A DNA stretch of 64,000 bases. It comes from Perkinsus marinus ATCC 50983. Lineage: Eukaryota > Perkinsozoa > Perkinsida > Perkinsidae. This document shows, in pieces, positions 1 through 64,000 of the stretch. A model generated the notes under the pieces. The model worked only from the letters and a program-made list of their open reading frames with translations. It was not told where the DNA came from and ran no database searches. The stretch covers positions 232,674 to 296,673 of the forward strand of contig NW_003214659.1 of the NCBI RefSeq assembly GCF_000006405.1, written 5' to 3'. Each line of letters opens with the position of its first letter. The stretch's first letter is position 1. The translations under genes were made by a program, and so were the position numbers.

Positions 1-1550
1 CCAGCTGGCGTAGCAGATCATTATGCGTTACCAGTGGCGGCCATTACCACTGCTGGGCTAGCGGTCGTCAGCTATTTCGTCTATCACAGATTTCGAAACC
101 AAAAACTCACCTCGGCGAAGGGCCACAGGGCTCTCCACAACCAATATGCGGGCTCACTAGCACCACGGCCAGACCTTTCCCCATTCACACTACCCAAATT
201 TCCCAACGGCGGCCTACGGCCGCCTACTACTCTCAGGATCCCAGTCAAGGGCTATACGACAATCAATTGCTTGTGGATTGTGCTACTGGAGTCAAAAGTG
301 AGCACAGAGTGACCCCGTTTTACAAATCGGACTCAAACATACGCAGGAATTGTTTGTACACTTGACCACTGACGTTATATCGGTGTGCTCTATCTCTAAA
401 AGCATCACTAATGCAAGATAGATCAAATGCGCAAGTGTTACACAGGCATGGGGATGCTACCCCTGCCGCGCTCAAGTTTCCTGCACTTTGCACAACCATT
501 GTCCTCGCACGCGTACGTAGGTTGAACGTTTCAGACTCTGAAATTCAGAGTCGTGCCGGAGAGACGGTGGGAAGCTATGTCGAAGTAGATTCGCATCTCT
601 CTGGATGTCAGCTTATGACCGCTCCTTGTTATTCTCTTCTCCGGTCCAGATAGACTGGTTCACTGTAAGCCATCGGATCCCTTTGTCAATCACCCTTTAC
701 CACCTGAGCATCAGTCAATGTAAGCGCATCACACATCTATGCAATAAAGTATTACATATCATCAGTATTTTCAGTGTAGAACAACTACGCAGGAACCAAT
801 TATACTGAGATTCTCCGGAGAGGGGTGTGATATGTCTAATCTACTGGACGTATATTTATTTCTCATCATAGCGTATATTTATTGATAATATATCATAAGC
901 TGTCCAAGGGTCATCTAAATCAGAGGGCTCTACTTGAGTGCAGGTATTGCTATATTCCTTTCGAGCAATTACAATCCATCACGCGATTAAGCGTGTTCTC
1001 TTGAGTGTTTAAACCTCATTTGGTAGCGCACCTGGGGTGCATCAGACTGATGCATCAGTGTTGAGACAATGCTCTGTGATACCTTCGTTTATATGTCCAG
1101 AACTCTGATCTCTACGAACTCAATACTGGATACTCTCAAACAGCAGTTACGTGCATGTATTTTAACACTTGTTGATTTTTTAGTCTGATTCGCCTTGAGT
1201 TTCTAGTAGTACGGAAATCTTCACGCAAGTCGGCACGTGAGTAGCGGGCCATTAGCCGGTTGGACAGCGATGCTAATCAGTGAGTTGGACGGCCGAATCA
1301 TTCCTCATGTACACTCGCGACACGTTTATACCGATAATCCTCCTAAGCACCGCAGTGATATTGTCATCAGTGGATTATCAGCTAGATTGCGCCAGCTCAT
1401 GATTCCTGGATCGAGGCAGTGAGTTTTGTGCCTCTGAGGGATCCCACTAGGTGGGACGTCCTTCACACCTGCGCGGTTTTCGTTGCTCTTGAACAATTGT
1501 CTTGTTGTTATCTGGGGGCAGTGAGTATCCCGGCAGTACATAGTAGTTAT
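1..1550. other. No confident gene
   Basis: No protein family is recognised here. A weakly protein-like frame (about 3-365) and a second open stretch (411-653) look like broken coding sequence. At 817-828 a purine run (GGAGAGGGG) is followed directly by TGTGATATG, the arrangement of a polypurine tract and 3' LTR start, so this may be the eroded end of an LTR retrotransposon. I found no matching LTR end or second LTR, so this is only a suggestion. Confidence 0.3.
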
Positions 1551-1789
1551 CTAAGTAAAGTCATATTATCTGTTATTGTCGTAGTAGCCCCAACCACACC
1601 CAAACCACTGTTGCTATTGCTGTGATAGCCCCAACTACTGCTGATGCTGTTGTAGTAGCCCAAACTACTGTTGCTATAGTCGTAGTGTCCCAAACCGCTG
1701 CTGATGTTGCTATTGTCGTAGTAGCCCAAACCACTGTTGTTTTACTGTTGTACTAGCCCCAACCACACCCAAACCACTGTTGCTATTGT

Positions 1790-2046
1790 TGTGATAGCCC
1801 CAACTACTGATGATGCTCTGATGATGCTCTGATGATGCTACTGATGACGCTACTGATGATGTAGCCTCTGTGCTGGAGCAACTGGCTCTGGTCCGGTTGA
1901 TGACACAAGACTGGTTGGTATGATGGGTATCTAACTGCCCCTTTGGGGTACATCTGACCGTAATACGCACATGGCGTCACGGTCTCTCTCTCTAGTTACA
2001 CACACACTGATGATGATGCTGTTGTAGTAGCCCAAACCACTGTTGC
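1790..2046. repeat. Non-minisatellite block, copy A
   Basis: A roughly 250-bp stretch of unique-looking sequence embedded in the minisatellite. It recurs almost identically exactly 1800 bp downstream (3601-3846), differing by one base in a C/T run and one extra 11-bp GATGATGCTCT unit. On the minus strand it holds an open frame rich in Pro, Gln and Tyr, which could be a captured exon. Confidence 0.8.
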
Positions 2047-3600
2047 TATTGCTGTAGTAGCTCAAAACACTGTTGCTATTGCTGTAGTAGCTCAAACCAC
2101 TGTTGCTATAGTTGTAGTAACCCGAACCGCTGCTGATGCTGTTGTAGTAGCCCGAACCACTGTTGTTATTGTTGTAATAGCCCCAACCACACCCGAACCA
2201 CTGTTGTTATTGTTGTAATAGCCCCAACCACACCCAAGCCACTGTTGCTATTGTTGTGATAGCCCCAACTACTGCTGATGTTGTTGTAGTAGCCCAAACC
2301 ACTGTCGCTATTGTTGTTATAGCCCCAACCACACCCAAACCACTGTTGTTATTGTTGTAGTAGCCCAAACCACTGTTGCTATTGTTGTAATAGCCCCAAC
2401 CACACCCAAGCCACTGTTGCTATAGTTGTAGTAACCCGAACCGCTGCTGATGCTGTTGTAGTAGCCCGAACAACTGTTGCTATTGTTGTTATAGCCCCAA
2501 CCACACCCAAACCACTGTTGTTATTGTTGTAGTAACCCAAACCACTGTTGTTATTGTTGTAGTAGCCCAAACCACTGTTGCTATTGTTGTAATAGCCCCA
2601 ACCACACCCAAGCCACTGTTGCTATAGTTGTAGTAACCCGAACCGCTGCTGATGCTGTTGTAGTAGCCCGAACAACTGTTGCTATTGTTGTTATAGCCCC
2701 AACCACACCCAAACCACTGTTGTTATTGTTGTAGTAACCCAAACCACTGTTGTTATTGTTGTAGTAGCCCCAACCACACCCAAACCACTGTTGTTATTGT
2801 TGTAATAGCCCCAACCACACCCAAACCACTGTTGCTATTGTTGTGATAGCCCCAACTACTGCTGATGTTGTTGTAGTAGCCCAAACCACTGTTGCTATTG
2901 TTGTTATAGCCCCAACCACACCCAAACCACTGTTGTTATTGTTGTAGTAGCCCAAACCACTGTTGTGATTGTTGTAATAGCCCCAACCACACCCAAACCA
3001 CTGTTGCTATTGTTGTGATAGCCCCAACTACTGCTGATGTTGTTGTAGTAGCCCAAACCACTGTTGCTATTGTTGTTATAGCCCCAATCACACCCAAACC
3101 ACTGTTGTTATTGTTGTAGTAGCCCAAACCACTGTTGTTATTGTTGTAGTAGCCCAAACCACTGTTGTTATTGTTGTAATAGCCCCAACCACACCCAAAC
3201 CACTGTTGCTATTGTTGTGATAGCCCCAACTACTGCTGATGTTGTAGTAGTAGCTCAAACAACTGTTGCTATTGTTGTTATAGCCCCAACCACACCCAAA
3301 CCACTGTTGTTATTGTTGTAGTAGCCCAAACCACTGTTGCTATTGTTGTTATAGCCTCAACCACACCCAAGCCACTGTTGTTATTGTTGTAGTAGCCCGA
3401 ACCACTGTTGTTATTGTTGTAATAGCCCCAACCACACCCAAACCACTGTTGCTATTGTTGTGATAGCCCCAACTACTGCTGATGTTGTTGTAGTAGCCCA
3501 AACCACTGTTGCTATTGTTGTTATAGCCCCAACCAGACCCAAATCACTGTTGCTATTGCTGTAGTAGCCCTAACCACAACCAAACCACTGTTGTTATTGT

Positions 3601-3846
3601 TGTGATAGCCCCAACTACTGATGATGCTCTGATGATGCTACTGATGACGCTACTGATGATGTAGCCTCTGTGCTGGAGCAACTGGCTCTGGTCCGGTTGA
3701 TGACACAAGACTGGTTGGTATGATGGGTATCTAACTGCCCTTTTGGGGTACATCTGACCGTAATACGCACATGGCGTCACGGTCTCTCTCTCTAGTTACA
3801 CACACACTGATGATGATGCTGTTGTAGTAGCCCAAACCACTGTTGC
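3601..3846. repeat. Non-minisatellite block, copy B
   Basis: Second copy of the block at 1790-2046. The exact 1800-bp offset indicates that a segment of the array was duplicated as a higher-order unit. Confidence 0.8.
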
Positions 3847-4535
3847 TGTTGCTGTAGTAGCCCTAACCACAACCAAACCACTGTTGTTATTGCTGTAGTA
3901 GTCCAAACCACCGTTGCTAGTGTTGTAGTAACCCAAGCCACTGTTGTTATTGTTGTAGTAGCCCAAACCACTGTTGTTATTGTTGAAGTAGCCCAAACCA
4001 CTGTTGTTATTGTTGTAATAGCCCCAACCACACCCAAGCCACTGTTGTTATTGTTGTAGTAGCCCAAATCACTGTTGCTATTGCTGTAGTAGCCCTAACC
4101 ACAACCAAACCACTGTTGTTATTGCTGTAGTAGTCCAAACCACCGTTGCTAGTGTTGTAGTCGCCCAAACCACTGTTGCTGTTGTTGTAATAGGCCCAAC
4201 TACACCCAAACCGCTGTTGTTATTGTTGTAGTAGCCCAAACCACTGTTGCTATTGTTGTTATAGCCCCAACCACACCCAAGCCACTGTTGTTATTGTTGT
4301 AGTAGCCCAAATCACTGTTGCTATTGCTGTAGTAGCCCTAACCACAACCAAACCACTGTTGTTATTGCTGTAGTAGTCCAAACCTCTGTTGCTAGCGTGC
4401 TGTCATCAGTAATGTAAGTTGATTGTTGCTGACCAAGGTGTTGTGTTGTAAATTATGATAATTTAATTATCAACTCGACCAGTTGAATCCATAAGTTCAA
4501 ATCTCACAAGCTTCGAGAACCTCAGTCAGCCTCAT

Positions 4536-7527
4536 ATGTATTCGCCTTCAGTTCGTGACATCAGGCTCATGAACCACCAACAAAGAGTTGCCTTGCGAGA
4601 AATTGTACATGACATCAAAAGCGGATCTGCTGCTTCCGGTAGGCATCATTTCATCACGGGCTTGGCGGGCTCTGGGAAAACGACTCTCCTCCGAGAGACG
4701 GTATCGAGATTGCGTGTGGACGGCTTCGATGTCTATGTAATATCGGCAACAGGATTAGCTGCCAATATCGCAAATGGTACGACTCTGATGGGCTTTTTTG
4801 GCTTGGAATTCGACACCAGTAACCACCAGCCTTTCGACAACTCGTATATGCGAGATGCGAACGAGGTGGCGACTCAAATGGAAGCAGGCTTACGTCGCAA
4901 GAAGTGCCTGAGCATATTCAACGTGGATAGGCCAACGATCCTAGCTTTTGACGAAGTTGTAACATTACATAATACGGTGCTCGAAGGCCTTGATATCCTT
5001 CTGCGGAAGGTCAGGCAAACACAGGTGGTTTTCGGTTCTGTTCCTTTCATATTCTGTGGGGATGTCCTACAGCTGCGTGGTGCCGAACCATCTCGTCATG
5101 GTATGTTTGGTGGGCTACCCGTACTTCCTGTGTGGGATTCGGCTGTGTGGAAGAAGCTTGACTTGAGGAAATATTACTTGACCTCATTTCTACGTGGATG
5201 CCGCGAAGTTCCTGAGAGCAGACCCGGATTGCGCGGAAGGCGGCCTCGGCCACGTGACGGAGTTGGGACTGACACAGACTACCTCACCTTATTGGCTGAA
5301 ATGAGGACTTTGGATGGGAATGCCTCGCTCTCCGAAAGGTCAGCAGAGCTGGTTTCTAAACTACAAGACCGCGAAGGTGAACACGAAGCAGGATGGACTG
5401 CTCTCTGCATCTATAGGAGCCGCGCTCATGCTATCAACGATAAGCATTTGGCGTCAATTGGTGAGCCTACCAGAACGTTCCAGGCTTCTGAGTCTTTCCT
5501 CGGAGACCCCGGTGAGTTCAGCGATAACTTTACTGTGAAGGGAGAAGTCAAACTGAAGAAGGGATGTCGGGCTTTAGTGAACACGAATATCCCGGGAATA
5601 GCTTTCAACGGCGACTTCGGAGAGGTAGTCGAGTTCGTCAATGCTGAACCTGGCGTCTCTATCATACCAGACGACCAAAGGCAACACCCGCGGGTCAAAA
5701 TTCGTTTGGACCGCACCGACGAGGTAGTGGAGATCTGTCCTTTACGACAAGAAGTCAAGGACGCCGATGGGAAGCTTCTGCTCCAGCGCACCAATCTTCC
5801 CCTGGAACTAGGCGCGGCAGTGACCTGCCATAAAGTCATAGGCTGCACACTAAGAGCCATAGTTGTTGACCTGGCTAAAGGTGATCCATTGCCGAGACAA
5901 GCTAGATCCATTCATAAAGATTTAGCGGTCTCCATGAACGAACCCTGGTTGCATGGGTGCCTATACACAATGATGACGCGAGTGGCATCTTCGAACTGCA
6001 TCTACCTCAAGTATGTTGGTACTAAGCAATTTTGTTCAAAAGTGCGGTATTCTCCATCTGCCAGGGTCTACGATGATCTATGTAAGCAGCAAGACAGGCT
6101 TCGATCCTCGGCGAATGGGGAGGGAGTATCGGAAACTCAGTCACCGCCATGTAGAGGGCAGGAGTCCAGGACAGATAGTGAGGATCGAGGCGGTAATTGG
6201 GTAGATATGTTGCGGTTTATGAGGGCTGAAATGCGACGACAAACTGAGCATTTGACGAAGGTGGTGCGGGATATAACCGTCAATGTTATGGTGAACGCCT
6301 CGCAAACCGGGTTGCTGGGCGATGTCGAAGCCGTCTCAGTGGGTGCGTCCGAGTATAATCAGCAACAGCGAGCTAGAGTTGATGCATTACTAGCCATGGC
6401 GAGAGAAAGGCATGGCAATTTCGTCTCTCTGCTGACAGCTCCCCCTGGGGACGCGCTAACAGAGGTCAACCGTCTTCAAGAGTATGCCCAGGGCAATCTC
6501 TATGCGTCGGCGGATACCAGAGCACCACCCAGTAACACGTCCTATACTCCTTTCCACGAAGGCTTTCAAGTGCATCGAGCCGGAGATCCAAGCGGTACTA
6601 TACGAGAGGATGCACTTTTTGCTCCTGAAGGTGACAACTCCGGAACTGCAACAGCATAACTGAACTCACCTTGCTGATTTCAGGCACTTCAGAATCAGAC
6701 AATATAATGCAAGAGAATGCAGCTGGGCCTGCACCTGGAGGTGACAACTACGGAACTGCAACGGCATAACAGAACTTACCTTGCTGATTTCAGGCACTTC
6801 AGAATCAAACAATACAATGCAAGAGGATGCAGCTGGGCCTGCAACTGAAGGTGACAATTACGGAACTGCAACGGCATAACAGAACTTACCTTGCTGATTT
6901 CAGGTACTTCAGAATCAAACACTACAATGCAAGAGGATGCAGCTGGGCCTGCAACTGAAGGTGACAATTACGGAACTGCAACGGCATAACAGAACTTACC
7001 TTGCTGATTTCAGGTACTTCAGAATCAAACACTACAATGCCAGAGGATGCAGCTGGGCCTGCACCTGAAGGTGACAACTACGGAACTGCAACGGCATAAC
7101 AGAACTTACCTTGCTGATTTCAGGCACTTCAGGATCAAACAATACAATGCAAGAGGATGCAGCTGGGCCTGCACCTGAAGGTGACAACTACGGAACTGCA
7201 ACGGCATAACAGAACTTACCTTGCTGATTTCAGGCACTTCAGAATCAAACAATACAATGCAAGAGGATGCAGCTGGGCCTGCAACTGAAGGTGACAATTA
7301 CGGAACTGCAACGGCATAACAGAATTTACCTTGCTGATTTCAGGCACTTCAGAATCAAACAATACAATGCAAGGAGATACAGTTGGATCTGCACCTGAAG
7401 GTGACAACTAGGGAACTGCACCAGCATAACGGGACGAACTTTGTTAATTTCAGCCATCTCGGAACCAGGCAATAGTATACAAGAAAACACAACTGGGCCT
7501 GGACCTGAAGGTGATAATCAGACATGA
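4536..7527 (+). CDS. PIF1-like SF1 helicase with tandem C-terminal exons
   Basis: An ATP-dependent 5'-3' DNA helicase of the PIF1 family. The first exon (4536-6630, 698 codons) carries Walker A GLAGSGKTT (residues 42-50), a motif Ia-like SATGLAANIA (about 70-79), Walker B ILAFDE (135-140), motif III CGDVLQL (174-180), HKVIGCTL near 432 (motif V/VI region) and YTMMTRVASS near 477 (the Arg motif). Unspliced, the frame stops at 6659. Splicing at GAAG|gtgac (6630) instead enters an array of 57-nt exons starting at 6684, 6794, 6904, 7014, 7124, 7234 and 7344, then a last exon at 7454-7527. All eight introns are exactly 53 nt and phase 1. The spliced product would be about 855 aa, with seven near-identical 19-aa repeats (GTSESNNTMQEDAAGPAPE type) before a diverged last one. 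The stop overlaps the transposase start as ATGA. The helicase call is secure. The spliced tail is inferred from perfect frame and splice-site conservation. Confidence 0.85.
6631..7510 (+). repeat. 110-bp tandem array, each unit one intron plus one exon
   Basis: Eight units with a strict 110-bp period. Each is a 53-nt segment starting gtgacaa and ending ttcag, with a branch-site-like cataac about 23 nt before the acceptor, followed by a 57-nt segment open in the helicase frame. Unit divergence is mostly a few substitutions. The first intron and the last unit are the most diverged, as expected for the edges of an array grown by unequal exchange. No unit has lost its GT, its AG or its frame. Confidence 0.9.
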
Positions 7528-10209
7528 AGAATATGAGGCAACATGGCAGCTTACCTTTGGATTGTAACTCAGATACCTCCTCCGAGGCCTCAGACGATAG
7601 CTGGGAAGGTGTCTCAGATGTATCCGATGGTCTTGAGCATGCTTTTAATGATCATGATATGTCACATACTCCAGATCCAAATGAACATCTCGGCGAGCAA
7701 GATCCCAAATGGGAACCCTTCGCATTCTATACGGAGCGGGGGGATCTTGACCATGTGGTTGTTGGATACCTCGAACGAAAACCCTTCTGGCGAAGATGCA
7801 AGAGCCGCTGGGAAAGTCGTTCACGATGCGAGCTGGTCTGTGCCCGGCGAGCATCAACGTCGTCGATCGCGCCTTCTTCTCGGCCACAACCCTCCTGGAG
7901 TTTGTGGCCTGAGGATACCTGTGACATGGCCTCCATCTTGGTCGTTCAGTCGGGGCCGACTACAAACATGTCTGAAATGAGATGTTACTTCTATGGCCTG
8001 AGAGCAGCAAGCAAGAGCCGACGAGAGTGGCTAGAGCACGCTCATCCATTCGGTACATTTGAATGTCGTTCATGCTCTATACCGCCCACTCTTGTTGACA
8101 TGGCCGCCGAGAGGCTTAGTGAGAACCCTACCGAGACGCCGGCATCGATAAGAACACTCTGGTATGAGCAACGGAGAAAAGGAGTTCTGAGTGACCGGGA
8201 TAGGCAGTGGCTTGATAAGCAGAATGATGATCCTCACCATCTGAACCTTCAAGGCAATGTGAGGAACATGATTAGCTCCATCACCAAGAGGAAGAAAGTG
8301 GGCCTTAACGTCGACGCCTTCCTCCAAGAAGTCCAGGCCTTGCGGAGCTCTGTGGATCCCCAGGTGGTTAGGAGCGTAGTGGACGCAATCCTTCGGTCTA
8401 ACGGTGGTTATGGGAGGCCTGGAGATGCACAGTTGCGGGACTTGGAGAATATGTGCATACCGACCAACGCGCCTGTAGTGTGCACTGAAAGTGGTACCAA
8501 TAAATTAAGCGTTATGGCGGTGAGCTTCACCAGTCCTCTCATGTTGGCGAATTACTTGTCGACGTCTAGGATTGGGCTCGACTGTACTTTTAATGTGGTA
8601 TCTGGGCGTTGCACCATATTATCAGTTGCCAGCATGCTTCCAGGAGGAGCATCAAAACCTATTCTCCTCTCTCTCATATTATCTGAGAGCGAAAGGAGCA
8701 TCACGGTGGCTCTGACACAGCTCCAGGATCTCGTATCCGAGATAGGCTTACCACCGCCTGTGATCACGCACATCATGCAGGATGGTTCTTCGGCTCTGAG
8801 GGCGGCGACAGAAACTATCTATGCTGGGGAAACTAGGCTTGCCATACAGTGCTGCTACTTTCACTTCATGCAGTGTCTGAAGAATAAGAAGGTCAATATG
8901 GCGAACTCGATGTGGCGAGCAATCAAGGACGACTTTCGACTAGTAGCTCTCGGGCACTCTCTTCACGAGTTTCGCATACTGAGATGGTTACTGAAGAAGA
9001 AGTGGGAAGATCTGGGTGACAGGGCAGCGCAGGGACTCCTCGAGGAGATTCAGAGAGGCGGTTGGCTCGACGACGGATCGTTCCGCTCTAGGTGGGGGTA
9101 TTGCTTCTCTGACCATCTGGGGGGGTAGAACAACAAATGGTCTCGAAAGCTTCCACAGAGTGATAAAAGATGCTATGTTGAAGCGTAAATGTACACTAAC
9201 TCTTCTGCAACTTATCTGGGCACTGAAGACGGCTGACTGGGAGCAAATCTCCGCTCATAATAAGACGGTAGCCACTCGTCGCGTGATCACGGACAGCGAT
9301 AAGAGAGAGTCGCTGCGATGCGGTCCATTTGCCAAGTTGAACCGTAACCTCCCAACTTCGCCGGTCTGGGACAGTTTGCCGGAAGATTTGCGAGGCTGCT
9401 CCAAACGAGGCTGCTCTGGTGGTAACAACTGTCGTAGGGTGAGCCACTTTTTGGGAGAGAAGAAGCAGCATTACCTATTCACAGAGCGTGATTCTTTCGG
9501 TGGCCTCTCCTCGAACGCCGAACTCGTTGAATTCGTGATGCAGGATCCCCGGGTGACGAGCCGGATTTCTGGTGCCTTTTCATCTCTAGCCGAGGCTAAA
9601 AAGTTCATCTCTTGCATTCACATTGTCTCTTATGAGTCGAGCACAGATCCGGCTTGCAGTGTGCTAGATGGTGGCCCCTACTGCACTTGCCTGGACTACA
9701 TCCACTCTGGGAAATGTATGCACATTGTCACTCTGCATCGGTACATTGGTGAAGATGAGGATGTAACCTGGCAAAGGCTCACGGCTCGAATGGAGCGTGC
9801 GTCAACTAGAGATCGTAACGGTCGAATTTCGCATACTCTACCATCGCAAACTCGATATGGAGTTGGTCGTTATCTGGGTGAACAGCGACGAACTGAACAA
9901 GCACAGGCACGCCAGCTTGGCTTAGACGAATTCGAGTGGCCACCGCACATCGCTCCTGCGGCCTGTTCCACCGACAAACGCACTTCGTTGACCAAAGTTG
10001 CTGGTTGCTGTGGTGGTATCTTTGACACTGACTCGGTGAAGTGCTCGAGTAGAAAGTGTGCTTCTGGTAGAGGATGGGCTCGGTGGTGGCATATAGACTG
10101 TGCAGAGGCATGGGCTCGAGCTTCCGGTATCGCACCTCCTGACGTTGCCGATGAGAAGTCAAGATGGTATTGCCCTCGATGTCAGCCGCCGAAGAGAAGA
10201 CGAGTGTGA
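7524..10209 (+). CDS. Mutator-like (MULE) transposase with SWIM and PHD fingers
   Basis: A DDE transposase of the Mutator superfamily. The N-terminal part is acidic and Ser-rich (residues 1-50). The catalytic core shows D353 in GLDCTFNV, D420 in IMQDGSS, the CYFHFMQCL motif near 447, and the Glu in NGLESFHR (codon 9145-9147). Next come a SWIM zinc finger (CTC...CMH, 9682-9725) and a C-terminal PHD finger (CC...C..C...HxxC...CPRC, about 10003-10190) with a basic tail (KRRR), a combination suggesting chromatin-guided targeting. The frame breaks at a run of seven G (9119-9125): frame 0 reads into TAG at 9126, and the catalytic Glu, SWIM and PHD lie in the +1 frame. One fewer G would give a continuous gene, so this is a sequencing error, a recent inactivating insertion or a +1 frameshift site. 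It lies directly behind the helicase. I found no terminal inverted repeats. Confidence 0.85.
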
Positions 10210-10531
10210 CTCATACTAGCTGAATGGTATCGATCAACCTCCAATAGGGAAACATTTTGATCCCTTGAGATTTCCCAAAAACATCCGTTAAGGATAATCG
10301 TTGTTATTGCTCGGAGTATTTGTAATTAAGCCGAGATGATAAGTTAGTGACTTGAAGTTACTGTTGGTAGCCTGGTTTAACCAGTAATGCAAAGGCTTCA
10401 CTAGCGTCCTATCATGCATCGTGTTGATACTGGCCCGTTTTGGATATTGCTGAGCGAGAATTCGTGGTGAGATCAGATAGCATCTGCCCTCACTATTGGT
10501 GACTCACGGAGTCGCATGAGCATCTCTGGGG
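10210..10531. other. Intergenic, nothing recognised
   Basis: AT-moderate sequence between the transposase stop and the scaffold gap. I looked for an inverted match to 4400-4535 as a transposon end and saw none. Confidence 0.5.
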
Positions 10532-10631
10532 NNNNNNNNNNNNNNNNNNNNNNNNNNNNNNNNNNNNNNNNNNNNNNNNNNNNNNNNNNNNNNNNNNNNN
10601 NNNNNNNNNNNNNNNNNNNNNNNNNNNNNNN
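10532..10631. other. Scaffold gap (100 N)
   Basis: Exactly 100 N, a conventional placeholder of unknown true length. It removes the 5' end of the ferredoxin-LRR gene. Confidence 0.99.
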
Positions 10632-13421
10632 TACTCATAAGAGCGTGTTGACTATGCTACAGCATCTGCGGATACCGATAGACAGTGAATGCGGTGGTAA
10701 AGGAGAATGCAAGCAGTGCACGGTAAGGCAGGGGTGAAGGCTCTCACCTGGTATCACCACCCATTGTAATGGGTCTGGTATAACGCTTATTTACTCATCA
10801 CGGACAATTTTATTCTGTTTCGTACTATAGGGCTTACGGGTATGCTTTTTACGGTATTGGAAGCGACGGCTTATGAGTCTCTATGTGTTTCTGTCGGCGG
10901 TCTACGGCATTTCTAGGTTGAATTTCGCGCGGTCTTGGTTAAGTTAGATCCTTAAATTCGCAAATAAAACGGAAGTAGCAATCATTTTCTTGAGATTTCA
11001 TCAAAAAAATTGGTAAAATGCTGAAGGTAAAACATTAACCGAATGAGTAAAAGAAATGAATTCGATCTGGAAATGTTGTATTTCTTAGATCAACGCTCTA
11101 GTATTGGGTCGAATCATAATGGTGATTGTTGATGACCTGGTAGGTACATTTCGATGGAGTGGAGGGCAACTTGCTGGCTTGCCAGACTCCTGCTGTCGCT
11201 GGGATGAACCTTGAGGTTGTACCCACAAAAAAGGAAGATACGGAACCGGCGAATCTCACGGAGGAGATGAAGGAGCCTGGTAGGGCAGCTAAGTATTTTG
11301 GAAGATACTATTAACAGTCAGTTGAGCTAAGGAGTTTTCTTATTGTCTATAGAAGTTTACATACGAATTCGGGTAGAAATGTACGGAAACAAGTAAGAAA
11401 TTTCCCGAATTTCCGCAGGTTTTTCCTCATATTGTCATCAGCATACGTAGTTAGCGATGTGCATATGTTTCCTCACACTTCGGCTCAGGTCAAATAGCGG
11501 ATTTCGTTATCGAGCAATGTGAAGATTGGCTGGGAGGATCCACTGAAGACTGTCTTGCTGTGCAGTATGATCTTTCGGGAAATGCCAAGAAATTTGCGGC
11601 GGGTTTAAACGACAAGATTGGCATGTAAGTTTATTCACACTACTCGTTGAAATGGAAAAATGTGAAACGGAAACGGAAAAAGTAGCGATCACTAGAAATT
11701 GAAATGGAAAAATGTCAATCAAAAACGGAAAAATTTCGATCACGAGAAATTGAAACGGCAATGTATGAACTTGAAGTGGCTATTCTTAGGGTAAATCGAG
11801 AGGAGGTGTAGATGAGGTATTTCAAATAGCAAATACCGTATTTGTTATGTTGTTGATCAGAAAGCGTATTGGACAGTTAATGGGGGGGAAGGCATTCATT
11901 CACGTTGATGCTAAGGACCTCACTGACATGGATGCTCTTGTTATTGCTAAGATGCTCCGGTACGATATCACCAGTCCGGCGTTGGAAGATGTGTTTTGTG
12001 TTAGATTCCAGAATGCTGACTGTGAAATGCTCGATATCAACAACAACCCACGTATGGGTGACCTTGGAGTGAAGGCCATAGCTGAGCATGTAAAAAGAAG
12101 GGTAGGGTATGTGAAAAAAAGTGTATGGGAATTATCCGGAATATGTGAGAGTATCTAAAGGTTGATTGTGAAAGATTCAGAGTAGGTTCTGATGAACTCG
12201 TCAGCACGCGTCGGCTTTCCTCAGCTCAAGTTTGTAGTTTTATTTAGTAATTATAGAAGTTTACATGCGAATTTGACTAGAAGGGTACAGAAATCTGCTA
12301 AAAATTGCAAAAAAGTGTAAGAATTTTCCTCAGAGTTTTCCTATTGTCATCAACATATGAGGTTCGCCGCGTGCATATTTCCCCGCACTGCCAGGATAGG
12401 TGTTATGTGTATTGGTGTAGGTTTTGGGGCGGGCTAGCAATGGGCATCCCTTGGAGACTTTGCTCATATCAGGAGTTAATATGACTGATGAGGGACTAGG
12501 TGAGATATGTCGGGTGCGGGGATCGAACCGGGGATCTCCCGGATGGAAGTTCGTTAGCTGTGTTCTTGTTGTCAGGGTACATCACCGAGGCGCTGAAGAC
12601 GAATAATAAATTGCGATTGTTGGAGATGCGGAAGAACAAACTAACCGACGAGGGTGTCGTTGCTTTAGCCAAGGTATTAATTGTTAGAGTCATACCGCAT
12701 CTAGCTCAACCTGTATTGGATTGGAAGTGGTGGTATCGTGGTCAATACTCCTTAACAGTGCTAGGCTCTTGGGTCTACTGTCATGCTTATCACACTGTTA
12801 TGCTACTACTGCTACTGTCTTCTGTGATGCCTGACTCGTAGCATGTGCTAGGTTTATAATTATGCTCATCACATGTTGTACTGAGTTGGTTCTGGATTTC
12901 TTTCTGGGCTTTTACTTGAACTTTAGGGGGAATAAGGGGGGCATTGTTACGGTCAGGTTCTCAAGGAGGATAACACTACACTGGAGTCTCTGTATTTGAA
13001 TGCTAACCCGGGTCTTACGGATGTCTCTGTTGAGGTGCTTGCTGATGCTGTGGCTGCCCGTAAGGGCAAACTGAAGGTCAGTGTGGAAAATATGCATATG
13101 GTCAACTACGTGTGTTGGTGATAATGTGAAAATTCGGAGGAAATTTTGGGAAATTTTTTATTGGTTTCTGTGTACTTCTACCCGAATTCGTGTGTAAATT
13201 TTGATAACAACTTGAGAAACTGCTGAGCTCAGTTGAGGAAAGTGAATAAATATTCCAACACTGGTGAAGATAGGCTCTAGCGTTACAATGGCAGATCAAA
13301 ATGACTGTGAGAGCGCTCAGTTGATGGTGTGTTGCAGGTTATCCTTCTGGACTGCGAGAACATTAGTTTTTCGGCGAGGGCTCGCGCGATGGCTCGTTGT
13401 GGAAAGAAGATGCGGTTCTGA
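10632..13421 (+). CDS. [2Fe-2S] ferredoxin domain fused to leucine-rich repeats (5' partial)
   Basis: Eight exons with consistent phases: 10632-10722, 11144-11279, 11489-11624, 11861-12106, 12438-12499, 12576-12673, 12957-13076, 13338-13421. Exons 1-2 give a plant-type ferredoxin cluster site, CGGKGECKQC then LLACQTP, with the four Cys that bind [2Fe-2S]; the spacing resembles the ferredoxin domains of multi-domain reductases. Exon 3 is a linker. Exons 4-7 hold ribonuclease-inhibitor-like repeats (NPRMGDLGVKAIAEH, LLEMRKNKLTDEGVVALA, LYLNANPGLTDVSVEVLA). The family function is unknown: an iron-sulfur electron carrier joined to a protein-binding scaffold is my reading. Introns 2, 4 and 7 each contain a family-1 element. 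The start is lost in the gap. The join depends on splice phases and has no transcript support, but every junction keeps frame. Confidence 0.65.
11310..11480 (+). mobile_element. MITE family 1, copy 1 (intron 2 of ferredoxin-LRR gene)
   Basis: Matches the family core (GAATTCGGGTAGAA, then TTCCTCA...GTTAGCGATGTGCATA). It makes up most of the intron 11280-11488. The left end is decayed. Confidence 0.8.
12200..12398 (+). mobile_element. MITE family 1, copy 2 (intron 4 of ferredoxin-LRR gene)
   Basis: Contains CTTTCCTCAGCTCAAG, TATAGAAGTTTACATGCGAA and GTGCATATTTCCCCGCAC in family order. Confidence 0.8.
12518..12529 (-). other. tRNA T-arm-like (B-box) motif inside an intron
   Basis: GGTTCGATCCCC on the minus strand, within a 76-nt intron (12500-12575) of the ferredoxin-LRR gene. 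Only a 3' half-like sequence is visible, with no matching acceptor or anticodon arm, so this is not called a tRNA gene. Confidence 0.4.
13081..13263 (-). mobile_element. MITE family 1, copy 3 (intron 7 of ferredoxin-LRR gene)
   Basis: Complete copy, GTGTGGAAAATATG...CCAACACTG, starting 4 nt after the splice donor. Flanks CTGAAGGTCA / GTGAAGATAG resemble a decayed target duplication. Confidence 0.88.
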
Positions 13422-14209
13422 GTTCATTATTGTGAAAATACCAATGTGCCTGAGTTTCTTTCCCTACTTTTTAGATGAGTTGGTTGGTCAGTTGGGCTCT
13501 CACTAAAACGAACCGAGTTCGATTCCTGGTCTTGGCATATATCATTTTACAATGACTACACTGCGAGGTATATGGTAACAAACCATGAATCGGTTTTTCC
13601 CAGCAGTTTTCTGTTATCCGTCTCGCATCCCCTTTCATCCTTATGGCCCGACACGAGATGGCAGGGGAAGGTAGTATCGGGAGAGTTAACAGTACGGAAA
13701 AAATATGCTCACTCGGAGGTGTTCACGACCTTGTATGGTTCTAGGGTTCTGCTGGTTACGAGTCGTCGCTATTTGATATCATGAAATAAAAATTCGCGAC
13801 GGCATTCTTTTTTCGTTCTAAATTGGTTATTTTTTTTAGAAAATGTTCGCATTAGGACCATTCTCCTAATGCGATTTTCCAAAGCTAAATGGGTCCCAGG
13901 TTCATAGGGGGCAGCCCTTGAGGTCGAAAATGAAGCCTGAATATAGGAAAGGCTTGGACGTAGGGTGTACCTCTCCTGGTTGGATGCGACCATAGCATGT
14001 AACAATTTGTTCAACCGAGGTCGGAGGTTCGATCCCACCATCCGGCGTTTTTCCCCCAAATGTCTGAGGCACTTAAAAGGAACCAGTGATCTATGAAGTC
14101 GAGCTTGTGCCAACCTGTGCTTTGTGATAGCGCCTATTTATTGATATTATGTGAAGCACTTGATTGAGCTCATCGTAGTTTTATCAACTTCATAGGAGTC
14201 CATAAGGGA
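13422..14209. other. Intergenic with two tRNA-like 3' halves
   Basis: No gene is recognised. GAGTTCGATTCC (13515-13526) and GGTTCGATCCC (14026-14036) resemble tRNA T arms. The second is followed by TTTTT at 14048 and could pair an 8-nt acceptor (GTTGGATG with CATCCGGC), but no normal D arm or anticodon arm forms in the 68 nt between. These look like degenerate tRNA-derived sequences. Confidence 0.4.
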
Positions 14210-14641
14210 ATGTCATTTTCTTTAATACGGAGCATGAGCCCTGTGCTGGCGAGTATTTCCACGCCTGCCTTCCTGAGTACGCACCTGGCCAAGCTCAACC
14301 GGGCGTTCCATGTGGATGCTGCTGCGGCTAAGGGCCTTCCTAGTGTTAATATCACCTTTGTCGATCCCGATGGGAGTAAGAAGGTCGCGAAGGCTCCCAT
14401 TGGGTGGTCGTTGTTGGATGTGGCCCATCTGAATGATGTTGAGCTTGAGGGCGCTTGCGAGGTGAGGGAGATTTGCTATCTCAATAGAGCAGATTTATTT
14501 CAGGGGCAAATGGCATGTTCTACTTGCCACTGTATTCTATCGCAAGATCTTTTCGATAGCCTTCCTGAACCCACTGATGAGGAGGAGGATTTGCTCGATC
14601 TCGCACCGGGCTTGGAGGACACTAGTCGTCTGGGATGCCAG

Positions 14642-14690
<49 letters not shown>

Positions 14691-14819
14691 ATGGTAGCGT
14701 ATAGTAGATTTTGTGGGCTTCAGGTTAAAGTAACAGAAGATATGGACGGCCAAGAGGTGAAGCTACCAGCGTCAACGGTGAACTTCTACGTCGATGGTCA
14801 CAAGCCTACTCCTGACTAG
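14210..14819 (+). CDS. Mitochondrial [2Fe-2S] ferredoxin (adrenodoxin/Yah1 type)
   Basis: Electron carrier for mitochondrial iron-sulfur cluster assembly. Exons 14210-14461, 14504-14641 and 14724-14819 give 161 aa. An N-terminal presequence-like region (residues 1-45, basic and hydroxylated) precedes VNITFVDPDGSKK. The cluster ligands are the Cys of EGACE at the end of exon 1, CSTC in exon 2 (MACSTCHCIL) and the Cys of RLGCQ. The acidic LPEPTDEEEDLLDLAPGL segment and the C-terminal VKVTEDMDGQEVKLP...NFYVDGHKPTPD are adrenodoxin signatures. Intron 2 begins with about 16 copies of GTA, so many tandem GT donors exist. Using a later one would insert valines in frame. The start chosen is the first ATG of the open exon. 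Confidence 0.93.
14642..14690 (+). repeat. (GTA)n microsatellite at a splice donor
   Basis: About 16 uninterrupted GTA units start exactly at the donor of adrenodoxin intron 2. Read through, they encode polyvaline before a stop at 14702-14704. Confidence 0.95.
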
Positions 14820-16391
14820 AGCCCCTGTTTTTCCTCAAGGGCCTCATGGAAAAACTGTCCGACCGATCCTAATTGCTAGACTGTCATCGTGTTTAATTTG
14901 CTTCAGTAATCTCACTTTGGGTTGATTTTACACGGGGAAAAACTTCCTTTTCCTGTCGTTCTATAACCGTTCGGGTCTATGATACTACACACGCTTTAGT
15001 GGAGTATAGGATGAGGGGCCTGAGTGGAGCGTTTAGGGGGTCAGTATTGGATTGCTTATTACGGTATGGCGGCTAGGCTTTGGGAGGCACTTGTACTCTC
15101 CCTGGTGATGCTGTCGATGGTAGTGTTGAATGGTAGATCGTTATGCGAATAACGGTTGCTCAGCCGGAAAAAAATCCAATTGCGGCATCCGTTTTTCGGG
15201 TAGTTCTAGGAGAGTCTCTTTCGACAAGGTCATTCGCGTTCGATCAATGTTGGGCTTTTTGATAGTCAAGTTTTCGCTCCTGTCGATGCTCACCCGACCT
15301 CCCGAGTGGCACCACGTACTTCGAGCCACATATCGAGGATGTTGTTGTAGTAGTAGTAGCATGGTGGCGAGCTCCCAAGAAGGAGGCTCAAGACCAACAC
15401 ATAGATGGAAGCTGCCTATTGCTGGCGAGGTCCTGTATCATCGTTTAAACAGGGCTTAATCCTTGTGTATAGGTACGGCAACGGAGTCGAGCGCGAGTGC
15501 TGCCGAGCTATCCATCGTACGATAGTGTTGGGATAACTGAGTTTATCGATATGCAGCGCATCGGGGGTCGCGTCAAAGTGAAGGTGACGTCAAAGTGCAC
15601 GAAAATTATGAGAAAATTTGGGAAATTCTTGTGGGTTTCTGAACATTTCTAAACGAGTACTTGTATAAACTCCTATAATTAGTGAGGAAACTCCCGAGCT
15701 CAGCTGAGGAAAATGAACATAGATTGATTCTGTAAATTCATCGACTGCACTCTTTGGAGCAACGATATACATACTTGGGGTTTTCGAGGAGAGATCCACG
15801 ACTATTCTGTATCGGGTAATGTGTGTTGAATGTCTTCTTCACGTCACTAGACGCAGCCTGAATCGATGTGGAACAGGCAGTCCGGGTTCGATCCCCGGCA
15901 CGGGCTTTTTTCCAGAATATTTTTGCTTTTCTAAAAGTCATAGTTTCGGTAATTGTTATAGGATCGGGAGAAGGATCAACTACGTATTAGACAAGCAAAG
16001 ACGCGTTCCGTAATATATCACAATATATCGGCGCAGTAGTGGAGGACTAACTTCGTACAAAGCAATGCACGGAAAAAGTCACAAGTGTTATACTGAGTTC
16101 ACTGCGGTAGAACTCAACTTGTAAGATTCCAGCGGGTGCGTAGCCATACATTGATCAAGAGCGAGGCAAGGACAGGTGGTGAATACTAGAGTAATGAGAT
16201 GAAGAGAAAGAGGAGCTGACAGTTACATCATCAGGGGAATAGCTCAACAATATGTAACCGTTAACACAATCCACTCGACACGAGGCGTGAATAACTCATT
16301 TACGTTACTTGTAGTATTACAGAATATACGAATATCTAACACAACTCAGCTGAGGGACAACTGTACTGCAAACGGGACAGTCTTAAAAAAA
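14820..16391. other. Intergenic, mostly unassigned
   Basis: No protein family is recognised. It holds one family-1 element (15594-15735) and a perfect T-arm-like stem-loop (CCGGGTTCGATCCCCGG, 15882-15898) followed by CACGGGC and T6 at 15906, again without a matching 5' tRNA half. Confidence 0.5.
15594..15735 (-). mobile_element. MITE family 1, copy 4 (intergenic)
   Basis: Partial copy with CTCCTATAATTAGTGAGGAAA and GAGCTCAGCTGAGGAAA. It is the only copy clearly outside a gene model. Confidence 0.8.
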
Positions 16392-19300
16392 TGTTAAGAT
16401 CGCGCTCGCCCAGCAGTGTGGCAATCACCGACTCAGAGGGAGACCAGTTGAGTTTTTGTGCCATGGGTGCCTTACTGGTAGATAAAAGATTGGGAAGTCC
16501 GCGAGGTCGGTATTGATGGTAGAGTAGCCCGACTGCCGTTCGAGACAGGAGTAGATGGTTGGAAAGAAGTAGAGGAACTCATGCAAATGCAGACTATGCA
16601 TAAGTGAGCTTCCGCATGGACGATTTTCGGGAGGAAAAATTGACCTCTTTTGATTAAAAAATGACCTTTCCTGAGTAGGAAGAATCGACTTTCTTTATAT
16701 AGAGAAATTGATCTTTTTCGAGTAAAAAAATTGAACTCTTTTGGTTGAAAAAATACCTTTTCTGAGTAAAAAATTGACATTTTTTGGGTACAAAAATTCC
16801 CATTTTTGCTTGGAGTTTTGAGGACGGGTTGATGCCCATCAGATTGGAATCGTATACTCGTATTGATAGCATTGAGGAGACTCCTTCGCCTGGATCTGCA
16901 GACTCAACTGAAGAGCTCAGGAAGGCCTTTTGGGAAGGGTAAGCGTAGTTAGCAAAAGTGTGGGAAAATATGAACATGGTTAACTACATGTATTAGTGGA
17001 GATATGAAATTTTGTGAGGAAATTTTTTGGGAATTTTTTGTTGGTTTGAGGACACTTCTACCCGAATTTGTATGTAGAGTTCTATAGTAACTGAGGGAAC
17101 TCCTGAGCTCAGCTGAGCAAGGCCAACACTGGTTAGGAGAACCTGCGTGGTCAGTTATTCTATGAGCACAGACGAGGCAAGAGCCTTCGTCCTTGAGTGC
17201 TGTGGTGGGGAAGCTCTGAAGAACATAGGAATGTTCATCGACATTCACAGAGTGAGCCGAAGCCCTTGAAAGGCAGTCGGCCTAGTTGTGAGTATTCAGG
17301 CGAACGCTGGCGTTGTGGACTCGCCGACTTGGAACCACGTTTTGGTATGTGAACTGGCGTCTTCTTTCACTAAGAGTGACGTTAAGAAAATACGAGGGGC
17401 TATGCTCCGAATCACTGAGGAGGAGGAGGTGGTGAGGATCAGGGGCCGATCTAGTTTTGAAAAAATAACGTCCCCTAGGGTTTGAACATTTACATGGGAA
17501 ACTGATTGAAGAATGTCTTCCTAGCCATCCGTGGAAAATTTAAAAGGAGTTCATCCCGGGGATATTATAGGTTCTTGAATGGTTCCCTGAGGAGCATGAG
17601 TTCCCCCCAGGTAGTCTGCTCAGTGAGCTCTAAGTTTTTCGCGGATAAGACTATGCTGAGCTTGTCATCGGACGCCGAGACTAGCGCTATGCTTGCTGAA
17701 GTACTCGATGGACAAGGAGTGAGGAAGTTCATGAGCTTCTATATGGCAGGGTCAGTCGGGAGCGGTATAGTTGTGTTGTCGGCGTTGGACTTCGATAAAC
17801 TCGTGCACGCACTGAGTGCTAGTCGATAAGTTTTTTGGGGTTTTCCGGTTGGTGTGGTATGGTTACGCATTAAATAGAATATCAAAATGAAAGATCGTAA
17901 TAAGGGTACTTCGAAAATGAAGTAACTACAATTTATCAATCCTTTTCTGGGAATATTCCCGAGCGTGTCAATTTCGACATGCCAGTGCTTTGGCATACAT
18001 CTCTACTGTGCTTGCCGAAAAACTCAGTGGAAGATTTTCTTCCGGCTGCGTGACTGCATTGCATAAGATACTCCCCTGAAGTTTTGGATATGCGTTTCCG
18101 AGTGCCCTCGGGAGTTTCCGTTGAAACTCATCTTGAAGATTTCAGAGCAAGGATTCGCTTGAAGTTGAAGGAGGTGCAGTTTTCATTCAATTCAGAGGAG
18201 AACGCTGACCAGGTGAAATCACCATGCGTGTGAACTGGGTGGTGTTTTTCTCGTTCGCCCTCAGATCTCAGTAACAGTTCCGAATATTAAAGTTTCATTC
18301 GAGTATATAATAGCTAATCATTATATCTATGCTCTGTTGAAGTTTCAGCTCAAAACTCCCATTCGTTGACGAGAAACGCAGATTTTTCGAATTTGCGTAA
18401 GAAAAAAATACGCTCCTCAGTCTGCTCCAGTGAGTAGGATTTGTTCTGACAGACGATGCAGTGCTGGAATATATGTTTGCTCTACTCAGCTGAGCTCAGG
18501 AATTATAGGAGTTTACAATAAAACCAATAAGAATTTTCTCCCAGAATTTTGATATTGTCACCAACATATGTAGTTGACCATGTGCATATTTTCCCACACA
18601 GTGACGATGAGTTTGGGAAAATATAAACATATGTTGCTGACAATGTAAAAATTCTGAGGAAATTTTAGGAAATCCTGGAGAGCTGCTTCACATTTCTACC
18701 CTAGTTCGTATATGAACTCCTACAATTAGTGAGGAAACTTCCAGGATCAGCTGAGGAAAGCAAACATATATTACAACAGTGTAATTAACGGTGGCTGGTC
18801 AGTTCGCTTTAAATCTGAGATCTGATCAGCGACTGCGAGTGTGACGGTCAGGAGACGTATCCAGTTCGAGTGTCCTGGTGCCGAGCCTACTCCCAGACTG
18901 GCCTCATAGGGCGGGCGCGATGGCGCTTCGTCTTGCATAAGGTGAATATCGACATGCCCACATTACAAAGTCATCTCGAGCGAAAGCTGAAACTCCCGCG
19001 AGATTCTCTGCACTTTGCTGGGCTGAAGGACAAAAGGGGACTCACATATCAGTACGTGCCAGCATGGTCGCTTTCCTCGGCTGAGTTTGAAAATTTTCGA
19101 GTAGAAGTATACAGAAACCAATAAGAATTTCCCAAAAATTTCCTCAGAATTTCCATGTTGTCAACGACGACACATGCAGTACATGTAGCTCGTGCCACTG
19201 AGCGACCTAACTAGGTCTCTCCCCTTGTATTAGGTTCGCCACTTTACCAGCAACACACAGCCCAGCAGAGATCCAGTTCGCCATAGAGGATCTATGCAGC

Positions 19301-20937
19301 ACTCTCAAGCGGGGTTGGGCACAAGTTGATAATTTCGAGGCCGATAACACGTCCCGGAAGCTCCAGTATGGGATGCTCATGGGGTAGGTGAGTTCTGTCC
19401 GACGGTGGCTCTGATAAATGTGATCAGCAATTTCTTCCGCGTGCGCGTTCGTGGAGTACAAAAGGGCGCGTCGGAGCGGCTGGAGTCCCTGCGGAAAGTC
19501 GGCTTTATCAACTACTTTGGTCTGCAGCGTTTCGGATGGGCACTGGATGGAGGCTCTCAACATGTTCGATCGTTTACCTCGGCAAATGGTGTCTTATAGG
19601 TCCCTCACAGGTTCGTATCGGTGGAGCCATTTTATGTAAGGACTACAAGAGGGCTATACGGAACTGGATGAAGCCACCGGAAGGGGACGACACTGTGCAA
19701 GCTGAGGTGACCTCAATGGTTGTTTGGGGAACTGCCAGGCTACGGTCCGTGTCAGGTCTTCAGGCAATGGTTACTGGATGGCGATTCGGCAAAGGCTGTA
19801 TCTGCACTCAGGCATCTGTCCACTGAGAACAATAGAGACCTCAACTGGTAGCCATCTCGAATCGATATTCGTTCCCTCACTAGTTGCAGGTGGATCGATG
19901 CGCTTCTGATTGTTGGTGATGACGGCGAACATTGGAAGTATCGTCAAGCAGTAAAAAGGCTCCCGCGAAGTGTTATTCATCTCTTTCCCAATGCATACAC
20001 TGCGTGCTTATGGAATCGCCTCGCGAGCCGGTGAAGAAAAAATTCCATTCAGTTTGTTCTGTTATGACGGTCCCTCTCAGGCGTATAAAGACAGGAGGCT
20101 TGACTGTGCAGGTGGGCGACCTCGTTGCTGTTGGCGCTGGGGACAACTTAGAGGAGCTTGCGCTTGTCCAGTCCGAAGAGGAGGCGAGAAAGTATGGAGT
20201 TTTTCGTTGTGCGAGCACCACTGCTATGAAGGCATCATTTCCAGGTTTGCATTGACTGACATTCGGATACCTCTGCTGGGTATGTCGACAGACCGTTGCC
20301 CTGTACGCGAGGCCGGAGTAGACGTTCAAACACTGTACGTTATCCTTTCCCATAGTGGAGAGTAGTGTCGTATGCACTACTCGTAGTAGTGTCCTGTGTC
20401 GTTCACCCATCCGGAGCTAGTCCCGAACCTATTGGCAACCCTATATGTGCTCTGCCATGAATTAGCTCGTAACACAATGGCAAATAGTGTGATCGGGTCT
20501 CCACTACTCTCCACTCGCATATTCGAGACCTGGGGTGAAACAGCAGTAGCATAGCTGTGGTGGTAGCTTTGCTTTGACAGGTATCGCGATCTGATTGAAG
20601 AATCAGTAAACCTCGGCGAGATAGGTCCATGGGCACGGGAGGGTATCGACTTCGACCTCACCCCTAATGTTGGATGCCGAGTTGTCATCAAAACCATAGC
20701 GCGCCCTCTGGTGGTGAAGCCGGTGGCACTACATTCTGAGGAGGAATGGAAACTTGACTGGGGAGAAAACATCAAGCGGAACATGCTCCTGGATGTGAGT
20801 GATTTCACAGTGAGTGCTGGCGTCCGGTTACTCTCGCTTGGTTTTAGTTCTACCTGCCTCGTGGAAGCTATGCGACGATGCTCTTACGCGAGCTTGGGGT
20901 TCACCAAGATCTTGGGCAGCTTGGTGGCGGCGATTGA
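16392..20937 (+). CDS. PUS7: PUS7/TruD-family pseudouridine synthase
   Basis: Isomerises uridine to pseudouridine in tRNA, and in mRNA in other eukaryotes. The catalytic region is clear: FVLHKVNIDM then LHFAGLKDKRGLTYQ (18931-19051; the GxKDKR motif includes the catalytic Asp), KVGFINYFGLQRFG (about 19496-19538), VIHLFPNAYTACLWNRL (19970-20026), VGDLVAVGAG (20112) and the C-terminal FYLPRGSYATMLLREL (20851-20898). The N-terminal exons are less certain: MLRSRSPSS at 16392, EVGIDGRVARLPF near 16504 (compare the NEI-x-x-x-GR element of PUS7), and exons near 16805-16939, 17168, 17300-17428, 17611-17790 and 18075-18210. These could belong to a separate upstream gene. The junction TCA|gtacgt...attag|GTTC (19049/19234) keeps frame. 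Introns hold four family-1 elements and one family-3 element. Confidence 0.75.
16958..17131 (-). mobile_element. MITE family 1, copy 5 (PUS7 intron)
   Basis: Complete, GTGTGGGAAAATATG...CCAACACTG. Flanks GTTAGCAAAA / GTTAGGAGAA suggest a 9-10 bp target duplication. Confidence 0.88.
17441..17588 (-). mobile_element. MITE family 3, copy B (PUS7 intron)
   Basis: Inverted match to 35681-35848 (shared AACGTCCCCTAGGG, ATTTACATGGGAAACTGATT, CCATCCGTGGAAAATT). It fills 148 of 182 nt of the intron 17429-17610. Flanks GAGGATC / GAGGAGC look like a target duplication. Confidence 0.8.
18459..18599 (+). mobile_element. MITE family 1, copy 6 (PUS7 intron)
   Basis: CAGTGCTGGAATATATG...TTTTCCCACAC with an internal deletion. 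It sits 11 bp from an oppositely oriented copy. Confidence 0.85.
18611..18781 (-). mobile_element. MITE family 1, copy 7 (PUS7 intron)
   Basis: GTTTGGGAAAATATAAAC...TTACAACAGTG, facing copy 6. Confidence 0.85.
19059..19190 (+). mobile_element. MITE family 1, copy 8 (PUS7 intron)
   Basis: Truncated copy beginning 9 nt after the donor gtacgt, with TCGCTTTCCTCGGCTGAG and CAGAAACCAATAAGAATTTC. Confidence 0.8.
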
Positions 20938-21585
20938 ATCGGTTGAATTGACATGTTCTGCACGAATTCAACGTTTCTGTTCACGTTTCTGATCGCATCA
21001 TTCTGGTGTTTGTAGTCCTCCCTTTCCATTTGGAGGTTCTGAACTGAGATCAGCTATAATCACAACCATCCGTTGCGTTCTCGCCGAGCGACACGCTTCA
21101 TCACGCCCCGCAGACACGACAGAGACCTCTTCTACACCTGTGCATACCACACCTTCTTGAACAGCTGTGGAATAATAATTGATAGAATACACAACTTGGG
21201 TATACCACCCTTTAGAACACGCCCATGTCAGGGCTCAAACATGCCAAAAATTTAGCGGTTACGTTTCTAGTGTTTGAGCTCCAAATGCCCCAGGTGAGGA
21301 GCTCTGGATGATCACAAGAGTAAGTGCCATTTCGAGTTCACAACATACCCGTGAACAGAACAGGCATCAGTGAATCGTTCGATCACGTGGACACCCTTAT
21401 CGAGTGAGTTAACCCAACTCAGCAAGCTTGTCCAATAACCCCCTCAGTGTTTGAAAGTACAGAGAACATCACGACGGCACTGATGATGATCGTAGCAAAC
21501 AACCTCTTGCTACCCAAACTGAATTAACTTTAGTCATATCTAAGCGTACCAGAAACGGTCGAATACACACACAATCCATGGAGGA
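20938..21585. other. Intergenic, nothing recognised
   Basis: The region lies between the convergent ends of PUS7 (plus) and BCS1 (minus). I see no conserved frame and no clear RNA gene. Confidence 0.5.
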
Positions 21586-24500
21586 CTATCCAGCAGAGGC
21601 AGACATGCTAGTCGAGGCATCTCGAGCTTCCTCTGTGGCACCGTCAGAAGAAGGTCTCTCATCTCGCTTGGTAAGGATGGATGAGGACGTGTTTCGATCT
21701 TCTTCTTCCAAGCCAGACCTAGGAGGGAACCCATGCAACACTACAGGTCGCTTCTATTTTTTTCCGAATTTTCAATAATTTCCCCACTTCTAACAAAAAA
21801 TCGTTTTCAGCCGACTGCTGATGAAATACCCGAGACGTATCGGCTTCTATTAACGACGTTAAGTAAAAAACAAAGCAGTGATGAATTCTCATATCACACA
21901 GATGCATCCACTGGTACTATAAAACTAGCGAGCAGGACCTCACCGTTGGCTCTTAACACGCTCGGCGAATTCCCCGACATTCTCCAGACATCCTTCCGGG
22001 TCATTCTTGAAGAAAAGGAAATACCCCTGTATGTCTGCTAGCGACAATGGCGTCCCCTCGAGTTTCCTGAGCTCAGCGTAAATTCACTTCCTACTGTAAA
22101 GTCGAACCCACCGCGCGAATTCCTCCGCCCATTCAGTCGAGTCAGGGTAGAATCGCATAAACATTCGCTGCATCTGCTCACGAGTCGCCAGGCCGACGTG
22201 GACTTTTACGTCCACTCTACCTGATAACGGCAGTCCACCGCTTTAAACATGCAATAGCACCAACCTGGACGGACCAAAACTGGCGGGAGGAAAGAGGGCC
22301 TATTGGTAGTCATGAAAACGAGGCGCTCCTCAGTAGACCCCACACCGTCCAAGGCGTTAAGGAGACCAGAAAAGGTCATAGGACGTATGCCTGAGGCATG
22401 GACGCTGAGACTATCGGCTGAGCATGATCAGTCACCCTGGCGTCGGGGGTCTTGTGGTTTTTCAGAAGGCTCGTACTCCGGTAAAACACAATCGACATCT
22501 TCGAGAAGGATAAGGCATCTGAGGGGAACACCTTCACCCCGACCAGAGAGTCTGTGATGGTTACTTGGGAGGGACCGTGGCTAGAAGGCGCTGAAGACGG
22601 TCATCGGACATAGTGGGATCGCCGAGGTTAAGAACCGCTATATTGTACCTCAGTAGGGCCTAGCCGTGATACTACTTATAAATAGGTTATCATTAATATA
22701 CTATAAGATCGTCAGATGGATTGATACCAAATGCTATCGAATATTCAATCTATATCGGTGTTTCACCCGTTTCACGTGAAGTGGCGTAATACTCTGTGAA
22801 AAACCCGATATTCGTGGTGATATGCAATGGTCGTGAACTATATTTTTCACTAGTGTTTTTCATATCACTAGGGTGGTGAAACTCCATTGATATGATTGTA
22901 TTCTATACTATATATGTTACTGCATCCTAAGGGGCATTATAGACATTACGTTATTATGGAGAAATGACTCGCCATATGAACGAGTGCCGCGACTGGGAAT
23001 CGAACCCGGCTCAGAAGGACACGCATTACTCCGATACGATATTTCTCCTACGACGAAAAATTTCAGTATGTATACTCGCTTTGCCACCAAGGCTTCATAT
23101 GGATTCTATCAAGACGGTAGCAGGAGGTGAAAAAGGAAAGGGAGGAAGTACTGTATGTGGCCAGCCAATGCCATTATATAGCTAGTTTTCCCGCACCCCG
23201 GAGGGCCATAAAATAGGTAGCCCCTACGATAGGGGATACCACGCTGTAGGTACCTGAGGGTGGAAGAGGCAGTGTGGAAAAATATTCACGGAAATTTTTT
23301 GGGGATTTCTTGTTGGTTTTTGAATATTTCTACCCGAAATCGTGTGCTGAGCTCAGCTGAAGAAAGGGAACATCATATATTACACCACTGGCAAGAGAAG
23401 ACGCAGATGACGTCCTTACCAGGTGCCAGTGGAGAGGAACTCCTTCACGTCTGAGGCGATGGTCTCAGCAGCTGCGCCGTCCAGGATCACTGATATTAAC
23501 GACCACACCAACCGCTATAGGAAAATCACTAGGGTTCGATTATTCACGCTAGAAAACCCATTTTCGGTATAATTCTCACCTGATTCGAATGGCCGTACAG
23601 TTTTGGGGTTCCCAAAGGGACGCCATTCATGACCAGTAGCATTGTATATGACCGTCTTGCCCTCTTCCCTGTTCGCCGCCATACACTGGGCCTCCACGAG
23701 GAGCTCTGATGAGAGCGCCTAACGGCCATCGCAGAAGCGAAATGATGATACCTTCAAATTTCCCAACGTTCCATGCCAGCGTAGTGAGTGTGAGAGTCTC
23801 CCAAGGAGAGCCGGTAGTAATGTCCACCGTCGAGTTGTTCCTTTCGCGTTCCACCAACATCCAGGCACCTGTTAGCCTCTACTGGAGGGGAAATTTTTAT
23901 ATGGTTTCTGTACAATTTTACCCAAATTCTTATGAAAACTTCCATAATTAGTGAGGAAACTCCCGAATTCAGATGAGAAAAGCAAACATATACTCCAACA
24001 CTGATTCGACCTGCCTCCACGTACCATTAAACTTCATAAAGTGCCGACCAGTACTAGGGATGAAATCAAACGACGTCGTCATCCGGCCGGCCATATCTTT
24101 ACAGTGGTTCGTCTCGACTCCTGAGCACGATAGGAACCCCTCCCCCCTAAGGGCTAGCACATCAGCTTTACCTATATGCTGAGTATAGTTGCCGTTGTTG
24201 GCCACAAGCCACTGCATGACCCACTGGTAGGAGTAGTCCTTACTAGGAATTTCCAGCGAACATAGCGCTCGCCGACGGAACACTGTCTGCAGGCTCGTTG
24301 CTGAAGAAGAGGATTTCCTCACCGTAATAAGAGGATCAGGTTTTTTTACACGTGCTGGTGAAAAAAATGGAAATTCCGAGGAAATTTCCGGAAAAATTAT
24401 CGTTGGTTTTTGTATAAAATTCCCCGTAAACCCACGAAAAAATCAAATATATATTCCCCCACCGGCATCGGCAGCGTACAGATTCTTACTGGAGCTCCTC

Positions 24501-24728
24501 AGGAGGCCCATAACGGCGCCTACGCCCACTAGGCCGAAACCAGCACCAAAATACGGGTTCGATGAGAGCCACTCAGGGAAGTAGGATAGAACTCCCGAAT
24601 CGGGGGCAACAGAGGAAGTAGGGCCGGCTGATACAGACGATCACTAAATATGGTTGAGTCGATACTCTACCTCCTATAGAGGGGCCCATCTTGCCGCCGC
24701 CGGGGCCTCCTAGTGCTACTGCATGCAT
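21586..24728 (-). CDS. BCS1: BCS1-like mitochondrial AAA-ATPase
   Basis: The inner-membrane AAA protein that folds and exports the Rieske protein of complex III. In gene order: [15 protein letters not shown] start; the N-terminal segment [24 protein letters not shown], including the single membrane span (about 24570); the BCS1-specific domain [23 protein letters not shown]...[18 protein letters not shown] (24270-24020); [15 protein letters not shown] (23800); [12 protein letters not shown] (23620); [18 protein letters not shown] (23480); Walker A GPPGCGKT in [19 protein letters not shown] (23190); Walker B ILLEDVD (22500); [12 protein letters not shown] (22380); [13 protein letters not shown] (22270-22190); C-terminal [20 protein letters not shown] (22000). 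The last exon (ends 21586) is Ser/Glu-rich and less certain. Introns 24462-24300, 24003-23850 and 23390-23272 contain family-1 elements, and the first of these starts with the element's own terminal GT. Confidence 0.9.
22757..22885. mobile_element. MITE family 2, copy
   Basis: About 129 bp within a BCS1 intron, ending GGTGTTTCACCC and GGTGGTGAAACTCC. It shares the internal TTTCACGTGAAGTGGCGTAA with the copy at 34270-34391. Confidence 0.75.
22995..23007 (-). other. tRNA T-arm-like motif in a BCS1 intron
   Basis: GGGTTCGATTCCC on the minus strand. No full cloverleaf can be drawn around it. Confidence 0.35.
23272..23390 (-). mobile_element. MITE family 1, copy 9 (BCS1 intron)
   Basis: GTGTGGAAAAATATTC...ACACCACTG with an internal deletion. 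Confidence 0.82.
23886..24003 (-). mobile_element. MITE family 1, copy 10 (BCS1 intron)
   Basis: Lacks its GTGTGGG end. It keeps ATAATTAGTGAGGAAACTC and CTCCAACACTG. Confidence 0.8.
24355..24465 (-). mobile_element. MITE family 1, copy 11 (BCS1 intron 1)
   Basis: Diverged copy. On the coding (minus) strand its terminal sequence GTGGGGGAATATAT begins exactly at the splice donor. Confidence 0.75.
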
Positions 24729-24983
24729 CAGGATTGCAACACTAGAGCGGCCCCAAGGGGTATATTGAGAAAACCCAAGGGATATGTATAGGAGAGAAAA
24801 TGGAACTTGGGAAATGAAATGCTATTGTCCTATATCGACAATATTACAAAATGTTCAACGGCAGCGATAGTTAACATTACAGCCACAGTTTCACTATGGT
24901 ACATCTAGGAGAAAGAAGACGCTCATCAGCTCTTTGCTCACTGGCAATAGTCGCTTGATATTAACATACCAAAAAACGACGAC

Positions 24984-26300
24984 TTAAGAGGATATAATCA
25001 AAGCCGTTCGCCTCTTGAGAGCCTTTTTACGACGTTTCTCGACACGAATTGACCAAATGGCAAATCCCACCATAATCAGCGCTGCGATGCACCCAAGGAC
25101 GAGGCCTTGAGCATCCTTCCACGCGTTGCTTGCTATCGCAGGTAAGATGCCGGGGTTTGGCCCGTTTACCGCATCGGGCAACATGATATCACTAACCTCA
25201 CCATACATGGTTGGGCATGTAAGTCGGCTCCCACTGAGCTGCAGAGTGTACTGATTCTGGTACGATACCGCAATTGTCTGAGCATCACCGACTCTGTCTA
25301 ATAAGCTGGTCTTGATGAATACTGATATTAGGTCGTAACGAAGGACCGCGGAGATGTTACCGTTGGTGTCAATGGTGTAGGTCAACGGGTTATTCCTAGG
25401 CAGTGTTTCGAGCCAGCCGGGCGTATCGTATGAGGTCAGATTTAGCGACCCCCAGAAAGTGCCCACTATGAAGTTGAAAGCGCCCACGAAGATCGATGGG
25501 TGGTACTCTGTCACAGGGGCATAGTCCGTGACGAAGAGGCCTTGCCCTAGTGCACCCAGTCTGGACTCATCAGCATTGGTGGCATTGAGAGAATACGTAG
25601 AAGCGCAGTATACCCCAGAAATGGGCCTTATACCCAGTCCTGTAGCTTTAGAGCAGCGCTGAATATGATTTCCAGCGGTGTACAGCGGCAAACGATCAGC
25701 CTTGGAGTCGGGACCAGTAACGAACCTGAAATTCAACAAGATGAAATTGGTCCCTGTTAAGGCCTATTACCATGTCTCGTTGAGTGCCAAGAGGAGGTAC
25801 GTGAGAGTTGAAGTATCTCTTCGGATAAGACCAGTATTCTTCATAAAATTGAAAGCTTTGCTCATGCATAAGCTCATGCTATTATACGTAATAGTGACTT
25901 CACTCTGCTGTATGCTGACAGGACTGGTCGAATTAGGGTAGGTCTGCTTGACAGTGGCGAACTCGTCGGGGCACAGGTAGACCTGCCGGGTCGAAGGCTC
26001 ACCACGAGCTGACATGTCCACGTAAAGGCTGACTAAACCCCTTGTTTGGTCGGTGTTATCAAAGCTGACATAAACTTCATGGACCCCCTCGAAGCCCTTG
26101 GAAGTGTCAGCTTGTGAGACCCAACGACAGTAGCCGGTGTACTCTTGCGCTGTTGCTAACTCCACCAATATTACCATCCATACTAGGAAAACTGCACTGA
26201 GTGGGCAGCTCACTGGCCGGCCTTTTCGTCGCCACGGTGTGTAGTGCGGTGGTGGTAGGAGATCCCGAATACCCATACTCCTACATGGACATTCTAACAT
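24984..26300 (-). CDS. Type I membrane protein, unknown function
   Basis: Two exons, 26300-25771 and 25725-24984, joined through a 45-nt intron; the split Trp codon TG|G keeps frame. The product is 423 aa. A signal anchor or peptide (CPLSAVFLVWMVILVELATAQ, residues about 32-52) is followed by a luminal or extracellular domain of about 330 residues with several Cys and N-glycosylation sequons (NST, NET, NAT, NLT). Then come a membrane span (GLVLGCIAALIMVGFAIWSI) and a very basic tail (RVEKRRKKALKRR). I do not recognise the family. The layout suggests a surface or endomembrane protein. An alternative start is Met9. Confidence 0.75.
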
Positions 26301-26553
26301 GAACCCATGAACTACATCAACAACAATAAGGACGTGACGCTGCAGGGCTATGATGTCGCAAAGGGAAGAAGTTTACTATTAATCGGAATTTTTTCAGCGA
26401 CGGCAACCACTTGATCGAGCCCCCCGATCGAGGAGCGTATTGGATCATTCGGACGGTATAATCTAATGCACAAGTTCGTCGGGTGCGAATGATGTGATGG
26501 TTGCACGTCAAGGACGATCTTGAGCGTTTTAACCCGTGTAAAAACGTCCGTTC

Positions 26554-28888
26554 ATGCGTGTCATCTCAAAAGTGCTTCATTTAGCAGGATGGTTGGTGGG
26601 CGATTCTCCCGTTGTTGAGAGCCCTGTCAAGTCTCCCATCATCAATCAGGATTCGGAGCTGTCCGAGCCCCCTAGGGCTGATGGGAGTGCTGTACAGCAG
26701 AGGGCCTTCAAGGGTCTTTCTGGGCAGCCTATTGTCACAGCTGATGACTCTGTTAGTTGTACTGCTCATATGGACGCATCTCGTACCGCCCCTGCTCGAG
26801 GGAGTAGCAGCACCGACTCGGCCGACTCGGATAATGGTCGTCGCCAAAAGAGCCTCTCTGGGGACCGTCGCCGCGAGTCTAGTCATGATGACGAGATCAG
26901 ACGCGAACCCAGGCGGGATCGATCCAGGTAGAGGGGCGGAAAAATCCCATCATATTTCCTCGACCGTCGGACAGGTCCCGATCAACTCCTCGTCGCTACG
27001 GTCGGGCTGAAATCACCCCTGCCAGGGCAACTACTGAGGGCGGATGCGCATCTCGCATCTGGATCGGAGGCCTCCCTTCTGACGTTCGTGAGGCCGAACT
27101 GGAGGACAGGTTCGGCAAAATTGGTGAGAACACTTTATTGTAGGGGACCGATAGAATTACATGGTATCAGGCCGGGTCGTTGGCGTCAAGATCTGCCAGT
27201 CGTCGAGAGACACGTACGCCTTCCTCCAGTTTGACTCGGAAACCGCAGCTGCCGATGCTATAGAGGATGTCGATCAAACCAAGTTTGGTGGGTTCACCAT
27301 TAAGGTAGCCCCTTAGGGCGCTGCTAGGCCCCTTATTGGTCCACTTAGGTCGCTCATGCTACTCGACAATCTACCGAGAATCGTCGTCCCAATGACTCCT
27401 ACAATAGGTAGCTCTTGCTGTGAGACTAGTGAGTGCGAGATCGTCTGTTGGTCGTCAGGGACTGGAGGCGACCCTCCTATGGTGGGGGGCGTTGGAATGG
27501 CGGCGGCAACTATAACGAGGGGTACTCTTCTGGTAACAGGAGGAGTTATGACAGGCGTGGCAGTGGCGGCGATTGGTATAGGGAAGGTAGGCCCTTGAGG
27601 TAACCCTTATGGTGATGTAGTTCCCTTAGATTCTCGTGGGGGCCGCAGAGACGACTATGGGAGGGACATTGCAGCTCGTCGAGACTACCCTGAGTGAGCT
27701 CATCAGCATCATATTGCTATGAGTATTCTGTCCAACAGTTACAGCCCACCGTCAAGTCGTTCGAGAGCTGCTGAGCCCCAAGGGTCCTGGGACCGTGAGG
27801 GCGGCCGTGGTGGCCGTCGTGTAGAGGGCGATAACGGCGTCAGCTTTTACGGTGATAGGGAGTCCTCTCGCCCGGGCCGCTATGGTGGAGCCCCTAGGGG
27901 CGCGGTACAGCTGAAACTGGAGAACCTTCCAGAGGACATGAGCTGGCAGGAGCTCAAACAACTAGGTGGGGAAGGAGTGGTATTAGGAGGAGGGCGGTTC
28001 TCTCATGCGTTTTAATCAGGCAAGGACTATGGCAGCTCTTGTTCGTTCGCCAGAACCTTCCGGGAGGGCCGAGTATGCTGCGGTGTGCTGGAGTACACTG
28101 ATTCCGCACAGGTAGAGCACGTGATGACTAGTGTGGGGGAATATGCACATGGTCAACTACATGTGTTGGTGACAATATGGAAGTTCTGGGAGGAGTTTCT
28201 TCGGGGAAATTCTCGTTGGTTTCTGTGCATTTCTACTCTAATTTTTATGTTAACTGTTTAGCTCAGCAGAAGAAAAGTAGACATGCATATGTTCAATTAC
28301 ATGTGTTGGTGGCAATATGGAAATCCTGAGGAAATTTGGGGAAGTTCTCGTTGGTTTCTGTACACTTCTACTCTACTTGGTACGAAAATTTCGCGGAAAT
28401 TTTGAGATATTTTCGTTTCTAGTTCGTATGTTAGCTGTTGAGCGAATATTCCAACACTACTGCTGTTGATAGTCCTCGCTCTCAGGTTGACGATGTTATT
28501 AAGGCCTTGGACAATAGACGTATTCAGGGGTGTACCGAGCGTCTTCGCGTCACTAGAAATGAGGGATCTCGCAATACTGGTGAGATCTACATTTTTGGTC
28601 GGTTGATTTGTCTCCTCCGGGGTGGAAAAATATGCACGTAGACAACTACATGTGTAGGTGACATTCGTTGAAATTTTGAGGAAATTCCCATTGGTTTCTG
28701 TACGCTTCCAGCCGAATTTGTATGTAAACTTGTAGAATCAGTGAGGAAATTTTTCTGGACTTAGCTGAGGAATGCGAACATTTATTCATCCAACACTGGT
28801 CTCCTCCTTTTCTGCAGGTGATGACGATGACAGCTCGTATGATATAAAAAGATACGACAGGGCCCCTCGTGGTGGTATGCGTTATTAA
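26554..28888 (+). CDS. SR splicing factor with two RRMs (SRSF1-like)
   Basis: A probable pre-mRNA splicing factor. An N-terminal Ser/Arg/Asp-rich exon (26554-26929) is followed by RRM1 (RIWIGGLPSDVREAELEDRFGKIG, then VVGVKICQSSRDTYAFLQFDSETAAADAIE; 27045-27310) and a Gly/Arg/Tyr-rich linker (PSYGGGRWNGGGNYNEGY, near 27470-27595). RRM2 (VQLKLENLPEDMSWQELKQLG, 27905-27967, then KDYGSSCSFARTFREGRVCCGVLEYTD and VDDVIKALDNRRIQG) carries SWQELK, close to the SWQDLKD signature of the second RRM of SRSF1-type proteins. It ends in a short GDDDDSSYDIKRYDRAPRGGMRY tail. Three family-1 elements lie in the last two introns. The start codon is uncertain because the first exon is low-complexity. Confidence 0.85.
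28131..28280 (-). mobile_element. MITE family 1, copy 12 (SR gene intron)
   Basis: GTGTGGGGGAATATGC start, then the family core. The far end is lost against copy 13. Confidence 0.82.
28281..28460 (-). mobile_element. MITE family 1, copy 13 (SR gene intron, tandem with copy 12)
   Basis: Begins ATGCATATGTTCAATTACAT and ends ATTCCAACACTA. The tandem arrangement suggests insertion of one copy into another. Confidence 0.8.
28619..28798 (-). mobile_element. MITE family 1, copy 14 with 9-bp target duplication (SR gene last intron)
   Basis: 180 bp flanked on both sides by the exact 9-mer GTCTCCTCC (28610-28618 and 28799-28807). The host intron runs gtgaga...ttctgcag. Confidence 0.92.
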
Positions 28889-29181
28889 AACTACTCCCAC
28901 AATACTTTTTCCGTCCGTATTCGATTGTGGCGTCGTTGGGGTGGTATGTGGTCCACAGGTCAGCTTACTACTACATTGACACTAGTACTACTATTACTAT
29001 CTGACTGCTTATGCGTTGAAAATGGGGTTAGTGATGGTGACGATCGATGCATTTTCTGGTTATGTACAGGAACCTGGCTTTACACAGTTATTGAATATTT
29101 ATATTACAACTAGTTATAATATCGCTGATGTTACTGGTGGACATATGTTACTAGGAGGCGGATAGTTTGTGTATTCCCATT

Positions 29182-30438
29182 ATGTCTGCTACTACTACAG
29201 CAGCAGCAGCTCGGCTGGAGGTGGAGAGGAAGATAGCCCTTGGGTCGGCTACTGAGTTGGCCCGGTTTCTGTCCGCTCTTGGGCCCCCTGTCCGCCGAGT
29301 TGTACTGCATGATACGTATTGGGATGATAGGAAAATGACGCTGGTCAGGTGACCTGGGGGCGGGACTTGATTTCTTATCAATGTGGGTACTATGAAAATA
29401 GGTATGTGGTTTCGGTGGTGGGCGCTTTGTATGTATCACTTCGATAGGACATATATAGATATAGAAGAAAATGTGCTTACTATCAATTAAGAGGCTTGGC
29501 AACTGGGTTGTTACATTGTGTGAAAAATGCAATTCTATTATCATTATCCTGAGGGCGCGGAGTCTACAATATGAAGAATAAGCTGTGATTATTATTGGGA
29601 TTTTAGTGACACGTCTGGAAAGGCCGGCACAGGAATTGGGAGGTATGACGTGTCCAAATACTTAGGCAAGACCAATGGTTACGACTCCGTAATGGAGGTT
29701 GGGAGATGAAGATACCTGCTATCTCTAGGGGCTCTCATACTGGGTCGTCGTCGACTTATAACGAGGTAGAGGGAGAGGCTAGTGTTAAACAGGTAGGGTT
29801 CTGGTCCCTTCTAGAGGCAGAAAGTATTCAGTTTCTATTCCCATCTGGTGAAGGCACTCTGCGTAGTCTACTAGAGGGCGACGGTTTTAGGGTCTTTGCG
29901 GAGCTCGTCAGCCATAGGGCTACTTATCACGCTGTGCAGGACGGCCGCGTAAGGGTCCGCCTGGTACCTCTTGAGAGGTAGTGCTGTTGTGCTGTAGGCA
30001 ATCAACGTAGATGTAGACTCGGCTACCTTTCCGGACGATCCTGTTCCGTATTCTATAGTAGAGCTGGAGGTCTTGTCTGAGGCCTCTATAGGAGATGACG
30101 ACGGCGATACGAAGGTTGCTGCTAGTGAGGCCGTTATTGATGTAAGTTGGTGGTCGGCATTCTGGTGTGGGGCTATGTGTTGGCTACTACTCAGGCCTTT
30201 ATGGAGCGCATGGGGATAGCAGGGAAGACGGTACGGCCCCGCAGCAAGCTCGTCGAGTGAGTGAATGCCATAGTGGTTTTGTCGTCGGTGAGTGTTGGTG
30301 GGCAGGTACCTCGCTCGCCACGATGAGGAGCGTCTGGTTGAGCTTGCGAAGACTTGTTCGAAGTATAGGAGGATAGTATGCGAGCTCATGGGGTCCGACT
30401 GGGTCGAAGAGCATGCCCCTGAGGAAGGAGAAGCATGA
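29182..30438 (+). CDS. CYTH-domain triphosphatase (thiamine-triphosphatase-like)
   Basis: A tunnel-fold metalloenzyme that hydrolyses triphosphates with a divalent metal. The N-terminal exon gives LEVERKIALGS, the hallmark ExExK motif of CYTH proteins, then VVLHDTYWDDRKMTL. Later exons supply STYNEVEGEASVKQ, GFWSLLE, FAELVSHRATYH, VDVDSATF...YSIVELEVL (metal-binding Glu of ELE), AFMERMGI and RPRSKLVE. The last exon ends with EERLVELAKTCSKYRRIVCELMGSDW. The exon order matches thiamine triphosphatase. The natural substrate cannot be told from sequence. Exon boundaries between 29351 and 29790 are uncertain. Confidence 0.8.
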
Positions 30439-31043
30439 TGGTGCCTATTGGCTCATCAGTGCCCTTGTCAAGTTTCCTATTGCTGTTTTTGATTACTGTG
30501 TTGAGCTGTTAGAACTACGAAGCTGTGGTGCACGGTCTGAGGACGTACACTATGTGAGAGTTGACTGTGGCAAGGGCTCGCAAATATGATAGCATGGTTT
30601 TAGTGATCATATCGTCAGCAACTGTGACAACGTAAAGAGTTTTCACGGGACTCTGCTACTCGCCATGGGTTCTCCCTCACTTTTCTAAGGCCAGCCTTAT
30701 TAAGACTTGACGTTGAACTGAAGAGCTCGCAAGTTAACTCATGCTGCTAGTTTGAGTAGCCGTTCAGTATTAGGTGTGGGGATGAATAGAGTAATCATCA
30801 TGCGCGCAAATCGATCACCTGGGCGAGCGCGTAGTGAGTTGACTTAACTTTATCGTAGTGTGAAATTTGGGGTTGAGTCCACAGGCTCAAACGTTACTTA
30901 TATATGAACTTATGCGTTCAGTTTCATGACTCTCTCTCCAGTGTATTGGTTCGAGTGTCATCATAACTCTTCAGCCAGCCGAGACTACTAGCAAGCTTAT
31001 TGGGACCATCTCAAAGCGGGAAATATAAAACCATACCTCGGCA
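30439..31043. other. Intergenic, nothing recognised
   Basis: No coding, RNA or repeat signal was seen. Confidence 0.5.
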
Positions 31044-33150
31044 ATGGTCATCACCAACGACCATACAGGCCAAGAGGACTGTCAGCCTTTATATCGACGA
31101 CCCTCTGGGGACCGAGTCAGGCCTCGTGGGATGTCTCGGGAGGAGGCTGAGACGCAAGCAATTGTGGCGGAGGAGGCGGAGTTGAGGAGCCCCTTGCTGG
31201 TCCATCCGACGTCCCCTTCAGTGAGCTATATGATTAAACCACAGGGCAGGAAGAAACCTCTAACGCTGTGGGGAGCAGTTGCTATCATATTCTACTCTGT
31301 CTCTGGTAAGTTGCTGGAAAAGTGGTATCAGATATTTTCCGTCTATGAGGATTTCTTGTCTAGGAGGTCCATTTGGTACAGAGGACGCCGTGGCGGCTGG
31401 TGGGCCGTTTTGGGCTCTCTTGGGATTCCTCATTTTTCCATTCGTATGGTGCTTGCCAGAGGCGTTAGTCACTGCTGAGATGAGCAGCACTTTCCCAAGC
31501 AACTGCGGGTACTACGGCCTCTACCGCTCTCTGAGCTCATTATTGGAGTAGGTACGTGTCTTGGGTAACAGCAGCGTTTGGGCCCTACTGGGGTTTCCAG
31601 GAAGGGTTCTGGTCCTGGCTGTCGGGCGCCACGGACAATGCCATCTATCCACACCTGCTCATGACTTATCTAGCTGTGGCCTTCCCAATCCTCAACGAGA
31701 GAGTGTAGTGCTTGGAGTGGTATGAAAAGAAACTACTCGCAGACCGTTGATAGGTACAGCAACATTGTCCTTGTGGTCTTGACGCTCGCGCTGAGTTATG
31801 TCAACTATAGAGGGCTCAAGGTAGGGCGTCTAAGGGCCTATCAGCCTCGACACTGGCCGCCGCTCAGGTTGTGGGGTGGCTTGCTGTTGCTATGATGTGC
31901 TTCGTGCTGTCACCATTCATCGTGTTCATAATCATGGGGGTACCACAGGTGGAGCCATCCAACTGGTTGTTGGGTCGAACCGATATGGAGTGGACGAAGT
32001 GGTTGAATGTTCTCTTCTGGAACCTGAACTATTGGGACTCGGTTTCGACCTTGGCTGGCGAGGTAGTAGGGTTGTTCACGATATGGGGGCACCTCCTTCC
32101 TCCTGGTGTTAGGTGGAGAACGCCCGGTCGGCAATGCCCAAGGCGTTGCTGCTAGCACTGTGTGTCACCTGTCTGGCTTATATCCTCCCTCTGGCTATCG
32201 CTACAGGGGTCGATGGGTCGTTTGCTCTCAAGGGAGATCAAGCGTTCGATGCGTGGCAAGCGGGCTTTCTTGGAAAGGTGAGAAGGCCGCTATAGTTGGT
32301 GATGGTAGAGCGGGCCGCTCTTAGGTGGCGTATGATGTTGGGGGATGGGCCCTGGGCGGCTGGGTAGTCCTTGCAGCTGCTGTATCGAATATAGGGCAGT
32401 ACCATGCAGAGATGTCATCGGACTCCTACCAGATACAGGTGAGCCTTGTCCACTAGTGTGGTGGTCTACCCTAGTACGGTCAGGCTATGGCAGAGCATGG
32501 TTGGCTTCCGGAGAAGCTGGCCTACCGTAACCACTACGAGACCCCTACCTTTGCGATTTGCCTTCAGCTGTGTGTCATCCTCAGCCTTACGACTTTGGAT
32601 TTCCTAGAGATCGTGGAGCTGCTCAATTGCATGTGAGTTCTGGGTGCTGCTGCTGGCACCGCCCATGGTACTCATGGGTAGATACTGCCTTGCGGAGCTG
32701 CTAGAGTTCGCGGCCTTCCTGTATTTGCGTTACACTAACCCGGATATATGGCGACCATATACGATCCCTTTGGGCTTCTGGGGATGTGTGATTCTGCTTT
32801 TGCCGCCCTCTGTATTCATATGCTTTATTTTGGGCGCACCTGTGGTGAATGCTGACTGGGGGCTGGTTGGCTTCACGTTGGGAGCGGTAGTCATTGGAAA
32901 CGTCTTGTAAGGAGGAGGAGTGGGTGGGTGCGGTTTGTATGGGACTGTCCTCAGGTACTTAGTATTGCAGTATTGTCGAAGGCGAGAGCTGCTGAAGTTC
33001 GTGTGTCACCCGCCGCGGGACTGGATCGACATCATGAGGTGTAGCACTCCATGGAGGTCCTTCGAAGAGGCAGAGGAGAACGAGGTGGGTGGGTGGGTGG
33101 CTGGTCTGTCTATCGGGAGACCCTCGGATCGATTCTCGGCAGGGGCATAG
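31044..33150 (+). CDS. APC-superfamily amino acid/polyamine permease
   Basis: A multispan transporter of the LAT/PUT type. A polar N-terminus precedes TM1 ([25 protein letters not shown]), and the IFYSVSGGPFG...EDAV stretch is the family signature around the unwound helix. Next come [62 protein letters not shown], the [20 protein letters not shown] span, [56 protein letters not shown] and [28 protein letters not shown]. About ten exons are separated by introns that often start GTA/GTG and end TAG/CAG. The WLSG...DNA(L/I)YP and NLNYWDS motifs are those of polyamine uptake transporters (PUT/RMV1). The substrate is inferred. Confidence 0.88.
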
Positions 33151-33337
33151 TTGGGTGGTGCCCAGCAGGTATCGAACCTTGTATTATGACTGATCGACGA
33201 CCTTCGGCCGAGGAATATATGTACCCTGCAAGCTGCTGGTCCTAACCACTTTAAAGCCTGTATGAATCTCGATAAGAGTGCGTTGTGTTTTGGGTGCATA
33301 TTGGTTTTACTCCCAAGTTTATGTTTAACAGCTGGCG

Positions 33338-34944
33338 ATGTCACGACACTCTCCGACCGAGAAAGGCGGCTCGAGCGCTGAGCTCGAGATGCGTCTACTA
33401 GAGGCACAGGCACGAACGAGGATGAGGCAGACGGAGCTGCTGGAGGAATTTGAAGGGAAGGACGATGGGCCCCCTGGGGCTCTAGTAGGGCTACTATCAA
33501 ATTGCATAGTGAGAAGATTTCTTCAACTCAGAAGAGGTCGTCGCCACGCTCGTGTTTTCTGGCAACAACACCGAGACGGAGGGTGCCGATCAGTGCGGCA
33601 TCTGTGGTGGGGGCTCCAGGGGAGGTCGTGGGTGAGTTGGAATGGCGGTGAGGGTCCCATAGGCTCCTTTAGAGGTCGTGGATGAGCGAGTTGCTCTACG
33701 AGCCGAGTTGGCTGAGGCGGAGAACAGGCTGGGTCTTCAAGAGGAAGATCGAAGACGTTTGAGTAGTCGGTTGGCTTCAGCTAGTCGGCAAACTAAAGTA
33801 GGTTGAGTTATAATGGATGGATGAGGTACTCAGCAGATAGAGCGGTCGAGGAAGCAACTGCTCGAGAGGAAGGCGGCTGAGATACTGCTGGCTGTGGAGG
33901 AGGCTGAAGGGGACCCAGAAGGGACGCTATCTAGGCTGGCTGCAATTCTGAGTACTTATACTGTATTTCATCGTTACAGCCCTCCAAATAAATTTGGAAT
34001 ATCGTGTTTTTCTCGCGGCCAGCTCCAACTGGGACGAGTTACGAAACGGAATTCATAGAGATACCTTCTAGGACCCTACCGAGTATAACCCCAAAGTTTC
34101 AGACCACAACTCTTAATGGATGCCGAGANNNNNNNNNNNNNNNNNNNNNNNNNNNNNNNNNNNNNNNNNNNNNNNNNNNNNNNNNNNNNNNNNNNNNNNN
34201 NNNNNNNNNNNNNNNNNNNNNNNNNNNNAACTCCATTATCATTTGCTGTATTGGTTGGATAAATGCGATGGAGTTTCACCCTAGTGATATGAAAAACAGT
34301 AGTGAAAAATATATTCCACGACTACTGCATAGTGCGAGTATCGAGTTTTCCCAGAGTATTACGCCACTTCACGTGAAACGGGTGAAACTCCGATATGAAT
34401 GAAAATATGGTGTGTAGATGGTAAGGTGGCGCAGTTGCTGTTGCGAGCTTCAGACAAGATCAAGGAGGAGAGGGTTGCTGTGATGACTTTGAAAGGGGAG
34501 AAGGTGGAGACTATTGTGGAGTCTGCAAGGACTCGTTTCCTGAGTAGAAGCGACTGTTAAGGAAGCTGGAGGAGACCGAGAGGGAGGTCGTTGGACTGAA
34601 CGGCGAGATGAGGGAGATGCGGTTGACGCTCACAGAAAGTCTGAACTCGTCGAGGGAAGAGGTTGAGATGTAGTGGCTGGGAGTGTTGCCTTGGTGGAAG
34701 TTCGGGTGTTTTTGCCAGGTTTCGACGGCGGAGCGAAGCAGCGGAGAAACTCTGCGGAGTAGTGTCGGCTCGGGCGGATAAGTTTGGGAAGGAGCGCAAA
34801 CAGCACAGGGAGTATATCGAGCTGTTAGAGTCAGCAGTGGAACGGTTGGAGGGGGAGTTACGGTATAGGAGGCGTCAGGAAGTGGGTGATGAGGAGGAGC
34901 AGTTGGAGGCCTTCCGACGGAGGCTTACAACGGGGGCTGGGTGA
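33338..34944 (+). CDS. Coiled-coil protein of unknown function (interrupted by gap)
   Basis: The exon starting MSRHSPTEKGGSSAELEMRLLEAQARTRMRQTELLEEFE is followed by charged heptad-rich exons: EVVDERVALRAELAEAENRLGLQEEDRRRLSSRLASASRQTK (33674-33798), QIERSRKQLLERKAAEILLAVEEAEGDPE (33835-33920), KVAQLLLRASDKIKEERVAVMTLKGEKVE (34424-34510), KLEETEREVVGLNGEMREMRLTL (34564-34635) and FRRRSEAAEKLCGVVSARADKFGKERKQHREYIELLESAVERLEGELRYRRRQ (34719-34880). Nothing beyond long coiled coil is recognisable. The intron at about 33950-34422 holds the N gap and a family-2 element. The start and the last exon are the most plausible choices, not proven. Confidence 0.6.
34129..34228. other. Scaffold gap (100 N)
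   Basis: Exactly 100 N inside an intron of the coiled-coil gene, 41 bp before a family-2 element. Confidence 0.99.
34270..34391. mobile_element. MITE family 2, best-preserved copy
   Basis: 122 bp with perfect 12-bp terminal inverted repeats GGAGTTTCACCC / GGGTGAAACTCC. It is non-coding and lies in an intron of the coiled-coil gene. Confidence 0.85.
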
Positions 34945-35319
34945 GGTCAGTCTCGAGTAGTGGTGAGAGATAGAGCATGATTGTTATAGGGAGGAGCTGT
35001 CGGTGGGAGTGAGGGCTACGGCCCAGGCAGATTCGGTGAGAGGGTTTAGCGTGGTGGAACATTGGAGAGTTGTCATTTCGTTACCTGTGGCTTCTCTCTA
35101 AAACTGATGGCGTGCTGAGTGGTTGACGAGTCCTGTGTCCATTTCTCTTAGAGATGACCGCTGGAAGATCTGCCCACAGTAGTCATATTGGTCACGACAC
35201 TGCTCTGGCCGTTGCATGTTGGAGTTGTGACTTGGTCTCCTCGAGTCTTTGGTATTGCGTTTCTAGGGCCGGCAGTTTCTAGGTCAGTTGCTGTTGTTGT
35301 CGTCACTTTCCTTTTCACT

Positions 35320-36621
35320 ATGGCAGTCTACCGTCCAGGCCTCGGTCGGGAGGCGCCTCGGGATGCCCAACAGAACGCTATTGACATCGTTGCTGGGCTC
35401 ACACCTGCAGCCAACAGAATCGGGCTCAAGCAGGTTTTCCAAAAATACGGCGATGTAAGAGTCATGTGGTGGTGGCGATTTGTGCGAAGTGTGGTATGTC
35501 AGATCACAGTTTGTTGGTTACCACCTGTGGACAAACGCAACGAGATGGCCGCGTACATTCGTTACGAACGCTCGGACAGTGCTCAAGCCGCATTGGCAGC
35601 GTGTGACAGCGGAGAGGTAGTCATAGCTCTCGTCCAGACGCTCTAGTGTTATTCAACCGTCAAATAGAAGAATTGGAGGCAGGGTATCATCCAGGAACCT
35701 ATAATATTCCCGGGGATGAACTCATTTTGAATTTTCCACGGATGGCTAGGAATACATTTTTCAATCAGTTTCCCATGTAAATGTTCGAATATTCCCCATT
35801 GTTATCAAACCCTAGGGGACGTTATTTTTCAATGCTAGATGGGTCCCTGACTAGAGGCTACTTCGGTCGTCATTCAGGTTGTGCTGAATGGTATACCACT
35901 GAAGGCTGAGTATAGATCTCGTGCAAAGTCCAGTGCAAGTTCAGCATATGCAGCGAGGGAGCGTGGCGGTTTCAATAGGTGGGGTCTGCTCTCTCGCGTG
36001 GAGTGCATTTCTGTTGGTTTATCAGAAGTGGAAAACGGAGGAGTTATGGCGCGCTGTCGAGCCGCAGTAGGAGTAGAGAACGTCGAAGGGCGAAGTGGGT
36101 CTACATGTGTTCCGATCTGCTATGCAGTAGTTTTCTGTCAGATATGGATACAGCTCGTCATCATCCTCATCCCGTTCACGTTCCCGGTCCTACTCGGGTG
36201 ATAGGAGGAGTCGCAGTTACGACAGTCGTGACGGGGACCGCAGCCGCCGACATCGCCGTTCCTCTCGCGATCGTAGGAGTAGTAGAAGTCGGTCTTACTC
36301 GAGGGACCGCAGCGATCGCAGGCGCGATGACAGGTGACCACTCTTCAGGGGAGGGGGGCATAGGATTAACGTTAGTATTAGCGCAATAGCTAGATCTAGT
36401 AGTGAGGGCGGCCGGCGGGCAGTTCGCAGGTACACAATGAGCAGTTATTAGATGCACTGTTTTACCACTAGGTAAATTACTGTTGTTAACACCCTAGGCG
36501 TTCGTCGGACTACTACAGAAGACGCTCTGATTCCCGTCAAGACCGGTCAGAGCGTTATGGTCGCAGTGGTGGAGGAGAAGCCCGAGAGAGCAGCAACAGA
36601 GAGGGAGGAGACCGACGATGA
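35320..36621 (+). CDS. RRM-RS domain splicing factor
   Basis: Six exons with matching phases: 35320-35454, 35503-35616, 35878-35978, 36026-36094, 36142-36333, 36498-36621. An N-terminal RRM runs from IDIVAGLTPAANRIGLKQVFQKYGD through ITVCWLPPVDKRNEMAAYIRYERSDSAQAALAACDSGE to VVLNGIPLKAEYRSRAK (RNP1-like MAAYIRYER). The C-terminal half is an RS domain (SSRSRSRERRRAK, GYSSSSSSRSRSRSYSGDRRSRSYDSRD, RDRRSSRSRSYSRDRSDRR, YYRRRSDSRQDRSERYGR). The protein is about 244 aa, like a single-RRM SR protein. A family-3 element fills most of intron 2. Confidence 0.88.
35681..35848 (+). mobile_element. MITE family 3, copy A (RRM-RS gene intron 2)
   Basis: 168 bp with imperfect terminal inverted repeats AGGGTATCATCCAG / AGGGACCCATCTAG. 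It is in opposite orientation to the copy at 17441-17588. Confidence 0.82.
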
Positions 36622-37075
36622 GTAGACTGAGATGGCAGTGGAGTTGAAGAAGAGTGTTTGCGGCGTATATTCGTATATTCTCTCATACCAACATTACACT
36701 TGAGTTCACTAGTTGCAGGGGGGTCAGCGATAAACGTTGAGGGCATGTGATGAGGCTTGGCAAACACGTTGACATGCCGATCCGAACGTGGTCATGGAAA
36801 CCATCATAAAGCACCTGTTAAAAAAAACTTTTGTCCGAAGCATCGACAATTTATCGATACAATAAAACAATACTCAAGGAGACACTGCTGAGCGTATCAC
36901 GAGCACCTTATCCGGGAGGTATTGTGCTGGGTGTAGTCATATCACGATGGTGTAGAGTCTACGAATAGGAAGTGTAAAAATGCGGCTTCGCTCCGCCCGC
37001 GCTCTATTAAAATCGATCACGTGATCGATCGAGAGTTCGCGCCGACCTAGTGTAGCGACCTCGTACACCAGCACC
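36622..37075. other. Intergenic, upstream of eS1
   Basis: No gene is seen. A GC-rich stretch with CGCGGGCGGAGCGAAGCCGC (minus sense, around 36980-37000) and a CGATCACGTGATCGATCG palindrome (37013-37030) lie 46-95 bp before the eS1 start codon and are plausible promoter elements. Confidence 0.4.
37013..37030. promoter_or_regulatory. Palindrome upstream of eS1
   Basis: CGATCACGTGATCGATCG holds the perfect palindrome CGATCACGTGATCG with a central CACGTG E-box core, 46 bp before the ATG of a highly expressed ribosomal protein gene. A regulatory role is inferred. Confidence 0.4.
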
Positions 37076-38097
37076 ATGGCCGTTGGCAAGAACAAGAGAC
37101 TCACCAAGGGAAAGAAGGGAGGCAAGAAGAAGGTGTAATAATGGGTAGTAGTAGTGACAGTGGCAAGGTCTGTCAACTCTATAGAAGCATCGGATTCGGT
37201 TCCTGGGTATATTATATAGTTTGATTTGTCCTTGTTATTTCAGAGGAGATCCCTTCCTCAAGAAGGAGTGGTACTCGGTGAAGGCCCCCACTATGTTCTC
37301 CGTCCGCGAGGCCGGTAAGACTTTGGTCACCAAGACCACCGGTACCAAGGTAATAATTCTTACCCATTTCGCTTCACTTTCTCGAGCTGATTGTTCACTG
37401 TTCATGGTTGTTATATGCTTCTGTTTTCAGATTGCCTCTGATGCCCTCAAGGGTCGCGTTTGCGAGGTCAACCTTGCCGATTTGAACTCCAACGAAGATC
37501 ACTCCTTCCGTAAGATCAAGTTGGAGGTCCAGGAGGTCCAAGGCCGCAACGCCCTCACCGACTTCCACGGCATGGACTTCACCCGTGACAAGCTCTGCTC
37601 GCTCATCCGCAAGTGGCAGACTTTGATCGAGGCCCACGTTGACGTCAAGACTACTGATGGTTACATTCTCCGTCTCTTCTCCATCGGCTTCACCAAGAAG
37701 CGCCCGGAGTCCGTCAAGGCCAACTGCTATGCCAGCGCTGCTCAGATCCGCAGGATCCGCAGAAAGTAATGCGGGTTTTCTTCAAAGAGTTGAATTGCAA
37801 CATTCATTTTCTCTTCAATTCAGGATGGTTGACATCATGACCGCCGAGGCTTCCAAGTGCCGCATGAGTGATCTCGTCAAGCGTTTCGTCACCGAGTCCA
37901 TCGGTGCCGAGATCGAGAAGCAGACTCGTTCCATCTACCCTCTTAAGGATTGCTATATCCGTAAGGTAAAGATCCTCAAGAAGCCGAAGTTCGACCTCAC
38001 CCGTTTGATGGAGCTCCACACTGAGTCCGCTGAGGAGGGAACCGCTGTTGACCGTAACGTCATCCCCGAGTCTGAGGAGGCTAAGATCCAGCTGTAA
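37076..38097 (+). CDS. RPS3A: 40S ribosomal protein eS1 (S3a)
   Basis: Structural protein of the small cytosolic subunit. Four exons, 37076-37134, 37244-37349, 37431-37765 and 37824-38097, give 257 aa. All key stretches of the family are present: [98 protein letters not shown], and [46 protein letters not shown]. The first donor is chosen as AAGGT|gtaata because only this keeps frame (KKKVGDPF). Codon use (GTC, CTC, AAG, CGC) is strongly biased compared with neighbouring genes, as expected for very high expression. Confidence 0.97.
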
Positions 38098-38849
38098 GCG
38101 TTGTACTGTCGTCATCGCAACAGCAAAGTTTCTTTTGGCACACTCTGAGGCTCTTGCAACGGTGCTAGGGATATTGGCTGGAAGTAATTGATAGAGTAGA
38201 GTTGTGTTGTTAGTATGTGAGGGGTTTGAGGGGAATTATGTTGGGGTAATTGCTACTCACAAGACTTTTAGCTGTAGTGTGAGTAAGCGAGGATTCATGT
38301 TTGTATAACAAAGTTCCACCCGTGATATGAAAACGCTAGTGAAAAACATATTTCACGACTACTGCATAGCGCGGATATCGCCGAGTTTTACGCCACTTTC
38401 CGTAAACCAGGTGAAATTCCAATGTGACTGATCTACTGGCGGTTCTGAATTGACATGTCTTGATGAGAAGACTCGACTGTTAGCGTTTCACCCGGTCGAA
38501 ATTGTCTACACTTTACCGCAAATTTTCCGCCGGGTTATTCCGAAGGAATAAGTTGGATCGACAAGTAGCCATGTGATTCGAGTGGGTCATTCGTATGATA
38601 TGCTCAATGATGACAGGGATGATATGCAGCCAACCGATCTTGGAAAGGAAAGACAAATTCGCTGTAATATCGAGTTGAGAGATAAATCGGGAGATAATTA
38701 TGTAGTTGTGGACGGTGCCACCGTCACGGTGGTTGTCTCGACTTGTGTTCCGAGTTTGGAGTGGCAGCGGATAACTAATAAACTTCATATACGGCCAAGT
38801 GACCGATCAAACATCGACATCCGAGACTGCATGCGTGTGAGCATAAATG
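38098..38849. other. Intergenic with a family-2 element
   Basis: It contains a diverged family-2 MITE (38313-38420). Short open frames on both strands (38513-38880) resemble no known family. Confidence 0.5.
38313..38420. mobile_element. MITE family 2, diverged copy
   Basis: 108 bp with decayed ends GTTCCACCC / GGTGAAATTCC, and internal sequence matching the copy at 34270-34391 (CACGACTACTGCATAG). Confidence 0.7.
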
Positions 38850-39638
38850 TCAGCTATTGTCTCCAGTGTCCATGGTAGCAGCTGCAGGAGCACCGTCGAC
38901 ATCAATCACCGCTTCATTCAAATGTATACTACTACTTTGAGGGGTCTGCAATCCATATGGATGGAAGACTCAAGAGGGAAGGGACTTACTGTCAGCCATA
39001 CTCCTTTCGAGAACTCGAGAGAACACAATAACGGTGGGGCTAACATGCATTGCAGTACTTTGCGGATTAGTACATGCTACTCCAACGACAGCACTAAACG
39101 GTAACGTAAGAGGAGCACGACGAGCTTGATAGAGCGATGATAGACAAAATTATCGCTAGTACCGGCTACTCTCTGAGGGATAACGAAATACAATTATATA
39201 TTCATCATAGATCATCAGTCTAGACGTCCGATGATAAACAGTAGAATAATACAAACACGCTAGCTGTCTGAGGACACTAGCTAACAAAATTTCTTAGGTA
39301 AAAAGACGAGGACGATACGGACGTCACTCACTACCAGAACCTGCAGGGCGATCAACGACTTTGATGATAGTCGAGGTTATTCCCAAGGCGACCGTCTCCT
39401 TTGCTATCTGCCATTCCTCCATGCTCCAACCCATGGGACGGCCAGGAGGCTCCAAGCGGAAATTCTTGGACATGAAAGTCTCGTCGTAAACGGAGTCGTA
39501 AGGCTTGTGATGATAGCGGAAGATCGCTGGCAACGAAGCAACGGTCTGTGCCACCTCGCTGAACTGATCCATGGGCTGGAGGCCCGATGGCGTGCGAGGA
39601 GGACTTCTCTTCACGTCGTTCGTAGAACTTGACGACAT
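38850..39638 (-). CDS. Unknown spliced protein
   Basis: The first exon (39638 to about 39337) encodes MSSSSTNDVKRSPPRTPSGLQPMDQFSEVAQTVASLPAIFRYHH...FMSKNFRLEPPGRPMGWSMEEWQIAKETVALGITSTIIKVVDRPAG. Downstream exons with good splice sites give SPTVIVFSRVLERSMAD (about 39050-38995) and TPQSSSIHLNEAVIDVDGAPAAATMDTGDNS, ending in TGA (38852-38850). The middle of the gene is not resolved. No family is recognised. The hydrophobic stretch at the end of exon 1 is too short to call a membrane span. Confidence 0.5.
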
Positions 39639-39842
39639 GGTCGAAAAAGTTTAATTAATTTGCAACGTAACTGTGGTAAAATTTCCACGACTGTAATCAT
39701 CATGTGAACCCAACAACGAGACCAAGGGGAATGATGCTGGTAAATATTGCTGAGTGAGGGCGACCAGTAGCAATATAAAACGGATCAGTACTACTGACAC
39801 ACCCGAGAATAAATCCAATCGTACACAGCTGTTTGAACTTCG

Positions 39843-40919
39843 TTACATATTCTTGATTTCTTTCTCATACAAATCATCAACTTGCTTCTCCAAGTGCTTC
39901 AAGTCGCCACGATTATCCACAACTCGGTCAGCAAGAGCGGCCTTGTCTTCAAGGCGCATCTGCGACTTAACTCTGTTAGTCAGATTCGTAACACTCTCAG
40001 TCGGGCACCGCTTCACAAGACGATCCAACTGAGTTTGGGGGTCCACATAGACGACAACCACCGGGTCGCAGACCCACGACAGCCCCGGCGTCTCGAGCAG
40101 CAGAGGCACATCCATCACTATCGGAGGCTTGTTGTAGGGAGGAAGCACACGATAGGAGAAAAGTCGCCACAGCATAGTTATAATGATATGCTTGTGAGTT
40201 ATTGTATTCAGCAAGGCTCGAGCCTTTGCATCGGCGAAAACCTACACATGAACATATCCATCAACAACCTTCTGTTTGCACGAAACTGTAACACATCGGG
40301 AAGACAACTGCAGACCTTCGTGAAATGCCGTCTAGAAAGTTCCCTGCTTACAAGTTCGCCCAATTTCTGCCTGTTGATTTGGCCTTGAGGAGTTACTATT
40401 CCATCTCCAAATGAAGCAACTACTTCATTAAATGCTGGACGGCCCGGCTCCATGATTTCTCGAGCTATCTTATCCGCATCGATAACCCTGGAGGAGGAAG
40501 AGACATATGCACAGTTCACGAGAAACGACCACTCTCTTACTGGACATTATATTTCGCCTCTAGATATGCGACCGCCGTGGACTTCCCAGAGCCGATCCCG
40601 CCGGTGATCCCGGGGATGACCAAGCGACTTCCGACGAAGTGGAGAGCTCCAGCGAAGAGTCCGGCGAGAATGCCGTGTTTTCTGGTCACCTGTGGAGAAA
40701 CACAACTAATGGCCCGAGTTTGCGAAGACTGATAAAAGACCACTTTCTCTTGAGGAGCAATTCCATCCGAACCCCTACCCAAAACTCCACTAAAACTGCC
40801 GCCGATGCCGTCATAAGATACTTGCGATGATCTCGGCGGAGTTTACGACGGAGAACGCCGAGTGGCAGTTGAGCAGTTGTGAGGATACAACCAGCGATTC
40901 CAGTTATGGATGTGAGCAT
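39843..40919 (-). CDS. coaE: Dephospho-CoA kinase
   Basis: Catalyses the last step of coenzyme A synthesis (ATP plus dephospho-CoA). Exon 1 encodes MLTSITGIAGCILTTAQL, a likely membrane or organelle anchor. Exon 2 gives the P-loop GITGGIGSGKSTAVAYLEAKY. Exon 3 gives VIDADKIAREIMEPGRPAFNEVVASFGDGIV...GQINRQKLGEL (the DAD motif). Exon 4 gives VFADAKARALLNTITHKHI, PPIVMDVPLLLETPGL and QLDRLVKR, then RVKSQMRLEDKAALADRVVDNRGDLKHLEKQVDDLY, the typical C-terminal lid and end. The exon 2-3 junction CA|G and the phase-0 exon 3-4 junction keep frame. Length and motifs match eukaryotic DCAKD enzymes with an N-terminal hydrophobic segment. Confidence 0.94.
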
Positions 40920-41509
40920 TTACGGAAGACTCCTGTTGGAAAAAGTTACCTAACTACTCAGCGGCGTCAAGAGTCCGAAAATATCTCTAGGAGTAGTCCC
41001 TGCACGGACACAATTACGCCGGAGTGGTCGCTGGCCATGTCTAGCCTTCCGGGGCCGACCTTCCTTCTGAATAGTCCCCCTCGGCCCAGCTGCTGAGACA
41101 ATAGTAGAGAGACGGACTCAAGGAATCAATTCAACAGTAGAATTAGGAGACATTACAGGTATCGAAGTGTTGCCCATCTCGTTACGACTCACCGACGACC
41201 GTTCTTGCTGTGACAAGCGCGTGAATTTCGTGGCGCGTGACACTTTGTTTCATGCGTTCTGCCATAGAATTCATACGGGTCCAACAACCCCCTCGAAACC
41301 TTGTAGCAGTTTCCGCCTAAACTGGTGAGTAGCACCGCCTACACCGTACTGGCTCCTACTCGGCGACTTAATAGCAGTTCTTATGTCGGTGGAACTCCTG
41401 GGCATAGCTGTGGGTACGCTAGAAAGATCTCCATGGAGCGCAACTGAAAAAAATTTGACTGTTGGAAAATAATTACAGGCTTTAATTGTGCATTGTTGCA
41501 TTATCAAGT
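40920..41509. other. Intergenic, divergent promoter region
   Basis: The region lies between the CoaE start (minus) and the next plus-strand gene. No coding family or repeat is recognised. Confidence 0.5.
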
Positions 41510-42957
41510 ATGCGTGTCCACTGGTCATTCCTCCTGTCAATCCTTACTCTCGCCGTTCTCTTTTCGGAGACTCCAACTGTCGCGCTAGCGGAGACTGAGG
41601 TACCAGGCGTTGCACACTGGTGGGCTCGACAGCGTAGCTTTCTTCAGGTGGAGGGACAAGATGGGGAGGAGGACCCTGATGATGCTGACGAGCTGTTCGC
41701 AGATTCTCCGGACGACTTGGTGAGTTGCGACTTGTGTTTGTACTTAGAGTGATGTGTTCTTATAGGATGACGAGGGAGAGGACGATGAGGATGATGATGA
41801 TGAAGACCTTGGCGAATCCCCTATTGAGAAGGCCAAACGCGAGGAGGAGGAGGCTAATGCGGTACGTTTCCTACTGATTTGCAAGTCAACAACACCTAGT
41901 GCTCCTTGTGTGGAGCCCCTCAGAGTGTCTGTAGAGGCGCTCGCTGCCAGTATGTGACTCGGAGGTCTACAGGACTGATAGTTTCCGTGCACGGAGCCTC
42001 GTTGAGGACAGAATAGTCTTATAGAACAGCGCGTTGGCAAATGTCCTATCGTGGCTTTTTGTGATGCTCAGGTTGACCAGGATTTAACTCCTACTCAAAG
42101 AAAAGACAGGATGTCGGCGTGTTTGTCCGTCGCGAGGATACACTTTAACCGTCATGAAGCAGATCTGAAGGATACCATCGACCAGATCATGAACCAGCAC
42201 GGTGTAATAATCTACCCGTCTCGCGATGTGCTCGGCGCTCAGATGAATCGAGTTCATCCTGTTGGGCTTGTTACGGTATCTCGATCAGGTCCAAGCCGAT
42301 CAGGCTATGCAGTTCATACAGATGGGGATGATCCGGAATTGCTATTTTTATATCACCCCAGAACTGATGCGTAAGCTCTTGTAGTCTGTGGTGCGTTATG
42401 TTCACTTTGCCAAGCGGTTTTGCGTCAGGTGATTACCAGTCGTCCCCTGCGAAGTTTTTGGAGGATGATGCGAAAATAACCGCCATGCTCAACACCGAAA
42501 CCTCCAGCGGACCTAGCGGTCAAATGTCTTCTGAACAGTACGGACTTTTAGAGGAGATCCTCAGGGTACGGTTTCTGAAAAAAAATCTCGTGAGATTCTT
42601 CGAAGTTCAACTTATTTCCGTTGTTAGGGCGAAGCAAGCAGTGGAGGAGCTGTGGGCCTTCCCGGCGATTCGATGACTAGTCTGCAGAAGGCCGTGTATA
42701 TGCTTGGCGTATTTGCTGCTTTCTTCGGTATCGCCGCATATGCAACGAAAAGACTCATACAGCAAGAGGAAGGAGTAAGCGCTTGTGCTAGGATGTCGAA
42801 TTTTTAATCGTCTAGAAATAATAAGTATCGAGTCGGCCAAGTTGTCTTTATGTTGCTTTTTTCTCAGCCCTCCAAAAAGAAGTCTCACACTTCTAAGAGT
42901 TTGAAACACGAGAAGAAGATGGAAGCTCGTGCTGCAAAGAAGACCAAGGCGAACTGA
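41510..42957 (+). CDS. Single-span secretory-pathway membrane protein, unknown
   Basis: MRVHWSFLLSILTLAVLFSETPTVALA is a clear signal peptide. It is followed by a strongly acidic luminal segment over two exons (GEEDPDDADELFADSPDDL, DDEGEDDEDDDDEDLGE, then IEKAKREEEEANA). A Cys-containing exon (VDQDLTPTQRKDRMSACLSVARIHFNRHEADLKDTIDQIMNQHG, 42062-42200) and SSPAKFLEDDAKITAMLNTETSSGPSGQMSSEQYGLLEEILR (42434-42566) follow. One membrane span (AVYMLGVFAAFFGIAAYA, about 42690-42740) leads to a Lys-rich cytosolic tail (PSKKKSHTSKSLKHEKKMEARAAKKTKAN). The topology suggests an ER or Golgi resident with an acidic luminal face. The family is unknown. Confidence 0.7.
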
Positions 42958-43039
42958 GTCTCTTTCACCCACATCTAGTGAAAAATATTCGCCTTGGATT
43001 GTTTTCTAATCTGTTACGAGTCGTCGAGTTTGAAGTATC

Positions 43040-43525
43040 TTGGATCTTACGAAGCGGATTGCTGAGCATCCGAACTTCGAAGGCGGTATCTTGCGAGTGA
43101 CTCGACTAACTTCCTGGAGCCACCGACAAGGAGTCCTTGGCAAGGGGCTTCATGCGAACGTACACATTTTTGATTAAGTACATTGCTATGTTAAGAAAGC
43201 TACTGGGTGAGGAAAGTGAGATGAAGCTTGAGTTTGGCTCATCTTGCAGATGATTCCATGATGAAAATTCGTCGAGAATAACGGTGGCAGGCAGTTACTT
43301 GTCCATCTAAAGAAACACGACGGGAGTGTGCATTGCTATCTTGAATGCGGAAGAGTTGTCGTGAATGGTGAAGACTGTCTGGCGATTGCTGAGAAGCTTT
43401 CTTACGAAGTTTCGGTTCTGAAGAAAAACGAAGATGACATGATCGGACATGCAACTCTACCAATTTCAAGATCTCTGAGAAAGGGTCAAAACATGCCCTA
43501 CTCGGTTTCATGGTCCTCAAGTTAA
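43040..43525 (+). CDS. Possible small C2-domain protein (start unresolved)
   Basis: The exon at about 43050-43170 reads ILDLTKRIAEHPNFEGGILRVTRLTSWSHRQGVLGKGLHANVHIF. The exon at about 43290-43525 reads LLVHLKKHDGSVHCYLECGRVVVNG...AEKLSYEVSVLKKNEDDMIGHATLPISRSLRKGQNMPYSVSW and ends in TAA. The L-x-x-x-V-x-x-x-K-x-x-x-D-D-x-I-G-x-A pattern resembles the last strands of a C2 domain, but the calcium-binding aspartates are poorly conserved. No good initiator Met is visible. Confidence 0.35.
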
Positions 43526-44543
43526 CTGTCTAGGAGGCAACTATCTCGCAGCCTGCCGCTTCTTACAGCCCTGAAATGGTCACAGTACCAGGATGAGAAA
43601 GCCAGGCTCTCGATTCGCAGCATTCATCAGTCAACGAACAACGCTCACATCGACGAAATAACATCACACTAAGCCTTGGGGACGGAGTTCTGGTACCTGA
43701 ATGAGCATCATTTTCTACGAGTCACAAACAATTCCCTTTATTCTACTTACGATCATTTTTCTACCACTGTGGTGCGTCTGTATGCTGTTGCCAGTCGATT
43801 AGGGTGGAGTTATAGCAGGGAGCTTGAGTGGAAGTCTGATATGATCATAACTACAGAAAAGTGAGGTTAGTAAGATACCTATAATAAGTAAAGCGAAGAT
43901 ATGAATCATATCATATGATGGCGCACCGCTAGTACTCGTGAGTAGCCTATCTAACCGATGGTTGTGCTTTCGTTCTGGGAGAGTGATCGATTTAGCCGAT
44001 GTGTGCCTCTGCCGGACCTCTTTTGTATCTTGCTTGCACCAACCTAGGATACAGAAAGATACGCGCGGCGTATCTTGAGGTCCGAATCCGGCCCATCGAC
44101 GGGCAAATCGATCATCCAGATTCCAACAATCCGAAATCTAATTTCAGATTATCATTTCGTTTTAGAACTTCCAAACCCTCATGCCGTACAGTCCTCGAGC
44201 ATCGGAGCTTGATGTATGGACTCTAAGCCAGGAGCTCGTCCAGGGCTTGACTATTGCCGCGCTCATCTTCGCTCTCATGTAAGGTCGACATCGATGGTGG
44301 CGTCAGGCTCGTGTTCTCCTTAGCATCGTTCTTCTAGTTTGTTCCGATCGACTGTCTGACGCTCTTCAAGTCGACTCGAGGCCCGCCGTCGACCAATCTG
44401 TGAAGCCAAGACCGAAGTCATTCCGTAGACCTCTTGCAAGGCCAGTTCATAAGACTTGACTCACAGTACCCCCCATCATTCAAGTCGAGTTACCTGAGCG
44501 ATGGTCGTCGCTGATGGCAGCTTCCTCGGAGAAGTTGTGACTC
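43526..44543. other. Mostly unassigned
   Basis: One short frame (about 44172-44280) ends in SELDVWTLSQELVQGLTIAALIFALM and could be an exon with a membrane segment. Nothing else is supported. Confidence 0.35.
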
Positions 44544-46150
44544 ATGCTCGCCCTCACGATATTAGGATCCGTGGTTCCTGCCGTCTCGTCTGCTATTGTG
44601 CCGCTGTATAGTGCATACAGCTGCCTGGAAGATCGCGCATCTCGCTTGCTCCCAATCCTCCGGAGGAACTTCAAAGCGATGCGGTCTTCGTCATTAGTTC
44701 AGGAACCTCTGGAATTGACGAACTTCTTCAACGCTGAGTTCTATGGGAATATAAAGATTGGTACTCCAGGACAGACCTTCAAGGGTTAGTTATTGGGCTC
44801 GTCCGGTTGCTGTGAATGTGTGTTCCTTTCCCAGTCGTATATGACACGGGATCTTCCACACTGTGGGTACCTGGACGAAGGTGTCGCAGCGCTGCTTGTC
44901 GACGCCACAAGGTAGAGGCTCTCATGGCAATCCCGAAGAGCATAGCTGGGTTGTTCTCAGCGCTTTGTCGAGTCGCTGTCGACCACCGCACACCTCGTGC
45001 ATAGTATGCGCAGCAGTGACGATTCCAAATTGGTAATGTGCTCCAATATTGAGCCCTTTCTCACGTGGCTTCATCAGTTTCCGATTCGTTATGGTACTGG
45101 CAATGTCAAGCTTCAGCGTGAAACTGACAAGATTGAGGTGAGTTGCAGTAGACGATCATCCTCAGAGTTCTCTGGTCAGATTGACAATGTAACAATGAGG
45201 GAAGTGACCTTCGGCGTTAGTGTGGGAGAGAGTCGCTTCCCGTTTGCAATGTCGCCAGCGGACGGTATATGCGGGTGAAGTCACTGACAAGCAGACGCTG
45301 GAGCGTCAGCCATTTATTTTCAGATTGGGCTTCACCCTACCCATAGATCCGTTTGGCCCATCTCTGATCGACTCCTGCGACCAGCTGCACATTCTGGGCT
45401 TTTATCACTCTTTTAATCCTCGGTTTCATGGTTCCCTGTCAGTTGGGAGTGTTGAACACGGTCGAATAGCCAGTGGCCATGCAATCATGTGGAGTCCAGT
45501 GGAGAAAGCGCATCATTCAGGACGCCAGGTTCAGTGAAGTGTATTCCGTTGAAGAGATCGCTTGAGCGTGCCAGGAATGGGTTGTTCCCATGATTGACAT
45601 AGCCGTTGATGGCCGTCGGCTTCACCTGTGCAATGACTCTTGTTCGGCCCTGGTTGATACTGGGACGAGTCTCGTCGTTGGCCCGGTGCACAGCAGCATT
45701 GAGCTCATGGGTGCTCTTGAGACGGACGACTGTAGAGGGCCTAATGTAGTTCAGAAGCCTGCCTTTCGTTACAGCGACCATGCTTGTGCTGGTGTCAATG
45801 AACGGTGTTCAGGTTACCATATTCCTCCAGGGTGAATCCACAGGGAGTGTCCACGAAATATCCCTGTCGGCGGAGCAGTATTATATAACCAACAGCAGTG
45901 TGGACTGTGAGCCAGGTTTCGCTGGAGTGAAGATGTTCGACAGTAGAGGTAGACCTGAGAATCCTGGCACTCCGCTCCTGATGGTGGCGCCTTATTGTCA
46001 GATTTGTGGATACTAGGCAGTACACTCTTGAGAAGCTATTACGCAGTTTTCGATCGGGGTGAGACAACTACGGGATATGACATAACTGTTGGACGGCAAG
46101 ATGTTTCTTACAGCACGGATGAGGATCGGCCTAGCCCCGAGTCAACATGA
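44544..46150 (+). CDS. Pepsin-family aspartic protease
   Basis: A secreted or vacuolar aspartic endopeptidase (family A1). The start MLALTILGSVVPAVSSA is a signal peptide. A short propeptide-like region leads to FFNAEFYGNIKIGTPGQTFK. After the first intron (44784/44834) comes VVYDTGSSTLWVPGRRC, with the first catalytic Asp. FPIRYGTGNVKLQRETDKIE (flap region) and EVTFGVSVGESRFPFAMSPADGICG follow, then DPFGPSLIDSC and CSALVDTGTSLVVGP with the second catalytic Asp (about 45655). It ends WILGSTLLRSYYAVFDRGETTTGYDI with stop at 46148-46150. Eight or so exons. Both Asp motifs are intact, so the enzyme should be active. Confidence 0.88.
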
Positions 46151-47173
46151 TGCAACATCATGAGATTAACATGACCTTTCTCTCTCTCGATTATCCTTTT
46201 GTGTTATCATGCACTTGGGGTGGAGTGTCATGTCTCGTTTTTGTATTCGTCATTAAGTTTGCGGCCTGTGTACGCGAGAGCTCCGTTATGAACCTGGAGC
46301 CGTCCTCCGACTAGTGATATTATCAGGTTTTCTGACTTATCCCATTGGCTCAGACCCAGGCACAAGAGCTTCGATGCGAGCGTGATTTGGTGTAATCACC
46401 CGACTTGATTTGAAACTCAAAGAACATTGGTAACCACAAACCTCTGGATATTGCGAATAAGGTACTCCCGGCAACTAGTCACTCCACATTGTGAATCTTG
46501 GTAATCATCTCAGTACTGTTGCCATTGATGACTGGTGGTAAAAGTGTCGTTGAAGCCGAAGAAGTCAGACTATCGAGCGGATAGTTTCGACCTGTCGATA
46601 AGGACGATCGAAATTCGGGTGTGAAGCTAGGCTTGCGAAAGAGAAGAAATGGTGTTTATCCAATCAAGGCACGCTTCACCGCATCGCATTAGTTATTTGG
46701 GAGTGTTGGGTGAGACTGAGTGTTAGCCAACTAGGCAGCAGAGGGCGGTGATAATACCGAACCTCACAACACGCCGTGCATTGGCTTAACACCACAGTCA
46801 CATTGCCTAGCACGCAGGCACATAGGCAATGTCCCCCAAACAACTAGTGAAGGTAAAAGAAAAATTCCAGGGTGGAACCGGCTCGAGAGGCTCCTGGACA
46901 GCCAGATTGCTGTCACTCCAGTCTCGACCGGTTGCACCACTTTCTGGTTCGGGTCGATCACAATGGCGTGCGCCACGCACGCACGAGCGATACTTGTTAC
47001 GCTTGCTTGAATTTGCCCCATGCAAGCCTGGACCTTCACTCATAGTCTAATCTAATCTGGTATTAGCAGTCGGGGCTGTATTTTTCATAAAGGACAGAGT
47101 CGTTCATTCCAAGTTTGTTCGATGGTCACATATTTCGGGAGTTCCGTATCCGGTCGAACAACGCGGGACTCAA
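46151..47173. other. Intergenic, left flank of the retrotransposon
   Basis: No family is recognised. Short open frames on the minus strand at 46764-47043 are not supported by composition or motifs. Confidence 0.45.
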
Positions 47174-47647
47174 TGCTGAGATGATACTCAGCTTGCACGC
47201 TTGCACATTAACGCACAATGCGTGAGCCCTATGTTGGTCGAGGCTAACGGAAATATATTGCGAAGTGAGCTATTATTCTTCTTACTCTGTGTTTCCTTAT
47301 TCCACAATCTTGTTGTCGGTGCTTATAGCACTACTGATGGTACATGAGAAGCAGTATCTCTGCATACTCTGTTTGTGCGCACTTCCAGCAGCTATGATAG
47401 AATCGATTAGGTTGGAGCGCACACAGTTGTCTGCATTATTGGTATTAGTCATTTGATCTCGCTTGATGTAGTGTAACGGTACATCACGAGTATCAGTGCG
47501 TCTTTCACTCACTTCTATGACACCCCCTCTTGCGTCTACTAGTCAAAGGACAACTCGAGCATCTTCACGTACCCGTAGTCAGCCCCCCCGTACTCACGCT
47601 GTTTCTTCTTCGAACCTTTCCGACATCACTGATGGCGAGATCCAGCA
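47174..47647 (+). repeat. 5' LTR
   Basis: 474 bp, TG...CA. It begins with a short hairpin, GCTGAG-ATGATA-CTCAGC. The gag-pol start codon (47496, or 47517) lies inside its last 150 bp. Confidence 0.93.
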
Positions 47648-50600
47648 TTATCATCCGAGAAACGAGTTAGATGTCTTCAAGGACCTTGTTGAAGAAAGAA
47701 TGACGGGGGTTACAGATGCTCTTGCTACTTTGACAAGTCTGGTCACTACGCTCCAGGAGCAGGGGGCTCGGACTAGATCCGAGCGATCCCCGTCAGTTCA
47801 AGGAGCAACGCCGGAGGTCTTTGATGGCTCAGTTGTCCCACGTCGTCGAGGGGGAAAGCCCTTCCCTGAGATTCTGACGGCTGTTCGAAAAGCAGGACGG
47901 TTGCATAGTGGAGAATACAAGGGTTCCACTGATCCTCGATGCTTGGACGAGTTCCTCAGAGAGCTGTCAGTTGACCTGACCTTCAGTGCTGGGAGTGACT
48001 CTTGGCGACTGGCGGTCCTGCTGCAAAATCTGAGTCATGGAGTTAGAGCTCAAGTATTACGGTCGTATGAAGAGCGCCATAATGGATCGCTCCCGTTACA
48101 TATAGAAAGCTTCGAGCATGCTGACATCTATGCTCGAGTAATGGCGATCTTAAGGGTGGCCTACACGTCTCCTGCGGACCGCCGCCGACTTATTAATAAG
48201 TTTCACAACCTCACCATTGATGCTCCGACTGTCAGGGGCGATATTGACGAATACGACTATGCATTCGACTTACTTAGGGTTGAGATTGAGGCGGCCACCG
48301 ATCAGATTATGACTACTGATACTGTGATAGCCCATTATCTAAGAGGCTTGACTGAAGAGGTGCAACAGTTTGCCGAAGTACATTTAGCCGGTATCACCGA
48401 TTTCGGACTCTTCAAGCAGAGCATCCGACGTTACTGGCGTGTGAACCATCCTGATTCAAAGGTTAAAGGAGCTCAACGGGGGAGATCTATCGGACTGAAT
48501 GAAGTCAGTACGCCCTCGGATCCCACCTGTGCAGTGATAGGCGAAGGTGGCTCAAACGTGTCTCACTCCCACAAGTCTAATGGTGATAATCATCCTAAAC
48601 TGGTGTTTCCTTGTGGACAAGGGTGTGGACATGGAGTTCTGGCAGAGCATCGGCAAGACTGCCTCAGATGTGCGAAGCCGCGGCATAGAGCAAGTCGATG
48701 CAGACAGTCCACTCCTATCGATGTCGCCTTGAGGTGTCAAAAGTGTGGCTGTCGAGGCCATTCAACAAAATCATGTGTGGTTCAGAGGATAGAGTCCACG
48801 ATGTGTGCACGATGTGGAGTACAAGGTCATACCCCTGCAATATGTCCAGCCCCAGCCCCACGTCAGTCTAGCCCTGCCCCGGGTTTGGCCAACAATGCGA
48901 CCACTGGAGTGGCAGCACAGGGTGTTTCTGAGGCGAACCTTCTCATCTACCCCGAATATTCTGACGGGTTTAATGATACAGCTGGGTTCTGTCATGCCAT
49001 CTCGGTGGAGACAGTGCCGGGTGCATGTTGTACAATTGATGATACTAGGACTCATGTGTACGGAGCTCTCCGTGCCGAATTGAGGTTGCTGCCATGTCCA
49101 GATTCTGGAACGGAGATGACTGCAACCTCCGTTGTAGTCTTGTTGGATACGGGGGCGGCTGCTAGCTTTGTACGCCGATCCTTCTTGCAAGAAATTCGAC
49201 AGCACGTGTGGGACAGGAGAGAGGTCCAGGCCGTTCATGTTCGGTGTGCTAATGGATCCCTTCTGGACACACGTGTGCAAGTCCTTCTCAAGGTTTCGCA
49301 CGGTGGTACTATCTATGCTGGATGGTTCTATGTATGTGAGGATCTCTCCTCAGCGATCATCTGTGGCATGGATACACTGCAGGCCTTGTCGATGACGATA
49401 AGATTATCTCCCACGGTCGTGGAAGCCACTGTTCGAGCGGCACAAGGAGGTCAACAACCCATCTCATGTTGTGGGATTGCACCCTACATTAGAGGCTCCT
49501 CGCTGAAGGAGATTAATGAGTTGTTGTTGGCCATGGCTGACAGGAATGAGGTCAACTGCAGGAAGTATGGACAGGATACATGGTTGGGGAGCTCAACTGG
49601 GAACTGCGAGGACGTGGAGATACAGTTGGAATCGCAGGGTGAAGATGGCACCCTTTTGGGAATGGTAGAGGAGATTGTTGTGATCCCTGGTGCGGCTTCG
49701 GAGCGAGAGGTTATCAAGCGGCATATGCATCAAATACCATGGGCGTCTAGTGATCGTCCGGATCGTGAGGCGTCATTGATCCGGGCTCACAGAAGCTCGA
49801 TTGCGTTGGAGAATCGACTGCGGAAAACGCCAGAAGCCCTAGAAGCATGTGATTCACAAGTCCGGATGTTGGTAGATCGAGGCTTCGCCAGGCAAGCCAA
49901 GGTTGAAGAGATTAAGCATGCATATGCCCTGCTTCTGGTAAAAAGTCCGAGCTCCAGTACACCACTTAGGTTGGTCCTAGATGGGCGGTCTCTCCGTGGA
50001 TATGCTCTAGCGGGTCGGATACTCGATAGATCAGTGACCAGGCCATTAATGACGATTCGAAGGTTTCGATACTTCTCGAGACTAGATCTAGAGAAGGCTT
50101 TCTATGCTCTCGGTGTAGTCTCATCTGATGCGGCCATGCAAGGGTTCTACTGGCGAGGGACTTGGTATATCTTGCTTCGCGCCGGGATGGGACTCCCTTC
50201 ATCGCCCTCGATGTTGCAGACTTCATTACATATAACCCAAGCATCATATGTGGAGCACAGCAAATGGTCTAATGAGGAGTATGCTATATGCTCCTTCATG
50301 GACGACATTGCTCAAGGAGCTGACACTGCCGTGGTTAGAGATGAGTTGGCGATATCATATTCTGAACATTTGCGCAAGAACGGCTTCACAGAGCAAGTCA
50401 AAAAAAGGCTACAAAATGAGCCATCAGGTGAGGTAGCGCCGTTGGAGGCATCCTTGTTCGGCTTGCTATGGTTGTCTGGTCCGGATGAGCTCACTATGAA
50501 GGCGTTGCCTTGCTTGAAAATGGCAGCTGATAACACGCTCACCCTTCGTCGGTATCTGTCTTGGCTGAACAGTCACTTCGACCCGTTAGGACTGTGGGTT

Positions 50601-53318
50601 GAGTACGCCATGGCAGGCAGGATTATACTGAGGACAGCGATCCGAGAAGGCGTCAAGATGGATGACCCGCTGAATCTTGAGTTGGTTCGACGAGCGGAGA
50701 TCCTCCAGACTATGGTGGCCAGAGCTGACAATTACGGGAGATATGTGCCCGGTGACACAGTTATCGTTGCAAGTGATGCTTCTGCGATAGGCTGGGGAGT
50801 GGTGGCCACGAACCTCGAGGGCCAGCGGTTATGTGCTAAGGCTGCTCTCCATGATGCAGCACATGAGCGTTGGAGTATACCGAGGCTAGAGTTATATGCA
50901 ATTCTAGAGGCTAAAAAGATGGCACTTTGGCTATTGACCGCTGACCCCAAGACAAGAAGGGTAGTTGTCCTGAGTGACAGCTCTATCAACGTTCAGAGAG
51001 TGGTTAACACTGGTGCTATCTCGACGAAGATCTGTGCATGGGATATCCGAGCTATTCAGCACCTACGTGAATGGGTTAGCGACCCGGATAGCCCAGTAAT
51101 AATTGGGCACATTGCCGGAAGGTTGAATCCATCTGACAGTGCATCTCGAGGCATGGTACCGCCGTCTTCTATCTCGGAGGAATACAGATGTTATGTGCGA
51201 GGCCTAGACGAGCGGTTTGATGAGCTCAAAGAGAGACTGGTTACCGGCAAGCTCCCTCCTATGAATGGGTTGTATGCAATTCAGGTTGGTTCGGATCATG
51301 GTCAAACTGATGACGGTTCGAGTCGAGTGCCTGAGGTTGGTTCGGATCATGGTCAAACTGATGACGGTTCGAGTCGAGTGCCTGAGGTTGGTTCGGATCC
51401 TGGTCACACTGATGACGGTTCGAGTCGAGTGCCTGAGGTTGGTTCGGATCATGGTCAAACTGATGACGGTTCGAGTCGAGTGCCTGAGGTTGGTTCGGAT
51501 CCTGGTCACACTGATGACGGTTCGAGTCGAGTGCCTGAGGTTGGTTCGGATCCTGGTCACACTGATGACGGTTCGAGTCGAGTGCCTGAGGTTGGTTCGG
51601 ATCCTGGTCACACTGATGACGGTTCGAGTCGAGTGCCTGAAGTTGGTTCGGATCCTGGTCACACTGATGACGGTTCGAGTCGAGTGCCTGAAGTTGGTTC
51701 GGATCCTGGTCACACTGATGACGGTTTGAATCGAGCAGTTGATGCTGGACTTCAGACTACGACGGCAGATAAAAGAAGTCATGCTGCTGATCGCAAGGAT
51801 ATTGGATTAGTTCAAAAGGTGGTTGACTCCCAGGCCAAGGATAGATTCTGTCAAATGGTCCTGTCGGTATTGCGCCATGAACCGACTTCCCTCTCTTCAA
51901 CGGAAAGCTCTCGCCTGAGGCGCTCGTATGTAGAGAATGATGATGTCATCTACAGGATAAATCCTGTAGACAATGAGCAGATTCTGGTGCCGGAGGAAAT
52001 GAGAAGAGTGGCCTTTAGTATGGTGCATGATCTTTTCGCTCACTGTGGAACCGGTAAACTTTATGCGATTCTCACAAAGGACTATGGACTCTGGTGGCCG
52101 AAGATGACGAAGAATATTCGCCAGTGGACACGAGCTTGTACAACTTGTGTAATGACACATTCTCGCAGGCAGGAGCCGGCGAGAGCCTATGGAACCTCCC
52201 TGAAGTCTGGTCAACTCTGGGAGGTCCTGGCTATCGATATCGGAGGCCCGTATCTTGGCTCAACTATAGCTCCAGATCGTGCGGCGGAAGATCCATCGGA
52301 GGAAACACCTTACATGTACTCGTTGATAGCTACTGAAGCAGTCACTCGTTATATGGTTACTACGCCTTTAAGGAGGAAGACAAGTGAGTGTATTGCCGAT
52401 GCGCTGGAGTCATTATGCTGGCAATTTGGATTTCCGGTGGTATTGTGTCACGATCGAGATGTCTCTTTGATGGGTGGTGCCGTGAAAAAGTTCGTCGAGA
52501 AGTACGGGATCCGACAAGTGCCAAACCCGCCATATGCTCCTATTCGAGCCTTCTGGGAACCTTCACACCATCTGCTCCATTTGGCATTGAAGCATCTTAT
52601 GCGTGCGGCGCGAGCTCCCACTGACTCCTGGCCGAGGTTCTTGCAACATGCTACTTGGGTTGTTAACAATTCTGTCCTTCCTCTGAGCGGAATTTCTGGT
52701 GAACGGGTGACAGCGTGTGAGTTGGTTCGGTTATGTGGATCCTGCCCTCCTCCTTGTTATCGGGCTTCATGTGTGCTTTCGAAGGAGGCCCAGGCTTACA
52801 GCGAAAGACGGGGTATTGATGGTACCTCTAAACCGGCTCAAGCTCGACGACGTTTAGCACACCGGAATAAAATGGAAGGCACCCTTCAGAACTATTTGAG
52901 GCAGTGGGATGACCACCGTGCACAGTTGGTGGATAAGATGAACAGTTCTCGTCGGCGACGTGGTACTCCCGAGGGACATGTGAAGGTTGGTGATGTGGTG
53001 CGAGTATTCAAGCCTCATCACAAGCTCCAATCTATGTGGTCCGAGGCTCTCTACATGGTAGACGATATACGGGGTGAAATTGCAAGCCTAAGAAATCATT
53101 CCGGTGAATTAAGTGTACAATTTTTATTCAATTTAGCTGTTGCTACCGATGTGGATCCCACCGAGTTGACCTTCTGTGCGAGGCCTACTGGGTTTAGGGC
53201 CCATAATTCTACTGTCTCTGTTCCTGTGTATCAACCCAGTAAGGTTGATCAAAGTAAAGCGCGATTAGAGCGGCGAGAGCGTAGAGCTGCTCTTAGTGCT
53301 GGGGCCGGAGAATGCTGA
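47496..53318 (+). CDS. Gag-pol polyprotein of the LTR retrotransposon
   Basis: 1940 aa in one frame. A Gag-like N-terminal third is followed by three CX2CX4HX4C zinc knuckles (residues 389-450: CLRCAKPRHRASRC, CQKCGCRGHSTKSC, CARCGVQGHTPAIC). Then come retropepsin (LLDTGAAASFV, catalytic D551), reverse transcriptase (FSRLDLEKAF, then SFMDDIAQG with the catalytic Asp pair at 936-937) and RNase H (IVASDASAIGWGV, about 1094; SIPRLELYAILEAK; VVLSDSS). Nine 17-aa repeats (1264-1416) precede the integrase, with an HHCC zinc region (about 1511-1550) and the catalytic D near 1581, D near 1653 and E in FWEPSHH (about 1688). Translation starts inside the 5' LTR and the stop (53316-53318) lies in the first bases of the 3' LTR. 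Gag and pol share one frame without a shift or stop, so the Gag:Pol ratio must be set otherwise. Confidence 0.95.
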   Translation: MRLSLTSMTPPLASTSQRTTRASSRTRSQPPRTHAVSSSNLSDITDGEIQHYHPRNELDVFKDLVEERMTGVTDALATLTSLVTTLQEQGARTRSERSPSVQGATPEVFDGSVVPRRRGGKPFPEILTAVRKAGRLHSGEYKGSTDPRCLDEFLRELSVDLTFSAGSDSWRLAVLLQNLSHGVRAQVLRSYEERHNGSLPLHIESFEHADIYARVMAILRVAYTSPADRRRLINKFHNLTIDAPTVRGDIDEYDYAFDLLRVEIEAATDQIMTTDTVIAHYLRGLTEEVQQFAEVHLAGITDFGLFKQSIRRYWRVNHPDSKVKGAQRGRSIGLNEVSTPSDPTCAVIGEGGSNVSHSHKSNGDNHPKLVFPCGQGCGHGVLAEHRQDCLRCAKPRHRASRCRQSTPIDVALRCQKCGCRGHSTKSCVVQRIESTMCARCGVQGHTPAICPAPAPRQSSPAPGLANNATTGVAAQGVSEANLLIYPEYSDGFNDTAGFCHAISVETVPGACCTIDDTRTHVYGALRAELRLLPCPDSGTEMTATSVVVLLDTGAAASFVRRSFLQEIRQHVWDRREVQAVHVRCANGSLLDTRVQVLLKVSHGGTIYAGWFYVCEDLSSAIICGMDTLQALSMTIRLSPTVVEATVRAAQGGQQPISCCGIAPYIRGSSLKEINELLLAMADRNEVNCRKYGQDTWLGSSTGNCEDVEIQLESQGEDGTLLGMVEEIVVIPGAASEREVIKRHMHQIPWASSDRPDREASLIRAHRSSIALENRLRKTPEALEACDSQVRMLVDRGFARQAKVEEIKHAYALLLVKSPSSSTPLRLVLDGRSLRGYALAGRILDRSVTRPLMTIRRFRYFSRLDLEKAFYALGVVSSDAAMQGFYWRGTWYILLRAGMGLPSSPSMLQTSLHITQASYVEHSKWSNEEYAICSFMDDIAQGADTAVVRDELAISYSEHLRKNGFTEQVKKRLQNEPSGEVAPLEASLFGLLWLSGPDELTMKALPCLKMAADNTLTLRRYLSWLNSHFDPLGLWVEYAMAGRIILRTAIREGVKMDDPLNLELVRRAEILQTMVARADNYGRYVPGDTVIVASDASAIGWGVVATNLEGQRLCAKAALHDAAHERWSIPRLELYAILEAKKMALWLLTADPKTRRVVVLSDSSINVQRVVNTGAISTKICAWDIRAIQHLREWVSDPDSPVIIGHIAGRLNPSDSASRGMVPPSSISEEYRCYVRGLDERFDELKERLVTGKLPPMNGLYAIQVGSDHGQTDDGSSRVPEVGSDHGQTDDGSSRVPEVGSDPGHTDDGSSRVPEVGSDHGQTDDGSSRVPEVGSDPGHTDDGSSRVPEVGSDPGHTDDGSSRVPEVGSDPGHTDDGSSRVPEVGSDPGHTDDGSSRVPEVGSDPGHTDDGLNRAVDAGLQTTTADKRSHAADRKDIGLVQKVVDSQAKDRFCQMVLSVLRHEPTSLSSTESSRLRRSYVENDDVIYRINPVDNEQILVPEEMRRVAFSMVHDLFAHCGTGKLYAILTKDYGLWWPKMTKNIRQWTRACTTCVMTHSRRQEPARAYGTSLKSGQLWEVLAIDIGGPYLGSTIAPDRAAEDPSEETPYMYSLIATEAVTRYMVTTPLRRKTSECIADALESLCWQFGFPVVLCHDRDVSLMGGAVKKFVEKYGIRQVPNPPYAPIRAFWEPSHHLLHLALKHLMRAARAPTDSWPRFLQHATWVVNNSVLPLSGISGERVTACELVRLCGSCPPPCYRASCVLSKEAQAYSERRGIDGTSKPAQARRRLAHRNKMEGTLQNYLRQWDDHRAQLVDKMNSSRRRRGTPEGHVKVGDVVRVFKPHHKLQSMWSEALYMVDDIRGEIASLRNHSGELSVQFLFNLAVATDVDPTELTFCARPTGFRAHNSTVSVPVYQPSKVDQSKARLERRERRAALSAGAGEC
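51285..51743 (+). repeat. Nine 51-bp tandem repeats within pol
   Basis: Each unit encodes VGSD(H/P)G(Q/H)TDDGSSRVPE. Two variants, HGQ and PGH, occur in the order HHPHPPPPP; the last unit ends GLNRA. The array lies between RNase H and integrase. Because 51 is divisible by three, other frames on both strands also stay open, so the long antisense frame here is an artefact. Confidence 0.97.
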
Positions 53319-53786
53319 GATGATACTCAGCTTGCACGCTTGCACATTAACGCACAATGCGTGAGCCCTATGTTGGTCGAGGCTAACGGAAATATATTGC
53401 GAAGTGAGCTATTATTCTTCTTACTCTGTGTTTCCTTATTCCACAATCTTGTTGTCGGTGCTTATAGCACTACTGATGGTACATGAGAAGCAGTATCTCT
53501 GCATACTCTGTTTGTGCGCACTTCCAGCAGCTATGATAGAATCGATTAGGTTGGAGCGCACACAGTTGTCTGCATTATTGGTATTAGTCATTTGATCTCG
53601 CTTGATGTAGTGTAACGGTACATCACGAGTATCAGTGCGTCTTTCACTCACTTCTATGACACCCCCTCTTGCGTCTACTAGTCAAAGGACAACTCGAGCA
53701 TCTTCACGTACCCGTAGTCAGCCCCCCCGTACTCACGCTGTTTCTTCTTCGAACCTTTCCGACATCACTGATGGCGAGATCCAGCA
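53313..53786 (+). repeat. 3' LTR
   Basis: 474 bp, matching the 5' LTR. It is preceded by a short purine-rich tract (GGGGCCGGAGAA, 53301-53312) that could prime plus-strand synthesis. The polyprotein stop is at its sixth base. Confidence 0.93.
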
Positions 53787-54348
53787 TTACTCTCAACACA
53801 GAGAGGATATGGTTACGCATGATTTCGACACCTTTCTGAACATGATTTCTGGTGATCTACTAGTGGTAAGTTGACCACAATATATCGCAGCCAGTGCGAT
53901 AGTCAATGTTGCTCGGTAGGTTGAGCATCCGAGGCAGTGGCCACCGATCACGAGCATAGGTGAGCCCAACACAACCTAATACTATCCTCTCACAGCCAAA
54001 CACACCAGTTTGGACACTCCCGGTACTAGGTCGAGTGAAATGACTCATCGAACTCAAAACAATCAACTGTGGAATGACAAAAATATGATCTCCGCCAAGC
54101 GGCGAGCTTCAAGTGGTCGAACACATCTCACGAAATGGGTCATCTGAGTACTAACTGCTTTATAAAAACAATCGTACATCGAGGCTACTCGAGGGAGCTA
54201 AACTGAGGTATGTCGCGGCCACTGAACTACAGTGATACTTACAGCCGCATTATAGTTAATTCGATGAAGGACAGTAGCTCAGAGCAGAATCTACAACCGC
54301 AGAAATGAATCACAATCTTGTTGAGCCCGTCGCCGTCAGATCATAGAG
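53787..54348. other. Right flank of the retrotransposon, nothing recognised
   Basis: Sequence between the 3' LTR and the end of the RINGv-FHA gene. No coding family or repeat is visible. Confidence 0.5.
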
Positions 54349-56389
54349 CTACAATGACTGCGCACCACCAGTCAACATATTCTCAGTCAGGATGAAGGTA
54401 TCGTTTCCCTCTGTTGGTATCGTGGTCTCTTCAGACACCTCATCCCTGTCAACGACCAAGTGAGGATTCTGGCCGAACCCATTGCGGACTCACCTAGGTT
54501 TCCTTGTGCTTATCCTGAAAACCGTTCTTCCAGCTTGAACTGTCAATATTGACCCTCCCGCATCGGCCGCATCGTCGCCTGAAATGAACTGCCGTTCTGC
54601 AAAAACGAAACGGGTGTGTTCGATTCGATGCTTCCATAAAGAGCGTCTTTCACAAGCAACGGCGTGATATTCGGGCAAACTGAAGTGCCCAGGGCTTTTC
54701 CCCTGGGCGGTCGAACATGGGAGAGGAACGCCCAATGCAGAGGAGAACTATACCGCAAGATAATCATCCACTAACGGACCTGTTGAGGCATTGACCAGTT
54801 TTGGACGCCGCATTGCCACAAGCGTTCCGAACTTCGAATTATGGTCTTCTAGAATAAATCTTCCATCGTCCGCGAGCGAAACCGTCGCGTGCCAACGAGA
54901 TATCGAAACCTGCATCGTGGCTGTCAATTTCTGACGTTGCGAAGAGACAATAATCCTACATCAGCTATTCTCACGTCGCTCTCGTGGCCTCTACCAAGCT
55001 TCAGTGCCTTCTTACCCGCGAGGGAGATAACGTAGACACCCTTGGAGTGCATAGAGGACTGACCGTTCATACCTGAAGTACCGCACTTGTACGCAGCTGC
55101 CCAATTCTAGACAACGCCCAGACAGACTTGTGATTATTGTCCCTAATCGAATGGTACTGAGCTGGCCAACCTCGACACCGCTGGATCCAACGCCCGAGAT
55201 ATTACCTTCTCTGGGATCAATTCGCATCACATTCTCCAATACCAAATAAGGCGCTTTGGTCTCAGGCATCGGTACCTAATTAAAGCGAACTCCATGATAT
55301 CTCTATGATTGGTGACTCACGAGCTGGGAAGTGGTTCCATCAGGGAGCACGACGTTCATCGGATAGCTCGTCCGACAGAGCTCACACGTGAGTTGATGAA
55401 AGAGATATCTACAGAAACATTCTAACGAAGGACAACACAATCGCCACGTACGTGTGTGGAGTATTATGCCCATCATTCCCCCCGAGGCACAACCTTCCCT
55501 CTATCCAGTGACGTAAACAGCCGAGATGAACATAACGGATACTCCCTCGACAAGCGCAAGCTTCAATCAATGGATCATCTTCATCCGAGCCAGAAGCCTA
55601 GTACGTCAAGATAACGCGACCCTTCATCCCGACGCATACCAACCTCAAGTAGACAGATCCTACACGGCATGCCATCGGCTTCTGGAGGGGCGCATCGAGC
55701 TACCGAGGTCGCAGGGTCAGTGCTGCTCAGAATTGGTCGAACCTTGCAAAGAGGATTTGTGGTCACTCTAAATTTCTAACACTGCTGGGATATCACCAAG
55801 CGATCCTCGGAGTCTGCACAGAGCTGACGCACACGCAATTTGAAACGACCCAGCTTGATGATGTCCCCTTCCAGAAGGGTATGGGGTCCAAGCTGAAGTC
55901 GAAAGTCAGTCAATAATCTACAGACTTAGTGCGAGTTTTACTTCTTTCACAACAAGCCAAAGACTCTTGGGGATCAGCCGACATGTGCCCGACTGTTTAT
56001 CTGCGGGTTGTATCATGAACCTGATAACACCCGCGTCCAGGGACATCTGTACAAAGCATGGGTACCTTGAATCGAAATTGATACATTTCATGAGATAGTC
56101 CGACTCCTCTCTTGAAGGAATCGCATCGACCGACGCATCTTCTATACGAACGTCGTCTACGATGAAAATCGATTCTCCGGCTGACGACACATACCACGTT
56201 CTTGCGCTTACCATTTCTCCGCACGAATCTGACCGTTTGGTTCAAAGCGAAGTCCCGGCGAACAACGTGTTGGCTCTCGTAATCGAAGAGGTCATGAGAG
56301 TCCCGAGTCCACGTCGTTGACTCAGTGTATACCGTGGGGATGAAGTGGGACATTCCCCACGAGAAAACGGAAATGCTAATGGGCGACAC
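54349..56389 (-). CDS. RING-variant plus FHA domain protein
   Basis: About ten exons separated by introns as short as 31 nt. In gene order: RDFALNQTVRFVRRN and CINFDSRYPCFVQ...SGTCRLIPKSLWLVVKE (56230-55960); LGPHTLLEGDIIKLGRFKLRVRQL (55897-55825); PCRICLLE (55675); DEDDPLIEACACRGSIRYVHLGCLRHWIEGRL (55591-55495); CELCRTSYPMNVVLPDGTTSQL (55390-55325); PYLVLENVMRIDP (55240-55200); an FHA domain, VYVISLAGKKALKLGRGHESDVRIAD (55045-54970), SISRWHATVSLADDGRFILEDHNSKFGTLV (54915-54825) and FISGDDAADAGGSILTVQAGRTVFRIST (54594-54510); and an acidic tail ending GGAQSL. The Cys/His order CxxC...CxC...HxxC...CxxC is a C4HC3 RING-variant as in MARCH-type E3 ligases, here joined to a phosphothreonine-binding FHA domain. 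A phospho-dependent ubiquitin ligase role is inferred. No membrane spans are seen. Confidence 0.85.
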
Positions 56390-56568
56390 ATGACCGATTA
56401 TTTTTGAACGGACTGGAAATATAGTTATTGAGATAGGAAAGGAGTTATCAGATGATCGACGGCACCGTGTTTCCCAGACACCAGAACACTCCTGATCATC
56501 AGAAGCATAGGGGTTTCATAGCCCATGAGTCATAGGCGTGGCCTGTCAACCTCGACTGATTATTCAAG

Positions 56569-57707
56569 TTGTCTCGTTTCCACTCGGCGGCGAAGTTGCG
56601 CGATCGATTTAGCGCGCGCCCGATCGATATCCTCACACGCCCAAATTGTGTCGTACGTAAAATCACCGACTGGGCTCGATGTGTTGGGACCTGCTCAATG
56701 AATAAGAAAGCTCTTGTAACATACCAAAGTCGATTAGTAGGACGACAAGCATGGATGCTCGCCGAATTGAAGGCAATTCTTGGGGACTTGGGTCGCAAGT
56801 ACTATATGGCGTTCGACGTGATCGGGCGTCGCATACATCCGTGTCGCAGTCTTGTCCCTTGGCACCTGCCTAAGTGAATGGTCGTGTTGTCACACCCGAG
56901 TGCCTTTCATGAAGTCCATCGGCATCATACAGTTGCCCATCGTAGTGGTGTTGAAAGGCTTCCTAACGTGTTGAGGCAATGGGTATCAATGCATCCAAAA
57001 GATTCCCACTTGATCAAACCAATCAAAAGGCAAGTACTGTTGAACTACCTAGAGGCTACGTGGTGTAGTGTTGCTGACACCTGGGGGCAAACCCGGCTCA
57101 GGTACGCAGCTGCTTACGAACAGAAGATGCATGATGCGAAGCACATCCGAGCACATGCGATGACAGGACTGTTGTCCCAAGTACAGCGGGAACTCGAAGA
57201 GACCATCAGGCCGCTCGACAAGGCGATCAAAGAAGCACTCGATCTCGGCCAGGTTGGTTCGACGGAACAAATGAAAATTCATTATCCTCGCGCTCGCGAG
57301 GATAGTGCGCATTGACGTGTGCCGTTTCTTTTTGGTGTTTAGGATTTCGAAGGGTTAGATGAAGCTACACATTATGCTGCGAATCCTTGGCTAACTCTGC
57401 TGGGTGGCAATCAAGTTCGGAGCCTCATCGAAGCGCATCACGGCTTAGCAGTGAGTTCAGCTGACTTTGATTCCTGTTCTACTCTATCGTAGCACGTCGC
57501 ACATCCCTCATTGTTGAGAGTGCGCGACTTAACGGACAAAGTAATTAACCTCCCAGTGAGAAGCGCGTGTATGCCCATGCTTGTGCCTTTCCAAAATGAC
57601 ACGATGAGAGTGCTCCGATCTCATGAAGGATTTCTATGAACTTCCGTGTAGAGTTGGAGACATGGGAAAAAGCGTGGGCGTTTCAAATTTTCTCGGGCGA
57701 GCGCTAA
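56569..57707 (+). CDS. Unknown spliced protein, helical
   Basis: Coding pieces in consistent phase: LVTYQSRLVGRQAWMLAELKAILGDLGRKYYMAFDVIG (56720-56826); RLPNVLRQWVSMHPKDSHLIKPIKRQVLLNYLEATWCSVADTWGQTRLRYAAAYEQKM...QVQRELEETIRPLDKAIKEALDLGQ (56965-57252); DFEGLDEATHYAANPWLTLLGGNQVRSLIEAHHGLA (57342-57449); HVAHPSLLRVRDLTDKVINLPVRSACMPML (57493-57580); and perhaps ELETWEKAWAFQIFSGER. A TGA at 56875 sits in frame between the first two pieces and presumably falls in an intron. No family is recognised. Confidence 0.5.
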
Positions 57708-59388
57708 TTCAATCGTCAGGAAACGATCGCAGTGAGCTTGGCAAGTTTCCATCGATCAATGATGTAGGTTTAATTATCTGTGTAGGTGTTGTTGGATTAT
57801 CTCTCTACGGAGTCCTCTCCGGGTCTCCTTTGATGGCCGAATTGGTCCCGCTACGTATCAGTGGCGTCGAGAGGCGCGGCCGATTCTTCGTTGAGGAGGC
57901 GGTGGATTGCGAAGGCGTAGCTGCGTCTCACATCTATCATACCAGAGTCTCCTATCGTGACTGTTGCGGTGGTGATGCTTCCCCTACCGGTTGTTGTGAC
58001 GACTCGGTCAAGTCAGCTACTAGCGTCACTACTACTGAGTGTGGTTACACGAGCAGTTCCAGCACGGCTTGCAGTGTGGCCATCGAGCCACTGCGGATTC
58101 GCCGGGTCGGTCGATTCTTATGTGATTGCTTTCCCGAGCAGGCCCAAGTCATGCCTCGCAAACAAGTCGGGCGTTTTGAAGTACAGACTCTTGCTCCGGG
58201 GTGTATCTCGAGGATCGAAGACGGTTCGTCGCAGACTGTGGTGCTCCGCCGATGGCCCTGTCGAAGCAAGACGGTACATTCCGTACAGGTCTCCTCAGTG
58301 GTTCCTGTACGGACTCGCTCAACAGCATAATCACGTCGCTCCTCATCGTGTGATATCTCACAACAAGCTCGGTTTTGGTCAGTTACGAGGTTGCACTACG
58401 GTGATAGGCTAATACCACTGTCCGTGGTGGCGTTGAATAGCCAACAGCACCTACCCTATTATATTGTATTTTTTGCAGGACTGCAGTGTACTTTTGAGGG
58501 GATTGTCGCGTTTGACGTGGCGGCACTTCTAGTAGGAGTAGATAGAATGAAAAAAGATGTTATGACGACTATTTGCAATGATGATGATAGTGAACATGAT
58601 TTTGCTACTATATTGCTTGCTGCTTATCACATTGCTATCTTTATAACAGGGTTCCAACCTTATGCGTAGCTCGTCCCGTCAAGCTACTACTGTATTTATA
58701 ACAGGCTCGTCTCTGTGTAGTTTTACCTCTTTCAACTGCGTAGTTGAAGGGGATATAATAGATATTTCTTGCTGACACGAATTCCTATTTCGAGTACCCC
58801 CGTCGCTACTGCCAGTAGCTGTTTGCTGACATGCTTGATTCCGTAATGTCGCTATCATCATCATGAGAGAATTTGTTGGGTGCTGAGAATTGTACTGTGA
58901 TCACGTTCCGCGTTACGCAGTATAGCAAGGTCGTCATGAGTTCCTGAGGGAGTGGTATGTCCCCTTTACAACGCTTCAGAATACCACTTAAGGTGGTGTA
59001 GAGCCAGCGCTTAGGATCATCAAGTTCTGCAAATTACTGATGGATTTTGTGGTTAATTTGGCGGGGGAGTTCGTTGAGGAGTGGTATGTGTAGTGTAATT
59101 AAGTAAATGCCTAGGGGAAGTACCTCCGATGAACCCCTGGATGGGCCTGATGTCACCGCTGCCTTTTCGAAGGCTATTGCTCATACGCTCGGTAGAGGAT
59201 TTTGATCTGACTACTATTGTAGTGTCGAGGACGGTCTCGTCCTTAGCTGCATCGGATTCGGTCGACTCGCTTGGCTCGTTGGAGGATGAGATGAATGGTG
59301 TAGAATTGCGGAGGCTTTCGTAAGAGGACTGCGTGAGTCTGGACCATTTCGTTCTGGTGACGGAAGGATCTCTTTGAATTCGCTTTCT
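57708..59388. other. Unassigned region
   Basis: A 235-codon open frame (57623-58330) and an overlapping one in another frame (57957-58412) are present, but neither resembles a known family and each undermines the other. Ser/Asp-rich short frames at 59129-59323 are equally unsupported. Confidence 0.35.
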
Positions 59389-59448
59389 CGCTTGCGCACT
59401 GACCTAATGTGACCTTAGTACGGTCATGTTAACTTCAGTGCGCAAGCG
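59389..59448. promoter_or_regulatory. Perfect 14-bp inverted repeat, hairpin-forming
   Basis: CGCTTGCGCACTGA (59389-59402) and TCAGTGCGCAAGCG (59435-59448) are exact inverted copies around a 32-bp spacer that is itself partly palindromic (GTGACC / GGTCAT). It lies about 150-200 bp upstream of the first exon of the IQ/ankyrin gene. Confidence 0.5.
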
Positions 59449-59599
59449 TAATAGGTAATACTACGGTCACCGTAGTAGTGCTCCATACGGAATGGGCACA
59501 CTATCGCATCTACATCGGCATTCTCGCGATAGTATGGTCGTAGGACCTCAGCCCACGTTAGTATGGTCATAGGACCGTGGCCCACACGACCGTTACCCC

Positions 59600-62500
59600 A
59601 TCAGGAGCAAGTGTCCAGCGGACTTGGAGCACGACATCGCTGAATTTCTGGCACGCTCCGCGACGGAAAGTTCGAGTTTGGCAAGGAGGTTCCGACGAAA
59701 TTGCCAAGCGCTCGAGAAGGCGCATTCGAAATGGGGAGATCGATTCGGCAAAGTGCAGGACGATAGAAAAAGGGTCGCGGAGAGGTGAATATCTCAGCCG
59801 CTTATCAGACTTGAAATCTGAAAGGACTTTGCCAGATATAATACGGAGAAAGATGAGAACGAGAAGGGTCTACCCTGGCTCAAGATACCAGACCTGCCCA
59901 AACGTGTTACCCGAGATGTTGATGGTGTGGTAGGGCCCTCACCACGCCTCATTGGGCAAGGGCAGTGTTCAGACTAGGAAGTATGCTAAGGCCCCGCATT
60001 TGAGCAAGCTGCTGAAGACGCAGTATGTGGCTGAGGCTATGAAGGAGTTCATTCAACCGGCCCGCCGAGCTCGAGAGTTGAGAAGAGCCCCGGCGGAGCG
60101 GTGCCTGGAGGAAATGGACAGAGACGGCGGCTGGCCGAAGAGACCGCCGGCTACCACTCGCGATGCTTGCCCGTTCCGATGGGATGAGGCTACCGAGAAG
60201 AGGTTTATCAGGTCAAACTCGTCTTAGTTAACCCGAATGATAACCTATGAATTTAACAGCGATTCGCACTTCGTCGCATTCAGTGGTGCGGCTCGAGAGT
60301 GGTCAAATTGGTAGAGTAGCAGTGTTGGAATAGATGTTCGATTTCCTCAGCTAAGCTCAGGAGTTTCCTCACTAATTATACAGGTTTACATACGAATTCG
60401 GGTAGAAGTGTACAGAAACCGATGAGAATTTCATCAATTTTTTCGCAGAATTTCCACAGATGTCACCTACACATGTAGTTGACCATGTGCATATTTTCCC
60501 ACACGACGTCAGGGAGTAGTGAATGGATATCCTGCTTGGCCCTCCCTACGTGAGGGCTCTTGGTTTAGATGCCAGAAAGCAATGAAACATAACATAGGCA
60601 ATAAGACAACGAACTGGGGTAGGCTCACCATGCTGAGGATGTTGCACGATACCAACTCTGAGATTAAACAAGGACGCCAGCTCACATACAGGCCTGGAGG
60701 CTATGGTAGGCTCGTGGAGGGGCACGGATAGGAGCCGATGGAACTCAGGGGATGCCTCCTCCGAATTGATCCTGAGCAGCTCTATGACGTCGTTGGTGAA
60801 GGACCACATTCAAAAAGATGTACTCGACATGCCGGCAGAAGCTCGAGAAACGTAAATCTCTACAATTGGGCGAATATTTAGTTTGAATCTTTTCCAAAAA
60901 GACGTTGGTGAATTGACGGGCTATTATAATCTAGATCGGACTAGGGGTGCTTCGCTGTGTTCGGATGGCGATAGGAAGGACGTCTGCTGGGATGCCTAGA
61001 TGGTCAGAGTGGAGGAGCAAGTATCTTCTACGTTGACTTATGAAGCAACTCGTGATCTGCAAGCCTGGTCAGACAATCGCTCAAAGTACTTAGCGAAGGA
61101 GGCCAAACGACTAGAGCGCAGTTAAGCCGTCCATGCAAAATCGGCCCTTCCTGGTTTGCGATAGAGAACTCCTTACGAGAGCACCAAGCAGAGGCTAAAC
61201 GTGCCAGGACGAGAGTCGCGGCCAACGCCAGGGGAAGTGCTCGACGAGTTCGAGTGTGGCTCAACGTATGTCTGCCAGGGCGGTTCTCAGCTGAGCTTCT
61301 CATAGAGTCCTCGACGGACGCATCCTAATGATGGCTCGGCCGGCTACAGGAAGGATGTGGAGCGATGGGCGGCACGCGGCACTGAGACAGATGACCGACG
61401 ACGCCAGTACTTGGCCCGTGGACGATTTACAGGAGGTGCGTGGCCGCCCTGTTGGTCCTGTGTTGCTGTGGTTATGGCAGGCCCCTATAATGACTTTGCC
61501 AAGCTATTCACCCAGAAGGACCGTGAGCAAGCAGCCCTGTTGCTACAACGGAGTTGGAGGGCTCGAAAGTTCAGTCAGCGGATCGAAGGGGCCATACAGA
61601 AACGTTTAGAGCTGGAGAGACGGATGCACGAATCACAGGCAAGAGGGACCCAACTGGAAACGATCACAGTCCACGCGTGGTGCGGTGACGGCATTTTGGT
61701 GCTGTTCAGGCAAAGGAAGAGCAGAAGAAGGTCGCTAAAGGGGAGTATGGGTCGTCCAAGATGGTAAGAGGCATATTCCATGGTGGACACACTGAAGGGC
61801 ATCGGGATAATCTCCGGGCTAAATTGGTGAGCACTCCGGGGGACTAGCCGCGGTGTTTCACGGGTTTTCATGCTCGTTTCAGAGGCTGCACGGAAACGGC
61901 TTCGGCTATAGCTTTTCAAGGGAAAGCTTTGGAACAAAACCACGGATATATTTCAGCTATATCATCTAGTTGGGGAAATAGAAATTCTAGTTTCAGTCTC
62001 AATTTCACGCTAGGACTCGGGCCATGGCGGCGATCGGTTCGAGCCTCTCTTGTTTCTTCAGCTCACTTCGGTGATTTTTCCCTCCATAGTTTTCGTGCAG
62101 GTTGCCATTCGTGATGCCCTACGTGTTACACTCATAGCCACTCCTTGCTATCAGGTCCACTGGATACGTTATGCTGGCCGATGGGCTCCTCGCGTGATGC
62201 ATAGTAGGGAGGTCGAAATGATGGAGATGCTCGCGGAAGGTGTAGGGGACCAGAAGGACTACGGGTAAACCAGTCTAGGTCGAGGAGCGTATAGTATATA
62301 CTCCTAGGTACGCCTTGGAGGTTGCTTGCCGGGAAGGCCATCGCGACGGCATCATCTTCTTCCTGAGCACGCCTGGTATGGCCGACTTACTGCGACCGTT
62401 CATGGTCAAGTGCACAGTGTGCGCGGCTGAGGCATCCAATGACAACTGCTTCGGTCTCATGCTGGACCAGCTCACTTCGTCGGAGCTTTCCGAGTTGGCT

Positions 62501-63193
62501 GAGTCCCATCCTAACCTGTACCGCTCTACTGAGCGTCGACGAAGTTCAGTACCGATAGCGAGGCGGAGGAGGCGGAGCTCCTTGGCGATCACCCAAGGTG
62601 GAGGCCGCGGATCGGAGCACAGCAAGCTGCTGAGATTGGCACGACGGAAAGCTGGGAACGTCGTTCGAGCGTGGCGACTTTATTTTCACCCGCGGAGTTC
62701 CAAAGGGAAACTCGATTTTGATACTTTTGTGGTGGCCTGCAAAGAGGCGAACGTCATTGGAGACTATGCTAGGGCGTTTCTCGAAGCCCAGGGGATAGAG
62801 CCTCCTCGAGAACAGGCGTACCTCCATCCGAACGGCTGCGTTACTTTTTATGACCTGTTCGACCACAACCTAGAGGGAACGACGTTGCGCCCCAGCGAGA
62901 TCTTGATGGCATTCCGTAGTGCCTTGAACAACGCTGTACGGAATTTGGGCCGAGTGAAGGGATCGAACCCGGCAGAAAGGTGGACAGCACTGTTCGAGAC
63001 AGCGAGCCATGGCAGGAGGATACCGAGGGACCACTTCACGCAGGTGATCTTCTAGCGAGCGATATGGCGTCTTGAATACTCCTAGGTTTGCGAGAAACGA
63101 CGGCTGATGCCGCCCGAGACGGATCTGAACACGCTCTTTGACTGGCTCGATGTCGATCGCGACGATCACTTGCTTGAGTCAGACTTCGAGTAA
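59600..63193 (+). CDS. IQ motif, ankyrin-like and EF-hand protein
   Basis: Many exons. Recognisable parts in order: DLEHDIAEFLARSATESSSLARRFRRNCQALEKAH (59613-59730); DFARYNTEKDENEKGLPWLKIPDLPKRVTRDV; KYAKAPHLSKLLKTQYVAEAMKEFIQPARRARELRRAPAERCLEEMDRDGGWPKR (about 59980-60140); an IQ calmodulin-binding motif, REQAALLLQRSWRARKFSQRI (61521-61583), with a charged helix after it; ankyrin-like helices REVEMMEMLAEGVGDQKDYG / YALEVACREGHRDGIIFFLSTPGM (62210-62385); a long C-terminal exon (62308-63043); and a last exon (63086-63193) with an EF-hand, LFDWLDVDRDDHLLESDFE (loop DVDRDDHLLESD). A calcium/calmodulin-linked scaffold is inferred. A family-1 element lies in an intron near 60.4 kb. Splitting into two genes remains possible. 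Confidence 0.55.
60320..60504 (+). mobile_element. MITE family 1, copy 15 (IQ/ankyrin gene intron)
   Basis: The most complete copy, 185 bp: CAGTGTTGGAATAGATG...CATATTTTCCCACAC. It directly abuts a tRNA D-arm-like sequence (GGTCAAATTGGTAGAGTAGC, 60301-60320). Confidence 0.9.
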
Positions 63194-64000
63194 CTCCTCG
63201 TTGTTGGTCATTTACTGATTGCTGGTCCGGCAGGTGGCTTCATCACAACTTCAAATTGGTGCATCAGTGACCCTCTAAGTAGCAGGTGGAGCATGACACG
63301 CTTGCCTGTTAGTTTGCCAACTCTTCTGATCGGGCTGAAGCATTTGGTTGCTGTTTGAGTATACAGCTGGGATCTCAAGGGGTAGTCGATTACTGCTGTC
63401 GCTGGTGTTTTGCACGCGTGCGCAGTGCGCGTGCGTGCAAAGGAGTATAGCACTACATTCATGTGGGGCGGCACAGGCCCAGCCTAGAGTAGGTCACTTG
63501 AGGTATGGAGCAGACGTAGTCCTCACATGGCTCCACGGCTGGTCGGAGCTGGAGGTGTCGAAGTGACCGATCAAAGAGAATGCTATGGGAGGTTAGAATC
63601 ATTAGAGCCAGGAGTATGCCAGCTCGGTCGAGATTCTCTTGACTTGAGTTCTTCGCAGCTGCTGGTCACGACCAATGTGCTACCGTGGATGTTTTATTGA
63701 ATATTCATCGGTTCCACGTCGGAGTTTGGGGGTCGCCCATCATCAGTGCGCCGGTATGAGCTGAGCTCGCCATCCTGTGATGGATGCCTCCTCAGCTCAT
63801 TGGGGGTTGGACGAAGACCCCTGGCCATGTTATTCTATCCGACGGCTGAGCGTGGCACATTCGTGAGGAACAGTAACCATAGCTGTATGTGATTCACATT
63901 CGGGGCGGCGTGTGTATTCGCGGGAGTCAAGCCGATCGATCTGAAGCGGACCTCAGTAGAGGCGGTAGTGGCTGCCGGCATGTATAGGAGGACGCTGGAA
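63194..64000. other. Intergenic, nothing recognised
   Basis: The only notable item is an alternating purine-pyrimidine near-palindrome at 63408-63441. Confidence 0.5.

Follow-up and report, generated by a model that had tools for sequence, protein, structure and literature searches.

Eight tandem predicted intron-exon modules in a probable PIF1-like helicase/MULE transposase gene of Perkinsus marinus

An array of eight head-to-tail 110-bp units in Perkinsus marinus ATCC 50983 is probably the spliced linker region within one long PIF1-helicase/MULE gene belonging to a Mutator-like DNA transposon. The array occupies 6631-7510 of the analyzed window, a stretch of 64,000 nucleotides of contig NW_003214659.1 (positions 232,674 to 296,673 of the forward strand). 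Tandem Repeats Finder reported it at 6620-7514, with a period of 110, 8.1 copies, 92% matches and 0% indels. An earlier note on this DNA had divided the array into exon-intron modules of 53 and 57 nt, and its coordinates were found to be exact to the base. The features of the predicted gene and of its upstream region are as follows.

1599 to 4394, plus strand: degenerate nested tandem repeats of 30, 41, 71 and 172 bp with short gaps, covering nearly 2.8 kb directly upstream of the helicase start
4536 to 6630, plus strand: predicted first exon, with a PIF1-like helicase domain (Pfam PIF1) and a low-complexity tail
6631 to 6683, plus strand: predicted intron 1, 53 nt (splice model)
6684 to 6740, plus strand: array exon 1, 57 nt, 19 residues (open phase-1 frame)
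6741 to 6850, plus strand: unit 2, predicted intron 6741-6793 and exon 6794-6850 (splice model)
6851 to 6960, plus strand: unit 3, predicted intron 6851-6903 and exon 6904-6960 (splice model)
6961 to 7070, plus strand: unit 4, predicted intron 6961-7013 and exon 7014-7070 (splice model)
7071 to 7180, plus strand: unit 5, predicted intron 7071-7123 and exon 7124-7180 (splice model)
7181 to 7290, plus strand: unit 6, predicted intron 7181-7233 and exon 7234-7290 (splice model)
7291 to 7400, plus strand: unit 7, predicted intron 7291-7343 and exon 7344-7400 (6 changes relative to the consensus)
7401 to 7510, plus strand: unit 8, the most diverged, predicted intron 7401-7453 (10 changes) and exon 7454-7510 (16 changes)
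7511 to 7572, plus strand: predicted intron 9, 62 nt, with its donor in the array register (splice model)
7573 to 9125, plus strand: MULE transposase part (Pfam MULE), in frame with the helicase after predicted splicing
9121 to 10209, plus strand: C-terminal part, frameshifted relative to the MULE part, with a presumed catalytic Glu (NGLESFHR), a SWIM-like CxC...CxH and a PHD-like Cys/His cluster (by eye)

Module structure and predicted splice sites

Each array unit consists of a 53-nt segment that begins with GT and ends with TTTCAG, followed by 57 nt with an open phase-1 frame, and these three properties were found in 8 of 8 units. The 53-nt segments start at 6631, 6741, 6851, 6961, 7071, 7181, 7291 and 7401. 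The phase-1 symmetry and the frame-breaking period proposed earlier were thereby confirmed in every unit, the exon length of 57 nt being a multiple of three whereas the unit length of 110 bp is not. One exon encodes 19 residues, acidic and rich in Ser/Thr. When the eight 53-nt segments are removed, the helicase frame runs to a TGA at 7525-7527, and if predicted intron 1 is retained, an in-frame TAA at 6657-6659 stops this frame, as had been anticipated for unspliced transcripts. Overall, a predicted exon and its predicted intron are repeated head to tail within one gene, in eight units, which is the arrangement of a tandem exon duplication.

Splice-site quality was evaluated using weight matrices built from 21 introns that we inferred elsewhere in the same genome, in three CCT chaperonin genes and in a gene of the window that we take, by eye, to be a ferredoxin. 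These introns were placed by eye through the continuity of conserved protein sequence, not from cDNA, and they are not all independent, because two of the CCT genes (L053 and L054) are very similar and their introns are partly the same. The training set left out gaps such as those at profile positions 106-98 and 226-216 of L053 and 292-289 of L055; an intron of the paralogous locus L042 was kept out, and the proteasome genes were likewise unused. The ferredoxin-like gene also carries a perfect (GTA)16 microsatellite (14642-14690) that begins exactly at an inferred intron donor. The training introns measured 42-82 nt (42-56 nt in 20 of the 21), and the lengths of the array introns and of the ninth intron (53 and 62 nt) fall inside this range. 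Perkinsus genes are described as having GT-AG introns of 39-1622 bp, mostly shorter than 100 bp (PMC3101222), and GT-AG ends were present in 9 of 9 predicted introns.

The donors of the eight array introns ranked at 98.6-99.3% among the 4,254 GTs of the window's plus strand, and their acceptors at 98.4-99.7% among the AGs of the same strand. For intron 9, the donor ranked at 99.8%, the best of the nine, and the acceptor at 94.2%. As a scale, in a leave-one-out test the training introns ranked at 45-100% (donors) and 70-100% (acceptors). The array donor GTGACG also occurs in two CCT training introns; without these two, array donors 1-8 still ranked at 92.6-94.8% and donor 9 at 99.8%. The predicted donor is the sole GT in units 1, 2, 5 and 6, while units 3, 4 and 7 contain one extra GT each and unit 8 contains two.

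Using dynamic programming, the optimal path from the helicase to the MULE part contained nine introns, the eight of the array and 7511-7572, at all six penalties. With the end phase left free, all three start frames led to the same nine introns; one additional upstream intron was needed in two of the frames, and the helicase frame scored best. Among 300 arrays built from dinucleotide-shuffled units, none reached the score of the real path (best 14.1 vs 68.2) and a single one contained eight or more periodic introns. Taken together, the ranks and the shuffled arrays indicate good splice sites in the array, which is predicted from their quality to be spliced.

The ninth predicted intron and the probable fusion with a MULE transposase

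The earlier note had placed the array at the end of a helicase gene, and this position was not supported. The next ORF after the array encodes a MULE-type transposase, and within predicted intron 9 (7511-7572) lie the TGA at which the helicase apparently stops (7525-7527) and the ATG with which the MULE ORF apparently starts (7524). The nine predicted introns total 486 nt, a multiple of three, and their removal gives a single open frame from the helicase to the MULE. Since splicing of predicted intron 9 would eliminate the apparent stop and join helicase and MULE ORF in frame, and since two paralogs carry the C-terminal half of the helicase and the MULE in one ORF, the array is probably not at the gene end and would be an internal helicase-transposase linker rather than a helicase tail. 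The donor register, followed in the earlier note as far as unit 8, continues to a ninth donor at 7511. We considered intron 9 as a clear ninth unit and rejected this: the donor register fits, but the similarity to the array intron is weak (equally good in 62 of 2000 shuffles and in 52 of 1576 window stretches).

The helicase part matches Pfam PIF1 at residues 12-181 (E-value 5.6e-17; 62.5 bits against a cut-off of 25.9) and contains the Walker A motif GLAGSGKTT. The sole database relative of the helicase ORF is the P. chesapeaki protein FOL47_001425 (P0001), with 85% identity over 62%, and its listed sequence departs from that of the window before the linker. With 25.8 bits, the MULE part in the window falls slightly short of the Pfam cut-off of 27.6, which a P. 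olseni relative (P0002) passes with 32.9 bits; the MULE part is 68% identical to the paralog L042 and 44% identical to P0002. Its motifs DCTFN and QDGS presumably hold the first two catalytic acids. A CxxH signature, of the form given in PMC10045372, is present as CYFH at residues 444-447 and is invariant in the three aligned proteins. In the C-terminal part with the SWIM-like and PHD-like motifs, Pfam finds nothing at an E-value of 0.1.

In the window copy, the MULE frame is broken within a homopolymer run at about 9120-9126. A near-identical protein from the MULE search (P0003), which differs at 1 of 436 residues, reads uninterrupted across this position, so intact versions exist. The window copy may be dying, or the break may be a polymorphism or an assembly error. 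The helicase search yielded P0001, the MULE search P0002 and P0003, and a further protein search no match; none of these database proteins shows the array.

We searched the genome (54.46 Mb, 347 contigs) for paralogous loci and found helicase relatives at 21 places and MULE relatives at 20, figures that include the window copy and take each piece of a split gene separately. Eleven paralogous regions were fetched, eight of which match both the helicase and the MULE. Seven of these (L042-L048) were examined for fusion, leaving out the fragmentary L049; L050-L052 match the helicase alone. At two of the seven loci (L043 and L045), the C-terminal half of the helicase and the MULE share one ORF, the N-terminal halves of the helicase sitting upstream in other frames, and by eye Asp, Glu, Ser and Thr are abundant in the open linkers. 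Stops lie between the helicase and the MULE at five loci (L042, L044, L046, L047 and L048), of which L046 and L047 count as one observation because they are inverted copies of each other on contig C266, 99.8% identical. On this contig, a segment of at least 9.8 kb carries the PIF1-MULE gene twice, inverted and a few kb apart, and the match nearly spans the fetched stretches.

At L042, the closest paralog, a predicted intron of 64 nt (4615-4678), picked by the splice model at all three penalties, would place the helicase in frame with an acidic stretch that resembles the MULE N-terminus by eye. The other introns placed at this locus vary with the penalty. About 870 bp (4849-5723) lie between the MULE N-terminus and the MULE core of L042 and are absent from the window copy; they would be a further intron or an insertion to be bridged before the MULE core. 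A short match, PEGTS, is continuous in L042 and corresponds to PEG/TS across the predicted junction of the window gene. Among the paralog linkers, those of L042, L044, L046 and L048 were submitted to the splice model, leaving out those of L043, L045 and L047, and the linker scores were low: positive at one of three penalties for L042, and negative for L044, L046 and L048 (one penalty each).

One relative, on contig C60 (C60:519277-528195; L056 and L048), is flanked by 509-bp inverted repeats that are 99.6% identical. A 10-bp direct repeat, CCCATGTAAG, lies six bases outside one arm and seven bases outside the other, and target duplications of 4-10 bp are given for MuDR and IS256 (PMC10045372). 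The helicase match of this copy contains a stop. The C60 copy spans about 8.9 kb and bears a PIF1-like helicase; as judged from these repeats, it is apparently a young Mutator-like element. An inverted-repeat search at L042-L046, L048 and the window detected long flanking arms at C60 only. Round the window copy, no inverted repeats were found within 1-15000, a stretch in which an N run (10532-10631) could hide sequence. The only inverted pair detected, at about 11318-11412 and 13142-13236, was rejected as the ends of the window element, as both of its arms are downstream of the gene. The block of degenerate tandem repeats upstream of the helicase (1599-4394) is possibly part of the element.

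Unit variation, proposed mechanism and rival explanations

Units 2-6 are identical to each other at 105-110 of 110 positions. Unit 7 shares 100-101 of 110 positions with them, unit 1 shares 98-101, and unit 8 shares 80-85 with any other unit, a pattern as expected for an array homogenised in its middle. The observation that splice sites and frame are intact throughout the array holds in 8 of 8 units; as evidence of selection it is weak, given how similar units 2-6 (105-110 of 110 positions in common) and units 2-7 (100-110) are. We looked in the eight units for purifying selection acting on the repeat peptide and found none. Changed exon codons comprised 5 synonymous vs 25 nonsynonymous cases, with an expected synonymous fraction of 0.23. 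Exons vary more than introns, with differences from the consensus at 35 of 456 exon sites and 18 of 424 intron sites (Fisher p 0.034, an optimistic value because the units share ancestry and are not independent). The 10 changes of the unit 8 intron all spare its first six and last six bases (chance 0.057). This variation suits a linker that is free in sequence with splicing kept, and it suits a non-coding array equally, which is mainly why we hold the linker reading no higher than probable.

We propose the following mechanism. In the encoded protein, a PIF1-like helicase would be joined to a MULE transposase, and a SWIM finger and a PHD-like C-terminus are presumed. A short phase-1 intron and the 57-nt exon following it would have been amplified as a unit to give eight modules, the array growing probably by unequal crossing-over or slippage between the CCTGAAGGTGA repeats at the exon-intron borders. 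The pre-mRNA would then be spliced nine times, removing 8 x 53 nt and 62 nt, and every module would add 19 residues of an acidic, Ser/Thr-rich and probably disordered linker, whose exact sequence would matter little. The unit is frame-neutral because it carries its own intron: unspliced, its 110 bp break the frame, and spliced, it adds 57 nt. A frame-breaking minisatellite could in this way expand harmlessly in a coding region, each unit bringing its intron. We computed that the frame stays open when array exons 1-7 are skipped (6631-7453 as one intron) and when the whole array is skipped (6631-7572 as one intron); by arithmetic, any subset of array exons could in principle drop out in frame. 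It is conceivable, though we regard it as doubtful, that linker length is tuned by a hypervariable "spliced minisatellite", in which copy number among strains and exon skipping would give a frame-correct ladder and retention of an array intron a helicase-only protein. The array would also be a compact natural test of splicing with eight near-identical introns and exons, for the order of intron removal, skipping and circular RNAs.

The rival explanations bear on the gene boundary, on coding, on the strand and on the origin of the modules. The helicase could end at the array, either at 7525-7527 when spliced or at 6659 when unspliced, and the MULE could be a separate gene that starts at ATG 7524. 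This ATG opens the MULE ORF and overlaps the stop of the spliced helicase, and the stops between the two domains in 5 of 7 paralogous loci point in the same direction. However, the single ORF of the helicase C-terminal half and MULE at L043 and L045, the in-register donor 9 with the best rank of the nine (99.8%) and a fusion that is in frame after predicted splicing argue for one gene, and we consider separate genes unlikely. A non-coding minisatellite, located in a 3' UTR or between genes, untranslated, and with a splice-competent look that is accidental or left over from a single intron, would account for the lack of codon-level constraint and for exons more variable than introns, in a window with other tandem repeats (30 Tandem Repeats Finder rows, several per array). 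Such a minisatellite is hard to reconcile with the splice score, which 0 of 300 shuffled-unit arrays matched, or with the fusion frame and the structure of the paralogs, and it appears quite improbable to us.

Splicing of the array might also take place on the minus strand, in an antisense or non-coding transcript. A single unit was scored on that strand: its GTAAGT donor ranked at 99.9% and its TCAG acceptors at 98.6% and 96.4%, yet the minus-strand path is irregular and scores 30.4-31.1 vs 68.2 on the plus strand, and a 45-nt minus-strand intron leaves a 65-nt exon that shifts the frame, with a stop in one frame by eye; we give this possibility very little weight. Repeated insertion of introner elements, instead of local tandem duplication, has a precedent in the repeated mobile introns of the dinoflagellate Amoebophrya (PMC7789003). 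Here, the intron motif (up to 3 mismatches) had 7 matches in the genome, all within the array, against 0 for a control pattern, and the exon is duplicated along with the intron. Introners are defined by the same intron at many unlinked sites, and we rejected this assignment for a motif confined to the array, such an origin being extremely improbable. Overall, a spliced linker within one helicase-transposase gene remains our preferred reading.

Comparison with known systems

The predicted gene resembles Mutator-like elements (MULE/MuDR) in its MULE domain, which is weak in the window protein, in the CxxH signature and in the long inverted repeats and 10-bp direct repeat of the C60 copy. It differs from them in the fused N-terminal PIF1-like helicase and in the PHD-like tail. 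Helicase-encoding DNA transposons, AcademH and KolobokH, have been reported, with target duplications of 9-10 bp for AcademH (PMC10799480, PMC10045372); as presented there, they likewise bear a helicase and belong to transposase superfamilies other than MULE. A Pif1-like helicase is also placed in Helitrons (PMC8504770). In titles and abstract beginnings of the open-licence literature, we found no description of a PIF1-MULE fusion polypeptide and, for Mutator elements in Perkinsus, no match to this case. With one relative lying between near-identical inverted repeats, the predicted PIF1-helicase/MULE-transposase fusion may represent a kind of transposon so far undescribed.

Coding minisatellites, such as those of mucin-type and other repeat proteins, stay in frame because their unit length is a multiple of three. 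The array shares with them the head-to-tail near-identical units, the low-complexity peptide and edges more diverged than the middle; in contrast, its 110-bp unit is not divisible by 3 and the frame is restored by splicing only. The window itself contains about nine copies of a 51-bp repeat (51283-51735), encoding a 17-residue repeat in a 1,940-residue ORF that looks by eye like a retrotransposon polyprotein. This repeat keeps the frame by its period, without introns, and is a natural contrast to the 110-bp array. Schistosome micro-exon genes contain runs of short, symmetric and freely skippable exons that differ from each other, whereas the array repeats intron and exon as one unit.

Tandem exon duplication is well known, for example in the Dscam1 clusters (PMC9013439), and the array is similar in that an exon and its intron are duplicated in tandem within a gene. 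Tandemly duplicated exons are described as often mutually exclusive (PMC9013439), whereas the array consists of eight near-identical, short, frame-neutral modules, minisatellite-like and located in a transposon gene. For exon-plus-intron repeat units, nothing resembling the array was present among the matches listed from titles and abstract beginnings of the open-licence literature. Overall, the array is real and, as a tandem exon duplication, of an unusual kind; it represents a special case of known processes and sits in a copy that is possibly degenerating.
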